A DNA stretch of 40,388 bases from Candidatus Aminicenantes bacterium JdFR-78 (lineage in GTDB: Bacteria; Acidobacteriota; Aminicenantia; JdFR-78): positions 82,651-123,038 of the forward strand of contig MTON01000030.1 of the NCBI GenBank assembly GCA_002010665.1. Reading direction: 5' to 3'. The position numbers and the translations under genes are program-made. The stretch's first letter is position 1. Every line of letters starts with the position of its first letter. The notes below the pieces were generated by a model. It saw only the letters and a program-made list of their open reading frames with translations. It made no database searches and was not told where the DNA came from. This document shows, in pieces, positions 1 through 40,388 of the stretch.

Positions 1-113
1 CTTCCCTCTTTTGCGCTTATTTTTTTAAAGCAGGTTATATTTTTCTCCCCAAATGATTCAAGCTGTTTTAGTGCATTCAATATATTAATTGTCTTATCCT
101 CCAATTCACTCAT
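1..113 (-). CDS. Partial CDS, unknown protein (cut by left edge)
   Basis: An open frame starts at an ATG whose first eight bases overlap the end of rlmB (ATGAGTGA arrangement) and runs off the left edge with 37 codons visible and no stop. An AGGAT ribosome-binding-like stretch lies five bases before the ATG, inside rlmB. The visible peptide (MSELEDKTINILNALKQLES, then about 17 more residues) looks like an amphipathic N-terminal helix, but no family can be recognised from so little. The overlap and same strand make it the next gene of the aldolase-dehydrogenase-rlmB operon. That it is a real gene is likely; its function is unknown. Confidence 0.55.
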   Translation of the reverse strand, partial: MSELEDKTINILNALKQLESFGEKNITCFKKISAKEG

Positions 114-843
114 TTTTATCCTGTAAATTCAATTTTCTTTGCTTCACAATTTCATATAAAAAAATTGAAACAGCTATAGAAACATTCAGAGAGTTAACTT
201 TTCCGAAGAGAGGAATGGAAAGAATTTTATCACACTTTTCCTTTATGAGACGACGAAGACCTTTCCCTTCAGAGCCAAACACAAGAGCTATGGGCAAAGT
301 ATAATCAAATTCATACCAGTATTCTTTACCACTTGCTTCTGCACCTATTATCCATAATCCTTTTTCTTTTAAATCATCAATTAATCGAGCAATATTCTTA
401 ACTCTCGCGACTTTCATATTTGCAAGAGCACCTGCTGAAGTATGAAAAACAATTTCAGTAAGCCCAACTGACCTTCTTTCTGGAATTATTATTCCATCAA
501 CTCCTGCAGCCTCAGCTGTTCTTATTATTGACCCAAGGTTTCTTGGATCCTCAATACCATCTAAGATTAAAAGAAAAGGGGGATGGTCCACACATAGAAC
601 ATCCTCAAGAGAAGAATAATTTTTAGGAGAAATTAAAGCTATAGCACCCTGATGTTCTCTACTTTCTTTATCCAGCTTAACTCTTGGTACAAAAATGACT
701 GGAACATTATTAATTTTAGCTATTTTAATAATCTCATTTATTTTCTTATGGGATTTATCCTTCTGGATAAATATCTTATTAATGCTCGAAGGAGAAGACT
801 TCAACATTTCGATTATTGAATTTAGGGATATTAATTTATTCAT
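106..843 (-). CDS. rlmB: 23S rRNA (guanosine-2'-O)-methyltransferase RlmB, SpoU/TrmH family
   Basis: SPOUT-class methyltransferase of 245 residues, the normal length for RlmB, which 2'-O-methylates a guanosine in the peptidyl-transferase loop of 23S rRNA. The N-terminal third (about 1-85) matches the substrate-binding domain and includes REHQGAIALISP. The catalytic trefoil-knot half has motif 1 (DGIEDPRNLGSIIRTAEAAG, about 95-114), motif 2 (LVFGSEGKGLRRL, about 187-199) and motif 3 (IPLFGKVNSLNVS, about 210-222). Its start overlaps the stop of the upstream dehydrogenase gene by one base (TAATG), so translation is probably coupled. Family assignment is firm. The exact target is inferred, since TrmH-family paralogues share these motifs. 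Confidence 0.9.
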   Translation of the reverse strand: MNKLISLNSIIEMLKSSPSSINKIFIQKDKSHKKINEIIKIAKINNVPVIFVPRVKLDKESREHQGAIALISPKNYSSLEDVLCVDHPPFLLILDGIEDPRNLGSIIRTAEAAGVDGIIIPERRSVGLTEIVFHTSAGALANMKVARVKNIARLIDDLKEKGLWIIGAEASGKEYWYEFDYTLPIALVFGSEGKGLRRLIKEKCDKILSIPLFGKVNSLNVSIAVSIFLYEIVKQRKLNLQDKNE

Positions 844-1868
844 TATTTATGGGGAAATATAAGAACTTTAAGAGAATTTTTTGCTTCCCAGACTAATTGA
901 AATCCTTTCTGTATTTCGTTCAAGCGAAGACGATGGGTTATCAGTTCTTTAACATTTATTCGTTTACTGGAAATTAAATCAAGAGCAATATTAAAGTCCA
1001 GGGCACTACCAGCATAAGAAGTAACAATTTTAATATTATTAAAAAATAAGTCATTAATTGGAAAAGAAATTTTTGCATCTGGATGTGTAGGAGCAAAAAA
1101 GAGTATTGTTCCTCCCCTCTCCACTGTCCCAAAAGCCAAATCAAATGCAGACTCTGCTCCTGTGCATATAATCACTAAATCTGCAAGTTTTCCATTATTT
1201 GCTTTTTTGAAAACTTCTGGTAAATTTTCCTGAGCCATGAAAACAGAATCCGCGCCGAATTTCCTTGCCATATTCAATCGATATTCAACAATATCCACAG
1301 CTCCAATGAATCTTGCTCCTGAAATTCGTGCCAGTTGGATATGGAGTAAACCTGTCACACCGCTTCCAATAATCAGAACACTATCACCTGGTTTAATCCC
1401 TGCAATCCTCTGCCCTCGAATAACACAGGCTAGAGGTTCAGCAAAAGTTGCCTCTTCAAAACTTATTTCATCCGGTAATAAGAAAACTCCTCTATCAACA
1501 TTTATAGCTGGTATTCTAACGAACTCGGAAAACCCTCCGGGATCAAATCGAGTCTTTCTTAGAGTATCACAGACAGTATGATAACCTCTTACACAATAAT
1601 AACACACATTACACGGAACATGATGTGAAGCAGTAATCCTGTCACCGGGCTTAAAATTTTTTACCCCATCTCCAACTTTTTCAATAGTTCCTGAGACTTC
1701 ATGACCCAGGACCACTGGAGCTTTTTTCACTCTATACCATTCAAGAGTATCACTTCCACATATTCCGCATGCCTCAACTCTCATTAAAATTTCTCCTGCA
1801 CCAATTAAAGGAATGGGCCTTTCCTCTATACGGATATCTTTATTGTTATAATATACAGCTACTCTCAC
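843..1868 (-). CDS. Zinc-dependent MDR alcohol/polyol dehydrogenase
   Basis: Medium-chain dehydrogenase of 341 residues, likely oxidising a sugar alcohol or secondary alcohol with NAD(P). Catalytic zinc ligands are visible as CGICGSD (C37) and GHE (H56, E57). The structural zinc site has the full set C86, C89, C92 and C100. A Rossmann glycine cluster (GSGVTGL) follows near residue 168. The gene lies 21 bases after an LsrF-type aldolase and overlaps rlmB by one base. Pairing with an aldolase suggests a sugar or keto-acid pathway in which the two act in sequence, but substrate cannot be read from the sequence; sorbitol-, threonine- and general alcohol-dehydrogenase subfamilies all look like this. 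Confidence 0.85.
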   Translation of the reverse strand: MRVAVYYNNKDIRIEERPIPLIGAGEILMRVEACGICGSDTLEWYRVKKAPVVLGHEVSGTIEKVGDGVKNFKPGDRITASHHVPCNVCYYCVRGYHTVCDTLRKTRFDPGGFSEFVRIPAINVDRGVFLLPDEISFEEATFAEPLACVIRGQRIAGIKPGDSVLIIGSGVTGLLHIQLARISGARFIGAVDIVEYRLNMARKFGADSVFMAQENLPEVFKKANNGKLADLVIICTGAESAFDLAFGTVERGGTILFFAPTHPDAKISFPINDLFFNNIKIVTSYAGSALDFNIALDLISSKRINVKELITHRLRLNEIQKGFQLVWEAKNSLKVLIFPHK

Positions 1869-1889
1869 TTATTGCACTCTTTAATTATT

Positions 1890-2684
1890 TTATTTTTGGG
1901 CTTTTAAACTATTGAACAATTCTTCTGCTTCTTCCACAGAAGCATTTTTATGCACGATATGTCTAATTGCCTGTATCATTGCAATCGGGTAATCAGACTG
2001 CCATATATTTCTTCCCATATCAACTCCAACTGCACCCTTTTGAATAGCATCATATGTCAGCTGAAAGACATCTCTCGGAGTTTCTAATTTAGGTCCCCCT
2101 GCTATTACAAGTGGAACAGGACAGCTATCAACCACCTTTTCAAAATCCTCACAATAATAGGTTTTAATAAATTTTGCACCGAGTTCTGCTGCTATTCTAC
2201 ATGCCAGACTCAGATATCGTGCATCCCTTTTCTCAAGTTCCTTGCCAACTGCTGTTACAGCTAAAACAGGAATACCATACTCCTCCCCTTCATCTATTAA
2301 TTCTGCGAGGTTCACGAGGGTCTGATGTTCATATTCTGTTCCCACATAGATTGAAAATGCAACTGCTGAAACATTTAATCGAACCGCTTCCCTCATACTG
2401 GTTATAATTTCCTCATCTGCAAGAGAAGGTCCAACAATACTCTGGCCTCCTGAAACCCTCAAAACTATGGGAGTTGAAGTTCCAGGGTCAACTGAAGTGC
2501 GCAGAACTCCTCTTGTCAGCATAATTGCATCAGCATAGGGCAGAAGAGGCTCAATAGTTTTTCGTGGATTTTCAAGTTTAGTAATAGGACCCAAAAAATA
2601 ACCATGATCAACTGCCAACATGACAGTCCTTCCAGTATCAGGTTTAATTATTCGAGTGAGACGATTTTTCATTCCCCAGTCCAT
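1890..2684 (-). CDS. DhnA/LsrF-family class I aldolase
   Basis: A 264-residue TIM-barrel protein of the DeoC/LsrF/FbaB class. Long stretches resemble LsrF of the AI-2 pathway, including DWGMKNRLTRI, VMLAVDHGYFLGP, GTEYEHQ and GVDMGRNIWQSD. The Schiff-base lysine is expected at K174 in FIKTYY. It lacks about 27 N-terminal residues of Escherichia coli LsrF, but the ATG has a good GGAGGG site and a promoter lies just upstream, so this start seems real. It heads the operon with a zinc dehydrogenase. No lsr transporter, kinase or regulator is near, so AI-2 degradation is not supported. A carbohydrate aldolase or acetyl-transferring role is possible. Confidence 0.8.
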   Translation of the reverse strand: MDWGMKNRLTRIIKPDTGRTVMLAVDHGYFLGPITKLENPRKTIEPLLPYADAIMLTRGVLRTSVDPGTSTPIVLRVSGGQSIVGPSLADEEIITSMREAVRLNVSAVAFSIYVGTEYEHQTLVNLAELIDEGEEYGIPVLAVTAVGKELEKRDARYLSLACRIAAELGAKFIKTYYCEDFEKVVDSCPVPLVIAGGPKLETPRDVFQLTYDAIQKGAVGVDMGRNIWQSDYPIAMIQAIRHIVHKNASVEEAEELFNSLKAQK

Positions 2685-2714
2685 TTCTTCCCTCCTGGAA
2701 ATAATCTTTGTAAT

Positions 2715-2743
2715 TCATTAGCACAAAAAAAATTAGGTGTCAA
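2715..2743 (-). promoter_or_regulatory. Sigma-70-type promoter of the aldolase operon
   Basis: On the minus strand a perfect TTGACA (2743-2738) is followed after 17 bases by TAATGA (2720-2715), preceded by TG as in an extended -10. The -10 itself is a poor match. The aldolase ATG is at 2684, about 30 bases further on, behind a GGAGGG site. Position and spacing are good, though AT-rich DNA makes chance matches common. Confidence 0.5.
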
Positions 2744-2753
2744 TTTAAATAAT

Positions 2754-4700
2754 TTAATTCTTATTTATCCATTTGCTTATCCACTTATATTCTTCTTCCA
2801 TTTTAAACAATTGATGTGCAGGTTTACGGAGTCCATGAGGCTCACCAGGAAAAACTATTAATTTTGTTGGGACACCCCTCCATTTCAAACCATAATACAT
2901 CTCCCTTGACTGAGGTAGAGGAACTCGTTCATCTTTCTCTCCACAAAAGATAATTGTTGGAGTCTTTGCATTTTTTACATAAAAAATTGGAGATTTTTTA
3001 AGATAATAGGATGACCTTTCATATGGAGGACCTTTATGCCAGATTTCTCTTATAAACCTCATATCAGTCTGCGCATAAAAAGAAAACCAATTCGACATTC
3101 CAGCACCAGAAGAAGCTACTGAAAAAATATTAAAATGGGTTATGAGCCAATTTGTAAGATGTCCTCCCGCACTCCAGCCCATAACCGCTTTTTTAGCAAC
3201 CCATCCTTTCCTTTCAAGTGCCTTTATTCCAGTTATTATATCGTCCACATCTTTTTCAAAGTAATGACCAATAATGGACCTCATCACATCATCCCCATAA
3301 CCTGTTGAGCCTCTATAATTTGGTTGAAAAACTACAAATCCCTTACCTGTCCAGAAATAAGTATATGTTCCCCAAGAAGTTGAAAAATATTTTCTATATG
3401 AAGATTCAGGTCCTCCATGAATTTGGATAAGAAGAGGATATTTCTTGGAAGGGTTAAAATTTTCTGGATAAAAGACCAATCCCTCTACTATCTTTCCGTC
3501 TTTGCTCTTCCATCGAAATGTTTCGCATTTTCCCGTATCTATTTCTTCTGCCCATTTATTCTCATTGGTTAATTTTGTCAAATTATGATTATTGATATCA
3601 AAAGAGTGCAATTCAAAAGGTAAATCAGGATTTGAATAAACACAGTATATTTTATTAAATTTTATTGAATCTTCTATATGGCGAACCCAGCCTTCTAAAT
3701 TAGAAAGCCTCATTAAATCTGAACCATCTGGATTCATTTTATAAATATTCACCTTTACTCCTTCATTAGCTGTAAAATAGATTTTTCCATCAGCCTTTGA
3801 AACAAAGTATTCGTGAACCTCGTATTTAAAACCAGGCAATAAATCATTGATCTCTCCTGTTTCTGAGTCAAGCTTAAAAATAGAGGTCTGGTAATAAGGT
3901 TCAAGCCTTTCGTTAGCATCAGATAAGAAATAAATATATTTTCCTTCTTTTCCCCATTGTAAATTCCTTTCTATTATATTGTTTTTGGTGAGTTTTTCCA
4001 GTTTGTTATCCCTGATTGATAGAATATAAATTTCAGAATTGACCATATCATTTACAAGAGGAGTTCTGGAGAGGATAAGGGCTATTTTCTCTCCATCAGG
4101 GGAAATTTCAAAATCTCTGACCGATAGACCATCTGTTGATAATTCTTTAATGCTCTTCTCGTCGAATTTCCACATCCAGAGAAGATGGAGAGGAGCCTCA
4201 TCCATTATAATTGCATCAAATCCTTTCTCTTTTCTCTTCTTTTTTTCAGGGTCAGGCTTTTCTGCAGTAAAGATTATACCTCTTCCATCTGCAAACCATT
4301 CATAGGAAACTATTGATTCATCAAAGCAAAATAATTTACGGGCATTCCCTCTCTGTGGAAAATAATACAGCTCATTTTTCTCCTTCTTTTTTCCAAGGAA
4401 GGTAATAATTCTTCCATTAGGAGACCAGGCAGGATGTGATATATCATCTAATCCGTCGGCAAGCAATAGAGACCTTCTCTCCTCTGGCCAAAACAGATAG
4501 AGAAATTTTTCTCTTTTGTTTTTTTCAAGACTGCTTTGAGATAAAATAAAAAGCAACTTTTTTCCATCTGGAGAAATCTTGATTGATGAAATTGAGCGGA
4601 ATTTAAAGATATCTTTAAATTCCATTGGACGAGCAAAAATCAGGAACCAAGAAAATACAAAGAACAGCAATAAAGAGATAAATATTCTTTTTCTTATCAC
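2754..4700 (-). CDS. Exported S9 family prolyl oligopeptidase-like peptidase
   Basis: Serine peptidase of 648 residues, of the dipeptidyl/acylaminoacyl peptidase branch of S9. An N-terminal signal peptide (about 1-24, a long hydrophobic run) sends it to the periplasm. Residues 35-400 form a TolB/PD40-type beta-propeller with repeated SPDGKKLL, WSPNGRIITF and SPDGEKIAL blades. The C-terminal alpha/beta-hydrolase has the triad S510 in GWSAGG, D590 in GEKDERV and H622 in GEPHG. Translation probably starts at GTG 4700, six bases after a GGGAGG site. It lies 14 bases behind the GspG-like gene and is probably co-transcribed. It likely trims short peptides imported through the outer membrane. Confidence 0.9.
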   Translation of the reverse strand: MIRKRIFISLLLFFVFSWFLIFARPMEFKDIFKFRSISSIKISPDGKKLLFILSQSSLEKNKREKFLYLFWPEERRSLLLADGLDDISHPAWSPNGRIITFLGKKKEKNELYYFPQRGNARKLFCFDESIVSYEWFADGRGIIFTAEKPDPEKKKRKEKGFDAIIMDEAPLHLLWMWKFDEKSIKELSTDGLSVRDFEISPDGEKIALILSRTPLVNDMVNSEIYILSIRDNKLEKLTKNNIIERNLQWGKEGKYIYFLSDANERLEPYYQTSIFKLDSETGEINDLLPGFKYEVHEYFVSKADGKIYFTANEGVKVNIYKMNPDGSDLMRLSNLEGWVRHIEDSIKFNKIYCVYSNPDLPFELHSFDINNHNLTKLTNENKWAEEIDTGKCETFRWKSKDGKIVEGLVFYPENFNPSKKYPLLIQIHGGPESSYRKYFSTSWGTYTYFWTGKGFVVFQPNYRGSTGYGDDVMRSIIGHYFEKDVDDIITGIKALERKGWVAKKAVMGWSAGGHLTNWLITHFNIFSVASSGAGMSNWFSFYAQTDMRFIREIWHKGPPYERSSYYLKKSPIFYVKNAKTPTIIFCGEKDERVPLPQSREMYYGLKWRGVPTKLIVFPGEPHGLRKPAHQLFKMEEEYKWISKWINKN

Positions 4701-4714
4701 TTTATGCCTCCCTC

Positions 4715-5083
4715 CTAAAAAGTCAATATAATATCATCTGATGTATTAAATGTTTTATCTTTCCCTGCCGAAATCAATCTAAAACTATACTCTGATAATT
4801 TTTCATATTTTATGGGTGTCCCCCATTCATCTATTCTTTTTGCAGAGAGGACATAGAAAGTTTGAAGTTCTTTAAGAGAATCAGGAACTTTTCCCTTCTG
4901 GCTTATATAAGAATTTATTATTCTTGCCAGTGAGTTCATATTAGCAACTGTTAGCTTGTATTTTGCTCTGTCCAGTAACTCTACATCTTTAACAGTCTTT
5001 TCTCTCTCATTCTTCATTATCCATAGAAAAAAGATTATCAATAATGCCAGGAATAGAATAAAAAATAAACCACGGATTCTCAT
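4715..5083 (-). CDS. Membrane-anchored GspG-like (pseudopilin C-domain) protein
   Basis: A small protein with one transmembrane segment (about residues 5-24) and a periplasmic part. Its C-terminal end (DEWGTPIKYE, ISAGKDKTFNTSDDI) resembles the calcium-binding tail of type II secretion major pseudopilins (DPWG..Y, SAGPDG..GTEDDI). The G/FTLIE prepilin peptidase site is missing, so it should stay anchored rather than assemble as a pilin. ATG 5083 is preferred because the transmembrane segment begins at once; an in-frame TTG at 5125 would add 14 residues and lies just beyond the tRNA. Neither has a clear ribosome-binding site. It precedes the S9 peptidase gene. Function is unknown. Confidence 0.7.
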   Translation of the reverse strand: MRIRGLFFILFLALLIIFFLWIMKNEREKTVKDVELLDRAKYKLTVANMNSLARIINSYISQKGKVPDSLKELQTFYVLSAKRIDEWGTPIKYEKLSEYSFRLISAGKDKTFNTSDDIILTF

Positions 5084-5138
5084 GACAGTTGAGGAGTCTT
5101 TCTTTTCAAAAACATGGGAAGACAATAAAAATAAAAAG

Positions 5139-5211
5139 TGGCGAGGGAGGGAGTCGAACCCCCGACGCAGGGATTTTCAGTCCCTCGCTCTACCGCCTGA
5201 GCTACCTCGCC
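5139..5211 (-). tRNA. tRNA-Phe (GAA)
   Basis: The minus strand folds as a complete cloverleaf of 73 bases. The acceptor stem GGCGAGG/CCTCGCC is perfect, the D-arm is GCTC...GAGC, and the anticodon stem AGGGA/TCCCT carries loop CTGAAAA, giving anticodon GAA. The T-arm GGGGG/CCCTC encloses TTCGACT with one G-T pair. The discriminator base is A and CCA is not encoded (A is followed by CTTTTT). The T-rich stretch after the 3' end could help end the transcript. Confidence 0.96.
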
Positions 5212-5224
5212 ACTCAAACATTTA

Positions 5225-5252
5225 ATTATCAAATTTATTCCTAATTTGTCAA
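5225..5252 (-). promoter_or_regulatory. Promoter of tRNA-Phe
   Basis: Minus strand: perfect TTGACA (5252-5247), 16 bases, then GATAAT (5230-5225). The expected start of transcription is about 7 bases before the mature tRNA 5' end. A second copy of the hexamer in inverse orientation (TTGTCAA, 10 bases, TTGACAA) lies around the -35 and could be an operator or chance. Confidence 0.65.
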
Positions 5253-5293
5253 GAAGATTCCTTTGACAATAATATTCAACCATTCTTTTTTGC

Positions 5294-6013
5294 CTATCTG
5301 TAAGGTTTATAGCTTTTTCTCCGCAGGCCTAAAAAGCCTCCGAAGAACCATTCAAAAAATGTGAGAAGATAACCGAGTCTCATCGGAAGACGGTCCATTC
5401 TTCTTGTAGAGGTTACAATAAATGCTTCCTTTATATAACAGAATTTTTTCCCTTCTTTTTTTAATAATTTTTTGATTTTTGTGAAAAGTTCTAAGTCCTC
5501 AGCATGCTTTAGTTCGGATCTAAAACCTCCAGCTTTCCAGAATATTTCTCTGTCACAATAGCCCATTTGAGCTGTTACATGAAACTTATCCTTCCCAAAA
5601 TCAATTAATTTAAATAGAAAGCGAGCCATAAAATTATCCGACTCCGGCACCAGTCTAATAATTCCCATTAAATATCCCTGCTCATAATAATCATTAACAA
5701 CTTGAACTAAATTTTCGCTCATTTGAGAATCAGCATCCAAAAAAATAAGTATTTTACCCTCTGCAATAGAAGCTCCTTTATTTTTTGCTCTTGATACTCC
5801 AAGCACAGGTTCCTCTATCATCAACATTTTAAATGAATTTTTTCCGACAAAAGAATTAAAAACCTCCGCAGTTCTATCAGTTGAAGCATTATTCACCACA
5901 ATTGTCTCAATTTTATTATGGTCAAAAGTCTGTTTCTCTATGGATTCAAGGGCGGATAAAAGGTATTTCTCCTCATTGTAAGCTGGAATTATTATAGATA
6001 TTTTCCGCTTCAT
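5294..6013 (-). CDS. Glycosyltransferase family 2 (GT-A fold)
   Basis: A 239-residue glycosyltransferase. The N-terminus has the GT2 signature SIIIPAYNEEKYL with VVNNASTDRT, the metal and nucleotide-sugar binding DAD is D93-A-D95, and the acceptor-side acidic motif is HAEDLELF near residue 170. A hydrophobic stretch near the C-terminus (about 212-230) suggests membrane association. The start overlaps the stop of the DUF2334 gene by four bases (ATGA), so the two are translationally coupled. It probably transfers a sugar to a lipid or protein carrier at the inner membrane. Donor and acceptor are unknown. Confidence 0.85.
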   Translation of the reverse strand: MKRKISIIIPAYNEEKYLLSALESIEKQTFDHNKIETIVVNNASTDRTAEVFNSFVGKNSFKMLMIEEPVLGVSRAKNKGASIAEGKILIFLDADSQMSENLVQVVNDYYEQGYLMGIIRLVPESDNFMARFLFKLIDFGKDKFHVTAQMGYCDREIFWKAGGFRSELKHAEDLELFTKIKKLLKKEGKKFCYIKEAFIVTSTRRMDRLPMRLGYLLTFFEWFFGGFLGLRRKSYKPYR

Positions 6014-6741
6014 TTTATATCTTTAATTAATTCACTGTAGGTTATCAGCTCTCTTCCTTTTACCAATTCATTTAAGACCTTTATAGTAAATGAGAAAGCT
6101 CTATTATTGTAAATATTCTGGGGATGTAAAACAATACGATTACATGATTGAACGGGAAATATTATTTTCGTTGAAATGGCGTTTCCAATCATTGCGCCAT
6201 ATTCAAGAAAACTGTTGATTCCATGAAAACCAAAAGCTGGTATAAATCTTTTCTTTTTTTCCCTTGTTTCTCTAACCCACAGAAGAGTTGTGAAATAATC
6301 AAAACCACAATCAGTTATAGCTTTAATTACCTTTTTGTTTTGCTTCCAGGTGGGTGAGGTAAATCCTCTACAAATAATTCCTGCTTCCTCAAATATTCTT
6401 TTTCCCTTTTCTATGGATTCTTTAGCTTCGTTATAATTTAAGCTTGAAAATTCTGAATGGATTGAATCCATTATTCCTTTCCTTTTCCAGTTTTTATGAG
6501 TATAACCATGCTGAATTATTTCATCTCCTTTATTATCTCTTTCTATTAACCATTTTAAAAAATTCTCATGTTTTAAAATATTCCATTCTCCGAAGTAATT
6601 CGGAATAACTTTTAAACAAATTTTACTAATACCAATATTTTCAAGAATTAAAACTATATCTTTGGTTTCACGAAAATAATAGGGACATACATCATGAATG
6701 GAAACAATTAATTGTTTTTTTTCTTTTGGGCTTTTACCCAT
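6010..6741 (-). CDS. DUF2334 polysaccharide deacetylase-like protein
   Basis: A 243-residue cytoplasmic protein (no signal peptide) resembling the DUF2334 branch of the NodB/carbohydrate esterase 4 superfamily. The metal-site pattern is visible as SIHDV (H16, D17) and QHGYTH (H78, H82). GFTSPTW and RIVLHPQN, in the usual later positions, complete the deacetylase layout. It lies between a GNAT gene (34-base overlap) and a GT2 gene (4-base overlap). A deacetylase, an acetyltransferase and a glycosyltransferase together suggest modification of an amino sugar on a glycan or glycolipid. That role is inferred from context. Confidence 0.8.
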   Translation of the reverse strand: MGKSPKEKKQLIVSIHDVCPYYFRETKDIVLILENIGISKICLKVIPNYFGEWNILKHENFLKWLIERDNKGDEIIQHGYTHKNWKRKGIMDSIHSEFSSLNYNEAKESIEKGKRIFEEAGIICRGFTSPTWKQNKKVIKAITDCGFDYFTTLLWVRETREKKKRFIPAFGFHGINSFLEYGAMIGNAISTKIIFPVQSCNRIVLHPQNIYNNRAFSFTIKVLNELVKGRELITYSELIKDIK

Positions 6742-7409
6742 TCTTCTAAATCCATCAAAATTGTCATTAAATAAGCTTTTTTAACTTTCTCCCCCCAGAT
6801 CGTGGTCGGTTTTTTATCATAAATTAAAAATCCGTGTTTTGTATAGAGCTCTTCCGTCTGTCGATTCTCAACAAAGGTTAATTCTCCATAAACTCTTTTA
6901 ACCCCTTTCTTTAAAAAGTAATAAAACAAGCTTTCCACAAGGGCTCTACCAATTCCAAAACCTCTATATCCATCTTTTATATTAATATGAAGGTGTCCTG
7001 CTTTCTTTGGTCTTTTCGGACGCTCTCTGCTCCCCCTTAAAATAAGCCTTAAAATGAAGTCTCTGTTTTTTTTGTCATATTTCCCGATCAAACATTTTAA
7101 AAGCGCTCTGATAAAAAGAGGAAAAGCAATAAATGGATAAAAAATTAATGCAAATTTTCTTGGATTTTTACAGCCGAGCACGTAACCAATTACTTTGCCA
7201 TCGGTTTCTGCAACAAAACATGAATCTGGTTCATATTTTAAATAATATTTGATATTCAGATCAGCAAACCATTCGCGGTCATCAAAAATTTCATCAATAG
7301 GTTTTCCCAAGAATCCTGTTTCGCAACACAATTCTCTAATCTGTTTCTTATCCTTTGACTTATATTTTCTAATTAATATTTTTTGGCCTTTGACATTAAT
7401 TATTTTCAT
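6708..7409 (-). CDS. GNAT family N-acetyltransferase
   Basis: Acetyl-CoA-dependent acetyltransferase of 233 residues when started at ATG 7409. The acetyl-CoA loop YRGFGIGRALVESL (motif A, Q/R-x-x-G-x-G/A type) follows the HLHINIKDG strand, and motif B (YTKHGF) lies near the C-terminus. A basic, hydrophobic insert (IFYPFIAFPLFIRALLK) before the core is unusual and might bind membrane. An in-frame TTG at 7454 would add 15 residues but adds no conserved sequence. It is the first gene of the GNAT-DUF2334-GT2 group and overlaps the second by 34 bases. The acceptor substrate is unknown. Confidence 0.8.
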   Translation of the reverse strand: MKIINVKGQKILIRKYKSKDKKQIRELCCETGFLGKPIDEIFDDREWFADLNIKYYLKYEPDSCFVAETDGKVIGYVLGCKNPRKFALIFYPFIAFPLFIRALLKCLIGKYDKKNRDFILRLILRGSRERPKRPKKAGHLHINIKDGYRGFGIGRALVESLFYYFLKKGVKRVYGELTFVENRQTEELYTKHGFLIYDKKPTTIWGEKVKKAYLMTILMDLEEWVKAQKKKNN

Positions 7410-7500
7410 TGATATAAGTAAGATAAGTTTAAAAGAAATTAATTTAAAATACAATCAAAAAATTTTATAATTCTATTATGGATTATTAGGAGGTAAAGAT

Positions 7501-8274
7501 ATGAAAAATAAGCTAATATTAGTTATAATTTTAACATATTCCATAGCTTTTGGTTTCTTATTAGGAGCACAGAAATCACCAAAAATAGTGTTCAATGAAG
7601 AAGCATGGGATTTCGGTAATGTAAAAGAGGGGAAAATAGTAACCCATGTATTTGAGTTTGAAAATAAAGGAGATGCAGAACTTATAATAAAAAAAGTTGA
7701 AACAAGCTGTGGATGCACTGCTGTTCTTCTTTCCAAAAATAGACTAAAGCCTGGTGAAAAAGGAAAAATTAAGGTAACTTTCAATTCAAGAGGATTCGAG
7801 GGCAAAGTTGTAAAATATATATTCGTCAGAAGTAATGACCCAAAAAATTCCTATAAGCAACTTAAAATTAGTGCAAATGTTTTAGTTCCCCCTCGTCCAA
7901 AAATCGTACTAATTCCCAATTACGAAGACCTGGGAATAATTCTTGATAGCGAGGAGGTCACCTGTAAAGGAAAAATAAAAAACGAAGGGGATGAAGAACT
8001 TATTGTTAATCAAATTATCTCATTTAATAAAAAGACCGAGTTTCATCAATCGGGGAAGAAAATCAACTTTCCAATAAGAATAAAACCAGGTGAGACCAAA
8101 GAAATTGAAATAAAATTAATCCCGCCTCATAAAAAAGGAGTATTACGAGAATACATTCAATTCAGATCCAATGACCAGAGAAGACAAACAATTACCCTGT
8201 ATTTGACCGGTTATGTTATAGATAAAGATCAGTTAAAAAAATTATTCACAAAATATAAAGATTTAATTAAATAA
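7501..8274 (+). CDS. Exported DUF1573 (HYDIN/ASPM-type Ig-fold) protein
   Basis: A 257-residue secreted protein behind an excellent AGGAGGTAAAGAT site. Residues 1-22 form a signal peptide. Two Ig-like repeats follow, about 33-128 and 140-240. The first has the DUF1573 hallmarks DFGNVKEGKIVTHVFEFEN, SCGCTA and LKPGEKGKIKVTFNS, and the second is a diverged copy without the CGC cysteines. Such proteins are common in the Bacteroidetes/Acidobacteria/Aminicenantes range and are presumed to bind or scaffold in the periplasm. A TATAAT at 7466-7471 is a candidate -10 with a poor -35. It stands alone; the next gene has its own sigma-54 promoter. Confidence 0.85.
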   Translation: MKNKLILVIILTYSIAFGFLLGAQKSPKIVFNEEAWDFGNVKEGKIVTHVFEFENKGDAELIIKKVETSCGCTAVLLSKNRLKPGEKGKIKVTFNSRGFEGKVVKYIFVRSNDPKNSYKQLKISANVLVPPRPKIVLIPNYEDLGIILDSEEVTCKGKIKNEGDEELIVNQIISFNKKTEFHQSGKKINFPIRIKPGETKEIEIKLIPPHKKGVLREYIQFRSNDQRRQTITLYLTGYVIDKDQLKKLFTKYKDLIK

Positions 8275-8337
8275 ATAACTAATACTGGACAATTTGAAAG
8301 TAAATTGGTAAAATAAAAATGTACTTTTACTAAAAAA

Positions 8338-8351
8338 TTTACACCTGTAAA
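8338..8351. promoter_or_regulatory. 14-bp perfect palindrome, candidate activator site
   Basis: TTTACACCTGTAAA is a perfect dyad centred about 105 bases before the predicted start of the sigma-54 transcript. That is typical of an enhancer site for a sigma-54 activator. A second inverted repeat (ATTTCAATT at 8368-8376 and AATTGAAAT at 8391-8399) lies between it and the promoter. The surrounding DNA is very AT-rich, so chance is not excluded. The rest of the gap 8275-8423 shows nothing recognisable. Confidence 0.4.
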
Positions 8352-8423
8352 AAATTTTAACATATTCATTTCAATTCTTTCTTAATAACTAATTGAAATA
8401 ACTTAATTTAAAAAATTAAAAAG

Positions 8424-8439
8424 TGGCACGAATTTTGCA
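8424..8439 (+). promoter_or_regulatory. Sigma-54 promoter of the 108-residue protein gene
   Basis: TGGCACGAATTTTGCA matches the sigma-54 consensus (TGGCACG, four bases, TTGCW) at every conserved position, with GG and GC exactly 12 bases apart. The predicted transcript starts near 8450 and reaches the GAAGGAGGA ribosome-binding site and the ATG at 8466 almost at once. Sigma-54 promoters require an AAA+ activator; one is encoded at 33909-35243. Confidence 0.85.
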
Positions 8440-8465
8440 TAGATTGATGTGAAGGAGGAAAAAAA

Positions 8466-8792
8466 ATGCAAACTTTGCAAAACATAGATTATCAAAAGCA
8501 AATAGAAGAAGCCTTAAAAAAAGCAAAAAATAAGAAAGTTCTGTATTTTTACGATGACCTTGGCTATAAAAGATTATTGGGAGTTTTTAATAAAAAAACA
8601 GCTTCAGAAATAAAAAATTATCTTAGAAAGCGAAAATTACTTAATCGTCTCACGGAATTTGATATAAGGACAACCGAACCAGACAGCTCATTCCTGGAGG
8701 CTATACGTTTGATAAACGAATATTCTGCATCTCATAGAGATAAGAATAACAATCGCACTGACAAAGAAGAGAAAGAAGTCGCATATCTGTAA
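8466..8792 (+). CDS. Unknown 108-residue protein under sigma-54 control
   Basis: A small, charged, soluble-looking protein with a strong GAAGGAGGA site before the ATG. It has no signal peptide, membrane segment or cysteine. Visible parts are an amphipathic lysine-rich helix (5-25), a beta-like KKVLYFYDDLGYKRLLGVF core (about 23-42), a basic helix (SEIKNYLRKRKLLNRL), and a polar C-terminal tail (RDKNNNRTDKEEKE). I do not recognise the family. The promoter shows it belongs to a sigma-54 regulon, and the mix of charges could fit a nucleic-acid- or protein-binding effector. It ends one base before the convergent DRG-type GTPase gene. Confidence 0.75.
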   Translation: MQTLQNIDYQKQIEEALKKAKNKKVLYFYDDLGYKRLLGVFNKKTASEIKNYLRKRKLLNRLTEFDIRTTEPDSSFLEAIRLINEYSASHRDKNNNRTDKEEKEVAYL

Positions 8793-8793
8793 A

Positions 8794-9780
8794 TTAAATA
8801 TGCAGCTCTACAATATCCTCTTCCTGAAGAATATAATCTTTGGTAACCTTCAAACCGTTTAAATTATTTTTATTCCATACTCGAGCATACTTTAAATTTT
8901 TAGCAAAGTCCTTATGTATTTTTTCAGCCATATCCATGATTGTGGAACCTTTTTTAAATACAAAAGGTTCATCCAGATCAGGTTTCTTACCAGGAATTTT
9001 GCTGTAAACTCTTATTAAATCCAGAAAATTATAAATTTTCTCTTTTAATTCCTCGATATTTATTTGCTCTTTTGCTGAATAAGGGATGATTAAAAATTCC
9101 TTTCCAAATAATTCAGATAAAACTTCAAAATTTTCTTTAGCATGTTGCAAATCAAATTTGTTCCCAATAATCATGGTTTTTTTTATAAAAAAACTTTCCT
9201 CAATTTTTTCTTTTAAAGAACCAACGAGTTGAATTTTCTTTTCCTTTAATTTCTGGAATACGATATCAATCTGAGAGAGAAGATCGTCATTACTTAAATC
9301 AACTATGAGGAGAACTGCATCTGCAATTTTGACCAATTCAGGAAGCCAGGGTTCCAGATATTCCTCTCCTATAGGTGGCGTGTCAATAAGCTGAATTTTT
9401 ATATCTTTAAAGGGCATCATTCCTGGAACAGGTTTTTTTGTCGAATAAGGGTAATCAGCAACTTCAGAATAAGCATTGGTTAAAGAATTTAATATTTGAG
9501 ATTTCCCAGAATTTGGTGGTCCAATTAGAATTACCTGACCTGCCCCCGATTTTTCAATATAGAAAACAGGCCCTCTCCTTGCTGTTGCACTTTTTCTTTG
9601 CTGTTGTTCTCTTAATTTTGAAATTTTCCTCTTAAGGACTGCTTGAAGCTTCTCAGTCCCTTTATGTTTCGGCACGATGGAGAGTAATCTTTCAAGTATT
9701 TCTATTTTTTCAGGTATTGTTTTTGCAGTTCTTAATTTTTTTTCTTCCTCAAAATATTCTGGTGGTAAATTTGCTGGCAT
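8794..9780 (-). CDS. DRG/OBG-type GTPase with C-terminal TGS domain
   Basis: A 328-residue TRAFAC-class GTPase. An N-terminal helical region (1-75) is followed by the G domain: G1 GPPNSGKS (87-94), G3 DTPP (D133), G4 NKFD (207-210) and G5 SAKE. A TGS domain fills about 265-328 (FVFKKGSTIMDMAEKIHKD and the final EDIVELHI). The order matches DRG proteins of archaea and eukaryotes rather than HflX or ordinary YchF. DRG proteins act with ribosomes or translation factors. It lies 42 bases behind the GT9 gene as the last member of the sugar operon. Its role there is unexplained. Confidence 0.85.
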   Translation of the reverse strand: MPANLPPEYFEEEKKLRTAKTIPEKIEILERLLSIVPKHKGTEKLQAVLKRKISKLREQQQRKSATARRGPVFYIEKSGAGQVILIGPPNSGKSQILNSLTNAYSEVADYPYSTKKPVPGMMPFKDIKIQLIDTPPIGEEYLEPWLPELVKIADAVLLIVDLSNDDLLSQIDIVFQKLKEKKIQLVGSLKEKIEESFFIKKTMIIGNKFDLQHAKENFEVLSELFGKEFLIIPYSAKEQINIEELKEKIYNFLDLIRVYSKIPGKKPDLDEPFVFKKGSTIMDMAEKIHKDFAKNLKYARVWNKNNLNGLKVTKDYILQEEDIVELHI

Positions 9781-9822
9781 TTCTTCTTTATTATAAAAAA
9801 CTTAAAAAATTTTTAAAAGAAG

Positions 9823-10917
9823 CTAATCCTTAACCCATTTTTCCCATTGAGAAGCAACAGCTTGTTTTATTTCCTCCACTGTAATTGCTTCCATGCATTT
9901 AAAATCATCGCATTTGAGAAATTCTCTTTTATGGACAGTTTCTGGAACATAACAGGGACTGCATTCTATTTTTTTCCACACATAAATGTGCTTATTACCA
10001 CGGGGAGCAACAAGTTCAGGATTGGATGGGCCAAAAATGGATATAGTTGGTGTATCTAATGCCGAAGCTATATATAGCAATCCAGAATCTCCTCCAATGA
10101 AAAGGCCCGTTTTTTCAATAATCGCAGCTGATTCCCTATATGTTAATTTACTACAAAGATTAATCGGCTTATTTTTCATAAGAGAGATTATTTTTTGGAC
10201 ATGTTCCTCATCACTTTCTCCTCCAAGGAACAAAACAATTGCATTATACTTCTCAATGATCCAATCACACAAAACTGCAAATTTTTTCACAGGCCATCTC
10301 TTACTTAACATTGTTGTTCCTGGATTAACACCTCCACCGGGAAAAACCGAAACCATTTTTTTCTTTTCGGGATTTATTTTCCTAATTAATTCTTCAGCTA
10401 GTCTCTTTTCTTCTCCCAACAATTCTATCTCAAGTTTACCGTCATCAGGTTTCAAACCAATACCCCTTGCAATGTCAAGATATCTCTCTACCTCATGTTT
10501 TTTATAGTCAAATGAAATTTTTTTTGTAAGAAATAGCCCTCTATTCTTCCAATTAAATCCTATTCTATATTTACATCCAATCAGTAAAAGAAAAAAATTG
10601 CTTGCTAAAGATCTATGACAATTAATAGCCAAATCAAATTTTTCTTTTCTAAGTATCAAAATTGATTTTATTAGTCCTATGAACTTTTTTATTTTATTCG
10701 TTTTCTCAAGAGGAATATTAAAGATAAAAACATCATCTATATTAGGATTTGTTTCTATCACTTCTTTAGCCCAGTTTCCAACCAAATAAACGATTTTAGC
10801 TCTGGGAAAGCCCTTCCTGATAGTTCGGACAAGTGGGGTGGTAAACATAACATCCCCCACGCAACACAGTTTCATGATAAGAATTTTATTGATTTTGGAT
10901 AAATTTATCTTCCCCAT
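9823..10917 (-). CDS. Glycosyltransferase family 9 (LPS heptosyltransferase-like)
   Basis: A 364-residue GT-B enzyme like the ADP-heptose:LPS heptosyltransferases. The N-terminus has KILIMKLCCVGDVMFTTPLV and PRAKIVYLVG. The C-terminal donor-binding half has FPGGG, KRWPVKKFAVL, and the signature FIGGDSGLLYIASALDTPTI followed by FGPSNP. A cysteine-rich stretch near the end (CSPCYVP, then KCDDFKCMEAI) is typical of this family. The start overlaps the upstream GT2 gene by 13 bases. It likely adds a sugar to an LPS core or other surface glycan on the cytoplasmic side. The sugar could be heptose or another. Confidence 0.88.
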   Translation of the reverse strand: MGKINLSKINKILIMKLCCVGDVMFTTPLVRTIRKGFPRAKIVYLVGNWAKEVIETNPNIDDVFIFNIPLEKTNKIKKFIGLIKSILILRKEKFDLAINCHRSLASNFFLLLIGCKYRIGFNWKNRGLFLTKKISFDYKKHEVERYLDIARGIGLKPDDGKLEIELLGEEKRLAEELIRKINPEKKKMVSVFPGGGVNPGTTMLSKRWPVKKFAVLCDWIIEKYNAIVLFLGGESDEEHVQKIISLMKNKPINLCSKLTYRESAAIIEKTGLFIGGDSGLLYIASALDTPTISIFGPSNPELVAPRGNKHIYVWKKIECSPCYVPETVHKREFLKCDDFKCMEAITVEEIKQAVASQWEKWVKD

Positions 10918-11819
10918 TCTCTGATTAACCTGAAAATTTTTAAATAAACTTCTGAATTATATTTCAATCTATTTTTCAGGATTTTGCTCAGATTAAGAAT
11001 AAATAAAAATTTCAATTGCAAATATAATTTCAGAACATAAAATTCAAATCTTGAATTATGTTTTCTATAAAAATATAATTGGCTTTTCCTGTATTCTATA
11101 AGGTGTTTTAGAGGTATAATTTCCTTACTTTTTCCTAGATAATGCACAATCTTAGATTTTGGATAATAAATAATTTTCTTTCCGAGTTTCCTTATCCTTG
11201 CACATAAATCAGAATCATCGAAATATAAAAAAAAGTTTTCATCAAAATAATTTACGGATTCCAGAATTTCTCTACGCGTTAGAAAACAAGCTCCACTAAC
11301 CCAATCAACCCTTTTCTCCCAATCGTCTTTTTTCCTCTTTAATGTAAATTTAAAATAAAGCTTCATAAAATACTTCTGAAAAAACTCATTTTTTAAATTC
11401 GGATGTGCTCCATAGGAGAGTTGATAAGAAAAATCTTCATTTAAAAGAGCAGGAGCTACTACACCTATGTCTGGATTGGTTTTGATCTTATTCAGCAATA
11501 AATCAATGGACTCTTTTAGAATACGAGTATCATTATTCAAAAAGAGGATAAACTCGCCTTTACTTGATTTAATACCTATATTATTTGCGCGAGTAAATCC
11601 AAGATTTTCTTTATTACATACTAATTTCACTTCTGGAAAGTTTTTTCTTACCATCTCCTGACTTCCATCATCTGAATTATTATCCACTACTATAATCTCA
11701 TAGCTTACTTTTGGGGGAAACTGATAAATGGATCTTAAACATTTAAAAAGGTAATTTTTTCCATTATAATTCACAATTATTATTGAAAGTTCAATTTTAC
11801 TTTTTTTATTTTCAGACAT
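10905..11819 (-). CDS. Glycosyltransferase family 2, rhamnosyltransferase-like
   Basis: A 304-residue GT2 of the WbbL/rhamnosyltransferase type. The nucleotide-binding start is LSIIIVNYNGKNYLFKCL, followed by VVDNNSDDGS, the metal-binding NND (FLNNDTRIL) and the acceptor loop WVSGACFLTRREIL with FFLYFDDSDLCARIRKLG. The C-terminal 60 residues are basic and hydrophobic, suggesting membrane association. It overlaps its neighbours on both sides (8 bases with the dehydrogenase, 13 with GT9). With RmlC- and RmlD-like genes upstream, a deoxysugar such as rhamnose is a reasonable donor guess, not shown by the sequence. Confidence 0.85.
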   Translation of the reverse strand: MSENKKSKIELSIIIVNYNGKNYLFKCLRSIYQFPPKVSYEIIVVDNNSDDGSQEMVRKNFPEVKLVCNKENLGFTRANNIGIKSSKGEFILFLNNDTRILKESIDLLLNKIKTNPDIGVVAPALLNEDFSYQLSYGAHPNLKNEFFQKYFMKLYFKFTLKRKKDDWEKRVDWVSGACFLTRREILESVNYFDENFFLYFDDSDLCARIRKLGKKIIYYPKSKIVHYLGKSKEIIPLKHLIEYRKSQLYFYRKHNSRFEFYVLKLYLQLKFLFILNLSKILKNRLKYNSEVYLKIFRLIREWGR

Positions 11820-12798
11820 TTTCCAGATTTAAAACACCTTTAAGTATTCTTCTACATCTCAAGTCATCAAAGGCAGTTTCAATTTCATTAATAGAGTAGA
11901 CTTTTGAAATAAAACCGCTCAGAAACTTCCAATATTTCTCAATTATTTCAACTGCTGATTTAAAATCTCCACTTGAATATCCTTTGCTTCCATAAAAATT
12001 GAGTTCATTTGAATAAATTTTATTGAAATTGAATTTATAGACTCCTTCTGGCAATTCGCCAATAAATAAAATATTGCCTCCTGGATTCAAGAAATCCTCA
12101 ATGTTTGCAAGAAATTCTCTTTCCTCAACCGTAAATATTAATGTATCAAATTTACCAATCTTAGGAATACCTTTCTTAGAGTTTATTAAATTTTCTATAT
12201 TTATTTTCTCTGCAATCTTCAATCTGTTATCATGATGACCGATTAAAGTAACTATTCCTTTTTTAATCTTTTTCACAAGAAAAGCAGCCAGAATCCCCAT
12301 TATTCCGTCTCCAATTATAAGGAAAGATAGCTTTTCTCCATCATTTTTTATTTTCTTAAGACCATGTAAAAGGCAGGCTACTGGTTCAGAAAGTGTGGCA
12401 GTCAACAAATCAGTTTCAGTGGAAATTCTGTAAACATTATCCTGAGGAATTACAATGTACTGGGAAAACCCATTCGAGGCTTCTGATTTCACACATCTAC
12501 TTTCAAGTCCCCTTAAACAATTTTCACATCTTCCGCATTTTATTTTGACATCCACTACTACTTTTTCCCCATTGTAAATTTTTTTTACATTCTTACCTGC
12601 ATCCACAACTATTCCCACTGGTTCGTGTCCAAGAATTACCGGGAAATTTACTTCTTTTAATCCAAGATACCTTTTTAAATCATAGACACAAATCCCACAA
12701 TACTTTATTTTAACAAGAACTTCCCGCCCCCCTGGTTCTGGGATTTGTGATTCTTTTATTGATATTTTTTGAGGAGCCTCGCAGATTAAGACCTTCAT
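11812..12798 (-). CDS. Zinc-binding MDR dehydrogenase with altered active site
   Basis: Medium-chain dehydrogenase of 328 residues starting at ATG 12798 (a TTG one codon earlier is unlikely). Zinc ligands C34/C37 (YCGIC), H58/E59 (GHEP) and the structural set C88, C91, C94, C102 are present. The usual S/T two residues after the catalytic cysteine is Tyr here (CGICVYD), so the proton relay may differ. The coenzyme loop reads IGDGIMGIL. Within a nucleotide-sugar and glycosyltransferase operon it could oxidise or reduce a sugar intermediate. It is unlike the dehydrogenase at 843-1868 in length and active-site detail, so the two are not recent duplicates. Confidence 0.8.
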   Translation of the reverse strand: MKVLICEAPQKISIKESQIPEPGGREVLVKIKYCGICVYDLKRYLGLKEVNFPVILGHEPVGIVVDAGKNVKKIYNGEKVVVDVKIKCGRCENCLRGLESRCVKSEASNGFSQYIVIPQDNVYRISTETDLLTATLSEPVACLLHGLKKIKNDGEKLSFLIIGDGIMGILAAFLVKKIKKGIVTLIGHHDNRLKIAEKINIENLINSKKGIPKIGKFDTLIFTVEEREFLANIEDFLNPGGNILFIGELPEGVYKFNFNKIYSNELNFYGSKGYSSGDFKSAVEIIEKYWKFLSGFISKVYSINEIETAFDDLRCRRILKGVLNLENV

Positions 12799-12806
12799 CA
12801 AATAAA

Positions 12807-13841
12807 TTAGAATATTTTTCCTGTTATTTTAATTATCTGGTCAGCCTTTTCAAGGGTTCTCATCCATCTAATGTTATAATATACCGGGTCCTCAAAGTTC
12901 ATGCAGTTATATTTTTTAATTTTTTCAACCATATCTATTACAGATTCTTCAACTGATATAGCTGGTATAAAACCTAAACGATTTTTTATTTTCTCTCCAG
13001 AAACCCTATAACTTCTTACACCTCTATATCTATAATCAGGTCTAATATCAATATCTATTCCAATCGATTTTAAGGCACTTCTTACCCGAAGTGCAAGTTC
13101 TGATATTCTAAAATTTCTGTATACCAAATTAAAAATCTCTCCACTGACTTTTTCATCCTCAGCCTCAATACATAGAATATAAGCTTTGGCAACATCCCGG
13201 ATATCAACTAGAGGTCTCCACATTTCTCCTCCATAAAAGGGAGTTATATATCCCTTGGTCAGGGCATCCTTAACAAATGTATTAACAACCAGATCATACC
13301 TCATTCTATATGAAAAGCCATATATTGTTCCTTTCCTTAAGATTACTGGAGAAAAGTCTTTATCCTTCATTGAAAGGAGTATCTTTTCTGCTTCATATTT
13401 TGAAGAAGAATAAGCAGCCTTTGGTGAAACTTTCGCTGTTTCATCAAATATAATATCTTTTTCCTCATCTTTAACTCCTACATCGTATATTGAACATGAG
13501 GATGCAAATACATACCTCTTCACCCCTGCTTTTTTACACAGCTCTGCAGACAACTTTGTAGCAAGTGTATTCATTTCATAATTTGCTTTTGGATTGTATT
13601 CTGCAGTGGGGTCATTGGAGAGTCCCCCTATATTTACCACTGCACCAACTTCCTCTAGTATTTCAGGCTTCATTTCCCTCATATCTCCTGCTATAATTTC
13701 CACCCTGTCCCTAAATTTCTCAATACCTTTATCTCCATAATAAAATCTGTCGAATATCTTCACACTATAACCCCTCTCCAGTAATTCCTCTGTTAAAACA
13801 GAGCCTACATAACCTGCTCCTCCAATTAATAATACTTTCAT
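12807..13841 (-). CDS. NAD-dependent nucleotide-sugar epimerase/dehydratase (extended SDR)
   Basis: Extended short-chain dehydrogenase of 344 residues. The NAD-binding glycine motif GGAGYVG is at 7-13, and the catalytic YxxxK is Y144-S-S-S-K148 with ASSCSIYD as the Ser element. Later motifs (RKGTIYGFSYRMRYDLVVN, WRPLVDIRDVAKAY) resemble UDP-glucose 4-epimerase and related GDP/UDP-sugar enzymes. The dTDP-glucose dehydratase signature is not obvious, so calling it RmlB is not justified. It lies between an RmlC-like and a dehydrogenase gene in one operon and probably makes the activated sugar used by the adjoining glycosyltransferases. Confidence 0.85.
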   Translation of the reverse strand: MKVLLIGGAGYVGSVLTEELLERGYSVKIFDRFYYGDKGIEKFRDRVEIIAGDMREMKPEILEEVGAVVNIGGLSNDPTAEYNPKANYEMNTLATKLSAELCKKAGVKRYVFASSCSIYDVGVKDEEKDIIFDETAKVSPKAAYSSSKYEAEKILLSMKDKDFSPVILRKGTIYGFSYRMRYDLVVNTFVKDALTKGYITPFYGGEMWRPLVDIRDVAKAYILCIEAEDEKVSGEIFNLVYRNFRISELALRVRSALKSIGIDIDIRPDYRYRGVRSYRVSGEKIKNRLGFIPAISVEESVIDMVEKIKKYNCMNFEDPVYYNIRWMRTLEKADQIIKITGKIF

Positions 13842-13866
13842 TTTTACCCTCTTAAAATTTAATTTT

Positions 13867-14316
13867 TTATCTACCTTTTACTGTCCAAACATCACCAAAG
13901 GAATCAGGAGGGATTCTAACTTCGTCAGGATTTTCCCTATTATAAACTTCGCTTGCTGTGCTCACGAGTTGAGTATCATCCTCTAATGACATCCATCCAT
14001 GATAAACACCTGGAGGAACCACTATCAAACTTGGATTTCGAGAACAAACAACAAAGGTATTCATTTCTTTATATGTAGGACTATCTTCTCTATCATCTAC
14101 TAATACAAATTTTGCAGAGCCATGGGAAATGAAAAACCAGTCCCATAAATACTTATGTTTATGAAAAGCTCGAATTGTTCCTTTTGCAAAATTACCCACA
14201 AGATAGACCTGACCAAATTTAGTGAAATAGGGATCAGTGGCTCTAATAATCTCAATTAAATATCCTCTATCATCCACATGAGCCACTAAATCAATTTTTG
14301 CAACATCCTTAATCAA
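13867..14316 (-). CDS. RmlC-like dTDP-sugar 3,5-epimerase family cupin
   Basis: A 149-residue cupin resembling dTDP-4-dehydrorhamnose 3,5-epimerase but about 30 residues shorter than typical RmlC. The RGLHYQ position reads RAFHKHK (H52, H54) and the barrel motif VPPGVYHGW (H106) is intact. The C-terminal end (YNRENPDEVRIPPDS) keeps the family look, but the RmlC catalytic Asp region cannot be placed confidently. It lies 13 bases behind the RmlD-like gene and 25 before the SDR gene. It could be an epimerase with relaxed specificity or an isomerase of an amino-sugar pathway. Confidence 0.75.
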   Translation of the reverse strand: MIKDVAKIDLVAHVDDRGYLIEIIRATDPYFTKFGQVYLVGNFAKGTIRAFHKHKYLWDWFFISHGSAKFVLVDDREDSPTYKEMNTFVVCSRNPSLIVVPPGVYHGWMSLEDDTQLVSTASEVYNRENPDEVRIPPDSFGDVWTVKGR

Positions 14317-14329
14317 GGTTAACCTCCTT

Positions 14330-15172
14330 TTAGATTTTTTCTTCTTTTAAATATGCTTTTAAAGCCTCTTTCCAGTGTCTTAAAGGTTTTATTTTCTTAC
14401 TTGTCAGAGCTGAATAAAGAGGTCTCTTCACTCCAGCTATTTCTTCGTTTTCAATTCTTCTTTCAACTTTTATATTTGCTCCAATCTGATTAAAAATTTC
14501 CACTGCAAACTCATACCAACTACATGAACCGCTATTTGTTACATGATAGATTCCGTATGGAAATCCTTCATCAAGTATCTCTCTTATTTTCTTTGCTGCA
14601 TCTAAAGTATATGTTGGACTGCATATTATATTCGAAGTAACCTGAATCGACTCCTTTGTTTTTGCAAAATTTAACATTGTTTTTACAAAATTACCTCCTC
14701 CCTTGGCTCTACATCCACTAACTCCAAATAAACTCGCAACTCTTATAATATAGTGTTTCTCTGTTCTTTTAGCAAGAAATTCACCCGCTAATTTGGATAT
14801 TCCATACACATTGAGAGGATTAGGAGTGTCATCTTCATTATATGGCGAATTTTTCTTTCCATCAAAAACATAATCTGTACTGATGTACACTAGTGTTATA
14901 TTATTCGCTCGACATATATCAGCAAGATTTTTTACTCCTATACTGTTGACAAGAAAAGCTCTTTCAGGCTTCTTTTCACATTCTGGGACATTATGGAATG
15001 CAGCAGTATTAATAATTACTTCGGGCATAAATTTTTCAATTATATTTTTTGTCCGAGAAAAATCAGTTATTTCAATCTCCTGATGTGTTAAAGGATATAG
15101 ATCATCTCTATCAAATACTCTAACCAGATCATTCCCTAATTGTCCATTTGATCCAATAATCAAAACTTTCAT
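14330..15172 (-). CDS. rfbD: dTDP-4-dehydrorhamnose reductase-like SDR (RmlD family)
   Basis: A 280-residue RmlD-type reductase, which makes dTDP-L-rhamnose from the 4-keto sugar with NAD(P)H. The dinucleotide motif is GSNGQLG (7-13), then INTAAFHNVPECEKKPERA, STDYVFDG (98-105) and the catalytic YGISK (Y123, K127). Length is normal. It is the first gene of a seven-gene minus-strand operon, 17 bases behind a likely start point of transcription. RmlA and RmlB homologues are not in the window, so rhamnose synthesis is plausible but incomplete here. S-adenosylmethionine synthetase beta subunits share this fold. Confidence 0.85.
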   Translation of the reverse strand: MKVLIIGSNGQLGNDLVRVFDRDDLYPLTHQEIEITDFSRTKNIIEKFMPEVIINTAAFHNVPECEKKPERAFLVNSIGVKNLADICRANNITLVYISTDYVFDGKKNSPYNEDDTPNPLNVYGISKLAGEFLAKRTEKHYIIRVASLFGVSGCRAKGGGNFVKTMLNFAKTKESIQVTSNIICSPTYTLDAAKKIREILDEGFPYGIYHVTNSGSCSWYEFAVEIFNQIGANIKVERRIENEEIAGVKRPLYSALTSKKIKPLRHWKEALKAYLKEEKI

Positions 15173-15188
15173 TTTTCTTTAGTTTTCA

Positions 15189-15218
15189 TTTATACCAAAA
15201 TTATTTATTAAAGGTCAA
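15189..15218 (-). promoter_or_regulatory. Promoter of the surface-sugar operon
   Basis: Minus strand: TTGACC (15218-15213), an 18-base spacer, then TATAAA (15194-15189), with TGG directly before it as an extended -10. The RmlD-like ATG follows about 17 bases after the -10. It faces away from ffh, so this gap is a divergent promoter region. Confidence 0.6.
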
Positions 15219-15249
15219 ATAAAACCTAAAATACCTGCTCAAATCATGT

Positions 15250-15278
15250 TTGACTGATTGTGAATGTTCAATTAAAAT
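15250..15278 (+). promoter_or_regulatory. Candidate ffh promoter, near-leaderless
   Basis: TTGACT (15250-15255), exactly 17 bases, then TAAAAT (15273-15278): five of six consensus bases in each hexamer. The predicted transcription start near 15285 lies only a few bases before the ATG at 15289. If the promoter is real, upstream in-frame starts at 15250 (TTG) and 15277 (ATG) cannot be used. Chance matches occur in DNA this AT-rich. Confidence 0.4.
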
Positions 15279-15288
15279 GAAGTTTCAA

Positions 15289-16611
15289 ATGTTAGAGCAA
15301 CTTTCTACAAGATTCAAAAAAATTGTTAAGTTTATCAGGGGCGAAGGAAAAATAACAGAAGAAAATATAAGCGACGCACTTCGTCAAATTAAAATTGCTC
15401 TTTTAGAAGCAGATGTGAATTATAAAATAGTAAAAGATTTTATTGAAAAAATAAAACAGAAAGCTCTTGATCAAAAAGTAATTGAAAGTATAACTCCTGG
15501 ACAACAAGTAATAAAAATTGTAAAAGATGAGCTTACCGAGCTTTTGGGGAGCAAATCCCATTCATTGAATTTTTCAAATCAGAGACCTTCAATATATCTT
15601 CTTGTGGGATTGCAGGGATCAGGAAAAACAACCACATGTGGTAAATTAGCTAAATGGTTTTCAAAAAGGAATAAAAAGCCTTTGCTCACCTCCCTTGATT
15701 TAAAAAGACCAGCAGCCCAAGAACAATTAAAGAAAATTGCCAATTTAATAGGAATTAATTTCTATCCAGTTGACAGAAATAAAAATTTAAAAACTGTGAT
15801 TGAAAATTTAATAAATCATGCAAAATCCAACTATTTTGACTCTATTATAATTGATACTGCAGGAAGACTTCATGTGGATGAAGAATTAATGGAAGAGCTT
15901 TTTCTGATTAAAGAACTTTTAAAACCAGTAGAAACAATATATGTTGGGGATGCTCTCACAGGACAGGACGCTGTTAGAAGTGCACAACTTTTTGATAAAA
16001 AGGTTGGAATTGACTCCATAATTTTAACAAAATTGGATGGAGATGCTCGTGGGGGTGCAGCTTTATCAATTGTTTCAGTTACAGGAAAACCAATAAAATT
16101 TATAGGAGTGGGTGAAAAATTTGATGAGTTGGAAGTTTTCCATCCAGAAAGACTTGCTTCAAGGATTCTAGGCTTTGGAGATGTTGTCACATTAGTCGAA
16201 AAAGCTATGGAGAAAATTGAAACAGAAAAGGCCGAAGAATTGGCAAAAAAGATAAAAAAACAGGAATTTACTCTTGAAGATTTTAGAAGACAATTAGCTC
16301 AACTGAGAAAATTAGGTTCTCTTTCCAGTTTAATTAAATTCTTTCCATCTATTGGTCCTTTTAAGAGCTTAGAAAAAATCAATATAGATGATAAGAAAAT
16401 AATTCATTATGAGGCTATTATTAACTCAATGACATTAAAGGAGAGAGAAAACCCAAAAATAATAAATGGAAGGAGAAGGTTAAGAATTGCAAAGGGAAGC
16501 GGAAGAAGTGTTCAGGAAGTAAATCAATTATTAAAGCAATATTTTCAAATGAAAAAAATGTTGAATAGAAAAGACTTCAAAAAAATACTCAATTCAATCT
16601 CTAAAATGTAA
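15289..16611 (+). CDS. ffh: Signal recognition particle GTPase Ffh
   Basis: Ffh/SRP54, the protein of the signal recognition particle that binds signal sequences leaving the ribosome and docks at FtsY. The N domain (LRQIKIALLEADVNYKIVK) leads into the G domain with GLQGSGKTTT, the DTAGRLHVDEELM insertion, TKLDGDARGG and the GVGEKFDELEVF end. The M domain is complete (FTLEDFRRQLAQLRKLG through RRLRIAKGSGRSVQEVNQLL). Start ATG 15289 gives MLEQLSTRF, matching the usual MFE/MLE-Q/S-L start. At 440 residues it is normal length. It heads a plus-strand run and is divergent from the sugar operon. Confidence 0.95.
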   Translation: MLEQLSTRFKKIVKFIRGEGKITEENISDALRQIKIALLEADVNYKIVKDFIEKIKQKALDQKVIESITPGQQVIKIVKDELTELLGSKSHSLNFSNQRPSIYLLVGLQGSGKTTTCGKLAKWFSKRNKKPLLTSLDLKRPAAQEQLKKIANLIGINFYPVDRNKNLKTVIENLINHAKSNYFDSIIIDTAGRLHVDEELMEELFLIKELLKPVETIYVGDALTGQDAVRSAQLFDKKVGIDSIILTKLDGDARGGAALSIVSVTGKPIKFIGVGEKFDELEVFHPERLASRILGFGDVVTLVEKAMEKIETEKAEELAKKIKKQEFTLEDFRRQLAQLRKLGSLSSLIKFFPSIGPFKSLEKINIDDKKIIHYEAIINSMTLKERENPKIINGRRRLRIAKGSGRSVQEVNQLLKQYFQMKKMLNRKDFKKILNSISKM

Positions 16612-16631
16612 ACTTATTAAGGAGTTTAAAA

Positions 16632-18083
16632 ATGAGAAGAATTAATTTCTTAAGTCTTTTAATTATTTTATTGATATTACTCATGTTTAACAACTCGATT
16701 TTCGCTAAGAAAAAAGTAGAAGAACAAAAAGAACTTGCTATTAGCTGGATAAACAATAACAATTCCTTTCTGATTGAAATAAGTAATAAAATATGGAAAT
16801 ATGCAGAAACAGCTCTAAGAGAATATAAGTCCTCTCAACTTTTAATTGAAGTATTAGAAAAAGCGGGTTTCAAAGTTGAAAAAGGTGTAGCTGGTATGCC
16901 AACGGCTTTCGTGGCAACTTATGGTAAAGGAGAACCAGTAATTGGAATTCTAGCTGAATATGATGCTCTCCCGGGCCTTTCTCAAAAAGTTTCAACAAAA
17001 AAAGAGCCTTTAGTCCCTGGTGCTCCTGGTCATGGGTGCGGACATAACCTCTTTGGAACAGCAAGTCTGGGCGCAGTCCTTGCTGTAAAATTTGTAATGG
17101 AAAAATATAATCTTCCTGGGACCATCAAACTATTCGGATGTCCAGCCGAAGAGACAGTTGTTGGAAAAACCTTTATGGCAAGAGAAGGAATTTTTGACAA
17201 TCTATCCGCAGCAATTGCATGGCATCCTAGCACAACAACTAAAGTAAATACTGGGTCGAGTCTTGCTATGAATAATTTTAAAGTTTTCTTTTACGGACAT
17301 ACTGCCCATGCTGCCTCAGATCCATGGAATGGAAGAAGTGCTCTTGACGCAGTTGAATTAATGAATATTGGAGTGAATTTTCTCAGAGAACATATACGTC
17401 CAACAGCCAGAATTCATTATGTGATTTTAAATGGTGGAAAGGCACCCAATGTTGTCCCTGATTTTGCAGAGGTCTGGTATTATGTGAGAGATGTTAACAG
17501 GAAAAATGTGGAAGAGATTTATAAAAGAGTTTTAAATATTATAAAGGGTGCTTCCTTGATGACAGATACCAAGTATAAAATTGAATTTATAACTGCTGTT
17601 CATAGTGTTTTGCCAAATATTACTGGTTCAAAAGTAATGCAAAAAAATCTAGAAAAGATTGGTGCACCAAAATTTACACCTCTAGAAATTGACTTTGCAA
17701 AAGGAATTCAGGAATCCTGCAATAAAGAAACAAAAGGTTTAAATCAAAAAATTGAGCCCTTTAAAGTAACTATTGATCAAAGAGGGGGATCAACTGATGT
17801 GGCAGAAGTGAGCAGAATAACTCCCACTGTTCAATTAAATGTTGCATGTGCCCCTTTAGGTGTTCCCTGGCATAGCTGGGCTGTAGTAGCTTCAAGTGGG
17901 CATACGATTGGACACAAGGGAATGCTTATAGCAACAAAGGTAATGGCCTTAACTGCAATTGATTTTTTAAATGACAATAAACTAATTGAAAAAATGTGGA
18001 AAGAATTTAAGGAAAAAACAAAGGGAGAGAAATATAAATCTCCTTTACCAGAAGGTCTAAAACTTGCGCTACCGAAAAAATAA
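16632..18083 (+). CDS. Exported M20 family amidohydrolase (AbgB-like)
   Basis: A 483-residue M20 metallohydrolase with a clear signal peptide (about 1-25, SIFA then K), so it works in the periplasm. Metal-site motifs are LAEYDALPG (about 107-115), HGCGHNLFG (H134, H138) and GCPAEE (E173/E174). The dimerisation lid insert (NGGKAPNVVPDFAEVWYYVR) and the final histidine stretch SSGHTIGHKG are present. The closest type is p-aminobenzoyl-glutamate hydrolase subunit B, but many relatives are aminoacylases or dipeptidases; in this peptide-rich setting an N-acyl-amino-acid or dipeptide substrate is likely. AGGAG lies before the ATG, 20 bases after ffh. Confidence 0.88.
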   Translation: MRRINFLSLLIILLILLMFNNSIFAKKKVEEQKELAISWINNNNSFLIEISNKIWKYAETALREYKSSQLLIEVLEKAGFKVEKGVAGMPTAFVATYGKGEPVIGILAEYDALPGLSQKVSTKKEPLVPGAPGHGCGHNLFGTASLGAVLAVKFVMEKYNLPGTIKLFGCPAEETVVGKTFMAREGIFDNLSAAIAWHPSTTTKVNTGSSLAMNNFKVFFYGHTAHAASDPWNGRSALDAVELMNIGVNFLREHIRPTARIHYVILNGGKAPNVVPDFAEVWYYVRDVNRKNVEEIYKRVLNIIKGASLMTDTKYKIEFITAVHSVLPNITGSKVMQKNLEKIGAPKFTPLEIDFAKGIQESCNKETKGLNQKIEPFKVTIDQRGGSTDVAEVSRITPTVQLNVACAPLGVPWHSWAVVASSGHTIGHKGMLIATKVMALTAIDFLNDNKLIEKMWKEFKEKTKGEKYKSPLPEGLKLALPKK

Positions 18084-18093
18084 TAATTTTCTG

Positions 18094-18113
18094 AAACCAA
18101 AAAGGGGGTTTTT
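18094..18113 (+). terminator. Weak possible terminator after the M20 gene
   Basis: AAACC (18094-18098) and GGTTT (18107-18111) can pair around an A/G-rich loop, followed by two more T. The stem is only five pairs and the T tract short, so termination would be weak. The remaining gap to 18213 shows only AT-rich DNA and the AGGAGG site of the next gene. Confidence 0.3.
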
Positions 18114-18213
18114 CGTAAGATAATATAAAAGATACAATGAAACATAACATAGTTTTAAAGGAAAATAATAATTATTTAATTTTTTTCATCTATATAAAAA
18201 TTAGGAGGTGAAA

Positions 18214-19716
18214 ATGGGTAAAAGAAAAATTGTCTTTTTTATTGGCTTAATCATTTTTTCTTTCTTAACCACTGTTTTCTCTCAAAATCTAACTGAATTT
18301 GAAAAGAAAGTAACTGAATTTACTCTTAGGAATGGAATGAAATTTATTATTGTTGAGAAACATGAAGCTCCTGTAATCTCTTTCATTACTTATGCTAATG
18401 TTGGAGCTGTAAATGAAGTAAGGGGAATAACAGGAATTGCCCATATTTTTGAGCATATGGCTTTTAAAGGGACAAAGACTATTGGAACAAGAAATTACGA
18501 AGAGGAAAAGAAAATACTTGATAAGATGGATGAGCTCTTCATTAAAATTAAAAGAGAAAAAATGAAAAAACCAAATGATCCGAAAAAAATCAAGGCGCTT
18601 CAAGAAGAATTTGAGAAATTAAGAGAAAAAGCCAAAAGCTATGTAATTAGCAATGAATTTGGAAAAATTGTTGAAGAGAATGGAGGAATTGGATTGAATG
18701 CTTTTACGAGCGCAGATGGCACAGGGTATGTTTATAATCTTCCATCTAATAAACTTGAATTGTGGATGTCCCTTGAATCTGATAGATTTCTTAACCCAGT
18801 TCTTCGCGAATTTTATAAAGAGAAGGAAGTGGTTATGGAAGAAAGAAGAATGAGGGTTGAAAGTCAGCCGATAGGTAAATTAATGGAGGAATTTTTGGCG
18901 ATAGCTTATAAAGCGCATCCATATGGCGATAATGTTGTTGGGCATATGTCAGACCTGGAAACAATTACTCGGCAAGAAGCCTTGGCATTTTTCAAAAAAT
19001 ATTACATTCCATCTAATCTCACAGTATGTATGGTTGGAGATGTAAATCCAGAAGAGGTAAAAAGACTCGCAAAAATCTATTTTGAAAGAATTCCATCTGG
19101 ACCTAAACCAGAACCAGTGGAAACAGTTGAACCACCTCAATGGGGTGAAAGAAGAGTAGAAGTGGAAGACCCTTCCCAGCCAATCTTATTAATAGGTTAT
19201 CATAAACCTGATATAAATCACCCTGATAATGCTGTATATGATGTTTTAATGGATATTCTCGGTCTTGGAAGGACATCACGTCTATACAAAAGTCTCGTGA
19301 AGGAGAAAAAAATAGCTGTACAGGTAGGTGCATTTCCTGGTTTTCCAGGAAATAAATATCCAAATCTTTTTGTTTTATATGCGGTTCCATCAATTGGTCA
19401 TACAAATGAAGAATGTGAAAAAGCTATTTATGAAGAAATTGAAAAATTGAAAAAAGAAAAGGTGAGTGAGGAAGAACTGGAAAAAGCGAAAATTCGAGCA
19501 AGAGCAAATCTTGTCCGTCAGTTAGGTTCAAATTTTGGATTGGCCTATCAATTGGCTTATTATGAGGCTTTAACTGGAGACTGGAGAAATTTATTTAGAA
19601 GTATTGATGCAATAAAAAAAGTGACAGCTGAAGATATTATAAGAGTTGCCAAGAAATGTTTTATAAAAAGGAATAGAGTAGTTGCTCAAATAGTTACTAC
19701 ATCATCTGAGAAATAA
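18214..19716 (+). CDS. Exported M16 zinc peptidase (catalytic partner)
   Basis: M16B-type metallopeptidase of 500 residues. ATG 18214 follows an AGGAGGTGAAA site; the in-frame GTG at 18208 lies inside that site. A signal peptide (1-23, TTVFSQ) is followed by the inverted zinc motif HIFEH (H77, H81; E80 catalytic), then MAFKGT. The third zinc ligand should lie in the WMSLESDRF region. A charged insert (about residues 95-145) enlarges the N-domain. The Arg/Tyr pair of the partner domain is missing, so it needs the next gene's product: the two would form a heterodimer closing over short peptides. Genes are 13 bases apart. Confidence 0.9.
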   Translation: MGKRKIVFFIGLIIFSFLTTVFSQNLTEFEKKVTEFTLRNGMKFIIVEKHEAPVISFITYANVGAVNEVRGITGIAHIFEHMAFKGTKTIGTRNYEEEKKILDKMDELFIKIKREKMKKPNDPKKIKALQEEFEKLREKAKSYVISNEFGKIVEENGGIGLNAFTSADGTGYVYNLPSNKLELWMSLESDRFLNPVLREFYKEKEVVMEERRMRVESQPIGKLMEEFLAIAYKAHPYGDNVVGHMSDLETITRQEALAFFKKYYIPSNLTVCMVGDVNPEEVKRLAKIYFERIPSGPKPEPVETVEPPQWGERRVEVEDPSQPILLIGYHKPDINHPDNAVYDVLMDILGLGRTSRLYKSLVKEKKIAVQVGAFPGFPGNKYPNLFVLYAVPSIGHTNEECEKAIYEEIEKLKKEKVSEEELEKAKIRARANLVRQLGSNFGLAYQLAYYEALTGDWRNLFRSIDAIKKVTAEDIIRVAKKCFIKRNRVVAQIVTTSSEK

Positions 19717-19729
19717 AAGGGAGGTAAAA

Positions 19730-21880
19730 ATGAAAAGAAAAAATTATTTATTATCAATTCTTATTATATTAGCTTTTTTAATTAATCCATCCTCAGTTTT
19801 CTCTCAGAAAAGCCCCAAAGAGCTGACATTCCCTCCATTAAAAGAACTAAAACTTCCTAAGGTTGAAAGAGTTGTTTTAAAAAATGGAATGGTTGTGTAT
19901 TTAGTAGAAGACCATGACCTTCCAATGATTGAAGTTTCTGCCATGATTAAGGTTGGTTCAAAATATGAGCCTTCAGATAAAATTGGATTAGCTAGAATAA
20001 CTGGAAGGGTGATGAGAACAGGTGGAACAGAGTCAAAAACTGGTGACAAAATAGACGAAGAACTTGAAAGCATCGCAGCTGAGATTTCAACTTCTATTGG
20101 TGTAAGTGTAGGAAGAGCTTATATGTCAGTTTTAAAGGAAAGTTTCGATAAGGCTATTTCAATCTTTGCTGATATCCTTATGAATCCGATTTTTAGTGAG
20201 GATAAAATAGAACTTGCTAAAGTTGAGGAAAAAACAGCTATTTCTAGAAGAAATGATAATGTAATGGAAATTGCAAGCAGAGAATTTGCCAAATTGATAT
20301 ACGGACCAGAAAGTCCCTATGCCCGTCATCCAGAATACGAGACCATTGATAACATAACAAGAGAAGACCTGATAGCCTTTCATAAAAAATACTTCCATCC
20401 AAATAATGTTATTTTAGGAGTGTGGGGTGATTTCAAAACAAAGGAGATGATTAAAAAACTTGAAAGGGCATTTAGGGATTGGAAACCCGAAAAAATTGAT
20501 TTTCCACATGAACCAAAGGTGAGTTTAGAATTAAAGCCCTCTGTGAATTTGATTAAAAAACCTGATGTCAATCAGACTAATATTCGAATCGGGCACATTG
20601 GAGTTAGAAGAGATAATCCTGACTATTTTGCACTGCGAGTTTTGACTGAAATACTGGGTGGTAGTTTTTCTTCTCGATTATTCAGAAAAGTCCGCTCCGA
20701 CCTCGGACTCGCATATGCAGTATGGGGCGTATTCGGGGCCAATTATGACTATCCCGGAATGTTTTTTGCTGGCTGTTCAACAAAATCCCAGTCAACCTGT
20801 CAGGCAATAAGAGCTATAATAAATGAAATTAAAAAAATTGTTGAGGAAGGAGTCACTAGTGAGGAATTGAAAAAGGCAAAGGATAGTATCCTAAATTCCT
20901 TTGTCTTTAATTTCGATACAAAAAGGGAAATAGTGGAAAGATTGATGACATATGAATATTATGGATATCCCTCTGATTTTCTCCAGAGATACAAAAGAAA
21001 TATAGAAAAGGTAACAAAGGAAGATATATTAAGGGCAGCTAGGAAATACATCCATCCGGATAAACTGGTTATTCTTGCTGTGGGAAATGCGGAGGACTTT
21101 GACTGTTCACTTTCAGAATTTGGTCCAGTCAATGAAATTGACATTACGATTCCCGAACCTGAAATTAAAAAAGAAAAAATTCCAGAAGCAACAGAAGCGG
21201 AAGTTGCAAAGGCAGAAAAGATTCTTGAGACATCAATAGAAGCACTTGGAGGCTCAGAAAGATTTAAAAAAGTTAAAAATATAATTATAGTGAAGGAAAC
21301 AAAGGTAACAACTCCTCAGGGTGAGTTTAAAATTTCAAGTAAAGAAATAATAATTTATCCAGACAAAACACGAAGTGAAATCAATATGCCTTTTGGTAAA
21401 ATTATTACAGTCATGAACGGAAAAACAGGCTGGATGAAAACTCCTCAGGGAATTCAGGATTTACCCGAATCTCAGCTCACGGATATAAAAAAGGCTCTTA
21501 GAAGGAATACCATTTATATTTTACAAAATATTGATAAAAAGGGAATGAAGGTCCAGGCTCTTGCTCCTGAAGAGATAAACGGGACAAAGGCAGAAGTGAT
21601 CTTAGTCACAGATATAGAGGGCAATTCCATTAAACTTGCAATTGATCCTGAAACAGGATTAATATTAAAAAAATCCTATCAGGGAAAAACAATGACAGGA
21701 CCTGCTAAGCTTGATGAATTTTACTCCGATTATAAGGAGATATCCGGAATAAAAATTCCATTTCATATTACTATAAATTCAAATGGCAAGAAATTCGCAG
21801 AAGTAGTTATCAAGGAAGCAAAAATAAATTCACAGATTTCAGAATCTCTCTTTAAAAGACCTGAAAAAGAAGAAAAATAA
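19730..21880 (+). CDS. Exported M16 non-catalytic partner fused to LolA-like domain
   Basis: A 716-residue exported protein (signal peptide 1-26) with two M16 half-domains (about 40-460). The HxxEH site is replaced by LARITGRVMRTGGT, so it cannot bind zinc. It keeps the substrate-binding Arg/Tyr element (FRKVRSDLGLAYAVWG), as in the inactive subunit of paired M16B enzymes. From about residue 490 it carries a beta-rich domain (AEKILETSIEALGGSERFKK to GIKIPFHITINSNGK) resembling the LolA/LolB-type lipoprotein-binding or DUF4292-like fold. That fusion might tether the dimer to a lipid or cell-envelope substrate. The AGG-rich site before ATG is strong. The last part's fold is inferred from pattern only. 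Confidence 0.85.
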   Translation: MKRKNYLLSILIILAFLINPSSVFSQKSPKELTFPPLKELKLPKVERVVLKNGMVVYLVEDHDLPMIEVSAMIKVGSKYEPSDKIGLARITGRVMRTGGTESKTGDKIDEELESIAAEISTSIGVSVGRAYMSVLKESFDKAISIFADILMNPIFSEDKIELAKVEEKTAISRRNDNVMEIASREFAKLIYGPESPYARHPEYETIDNITREDLIAFHKKYFHPNNVILGVWGDFKTKEMIKKLERAFRDWKPEKIDFPHEPKVSLELKPSVNLIKKPDVNQTNIRIGHIGVRRDNPDYFALRVLTEILGGSFSSRLFRKVRSDLGLAYAVWGVFGANYDYPGMFFAGCSTKSQSTCQAIRAIINEIKKIVEEGVTSEELKKAKDSILNSFVFNFDTKREIVERLMTYEYYGYPSDFLQRYKRNIEKVTKEDILRAARKYIHPDKLVILAVGNAEDFDCSLSEFGPVNEIDITIPEPEIKKEKIPEATEAEVAKAEKILETSIEALGGSERFKKVKNIIIVKETKVTTPQGEFKISSKEIIIYPDKTRSEINMPFGKIITVMNGKTGWMKTPQGIQDLPESQLTDIKKALRRNTIYILQNIDKKGMKVQALAPEEINGTKAEVILVTDIEGNSIKLAIDPETGLILKKSYQGKTMTGPAKLDEFYSDYKEISGIKIPFHITINSNGKKFAEVVIKEAKINSQISESLFKRPEKEEK

Positions 21881-21898
21881 AAGAAAATTAAAAAATCT

Positions 21899-22627
21899 AT
21901 GAAAATCAGGTTAAATAAGTTCATTGCAATATGTGGAATAGTATCAAGAAGGAAGGCTGATGAGCTAATCAAACAAGGAAGAGTAACAGTCAACGGAGAG
22001 ATTGTAGAGAAATTAGGAATAAAAGTTGATCCAGAAAAGGATATTGTAGAAGTTGACGGTAAAAAGATTTCCTATAAAGAGAATCTAATCTATTTAGTCC
22101 TGTATAAACCAAAAGGTTATATAGTGTCACTAAGAGATCCTTTCAACCGTCCAAAAGTCATGGATTTATTGCCAGATTTTAAAGAAAGAATCTTCCCTGT
22201 TGGAAGATTGGATTATGATAGTGAAGGGATATTACTTTTAACAAATGATGGAGAACTTGCATATCGACTGACACATCCTCGTTATAAAGTTGAAAGAGTA
22301 TATAGAGTTGAAGTTAAAGGTATTCCAAGCCCTGAAAAATTAGAAAAATTAGAAAAGGGAATTCCTCTTTATGGAAAAAGAACTGCTCCCTCAAAAGTGA
22401 AATTAATTGCTAAAAAAGGTAAAAAAGCTTTATTAGAGATAAAGCTTTATGAAGGTAGGAAAAGACAAGTTAAATTAATGTTTTTAGCAATTGGTCATCC
22501 AGTTTTAAGTCTGAAAAGGATTTCTTTCGGAGGAATAACAATTAAAGGATTAAAACCTGGTGAGTGGCGTCATCTCAATAAGAAGGAAATAAAAGTTTTA
22601 AAGAAAAATGTAAGTTTACTGGATTAG
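21899..22627 (+). CDS. rluB: RsuA/RluB family 23S rRNA pseudouridine synthase
   Basis: A 242-residue pseudouridine synthase. An N-terminal S4 RNA-binding domain (RLNKFIAICGIVSRRKADEL, then RVTVNGEIV) precedes the catalytic domain with LVLYKPKGYIVSLRD, the catalytic Asp in GRLDYDSEGIL and the closing NEGRKRQVK-type motif (YEGRKRQVKLMFLAIGHPV). RluB modifies a uridine in 23S rRNA helix 89, while RsuA/RluE/RluF have other targets, so the family is certain and the site is not. It lies 18 bases after the M16 partner gene and its 3' end overlaps the convergent KaiC-like gene by 12 bases. Confidence 0.88.
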   Translation: MKIRLNKFIAICGIVSRRKADELIKQGRVTVNGEIVEKLGIKVDPEKDIVEVDGKKISYKENLIYLVLYKPKGYIVSLRDPFNRPKVMDLLPDFKERIFPVGRLDYDSEGILLLTNDGELAYRLTHPRYKVERVYRVEVKGIPSPEKLEKLEKGIPLYGKRTAPSKVKLIAKKGKKALLEIKLYEGRKRQVKLMFLAIGHPVLSLKRISFGGITIKGLKPGEWRHLNKKEIKVLKKNVSLLD

Positions 22628-23551
22628 CTTTTTTTTACTCTTTGTCCTGGTTCTCTGTTGTAAGAGCTCTAAAAGGGAGGGACCAATTTTAACCAGTCCT
22701 TTTTCAGTTATCTCCATAACATGTATATATGTGTCATGTCCTGTAAGCCTGCAACCATCAATTCGGAAAAGTCTGACAATTTCTCCTATTGGAAGCCCAT
22801 AAAGTCTTTCTTTATATGAAGAATCTATAGTCTCCTTGTATAAAACCATGGTCCCATCTACAATATGGCCGACAGCATATCCACCTGCTGCTTCTGCAGA
22901 CATAAGTTCATGCCCTGACCTTTTTTGAGAAACAAGAAGGGCTGTTTGATACCATTTTTTAAGGAAATTGAAAACTCTTCTAACAATAACCCTGGCCATC
23001 ATTTCCTTATGTTCATAAAGCCCCGTGATTGAGTCAATAATGGTATGATGAATTTTATAAGTTTTTATCACATGGGCAAGCGTGGCAAGGAGAGAAGGTA
23101 AATCCTCTCTAAGTCTTGTATGAGATGCAACATCAATAAAAATTATATTTTCATCAATTTTTTCTTCCTCAACTCCCATTACCTTGGCTCTTTCTTTCAT
23201 TCCCATTGCGACAAAAGCAGCAGGTGATTCAACTGTTATAAAAACAACTTTCTCTCCTTTACCAGCCTGTTTTATTGCATATTGTTCAACCATTAGACTT
23301 TTACCTGTATCAGATACGCCTGTGAGATTCATTACACTATATCGTGGAATTCCACCAAGTGATACTCTGAAAGGTTTTTTCTTTTCCCATTCCGTTTTAA
23401 AGAAAAGTTCATCCAATCCCTCTATACCAGTTGAAACACCTTCGATTTTTGGAATTTTATCTCCAATTTCACTTAATCTAACAATTCCTTCTTCACAAAC
23501 TTCTGGTCTTTCCCTTACATCTCCATTATCTCTTTCATTTATATCCTTCAT
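22616..23551 (-). CDS. KaiC-like RecA-superfamily ATPase (archaeal type)
   Basis: A single-domain KaiC homologue of 311 residues, of the type found in archaea (the AF_0351-like KaiC family). Walker A is GVSDTGKSL (78-86) and Walker B is HHTIIDSITGL (D173). A long loop separates GLDELFF from the P-loop. Single-copy, with no second ATPase domain, it is not a circadian KaiC. It probably hydrolyses ATP to drive or sense its partners. The start overlaps the stop of the Clp-fold protease gene by four bases (ATGA), and the HTH gene precedes that, so all three are one translational unit. Related archaeal ATPases are considered regulatory. Confidence 0.85.
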   Translation of the reverse strand: MKDINERDNGDVRERPEVCEEGIVRLSEIGDKIPKIEGVSTGIEGLDELFFKTEWEKKKPFRVSLGGIPRYSVMNLTGVSDTGKSLMVEQYAIKQAGKGEKVVFITVESPAAFVAMGMKERAKVMGVEEEKIDENIIFIDVASHTRLREDLPSLLATLAHVIKTYKIHHTIIDSITGLYEHKEMMARVIVRRVFNFLKKWYQTALLVSQKRSGHELMSAEAAGGYAVGHIVDGTMVLYKETIDSSYKERLYGLPIGEIVRLFRIDGCRLTGHDTYIHVMEITEKGLVKIGPSLLELLQQRTRTKSKKKLIQ

Positions 23552-24402
23552 TGCTTAAATCCTCTCTGCGAAATTTTCTCAGGCGGCCTTGAAATATATT
23601 CAACTGTTGGTCTTTGAGGCCGAGCTTGAGGATAAAGTTCCATAAGTTCATAAACTTCTTCTGGAATTTCACTTTTAACATGAAGACCAAGTTCTTTTGC
23701 TTTTTCATAAGTAATTGGATAATCATGAGTCCATTCGCCCTTTGAGAAAATTTCTGCAAGTTCCTTTGCTTTTTTCTCAGAATATCTCCCAGTCAGAAGT
23801 TTATATATTATTTCTTCCATCTGCTTAATTGCTTTTTTTGCAATATCAGCCTGAATAATCAAATTATCAGAGGCTTCTTTCCCTTTTTCTTCCCATGCTT
23901 TTAATATAGATGCTGCTGGTGCAGGTCCTACATCTTGAATAATAATCTGGGGATCCACTGGACCAAGTACAGCATGTGAATCCATTAGTATTTCATCAGC
24001 AGCAAGAGCAATTAAAGTTCCTCCACTCATTGCGTAATGCGGGACAATAACGGTGGTCTTTGCTGGATGGTCTTTTAATGCAAATGCTATTTGAACTGAG
24101 GCTAAAGCAAGTCCACCTGGCGTGTGTATTATTAGATCAATTGGGATATCAGGAGGAGTCACTCTTATAGCTCTTAATATCGCCTCTGAATCTTCAATAT
24201 TTATGAATCTGACAAATGGTATACCAAACATTCCAATCTGCTCCTGCCTGTGAACCATTAAAATGACTCTACTATTTCTCGTATTCTCAAGCTTTCTAAT
24301 CAAACTTTTTCTATTCCCTATTAATACCTGATGTCTTATTTGAGGCCATAAAAAAGCCCAAATTATAAATAGCCAGAAAATCGAAGTGAATACGTCACCC
24401 AT
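23548..24402 (-). CDS. Membrane-anchored Clp-fold serine protease-like protein (SDH proteinase family)
   Basis: A 284-residue protein of the serine dehydrogenase proteinase family (PF01972-like, SppA/ClpP fold). One N-terminal transmembrane helix lies at about 6-20. The Clp-like oxyanion strand is IIHTPGGLALAS (91-102). The nucleophile is S126 in HYAMSGGTLIALAADEI. H143 and D150 in DSHAVLGPVDPQ are candidate partners. The name reflects the first characterised member; relatives are assumed to be endopeptidases of the inner membrane. It lies between the HTH and KaiC genes with 8- and 4-base overlaps. An ATPase next to a protease of this fold suggests a regulated, ATP-linked proteolysis unit, inferred from context. 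Confidence 0.82.
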   Translation of the reverse strand: MGDVFTSIFWLFIIWAFLWPQIRHQVLIGNRKSLIRKLENTRNSRVILMVHRQEQIGMFGIPFVRFINIEDSEAILRAIRVTPPDIPIDLIIHTPGGLALASVQIAFALKDHPAKTTVIVPHYAMSGGTLIALAADEILMDSHAVLGPVDPQIIIQDVGPAPAASILKAWEEKGKEASDNLIIQADIAKKAIKQMEEIIYKLLTGRYSEKKAKELAEIFSKGEWTHDYPITYEKAKELGLHVKSEIPEEVYELMELYPQARPQRPTVEYISRPPEKISQRGFKQ

Positions 24403-25015
24403 GTGTAATCTCCTTTATGATTTTTAAAAGATGCGAGGGTGAGTCTATTGTATTAGGAAAATTTTTATTATTTAAAATTTCTTCCAGCGTTTTATTTTCT
24501 ATCTTTAATCCTCCAAGTAAATCTTTAACTTTTTTCTTTTCCATAGGGAATTTATGACCCTTAATTCTTCTAAGAACCTCAATAGGCCAAGATATCTCAA
24601 ATATATCTGAAATTTGTTGAAATGCGCTTTGAAGGAAATTTATACTCTCGTTTCCCTTTTTAATTTCTTCGTAAGCCCACCTTGCAAGCCCTCCAGCAGT
24701 ATGCGCTTTTATTTCCTTTGATTTATCAAAATCTGTAATCTTTTCTTTAATTGCATCTACTCCTGTTCTAAATATATTCTGAACCGTCTGTTTTGTAATA
24801 CCGAGGATTTCAGCAATTTCTTCTTTTGATTTCCTCATTTCCTCAGAAAAGACCACTGCATATGAAGCTTCAATGAGACTGGGGATCCATGTAAGCTTTC
24901 TATATTCTATAATTTTTCGCGGACCTCCAATAAGCTCGAGTGATTTAAGAAAGACTCTCATTGCAAGAGTATCAACATCAATCTCTTTTATCTCATCTTT
25001 TCCGAGAATTACCAT
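24395..25015 (-). CDS. HTH protein of the 'near-KaiC' regulatory type
   Basis: A 206-residue soluble protein behind a strong GGAGGG site. It has a helix-turn-helix at about 62-84 (SKEEIAEILGITKQTVQNIF), followed by a helical C-terminal half (KAHTAGGLARWAYEEIKKG, SWPIEVLRRIKGHKFPM). I associate it with TIGR03879, a domain described as occurring regularly next to KaiC-like genes; that comes from memory of the family, not a search. It is the first gene of the module and overlaps the protease gene by eight bases. It is likely the DNA-binding output or autoregulator of the module. No ligand-binding or receiver domain is apparent. Confidence 0.7.
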   Translation of the reverse strand: MVILGKDEIKEIDVDTLAMRVFLKSLELIGGPRKIIEYRKLTWIPSLIEASYAVVFSEEMRKSKEEIAEILGITKQTVQNIFRTGVDAIKEKITDFDKSKEIKAHTAGGLARWAYEEIKKGNESINFLQSAFQQISDIFEISWPIEVLRRIKGHKFPMEKKKVKDLLGGLKIENKTLEEILNNKNFPNTIDSPSHLLKIIKEITHG

Positions 25016-25058
25016 TTTTGCCCTCCTTCCTTCGATTTTAATAAATAATTGAAAATCA

Positions 25059-25074
25059 AAACTTTTTCAAGTTT
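25059..25074 (-). terminator. Possible weak hairpin terminator after the outer-membrane gene
   Basis: On the minus strand AAACTT, loop GAAA, AAGTTT form a six-pair stem that begins inside the stop codon of the 932-residue protein and is followed by TTGATTTTC. The stem is AT-only and the tract is not pure T, so it is a weak candidate. Confidence 0.3.
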
Positions 25075-27871
25075 AAAAAGACGTTCCAAGTCTTAAGTAG
25101 ATTTGACTTTTACCAAATTTCTTATCCAATCCCTTAGCTATTCCAACAGATAAAGTAATCGGCACAATATAACCCAAATTCAAATCGACTCTCATTTCCA
25201 TCCCAACTCCTGTTTTAAATCCAGTAAAATTAAATTTTTTATTATTCCATGCTTTCCCACTATCCACAAAAAATCCAAGGTGAAATCTCTGAAGAAATAT
25301 AGGGATATCCCAAATTCCTCTTTCAATATTAAAAAGAGGCATTCTATATTCTAAATTAAACAATATTGCTTTTGTCCCAAAGAATGCTCCCACCTCATAT
25401 CCTCTTAAAAGAGAGAAGTAATCTGAATCAAAGGGAGTTACTCTATTTTTATATCCACCTATAAAAATAAGCTCCTTTGTTTCTTTACCATAATAAACTC
25501 CTCCAGCTATTCTAAATGCAAGAACATGATGTCTAAAAGGCAATCCTAAATATTCACGCCATTCACCTATCAATTTTGAAATATCATAATCGCTTCCTAA
25601 TTTTTTTAAATCCCTTTCATAATAGAAATCAATAATTCTTCCATCAGTTCGTGAAATAGAATAGCCGTATTTGCGAGAGCTATTATAATACCATCCAAAT
25701 TTTATTCCACTAAACTTTGATATTTGCTTGCTTCTTTGATTTAAATAAGAAGTTTTTTCCTGAAAATATTCAAAAAATATGGAATGGACTCTTTTAACTT
25801 TGTAAAAGGGATAATAAATTTTTACTGAAAACCTTTTCTCATCCTCTTTTAATTTTCTACGAGATAAATGAAGCTGAAAAGTGGGTCTTAAACCATCATA
25901 AATATAGTTTATAGAATAGGCAAATTTTTCAGAGTAGGGATTGTAATAAAAGTTCAATAAATAATAATGTTTCTGTAAAACATCAAAACCCATGGTCATT
26001 AGTCCTGGGGTAATCCCTGCATTTTCCTTCAAATAAATTGGTAGCCAGAATTTTGGAGTTAATGATAGCAATGGATTATAATCGCGAAATGGATATTTTG
26101 TTTTATTTAATGAAAATTTATACTCTGGATAGTTTAAATTATAAGGATCTGGCTCCATTAACGCCTGCGGAGAAAAATCCATAATAGCTAAATCATATCC
26201 ATGTGAGGAATATATAACGAAAACAAGTTTGCTTCCATCTAGGGAAATATCAGGATAAAAAACACCAGAAATTGAATCTGTTATCTGATATAATTTATTC
26301 TTACTAAGTGAATATGCATATAAATTAAATATTCCAGTTCTATCCGAGCTGAAAATCAAAAATTTTCCATTAGGAGACCAGCGTGGTGAAATAATTCTTG
26401 CTTCTTTTTCTGAATGAGAAAAAATTATCTTTCCATTAAGATCCAAAATTAAAACCCTCCATTTTCCCTTTTTACCTTCAGTTACAACTATTTTACTTCC
26501 GTCAGGAGACCAGGAGGGAGAAGAATAAATTATATAATCTTTATTTTTTGTAATTGATTTAATTTTTTGAGATTCTAAATCAAATATTACTAAATCATTA
26601 ATCCCTTGATAGGTTTTTATTGCAACAATTCTTCTCCCATCCGGAGAGATATCCGGTGCACTTAATCTCAATCCTTCTGTTAATCTTTTTACTTTTTTGC
26701 TTTTTAAGTCAAAGAAAAACAGGTCTCCAAAAAGGTAAAAATTATTATAGTATTCAAGTTGAGAAAAGATTAAGCCTTTTCTATCTTTGGTCCAGCAAAG
26801 ATAATTCCCATAGTATCTATCTGTTAGGGAGTAATCTCTACCATTTTCTAAATCATATATTCTTATCTCAGGAAAAGAATTAGGGTTTAAAACAGAATAC
26901 GCAATTTTCTTTCCATCAGGAGAAAAACGTGGCCCGAAAACGAAATATCCATTTTTAGTTATTTGTTTTATTCTAATTTTTTCTTTATTTTTTGATATTT
27001 TCTTTTTTAGAGGGATGATATCCTTTTCCTTTTTCTTTTTCCATTCTTCCCATAATTTTATTGTCGTTTTCCCGTATATTTTTTTAAAAATCCAATCAGT
27101 AAAGTAAGGAATTATTGTTCTACTCCCTTTTTTATTTAATTCAATCAATTTTTCTTTTCCATATTCTTTTTCTAAATATTCTAGAAATTTATTTCCATAT
27201 AAATAAGAAGAATTAACCCATGGCCACTCAATAAGAGGCCCAGAGGCTTTATCAATTGAAAGGAATTTATTTTCCAGAATAGCTGTACGAAGGAGCATAT
27301 TCCAGTCAGCTGCTCTTCCTCTTCCTCGTGTTGTAAATTTAGTTTCTGAGAGCACAGCAGTTCCTTCAATAAACCATAAAGGATGAAAAAAATTCGGGAA
27401 GCAAAAGGGTAAAGGTGCTCTTCCGAATATATACCGCATTATTCTCGGCAATCCAGAAGTCATATCCAATTGGAGAATATGGGTATATTCATGAATCAAG
27501 ACAGTTCTAATCCAATTATCAAAATTTCCAATTAAACTCTCGCCTTTTGGTAGAACAGCATAAATGACTATGGTCTTTTGCGGGAAAACTGTAGCGTATG
27601 CATTTGCAATATCTCTATTATCTACAAGGATTATATGAGTTTTATCATTTGGCTGATATTGGAAGAAAGAACACAGTTTTTTATGAACTTCTTCACTTAA
27701 GTTTGCTGTCAATTTCGCGATCTCAAATTCTCCCTGATGAAAGTGTACAAAAAAATGTGGGGTTTCTATTGTTTTCCATTTTAGTTTTGGATCATAAATT
27801 GAAGCTGTATACGATGAATTCAAAATGAACATTAGCAATAAAACAAAAGAAATAAATTTACTGAATTTCAT
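25073..27871 (-). CDS. Exported gluzincin metallopeptidase/beta-propeller/outer-membrane barrel protein
   Basis: A 932-residue protein with four parts. Residues 1-23 are a signal peptide. Residues 30-260 form a gluzincin-like peptidase domain with HEYTH (H127, E128, H131) and a candidate third ligand E169 in WFIEGTA. Residues 300-580 hold at least five PD40/TolB blades (FSPDGKKIAYS, ISPDGRRIVAI, WSPDGSKIVV, WSPNGKFLIF, ISLDGSKLVF). Residues 600-932 are a predicted beta-barrel of the Omp85/surface-antigen type, ending in Phe (RLGTSF) like many barrel proteins. It would sit in the outer membrane with the enzyme and propeller in the periplasm or outside. No clear ribosome-binding site was seen. 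Metal-site assignment is from motif alone. Confidence 0.8.
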   Translation of the reverse strand: MKFSKFISFVLLLMFILNSSYTASIYDPKLKWKTIETPHFFVHFHQGEFEIAKLTANLSEEVHKKLCSFFQYQPNDKTHIILVDNRDIANAYATVFPQKTIVIYAVLPKGESLIGNFDNWIRTVLIHEYTHILQLDMTSGLPRIMRYIFGRAPLPFCFPNFFHPLWFIEGTAVLSETKFTTRGRGRAADWNMLLRTAILENKFLSIDKASGPLIEWPWVNSSYLYGNKFLEYLEKEYGKEKLIELNKKGSRTIIPYFTDWIFKKIYGKTTIKLWEEWKKKKEKDIIPLKKKISKNKEKIRIKQITKNGYFVFGPRFSPDGKKIAYSVLNPNSFPEIRIYDLENGRDYSLTDRYYGNYLCWTKDRKGLIFSQLEYYNNFYLFGDLFFFDLKSKKVKRLTEGLRLSAPDISPDGRRIVAIKTYQGINDLVIFDLESQKIKSITKNKDYIIYSSPSWSPDGSKIVVTEGKKGKWRVLILDLNGKIIFSHSEKEARIISPRWSPNGKFLIFSSDRTGIFNLYAYSLSKNKLYQITDSISGVFYPDISLDGSKLVFVIYSSHGYDLAIMDFSPQALMEPDPYNLNYPEYKFSLNKTKYPFRDYNPLLSLTPKFWLPIYLKENAGITPGLMTMGFDVLQKHYYLLNFYYNPYSEKFAYSINYIYDGLRPTFQLHLSRRKLKEDEKRFSVKIYYPFYKVKRVHSIFFEYFQEKTSYLNQRSKQISKFSGIKFGWYYNSSRKYGYSISRTDGRIIDFYYERDLKKLGSDYDISKLIGEWREYLGLPFRHHVLAFRIAGGVYYGKETKELIFIGGYKNRVTPFDSDYFSLLRGYEVGAFFGTKAILFNLEYRMPLFNIERGIWDIPIFLQRFHLGFFVDSGKAWNNKKFNFTGFKTGVGMEMRVDLNLGYIVPITLSVGIAKGLDKKFGKSQIYLRLGTSF

Positions 27872-27899
27872 GAAAATATTTTAACAAATATTTTATAAA

Positions 27900-27935
27900 T
27901 GACATAATTTGTCATTTTAATGACAAAAAATGTCA
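27900..27935. promoter_or_regulatory. Tandem palindromes TGACA-N5-TGTCA (activator/operator sites)
   Basis: Two copies of TGACA, five bases, TGTCA occupy 27900-27914 and 27921-27935, with centres 21 bases apart (two helical turns). A third, TGACG, six bases, TGTCA, is at 27995-28010. The pair lies about 115 and 136 bases upstream of the predicted start of the plus-strand sigma-54 transcript, an ordinary distance for an activator enhancer. They also lie about 30-65 bases before the minus-strand gene at 27871, so they could be its operators instead. Confidence 0.55.
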
Positions 27936-28016
27936 GGAATGGAAAAGAAAAAATCGATTGAAATTTATAATTCCTTAAAAATCAATAACTTAATTGACGA
28001 ATAATTGTCATATTCC

Positions 28017-28032
28017 TGGCATAGAATTTGCA
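28017..28032 (+). promoter_or_regulatory. Sigma-54 promoter pointing antisense into the pqqD-OPT operon
   Basis: TGGCATAGAATTTGCA has GG and GC 12 bases apart and a TTGCA -12 box. The predicted transcript starts near 28043, includes a GGAGGGAGG stretch, and then runs against the minus-strand pqqD-like gene. No convincing protein follows: GTG GCA TTT TAG is a three-codon frame. A regulatory or antisense RNA, or a remnant of a lost gene, are the main options. Confidence 0.6.
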
Positions 28033-28075
28033 TTATAACTTTCTGGAAATAACCTTGGAGGGAGGAAGTGGCATT

Positions 28076-28450
28076 TTAGGGAGCAGAATGCTCCCTGCCC
28101 CCTCTCAATTTGAACTTAATACATTTCCCTCTCTCAAGTTGTTTTAAGAATATAATTAATCTATCATATACTGGTTCGATTTTCTCACCAAATCTCTCTT
28201 TTAATTTTATTCCAATCTCACTCACAGTATTCTCCTCATTACACAGTTCCCAGACATAACTTCCTATTTCATCAAGCCTTATTCTAAAAAAAGGTTTTTT
28301 CATTTTAGGCAGAAAGTATTTTACAATAAACTTATTTTTAAATTTTGGTTTTAAAAGGACAATCAATCCTCCCTCTCCCCTCTCCCACTCTATGTTCCTT
28401 ACTGGTACTAAATCTAAGAAATTAATATTAGTATTCTCCTTTTTCTTCAA
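28076..28450 (-). CDS. PqqD family protein (RiPP recognition-like fold)
   Basis: A 124-residue protein with a PqqD-like core (about 12-112), including RIRLDEIGSYVWELCNEEN and VSEIGIKLKERFGEKIEPVY. PqqD-type domains form a small winged fold that binds a peptide, best known as the leader-recognition part of peptide-modifying systems. The start is probably TTG 28450, six bases after the OPT gene's stop, with AGAGGAA just before it; no better start is seen. Its stop lies in the perfect hairpin. No radical SAM enzyme or precursor peptide gene is nearby. Its placement with an oligopeptide transporter suggests substrate recognition for transport, which is inferred. Confidence 0.78.
   Translation of the reverse strand: MKKKENTNINFLDLVPVRNIEWERGEGGLIVLLKPKFKNKFIVKYFLPKMKKPFFRIRLDEIGSYVWELCNEENTVSEIGIKLKERFGEKIEPVYDRLIIFLKQLERGKCIKFKLRGGREHSAP
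28078..28096. promoter_or_regulatory. Perfect 8-pair hairpin at the pqqD 3' end
   Basis: AGGGAGCA, GAA, TGCTCCCT is a perfect stem of eight pairs with a three-base loop, overlapping the stop codon of the pqqD-like gene. Neither strand continues with a T tract. It could protect the 3' end of the minus-strand transcript or be part of the structure of the sigma-54 antisense transcript, whose GGAGGGAGG could also pair with nearby CCCCTCTC. Confidence 0.4.
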
Positions 28451-28456
28451 TTCCTC

Positions 28457-30451
28457 TTATTTCTCTGACTCAAATTCTCCTGAAGCAACCATTTTCTTGT
28501 ATGGGAAATAAATAAGTATAAATCCTAAAATAAAGAAGATCACAAGAGCCAACCATGGATTATTTAGGGATTCAGGCATGTGAATTTTTGCTCCCTTAAG
28601 AGCTGCTGTAATAATTCCCATTATCGCCTGTCCAGCTATTAATCCAGATGCTAATAAAAGCCCAATATTTTCAACAATTTCCTTTCCTTTCTTTGTAGGC
28701 TTCTTTTTTTCTACACTTTTATCAAGTATGTATTTCAATACACCACCAAAGAAAATGCAAGCAGTTGCTCTAAAAGGAAGATACATTCCAACAGCTATAA
28801 GCATTGGAGAAGGAGAACCTATAAGGATGAGGCCAAAAGCTAGCAGCATTCCTGCAATAACCAATGGCCATGCCATCTCTCCACCAACTATTCCTTGTGC
28901 CATCATTGCCATCAAGTTTGCCTGAGGAGCTGGAAGCGCATCACTTCCTATTCTCATTGTATTGTGTAAAAGCTGTAGCGAAAAAGTTAAGGTCAATGCA
29001 GCTGCAGTTACACCAATGATTCCTCCAATTTGCATTTTCCATGGAGTTGCACCAAGTATGTATCCAACCTTCCAATCCTGAATCATATCACCAGCAACAC
29101 CAGCAACACAGCATATGATTGCTGCAACTCCTATAACTGCTGCAATTCCTGGAGCACCTCTTTGGCCAAGAATAACCATCATTAATGCAGCAATTAATAG
29201 AGTGGTAAGTGTTAAACCTGATATTGGGTTTGATGAAGAGCCTATTATTCCAACAAGATAACCCGCAACAGCTGCAAATAAAAGTCCCATTATTATCATT
29301 ACCAAGGTTGCAACAAGAGAAGAACCTATATTGTGAGTGAAAATGTTATACAGGAAAAACATTGGAATAATCAAGGCAATAATTGCAATTATAATCGAAG
29401 GAAAAGGCAAGTCCCTATCAGTTCTTAAAGTCTCGACCTTCTCTCCTGATCTTGCTTTTTTAACATCTGAAATGGAACGGCCGATTCCTGCAATTAAATT
29501 CTGTCTCATTTTGAATAGCGTATAAAAAGCACCCACTAACATGGCTCCAACAGCTATTGGCTTGATTTGTGCATTATATGCTGAAACAGCAGTGCTGGTC
29601 CAATCTCCCTGAAAGAATCTTGATGCAATATTGCCAAGATCTTTGCTTCCGATAAATAGTAGTATTGGCATTAAAAGAAGCCATCCAAGAACTCCTCCTG
29701 AGAAAGTTAATGCTGCAAGCTTTGGGCCGATTATATAACCAACACCTGTCATGGCGGCATTCGCAGCTGGTGTTTCAAGAAACATTCTACCTTCCACTGC
29801 TGGAGATTTATATACAAGGTTATTATCAGCATCAAGATAAGAGATTCTTGAAAGACCCGGAATTTTAAATACAAAGCGAACAAAAGGTTTAATAATTCTA
29901 ATTCCATTTTCGCTAGTAAAGAATTCAATTAATGCCCCTAATCCCATTGCCCAGAACATGTAAGCTGCTTGAGTTCCTCCTTTTTGACCTGCCTTTACCA
30001 TTTCAGCACAGGCCACACTTTCTGGAAAGGGAAGCTCTACATCTTGGACAAGAGTCCTACGAACAAGAATAATGAAAAATACACCGAGTACACCACCAAC
30101 TAACATTAAAAGGGATGACTTAACAATATCAAATTTATCCCACACAGCAGGTCGAGTTAATAAGAAAGCTGGAATTGTGAAAATCGCACCCGCTGCCAAT
30201 GCTTCTCCAACTGCACCTGTTGTTCTTGCAAGATTTTCTTCAAGAATTGTTCCTTTAAATGGACGAAGAACAGCCATTGCAATAACTGCAGCAGGAAAGG
30301 TTGCTGCAACTGTCATTCCTACAAGCAAACCCAAGTAAGCATTTGCAGCACCAAGAACTATTGCCATTATAATTCCAAGAAAAATAGCCTTAAATGAAAT
30401 CTCCTTCATTGAAGACTCAGGAGGTACATAAGGTTTAAATTTATTATTCAT
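28457..30451 (-). CDS. OPT family oligopeptide transporter
   Basis: A 664-residue inner-membrane transporter of the OPT family with about 14-16 hydrophobic segments, which takes up oligopeptides or metal-siderophore-type ligands with protons. Supporting stretches are FKAIFLGIIMAIVLGAANAY at the N-terminus, LPFPESVACAEMVKAGQ (about 155), and AGDMIQDWKVGYILGATPW (about 450-470), all family hallmarks. Start ATG 30451 follows GGGAGGAGG. A pqqD-like gene follows six bases after the stop and a small coiled-coil protein gene precedes, 28 bases away. Peptide uptake is the best fit with the S9, M20 and M16 genes in the same window. Confidence 0.9.
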   Translation of the reverse strand: MNNKFKPYVPPESSMKEISFKAIFLGIIMAIVLGAANAYLGLLVGMTVAATFPAAVIAMAVLRPFKGTILEENLARTTGAVGEALAAGAIFTIPAFLLTRPAVWDKFDIVKSSLLMLVGGVLGVFFIILVRRTLVQDVELPFPESVACAEMVKAGQKGGTQAAYMFWAMGLGALIEFFTSENGIRIIKPFVRFVFKIPGLSRISYLDADNNLVYKSPAVEGRMFLETPAANAAMTGVGYIIGPKLAALTFSGGVLGWLLLMPILLFIGSKDLGNIASRFFQGDWTSTAVSAYNAQIKPIAVGAMLVGAFYTLFKMRQNLIAGIGRSISDVKKARSGEKVETLRTDRDLPFPSIIIAIIALIIPMFFLYNIFTHNIGSSLVATLVMIIMGLLFAAVAGYLVGIIGSSSNPISGLTLTTLLIAALMMVILGQRGAPGIAAVIGVAAIICCVAGVAGDMIQDWKVGYILGATPWKMQIGGIIGVTAAALTLTFSLQLLHNTMRIGSDALPAPQANLMAMMAQGIVGGEMAWPLVIAGMLLAFGLILIGSPSPMLIAVGMYLPFRATACIFFGGVLKYILDKSVEKKKPTKKGKEIVENIGLLLASGLIAGQAIMGIITAALKGAKIHMPESLNNPWLALVIFFILGFILIYFPYKKMVASGEFESEK

Positions 30452-30479
30452 ATTCCTCCTCCCATTGATAAAATTTAAT

Positions 30480-30794
30480 TTATTCCTCTTCTTTCTCGCC
30501 CTTAATTTTTTTTATAAATTTTTGAGCAAGAGATGGTTCATACTTCTTTTTCAAACTCTCGAGTTCTGATTCTTTTTCTTTTAACTCTCTTTTCAAGTTC
30601 ATTAAAGAATGCTTCAACTCCTGAATTTCAAGCTGCATTTCACTTTGCTTCTTAAGATTTTCTAAGTATCCCTTACTTTTACCTTTTATATATCCAATCC
30701 AGTAAAAGATGATTATAAAAAATAATGAAAAAAGTATGATAAAAATTACAGGGTGTTGATATAAATAATTGAGAATTCCTTCCACCTTATCCAT
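30480..30794 (-). CDS. Small membrane-anchored coiled-coil protein, unknown function
   Basis: A 104-residue protein with one transmembrane helix (about 15-36) and a cytoplasmic, charged C-terminal region dominated by a heptad-rich coiled coil (about 45-90). It has no signal peptide and no recognised domain. The predicted promoter at 30807-30835 drives this gene and, 28 bases later, the OPT transporter and pqqD-like genes. It may be an accessory or scaffold of the transporter, as its promoter-proximal place suggests, but the sequence does not show it. Confidence 0.72.
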   Translation of the reverse strand: MDKVEGILNYLYQHPVIFIILFSLFFIIIFYWIGYIKGKSKGYLENLKKQSEMQLEIQELKHSLMNLKRELKEKESELESLKKKYEPSLAQKFIKKIKGEKEEE

Positions 30795-30806
30795 TAATCT
30801 TTTTAC

Positions 30807-30835
30807 TGTATATTACAAATATCCTAAATAGTCAA
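30807..30835 (-). promoter_or_regulatory. Promoter of the coiled-coil/OPT/pqqD operon
   Basis: Minus strand: TTGACT (30835-30830), 17 bases, TATACA (30812-30807). It is 12 bases from the ATG at 30794, so the leader would be very short. It overlaps the divergent promoter region of the peptide-binding protein gene. Confidence 0.55.
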
Positions 30836-30850
30836 TAATTTTTTAAGAAA

Positions 30851-30879
30851 TTGAAATGCTTTTATTTATAAATTATAAT
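30851..30879 (+). promoter_or_regulatory. Promoter of the binding protein-kinase-activator operon
   Basis: TTGAAA (30851-30856), exactly 17 bases, then a perfect TATAAT (30874-30879). The predicted start is near 30886, about 16 bases before the GTG of the solute-binding protein gene. Together with the minus-strand promoter it makes a compact divergent control region. Confidence 0.68.
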
Positions 30880-30901
30880 GATTAAGTAGAGATTAAGTGA
30901 A

Positions 30902-32467
30902 GTGTTAAGAAAATTTATATTAATTCTAATTTCAAGTCTCATCTTTTCGTTTCAACTACTTGGTCAGATAGATAACTTAAAAATAAAATATGGAGGAGTT
31001 TTGAAAATAAAACCATTTGAAAATTATTTTCCTGTTGTTCTGGATCCAACACACCCCCTTTCTCTTCGTTTTATTTCTGAACAGCTTTTTGATAATCTTG
31101 TAACACTTGATAAAAATTTAAATCTCGTACCCTGTTTAGCTGAATATTGGACTATTTCTGATGATGGTAGGATCTATACTTTCTATTTAAGAAAAGGGGT
31201 TAAATTCCACCATGAAAAGGAGCTTACCTCTGAAGATGTTATTTTCTCCTTTAAAAGACTAATTTCTAAAAAATCTATATCTGCCTATCAGAGATTTTTC
31301 ATCTCAAAAATTAAAGGAGGATTAGAATATTTATCAGGGAAAACAGATGAAATCGCTGGTTTAAGAACAAAAGGAAGATACATTGTGGAAATTGAATGGA
31401 TTGTTCCTTTTGTTTCAGCCTTATACATGTTAACTATGCCTGAGTGGAAAATTCTTCCCAAGGATTTACTTATAAAGGAAGGAGAGGCATTTTTTGATAA
31501 ACCTTCTGGAACAGGCCCTTTCAAGTTCGATTATTGGATAAGAGATACGAGATTAAATATAGTAGGGATCAGGTTGAAAAGAAATGATAATTATTTTCTT
31601 GGAAAGCCATATTTAGAAGCAATTGAATTTTGCCCTTTTTACACGCTTGATAATTTTCTAAATAAAGAAATTGATGTCATTCCTGTGCTTTCAGAAAAAG
31701 TACTTAAAGGGAATTATCCTATTATAGGCATTGATCTTCTCAGTTTTACATATCTTGGATTTAGCTGTCAAAGGTTTCCATTCAATGAAAAAAGAATTAG
31801 AAAAGCTTTCTCTCAAGTTCTAAATAAGGAAAAACTTATCAATATTTTTAACCGAATTCATACAATACCAAAAATTACCAATAATTATATCCCACCTCAA
31901 CTGCCCGGTTTTCTTCCTAAAAATAAGGAAAAGCCTACTAACCCAGAAAATGCTATAAACGAATTAAAAAATTTGGAGCTCGATGATCTGACCATTATTA
32001 TATTTATAAGAAGGGATGAAAGAGAATTTATGCGAAAAATTTCTAAAGTCCTAAAAGACCAGTTTAAATTTTTAAATATAAAGTTAAAATTTAAATTCTA
32101 TAATTCGAAAAAAGACCTTTTAGAGTCAAAAGAACCCTATTTAGTTTTTGTTACATACGACATGAGTTTTCCAGATCCCGAAAATATAGTAATTCCTTTA
32201 TTTTCTTCTCAATCAAATTTTAATTTATTCGAATTTAAAAATGAAGAATTTGAAAAATTAATAAAAAGAGCTGAAATGGAGAAAAGTTGGACCAAAAGGA
32301 TACAAATTTATAAAAAAATTGAAAAATTACTTGAAGAAGAGGTGCCAGCAATCCCCTTGTATTATTCACAGGAAAGGGTTGCTTTCCAAAATTATGTGAG
32401 AGATATTGATATTTCACCTCTCGGATTCGGGACATTAAATGTAAGAAAAGTATGGTTGAATAAATGA
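30902..32467 (+). CDS. Periplasmic solute-binding protein, family 5 (peptide-type)
   Basis: An exported binding protein of 521 residues, the normal length for the SBP_bac_5 family (DppA/OppA/NikA). A signal peptide (1-20) lacks a lipobox cysteine, so it is soluble. Family landmarks include LRFISEQLFDNLVTLDKNLN, PCLAEYWTISDDGRIYTFYL, KGVKFHHEKELTSEDVIFSF and GTGPFKFDYWIRD. No permease or ATPase genes are near. Instead its stop overlaps the histidine kinase start by four bases (ATGA), so ligand presentation to the kinase is plausible. Translation seems to start at GTG 30902, with a weak ribosome-binding site. Confidence 0.88.
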   Translation: MLRKFILILISSLIFSFQLLGQIDNLKIKYGGVLKIKPFENYFPVVLDPTHPLSLRFISEQLFDNLVTLDKNLNLVPCLAEYWTISDDGRIYTFYLRKGVKFHHEKELTSEDVIFSFKRLISKKSISAYQRFFISKIKGGLEYLSGKTDEIAGLRTKGRYIVEIEWIVPFVSALYMLTMPEWKILPKDLLIKEGEAFFDKPSGTGPFKFDYWIRDTRLNIVGIRLKRNDNYFLGKPYLEAIEFCPFYTLDNFLNKEIDVIPVLSEKVLKGNYPIIGIDLLSFTYLGFSCQRFPFNEKRIRKAFSQVLNKEKLINIFNRIHTIPKITNNYIPPQLPGFLPKNKEKPTNPENAINELKNLELDDLTIIIFIRRDEREFMRKISKVLKDQFKFLNIKLKFKFYNSKKDLLESKEPYLVFVTYDMSFPDPENIVIPLFSSQSNFNLFEFKNEEFEKLIKRAEMEKSWTKRIQIYKKIEKLLEEEVPAIPLYYSQERVAFQNYVRDIDISPLGFGTLNVRKVWLNK

Positions 32468-33912
32468 AAAAAAAGAGATTTTCAATCAAAGTAAAATTTA
32501 TAATTTATGTAACCTTACTCATAATATCACTGGTAAGCTTAATCTTATTTATTATTGAAAAGAGAGAAGTGAATACAATTTTTGAGGAATCAAAAAATAA
32601 AGGTTTCCTAATAGCAAAAAATATTGCTGATTTAAATTTAAAACCTTTTCTTTTCTGGGATAAAAAGGGAATAAAAGAAAACATTGAAAAACAGATAGAT
32701 AATAAATTACTTTATATAATTTTTTATGATAAGGAAAATAAGCCTTTTGTTGCAACTGACTCAACCAAGAATTTCAAAGGAATTTATAAATCCAGCTATC
32801 TCAAAGGGAATATAACTCCAGAGCATAGATATTTTAATTCTCTCAACTTAAAGAAAAATGGCAAAACCATTCGCGTTTTAGAAGTTGAAATACCAATATT
32901 TGCTGGAGATTCAAAGTCAAAGTGGGGTTCTGTGAAAATAGGACTCTCTCTTGAAGAGATGTATATGGAAATTAGAAGAACAAGATTAATCCTTCTCCTT
33001 TTAGGAGGAGGTGGAATAATTATTGGAATTATAAGTGCAATTATTTTAGCCCAGAGAATTACAAATCCCATAAAAAAATTGGTTGAGGGTACTATAAAAA
33101 TTTCTAAGGGAGATTTTACTTATAAAATAAATATAACATCTGGTGACGAAATAGCAGACCTGGCAGAAAAATTTAATGAAATGACATCAAAGCTTTTAAA
33201 GAGCAAAAAGGAAATAGAAGAAGCAAATAAGAAGTTGATTCAAGCTGAAAAACTCGCCTCAATTGGAAGAATCTCAACTGGAATTGCTCATGAAATAAGG
33301 AATCCTCTCACTTCAGTTAAATTAAATATTCAAAAAGTATTGAATGATGCGAATATAAAGGATGATGAAAGGGAACATCTTGGGATAGCACTGGAGGGAA
33401 TTAACCAGATTGATAAGATAGTAAAGGATATTCTTGATTTTGCTCGTGTAACAAGGCTTAATTTAGACGAATTTTCTCTTCCTAGCATTATTGAAGAATC
33501 AATTAAACTTATATCGAATGAACTTAAGGGTAAGAAAATAACGATAGAGAAAAGCTTCGAATCCAATTTACCAACAATTATCGTTGATGCCGATAAACTG
33601 AGGCAAGTATTTACAAATCTTCTAATGAATTCTATAGAGGCAATAGAAAGGAAAGGAAAAATAAAGATCATAGCTGGTGCAAAAAATAGGAAATTTGTAA
33701 AAATTATAATTTCTGATACAGGATGTGGCATCCCCTCTGAGATTTTGCCCGAGATCTTTGAACCCTTTTTTACAACTAAATCTTCTGGAACTGGGTTAGG
33801 ACTTGCAAATGCTAAAAAGATTATTGAACAACATAAAGGCTCGATACAGGTTTTTAGTGAAAGAGGAAAAGGAACAACTTTTGAAATAATAATTCCAAGG
33901 AGACCCAAATGA
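32464..33912 (+). CDS. Membrane histidine kinase with periplasmic sensor domain
   Basis: A 482-residue sensor kinase. Helix 1 is at about 12-31 and helix 2 at 175-197, with about 145 periplasmic residues between, of unrecognised (possibly PAS-like) fold. A HAMP domain (197-250) leads to the H-box IAHEIRNPLTSVKL (H276), then N-box LLMNSIEAIE, G1 DTGCGIP and G2 GTGLGLA. It overlaps the binding protein gene before it and the activator gene after it by four bases each, so all three are made together. It probably phosphorylates D52 of the neighbouring NtrC-type protein. Whether it responds to the bound solute is inference. Confidence 0.92.
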   Translation: MKKKRFSIKVKFIIYVTLLIISLVSLILFIIEKREVNTIFEESKNKGFLIAKNIADLNLKPFLFWDKKGIKENIEKQIDNKLLYIIFYDKENKPFVATDSTKNFKGIYKSSYLKGNITPEHRYFNSLNLKKNGKTIRVLEVEIPIFAGDSKSKWGSVKIGLSLEEMYMEIRRTRLILLLLGGGGIIIGIISAIILAQRITNPIKKLVEGTIKISKGDFTYKINITSGDEIADLAEKFNEMTSKLLKSKKEIEEANKKLIQAEKLASIGRISTGIAHEIRNPLTSVKLNIQKVLNDANIKDDEREHLGIALEGINQIDKIVKDILDFARVTRLNLDEFSLPSIIEESIKLISNELKGKKITIEKSFESNLPTIIVDADKLRQVFTNLLMNSIEAIERKGKIKIIAGAKNRKFVKIIISDTGCGIPSEILPEIFEPFFTTKSSGTGLGLANAKKIIEQHKGSIQVFSERGKGTTFEIIIPRRPK

Positions 33913-35243
33913 GAAAAATTCTTGTAATTGATGACGACCCTCTTATCAGGAAAACTTTTATATCTCATCTCTCGAAAGAAGGCAACGAGGTAATAGTAGC
34001 AGCTGATGGAACCGAAGGAATAGAATTATTCAAAGAATCCAATCCTGATTTAACTATCCTTGATGTTAGATTACCTGATATTAATGGACTGGAAGTTTTA
34101 ACTGAAATTAAAAACTTAAATAAAAAAGCTTATGTGATTGTTATGACAGCTTATGATGATATGAAAACAACTGTGGAGGCTATTAAATTAGGCGCCTTTG
34201 AATATATTGCAAAACCTATTGATTATATTGAATTATCCCTGGCTATAAAGAAAGTCTTTAAAGTTAAAGAACTTGAAGAAAAACTAAATTATATTGTAGA
34301 GGAACAGGAAAGAGATTATACAATTAACAATATTATCGGAAAATCTCCGAAAATGCGGGAAGTTTTTAAATTAATAGGAATGGTTGCCAATACTCGCACA
34401 AATGTGCTTATTCAGGGTGAAAGCGGAACAGGGAAAGAACTTGTAGCAAGAGCAATACATTATAGTAGTCCTTATAAAAATGAACCCTTCATAACAATAA
34501 ACTGTTCTGCTCTTCCTGACACCCTTTTAGAAAGTGAACTTTTTGGTCATGTGAAAGGAGCTTTTACAGATGCTGTTACAGAAACAAAAGGAAAGTTTGA
34601 AATAGCGGGTAAAGGAACTTTATTCCTTGATGAGATAGGTGATATATCCCCAAATCTTCAATCAAAATTATTAAGGGTAATTGAGACCAGGGATTTCATG
34701 AAAGTAGGAGGAGATAAGATTCTCAAAACAGAGGCAAGAATTATAGCAGCTACTAACAAAAATCTTAAAGAACTTGTCGAGCAGGGTAAATTCCGAGAGG
34801 ATTTATATTATAGATTAAAAGTTGTTGAAATAAATCTGCCTCCATTGAGGGAAAGAAAAGAGGACATCCCAGAATTAGTCGCATATTTGCTTGAAAAAAT
34901 CAATCGTCAACTACACAAAAATGTGAGAATAGTTCCTCCTCATGTAATGGAAAAACTGATTAATTATCCATGGAAAGGAAACGTTAGAGAACTGGAAAAT
35001 GCTTTAACCAGAGCAGTTGTTTTATCTAAAAGCGATGTTTTGCTTGAAGAAAATTTACCTTTAGAGCCTTCTCCTCAGCCTCCTTTTAAGCAAGAATTAT
35101 TACCATTAAAAGAAGTTGAGAAGGATTACATTCAATATGTCCTCAAAAAAGTAGGCGGGAATAAAAGTAAAGCATGTAGAATTTTAAAAATAACACGGCC
35201 TACCCTTGATAGAAAAATCAAGGAATATGATATAAAAGTGTAA
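33909..35243 (+). CDS. NtrC-family sigma-54-dependent response regulator
   Basis: A 444-residue activator with three domains. The receiver has D8-D10, phospho-acceptor D52 in LDVRLPD, T80 and K102. The AAA+ domain has Walker A GESGTGKE (170-177), the sigma-54 contact loop at 217-222, Walker B LFLDEIGD and the arginine finger region FREDLYYRL. The C-terminal Fis-type HTH (about 405-440) has GGNKSKACRILKITRPTL. The contact loop is GAFTDA rather than GAFTGA. It forms ATP-powered rings that open sigma-54 promoters, of which three are in this window, one 96 bases downstream of its stop. It is encoded with its kinase. Confidence 0.94.
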   Translation: MRKILVIDDDPLIRKTFISHLSKEGNEVIVAADGTEGIELFKESNPDLTILDVRLPDINGLEVLTEIKNLNKKAYVIVMTAYDDMKTTVEAIKLGAFEYIAKPIDYIELSLAIKKVFKVKELEEKLNYIVEEQERDYTINNIIGKSPKMREVFKLIGMVANTRTNVLIQGESGTGKELVARAIHYSSPYKNEPFITINCSALPDTLLESELFGHVKGAFTDAVTETKGKFEIAGKGTLFLDEIGDISPNLQSKLLRVIETRDFMKVGGDKILKTEARIIAATNKNLKELVEQGKFREDLYYRLKVVEINLPPLRERKEDIPELVAYLLEKINRQLHKNVRIVPPHVMEKLINYPWKGNVRELENALTRAVVLSKSDVLLEENLPLEPSPQPPFKQELLPLKEVEKDYIQYVLKKVGGNKSKACRILKITRPTLDRKIKEYDIKV

Positions 35244-35274
35244 AATAATTTAAATCCAGTTGTAAATAATTAAA
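35239..35274 (+). promoter_or_regulatory. Direct repeats upstream of the receiver/Fis sigma-54 promoter
   Basis: TGTAAAATAATTTAAA (35239-35254) and TGTAAATAATTAAA (35261-35274) are near-identical and start 22 bases apart, about two helical turns. They lie about 91 to 126 bases before the predicted start of the sigma-54 transcript. They are AT-rich, so chance similarity is possible. The first copy overlaps the activator gene's stop codon. Confidence 0.35.
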
Positions 35275-35338
35275 CACCCTATTAAAATTCAAAAAAGCTT
35301 AACTATTTGAAATTAAATAAAATAACAAATTTAAAATT

Positions 35339-35354
35339 TGGCATGGAATATGCA
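35339..35354 (+). promoter_or_regulatory. Sigma-54 promoter of the receiver/Fis-like pair
   Basis: TGGCATGGAATATGCA has GG and GC at exact -24/-12 spacing; the -12 box is ATGCA instead of TTGCA. The expected start near 35365 decides the start codon of the receiver: ATG 35364 would be outside the message, while ATG 35376 lies behind GAGGAG. Confidence 0.75.
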
Positions 35355-35375
35355 TATAACTAAATGAGGAGAAGT

Positions 35376-35732
35376 ATGGAAAGAAAAATAGTTATAATAG
35401 AGGACGATAGAACAATACAGAAAACTTTATCCTTGATATTAAAGGATAAATATAAAATTGCTGTTTATTCAACAGGAGAGGAAGCCTTAGAGGAAATAGA
35501 CAATGATCCAATAGACTTGATAATAACAGATTATAAATTACCTGGAATCAATGGATTGGAAATAATAGAAAAATTGAGAAAACAAGGTTTTAGAGGAAAA
35601 ACAATTCTTGTTTCCGCTTATCCAGATTTAATTAATGTTAAAGATATTGAAAAATTTGGTGTAGATTATCTGTTTGTTAAGCCCCTTGATTTGAATAAAT
35701 TAATAATGTCAATAAGACACCTTTTATCATGA
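35376..35732 (+). CDS. Single-domain response regulator (receiver only)
   Basis: A 118-residue receiver domain without an output domain. E9, D10 and D11 form the acidic pocket, D52 (TDYKLPG) is the phosphate acceptor, S80 replaces the usual Thr, and K102 (VKPLDL) is present. It is the first gene behind a sigma-54 promoter and 10 bases before a small Fis-like gene. It may be phosphorylated by the kinase encoded just upstream, and may act on the Fis-like protein as a split response regulator or as a phosphate sink. The partner is inferred from position. Confidence 0.88.
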   Translation: MERKIVIIEDDRTIQKTLSLILKDKYKIAVYSTGEEALEEIDNDPIDLIITDYKLPGINGLEIIEKLRKQGFRGKTILVSAYPDLINVKDIEKFGVDYLFVKPLDLNKLIMSIRHLLS

Positions 35733-35742
35733 AGGGGAATAA

Positions 35743-36051
35743 ATGAATAAAATTTTTCCATCTGGCGAAAATTTAGAAATCGAAAGAGACGGATTCTTGT
35801 TTAAAAAATTGCAAAAGGAAAGAGAAAAATTAATAAAAACTTATATAAAAATATGTGTTGAAAAAGAACCAGTCCCCTTAAAGCTGTTTATAGATGAGAT
35901 AGAAAAAGAACTTTTAACTCAAATCTTAAAATTAGCTCAGGGTAATCAAAGATTAGCTTCTTCCTTGTTAAAAATGAAACCCAATACTTTCAATGTAAAA
36001 ATTAAAAAATACAATATCGATAGTTTAAAGTTCAAACTTCCAGATTTTTAA
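35743..36051 (+). CDS. Small Fis-type DNA-binding protein (HTH_8)
   Basis: A 102-residue protein. The N-terminal half is a charged helical region ([17 protein letters not shown]) and the C-terminal half a Fis-type HTH like the end of NtrC activators ([40 protein letters not shown]). It looks like a free activator DNA-binding domain lacking the AAA+ part. AAGGGG lies five bases before the ATG. It is co-transcribed with the receiver from the sigma-54 promoter. It may bind enhancer sites and dampen or tune the activator. Its end overlaps the convergent YHS protein gene by four bases. Confidence 0.8.
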
Positions 36052-36215
36052 TCTTCTTCATATTCCGTCTCTTCGGTTAAATATTTTTCTGGATTTTCAT
36101 CAAATGCTTTCTTGCACCCAGGAGCGCAGAAATAATAAGTTTTCCCCTTATACTCACTTTTATATTCTGCAGTTTTTTCATCCACTTCCATTTTGCATAC
36201 TGGATCTTTTGCCAT
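36048..36215 (-). CDS. YHS-domain mini-protein (55 residues)
   Basis: A gene of 55 codons with an excellent AAAGGAGGTGAACAAG site before the ATG at 36215. The whole protein is a YHS domain: [18 protein letters not shown], then [15 protein letters not shown] and ENPEKYL. The cysteines C7 and the CAPGC pair are the likely metal ligands. The C-terminal part of the CopB-type ATPase encoded upstream carries the same domain. YHS domains occur with copper ATPases and may act as metal-binding carriers. It lies last in the copper cluster on this strand. The domain is clear; the role is inferred. Confidence 0.88.
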
Positions 36216-36241
36216 CTTGTTCACCTCCTTTCATTCTTGAT

Positions 36242-36335
36242 CGTAAGGAGTGAAGAGTAAAAAGTAATGAGTCAAAAGTTATAATCATTCTACTTTTTTT
36301 GCTCCTCACCCTTAACTCTTTACTCTTCACTTTTT
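36242..36335. repeat. Inverted arrays of degenerate AGTNAAR heptamers
   Basis: On the plus strand 36249-36276 reads in steps of seven: AGTGAAG, AGTAAAA, AGTAATG, AGTCAAA, with a looser unit before (CGTAAGG) and after. On the minus strand the stretch 36331-36297 reads AGTGAAG, AGTAAAG, AGTTAAG, GGTGAGG, AGCAAAA. The two arrays can pair over 13 perfect bases (AGTGAAGAGTAAA with its complement) across a long loop. The second overlaps the end of copA. Such heptamer stretches occur between genes in various bacteria; here they separate copA from the YHS gene and may act as a weak processing or stop signal. Confidence 0.6.
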
Positions 36336-38750
36336 AATTGGTGGTATATATTTTTTCAACATTAGAGACAGAGTCACCACTGTTACTGAGCTCATAGCCA
36401 TTGCAAGTCCTGCAAGTTCTGGTCTAAATGTAATATGAAAAAAGGGATACAATACCCCGGCTGCAACAGGAATAAGTGCTGTATTATAGGCAAATGCCCA
36501 GAACAGATTCTGTTTAATTCTTTTCATCACTTTCTTACTCAATTGCACTGCTGCAACAACATCCAAAAGATTATCTTTCATTAGAACGATATCACCGCTT
36601 TCTATTGCCACATCTGTTCCACTGCCAATAGCAATTCCTACATCTGCCTGAACCAAAGCAGGAGCATCATTAATACCATCTCCCACAAAAGCAATTATCT
36701 CACCTTCATTCTGAAGATTTTTAACTGCCTTAGCTTTTTCCTGAGGTAATACCTCAGCAAGCACTTTGTTAATACCGATTTGTTTTGCTATTGCCTTAGC
36801 AGTTCTTGCATTATCTCCTGTTATCATACCAACATCAATTTTCATATTTTTTATAGCTTCCACTGCTTTTTTTGCTGTTTCCTTTAAAGTATCTGCAACA
36901 CCAAAGATACCAATCAATTTATTTTCCATAGCAACAAGTATTACTGTCTTCCCCTGATTCTCAAGAAAAGATATTCTCTCTTCAATTTCCTGAGAATAAG
37001 AAATACCTTTTTCCTGAAGCAATTTTCTATTTCCTATTAAAACTTCCTTTCCATTAATTACTGCTATTACTCCTTTTCCACCAAATGTATTAAATTTTGT
37101 AACTCTTTCTAATTTAATATCAAATTCCTGAGCTTTTTTAACAATTGCTTCTGCAAGGGGATGCTGAGAATTCTTCTCAATACTTGCTGTTAATTTAAGA
37201 AGTTCATTTTTATCAACATTTATTCCTATTATATCTGTTACCTCAGGCTTTCCTTTAGTAAGCGTGCCTGTCTTATCAAAAATGATGGTTGATAATTTAG
37301 GAGATATTTCAAGAGCTTCTCCATTTTTAATAAGAATACCAAATTCTGCACCTCTTCCAATCCCTACAGTGACTGCTGTAGGGGTTGCAAGTCCAAGGGC
37401 ACAGGGACATGCAATAACAAGAACAGAAATAAGAGAATTTAAAGCAAAAAGAAGTGTATCACTAAAAATAAAATACCATGAAATAAAAGAGATTATTGCA
37501 ATTGCTAAAACTGCTGGAATGAAATAACTTACAGCTTTATCCGCAATTCTTTGCAAAGGAGGCTTTGAGGCTTGTGCTTCTTCTACTAATTTTATTATTT
37601 GAGCTAATACAGTATCTTTCCCAACTTTGGTAGCTTTGAACTTTATAATGCCATTTTTATTTAAAGTTCCTCCTATAACTGTTTTCCCTTTTTCTTTAAA
37701 AACTGGAATCGACTCCCCTGTTATCATAGATTCATCAACAAAACTTTCACCTTCAATAACCTCTCCATCAACTGGAATTTTCTCTCCGGGTTTAACAATA
37801 ACCAGGTCATTAATTCTCACATCCTCTATGGGTATCTCTATTTCCTTATTGTCACGAATAACAAGAGCTGTTTTTGGTTGCAAGCCAATTAATTTCTTAA
37901 TCGCTTCTGAAGTCTTACCCTTTGCCCTTGCTTCAAGATAGCGTCCTAATGTTAAAAATGATGCCAAAAGAACTGCTGTATCATAAAATAAAAATTCTGT
38001 AGAAAATACAAATCCAAATGTTGCAAAAACACTCGTAAAATAAGCGACTCCAATTCCCATTGAATACATAACATCCATATTCAAATTTTTATTTCTGAGA
38101 GCTCTATAACCTGCTTTAAATATTGGATAACTAATGAAGAAAAATACAGGGGTTGAAATTATAAGCATAAAATAAGGTAAAGAAAATGGAAATTTTATTG
38201 GGAGATATCCAAGTGCTAGAAGAAAACCACCTACAGCGAGTCCAATAATAAATCTTTTCTGTTTTTCTTTTAATTCTTTCTCTCTTAATATTTTTTCAGC
38301 ATCTTCCTCCTTTTCTCCTTCAATACCAAGATATTGGTATCCTGTATCCTCGATCGCCTTTCTCATATCAGCTATGGTTATCATTCGAGGATTAAATATT
38401 ACATGTGCCTTTTCTGTTCCAAGATTCACATTCACATGAAGGACTCCATCAAGATTTTTCAATGCATTTTCAATAGACCTAACACACATAGCGCATGTCA
38501 TTCCACCGATCTTAAGGATAACCTCTTCATTTATTACTTTATATCCTGAATCTCTTATTGCTTTCTCTATTTCAATCAATCCAATCTCTGAAGAATCATA
38601 TTCAACTACAGCAGTTTCCTTTCCAAGATTCACCTCGGCTTTTCTTACTCCCTTGAGATTAAGCAGAGATTTTTCAATTGTTCTTACACATGAAGCACAA
38701 GTCATTCCAGAAATTTTTAATTCAACTTTTTTCTTTTGCCCCTTAATCAT
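36327..38750 (-). CDS. copA: Copper-exporting P-type ATPase CopA (P1B-1)
   Basis: An 807-residue heavy-metal ATPase that exports Cu(I) across the inner membrane. Two N-terminal metal-binding HMA domains have GMTCASC (C18, C21) and GMTCAMC (C86, C89). Next come TGES (344-347), the membrane CPC site (448-450), the phosphorylated D492 in DKTGTLTKG and the hinge GDGINDAPAL. Eight transmembrane helices are expected. Two HMA domains and CPC place it in the P1B-1 group. It lies nine bases behind the CopB-type gene and is probably co-transcribed. The stop codon is within a heptamer repeat. Confidence 0.95.
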   Translation of the reverse strand: MIKGQKKKVELKISGMTCASCVRTIEKSLLNLKGVRKAEVNLGKETAVVEYDSSEIGLIEIEKAIRDSGYKVINEEVILKIGGMTCAMCVRSIENALKNLDGVLHVNVNLGTEKAHVIFNPRMITIADMRKAIEDTGYQYLGIEGEKEEDAEKILREKELKEKQKRFIIGLAVGGFLLALGYLPIKFPFSLPYFMLIISTPVFFFISYPIFKAGYRALRNKNLNMDVMYSMGIGVAYFTSVFATFGFVFSTEFLFYDTAVLLASFLTLGRYLEARAKGKTSEAIKKLIGLQPKTALVIRDNKEIEIPIEDVRINDLVIVKPGEKIPVDGEVIEGESFVDESMITGESIPVFKEKGKTVIGGTLNKNGIIKFKATKVGKDTVLAQIIKLVEEAQASKPPLQRIADKAVSYFIPAVLAIAIISFISWYFIFSDTLLFALNSLISVLVIACPCALGLATPTAVTVGIGRGAEFGILIKNGEALEISPKLSTIIFDKTGTLTKGKPEVTDIIGINVDKNELLKLTASIEKNSQHPLAEAIVKKAQEFDIKLERVTKFNTFGGKGVIAVINGKEVLIGNRKLLQEKGISYSQEIEERISFLENQGKTVILVAMENKLIGIFGVADTLKETAKKAVEAIKNMKIDVGMITGDNARTAKAIAKQIGINKVLAEVLPQEKAKAVKNLQNEGEIIAFVGDGINDAPALVQADVGIAIGSGTDVAIESGDIVLMKDNLLDVVAAVQLSKKVMKRIKQNLFWAFAYNTALIPVAAGVLYPFFHITFRPELAGLAMAMSSVTVVTLSLMLKKYIPPIKK

Positions 38751-38759
38751 TTTTATTTA

Positions 38760-40388
38760 TCAATGATGGTGTTCTAATTTTTCTTCAATTGGCTGTTTAA
38801 TTTTTTCTAAATATTTTTTAGGATTTTTCTTAAATTCTTTTTCGCATTTTTCAGAACAGAAATATATTATATTACCATTGTGCTCGAATTTACTATAAGC
38901 TTTTTCTGGATCTACTTCCATACCGCATACCAGATCCACAATAATGTGTCTTTTCTCTTTAATCTCAATTTCCTTTGGTTCATATTTTCTTAAAGTTTGA
39001 GTGTTTATAGCTACAATAACAGTGCTTATTGACATAAGTAATGCCCCAATCGCTGGATTAATTATCACCCCGATATTAGATAAAACTCCTGCTGCTAAAG
39101 GAATGGCAACGATATTATAGCCCGCTGCCCACCACAAATTCTGAATCATTTTAGAGTAGGTCTTTTTTGAAAATCCAACAACTTTTGTTACATCCCTCGG
39201 ATCATTTTTAACAAGTATAAGATCAGCACTTTCGATAGCAACATCTGTTCCAGCTCCAATAGCAATGCCAACATCTGCTGTCACTAAAGCTGGAGCATCA
39301 TTAATCCCATCACCAACCATTGCTACTTTATAACCCTTTTGCTTTAACAATTCGATTTTCTCAGCTTTTTTATCTGGAAGAACATGAGCAAAATAGTCAT
39401 CAATTTCAAGCTCCTCTGCAACCCATCTTGCAACTTCCTCTGCATCTCCTGTTAGCATGAAAACTTTCATGCCTAATTTCTTTAAATCTCTCACAGCTTC
39501 ACGGGATTCTTTTCTAATACGGTCAGAAAGAGCAAAAGCTCCGAGAAGCTTTCCTTCGGAAATTGTAAAAACAACTGTTTTCCCTTGCTTTTGTAATTTT
39601 TCTATTTCTTCATTATTCAGATTTATTTTCAGTTCTTTAAGTAGATTTGGGCTCCCAACATAAACTTCTCTTCCATTTACCTTTCCATATGCACCTCTGC
39701 CAGGAAGAGCTTTGAATTCTTTAGCCTCAGGAATGTTTATTCCCTTTTCTTTGGCATATTCGACAATTGCTTTTGCTATTATATGCTCTGAATTCAGTTC
39801 AATTGCAGAAGTGAGTTCTAATAATTCTTTTTCAGGAATAAATGAGACAACATCAGAAACACCGAATTTTCCTTCTGTTAATGTTCCTGTTTTATCGAAA
39901 ACCACAGCGTTAATATCTTTAACGCTTTCGAATGCCATTCTATCTCTTATTAAAATTCCCCCTTTAGCAGTAATGGATGTGGAAAGGGCAACAACCAGAG
40001 GAATTGCAAGACCAAGAGCATGAGGACAAGCAATTACAAGCACAGTGACAGATCTCTCGAGAGCAAAATCTGGATTGCGAAGAAAAAACCATACAGCATA
40101 TGTAATGATTCCCACAACAAAAGCAACATAGAAAAGAAGTGCTGCAGCTCTATTAGCTAAATCCTGGGTTTTCGATTTGCTTTCCTGGGCTTCTCTTACA
40201 AGTTTAATAACCTGTGCTAAATAAGTTTCTTCTCCTGTTTTCTCGATTTTTATTTTCAGGATACCTTCACCATTAATTGAACCTCCTATGACTCTATCTT
40301 CTGTTTTCTTATGGATGGGCTTTGACTCACCTGTCAAGAGAGCTTCATTAACATATGATTCTCCTTCTTCCACTATCCCATCGGCAGG
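38760..40388 (-). CDS. copB: CopB-type P1B-3 ATPase with C-terminal YHS domain (partial)
   Basis: Only the C-terminal 542 residues are inside the window; the reading frame continues past the right edge (PADGIVEEGESYVNEALLTG). The membrane metal site is CPH (VIACPHALGLAIP), typical of P1B-3 Cu/Ag pumps, followed by DKTGTLTEG and GDGINDAPAL. The last 60 residues form a YHS domain (DLVCGMEVDPEKAYSKFEHN, FCSEKCEKEFKKNPKKYL) and end in three histidines. Together with CopA and the YHS mini-protein it makes a copper- or silver-resistance cluster. The start and any N-terminal histidine-rich region are off the edge. Confidence 0.93.
   Translation of the reverse strand, partial: PADGIVEEGESYVNEALLTGESKPIHKKTEDRVIGGSINGEGILKIKIEKTGEETYLAQVIKLVREAQESKSKTQDLANRAAALLFYVAFVVGIITYAVWFFLRNPDFALERSVTVLVIACPHALGLAIPLVVALSTSITAKGGILIRDRMAFESVKDINAVVFDKTGTLTEGKFGVSDVVSFIPEKELLELTSAIELNSEHIIAKAIVEYAKEKGINIPEAKEFKALPGRGAYGKVNGREVYVGSPNLLKELKINLNNEEIEKLQKQGKTVVFTISEGKLLGAFALSDRIRKESREAVRDLKKLGMKVFMLTGDAEEVARWVAEELEIDDYFAHVLPDKKAEKIELLKQKGYKVAMVGDGINDAPALVTADVGIAIGAGTDVAIESADLILVKNDPRDVTKVVGFSKKTYSKMIQNLWWAAGYNIVAIPLAAGVLSNIGVIINPAIGALLMSISTVIVAINTQTLRKYEPKEIEIKEKRHIIVDLVCGMEVDPEKAYSKFEHNGNIIYFCSEKCEKEFKKNPKKYLEKIKQPIEEKLEHHH

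Follow-up and report, generated by a model that had tools for sequence, protein, structure and literature searches.

At sigma-54 promoters, activator sites are located 70-200 bp upstream, often with an IHF site in between. Among the pilA promoters of P. aeruginosa, G. sulfurreducens and M. xanthus that depend on PilR and sigma-54, PilR is encoded beside the pilin gene together with a -24/-12 box, an arrangement also found in the pilus cluster of the Aminicenantes genome described here. In G. sulfurreducens, pilA lies immediately downstream of pilR and has an RpoN promoter (PMC2725144). The hallmarks of PilR sites in P. aeruginosa, as quoted in PMC6058289, are a NifA-like TGT-N11-AGA motif and nearby GTCT elements, whereas the sites in Aminicenantes consist of a tandem inverted repeat, TGACA-N5-TGTCA. 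No PilR consensus that includes TGTC or TGTCA turned up among the open papers searched. Furthermore, the pilA promoters of the known systems have the pilin gene behind them, unlike the copy described here.

Sigma-54 sites in antisense orientation to genes have also been described. ChIP-seq in E. coli located eight such sites classed as 'outside antisense' and 27 as 'inside antisense' (Bonocora et al. 2015, PMC4591121). The present site resembles the former in lying outside genes and in being directed antisense to the next gene, but it differs in being known from sequence alone, through its enhancer and IHF architecture. A further parallel is GlmY, a small RNA whose sigma-54 promoter is activated by QseF (PMC6075780): one reading of the present locus likewise has a non-coding RNA made under the control of an enhancer protein with sites upstream. 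GlmY acts in trans and is conserved, whereas the stretch downstream of the present promoter shows no conservation and its RNA is only predicted. As antisense sigma-54 sites and sigma-54 small RNAs are both known, neither of the two main readings of the locus, a promoter cut off from its gene or a functional small or antisense RNA, would be new in kind.

The stretch of DNA analysed (the window, 40,388 nucleotides) originates from an Aminicenantes genome of 2.53 Mb, for which the closest genomes available for comparison belong to the same class only. The features identified are listed in Table 1. The earlier note had claimed an exact -24/-12 promoter facing genes on the opposite strand and, upstream of it, two TGACA-N5-TGTCA palindromes with centres 21 bp apart, and both were confirmed. 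The box differs from the strict TGGCAC form by one base (T for C), and relative to its first base the two upstream activator sites (UAS) are positioned at -117 and -96. The exact IHF consensus is an addition, having been overlooked in that note; it lies at -37 from the box start, compared to -27 at most other sites of the regulon, approximately one helical turn further away. Among 20,000 dinucleotide shuffles of positions 27872-28075, the two palindromes occurred in none, a single palindrome at a frequency of 5e-5 and the box at 2e-4 (0.02%). The imperfect third palindrome, likewise absent from the earlier note, has a spacer one base longer than that of the enhancer sites and could be a weak extra site.

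Table 1. Features at the promoter and among its neighbouring genes (positions are those of the window)
Feature	Positions	Strand	Remarks
Enhancer palindrome 1 TGACATAATTTGTCA (PilR-type UAS 1)	27900-27914		Exact to TGACA-N5-TGTCA
Enhancer palindrome 2 TGACAAAAAATGTCA (UAS 2)	27921-27935		Exact to TGACA-N5-TGTCA
IHF-like site AATCAATAACTTA	27980-27992	+	Exact to consensus WATCAANNNNTTR; between enhancer and box
Imperfect third palindrome TGACGAATAATTGTCA	27995-28010		From sequence; just upstream of box
-24/-12 sigma-54 promoter TGGCATAGAATTTGC	28017-28031	+	Exact to TGGCAY-N5-TTGC
Predicted transcription start	28043	+	Placed some 12 nt downstream of the -12 GC by sigma-54 promoter geometry
Shine-Dalgarno-like GGAGGGAGG	28057-28065	+	From sequence
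GGAGGGAGG then GTG GCA TTT TAG	28057-28079	+	Start codon at usual distance from box, stop after three codons
Hairpin AGGGAGCA-GAA-TGCTCCCT	28078-28096		Eight perfect pairs
PqqD-like gene, TTG start	28076-28450	-	Pfam PF05402, E 8e-9; convergent to promoter
OPT oligopeptide transporter	28457-30451	-	PF03169, E 4e-78; TIGR00733 over cut-off
Secreted peptidase-like/TolB-propeller/outer-membrane barrel protein	25073-27871	-	Neighbour gene

The genome encodes one RpoN (PF04552, E 4e-60) and approximately 15 enhancer-binding proteins in addition to fragments. The window site thus combines the GG and GC elements at their proper spacing with an RpoN in the genome, distal UAS and an IHF site, and there is very strong support for a sigma-54 promoter that has tandem enhancer sites and is directed into the end of pqqD. 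Judged by these motifs, box, palindromes and IHF consensus make up a full enhancer-dependent promoter.

The same architecture was found to recur across the genome. TGGCAY-N5-TTGC gave 37 matches, compared to none for the reversed control, and TGACA-N5-TGTCA was found at 15 places, compared to one for its control. Most of the 30 boxes inspected were located shortly upstream of a sense gene; the few inside genes were without palindromes and are probably chance matches. Tandem palindromes with centres 21-22 bp apart were identified at seven places (none in the control), all seven upstream of a -24/-12 box situated 69-117 bp downstream of a palindrome. At two more sites, one belonging to a pilin promoter (L013) and the other to a sensor-protein promoter (L046), one half is degenerate. 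The IHF consensus was enriched between UAS and box among nine regulon promoters, with none of 2000 shuffles being as good. Gene products encoded downstream include an HD-GYP protein, a response regulator, a MerR-like gene product followed by a PAS kinase, a PAS/GAF protein, propeller sensor proteins, a secreted protein and a pilin. Counted from the first base of the box, most of the start codons are 30-70 nt downstream. All other sites of the regulon have a sense reading frame behind them, the window site alone having none.

A complete pilB-pilT-pilC-pilS-pilR-pilin cluster was identified on the same contig as the window (L196, G000:C5:10000-18200; PilR at L196:6093-7457), in which a palindrome and a -24/-12 box separate pilR from the pilin gene. 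Among 23 other Aminicenantes genomes, palindrome and box were found together at 24 places, 21 of these directly before a type IV pilin gene, while the reversed pattern gave no match in any of those genomes. Due to this pairing with pilR and pilin on the same contig and with pilin genes elsewhere, PilR is most likely the activator of the window promoter, and there is a high probability that the promoter is of the PilR type. That PilR binds at the palindromes is what we infer from their position and recurrence. A single exact TGACA-N5-TGTCA, with no obvious -24/-12 box, lies upstream of another enhancer-binding-protein gene (L169/L044, G000:C11:56451), and this or another enhancer protein of the genome could be the activator instead. 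Near-identical enhancer-binding-protein fragments were also seen on three contigs (L180 on C26, L184 on C10 and L185 on C38), some of which end at a contig end or carry a stop; either the gene family is repeated or the assembly is broken there.

In the majority of the other matching Aminicenantes there is a single site, located at the pilin gene. The PilR regulon of this genome is apparently expanded and unusually large, with non-pilus genes behind PilR-type promoters at seven loci (L002, L004, L010, L012, L017, L025 and L046). Two-component-propeller sensors and a secreted protein of 231 aa are among these non-pilus targets. Judging from sequence, PilR control in this lineage is apparently not confined to pili but extends to kinases, an HD-GYP protein, a response regulator and a secreted protein. 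Furthermore, the sites provide a concrete and well-supported candidate for a PilR-type operator in the uncultured class Aminicenantes, namely tandem TGACA-N5-TGTCA at 21-22 bp with an IHF site and a -24/-12 box.

Downstream of the window promoter, no sense ORF of at least 60 aa was found near the box (locus L015), only short frames. This agrees with the earlier note, which had reported no convincing protein there, and the GGAGGGAGG stretch and the perfect eight-pair hairpin that it described were likewise found. The hairpin falls within the tail of the pqqD frame, which is not conserved, and has a T-run on neither strand.

The OPT-pqqD pair is kept in relatives, and in those with a readable flank pqqD is usually followed by def (identified by eye from its reading frame). 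In this genome, def is not behind pqqD but on another contig (C20). A search at this def gene for the opposite flank of the presumed break revealed a predicted beta-barrel gene ahead of it and no pqqD remnant; a remnant of the presumed lost gene was also sought and none was found. The last 10 residues of the pqqD product lie beyond the point where most homologues end and are unmatched by relatives, forming the longest such tail among Aminicenantes homologues, although others reach 9. This tail, with the hairpin inside it, fits a rearrangement junction but is not proof of one. An origin of positions 27990-28160 from a repeat or mobile element was rejected, the stretch matching only itself in the genome, and a search of a plasmid collection gave no match.

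The break in gene order and the lack of visible constraint downstream lead us to favour, tentatively and at somewhat below even probability, a working PilR/sigma-54 promoter that was cut off from its gene by a rearrangement behind pqqD. PilR, phosphorylated by PilS, would form oligomers on the two palindromes, IHF would bend the DNA at its site, and sigma-54 polymerase at the box would be remodelled by PilR to give a plus-strand RNA from approximately 28043. This RNA would contain no protein gene, its ribosome-binding site being followed by a GTG codon that runs into a stop three codons on, and would continue antisense to the last codons of pqqD, any effect of the short transcript on pqqD being incidental. 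The rearrangement would have left the promoter as an orphaned yet intact member of the PilR regulon. Since all parts of the promoter are perfect, the loss would be recent, and this state of preservation speaks against a relic of any great age. The promoter could still give rise to a short non-coding transcript that crosses the end of pqqD.

The main alternative, possible but doubtful, is that the promoter makes a functional small or antisense RNA under PilR control, structured, about 60-105 nt long and starting at 28043. It would act by pairing with the OPT-pqqD message at its 3' end or by blocking that message through head-on transcription, tying pilus regulation to peptide uptake. The perfectly kept promoter without a sense gene is in line with it, as are the precedents of GlmY and the antisense sites of E. 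coli. Furthermore, the 108-nt stretch from the predicted start (28041-28148) folds at -37 kcal/mol (z -3.3 against shuffles), making it the most stable 108-nt fold in the window except for a tRNA gene, and its outer stem ends in a terminator-like UUGUUUU. However, an equally stable fold was obtained in 12% of trials when the 5' arm alone was shuffled and in 11% when the homologous pqqD codons alone were synonymously recoded, compared to 1.2% when all overlapping codons, including those of the hairpin, were recoded. The inner hairpin is therefore real, while the outer stem is probably the result of a purine-rich sequence meeting the antisense of purine-rich codons; being within chance in the two arm-specific controls (p about 0.1), it was rejected as evidence for an RNA. 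A standard terminator was not found downstream of the promoter, and an operon is poorly controlled by an RNA that is antisense only to the 3' end of its final gene. The proposal in the earlier note that an antisense or structured RNA controls the transporter operon gained no positive evidence: the promoter is absent from about 40 related OPT-pqqD loci (none from the same family), no homologue of the transcribed stretch, and so none showing the covariation of a conserved structured or antisense RNA, was found among 142 genomes of the class, and Rfam gave no match. A relic, which that note had offered as its other option, is at least as likely as antisense control.

Rather unlikely is a related reading in which the PilR/IHF/sigma-54 module, a switch for pilin across the class, was taken over in this lineage for the synthesis of an antisense RNA where the transporter operon ends. 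If true, surface or pilus signalling would be coupled to peptide uptake.

It is improbable that the product is a small protein or leader peptide, beginning at an ATG at 28088 (19 codons) or a TTG at 28055 (30 codons). Ribosome-site-like sequences (AGGGAG) precede the ATG, but both frames run antisense to pqqD, have chance ends and lack homologues or recognisable features.

There is a similarly small chance that the main target of the palindromes is the neighbouring gene at 25073-27871, with PilR at 27900-27935 covering its sigma-70 promoter as a repressor and the box being secondary. NtrC represses glnAp1 by covering its promoter in a like manner. UAS 1 is 28 bp from the start of this gene, and sigma-70-like hexamers on the minus strand (27915-27887 and 27905-27878) overlap the UAS. 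However, such hexamers occur at chance level (17 found compared to 15 expected), no palindromes were found upstream of about 29 homologues of the gene, and repression would leave the exact box and IHF site unexplained.

A long read-through, in which an antisense RNA of approximately 2.9 kb becomes the leader of the SBP-kinase-NtrC operon at 30902 (plus strand) in an excludon-like manner, is very improbable, for although PilR-type sites of this genome precede signalling genes (kinases, response regulator) and the first plus-strand operon downstream is a two-component system, this operon has a strong sigma-70-like promoter of its own (TTGAAA-17-TATAAT at 30851, 11/12) and nearly 3 kb would have to be transcribed against a converging operon.

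With regard to the favoured reading, the orphaned site would represent an enhancer-dependent promoter left facing a foreign operon, from which a new antisense RNA could arise.

Other features were identified in the window. A single Rfam match exceeded the gathering score, namely the tRNA gene at 5139-5211 (minus strand). A second perfect -24/-12 box, TGGCACGAATTTTGC at 8424-8438, is without TGACA palindromes and is followed by a ribosome site and a plus-strand gene (8466-8792) for a 108-aa protein without any Pfam match. The plus-strand operon at 30902-35732, which adjoins the OPT operon, encodes an SBP_bac_5 peptide-binding protein, a HAMP histidine kinase, an NtrC-type response regulator and a CheY-like receiver.
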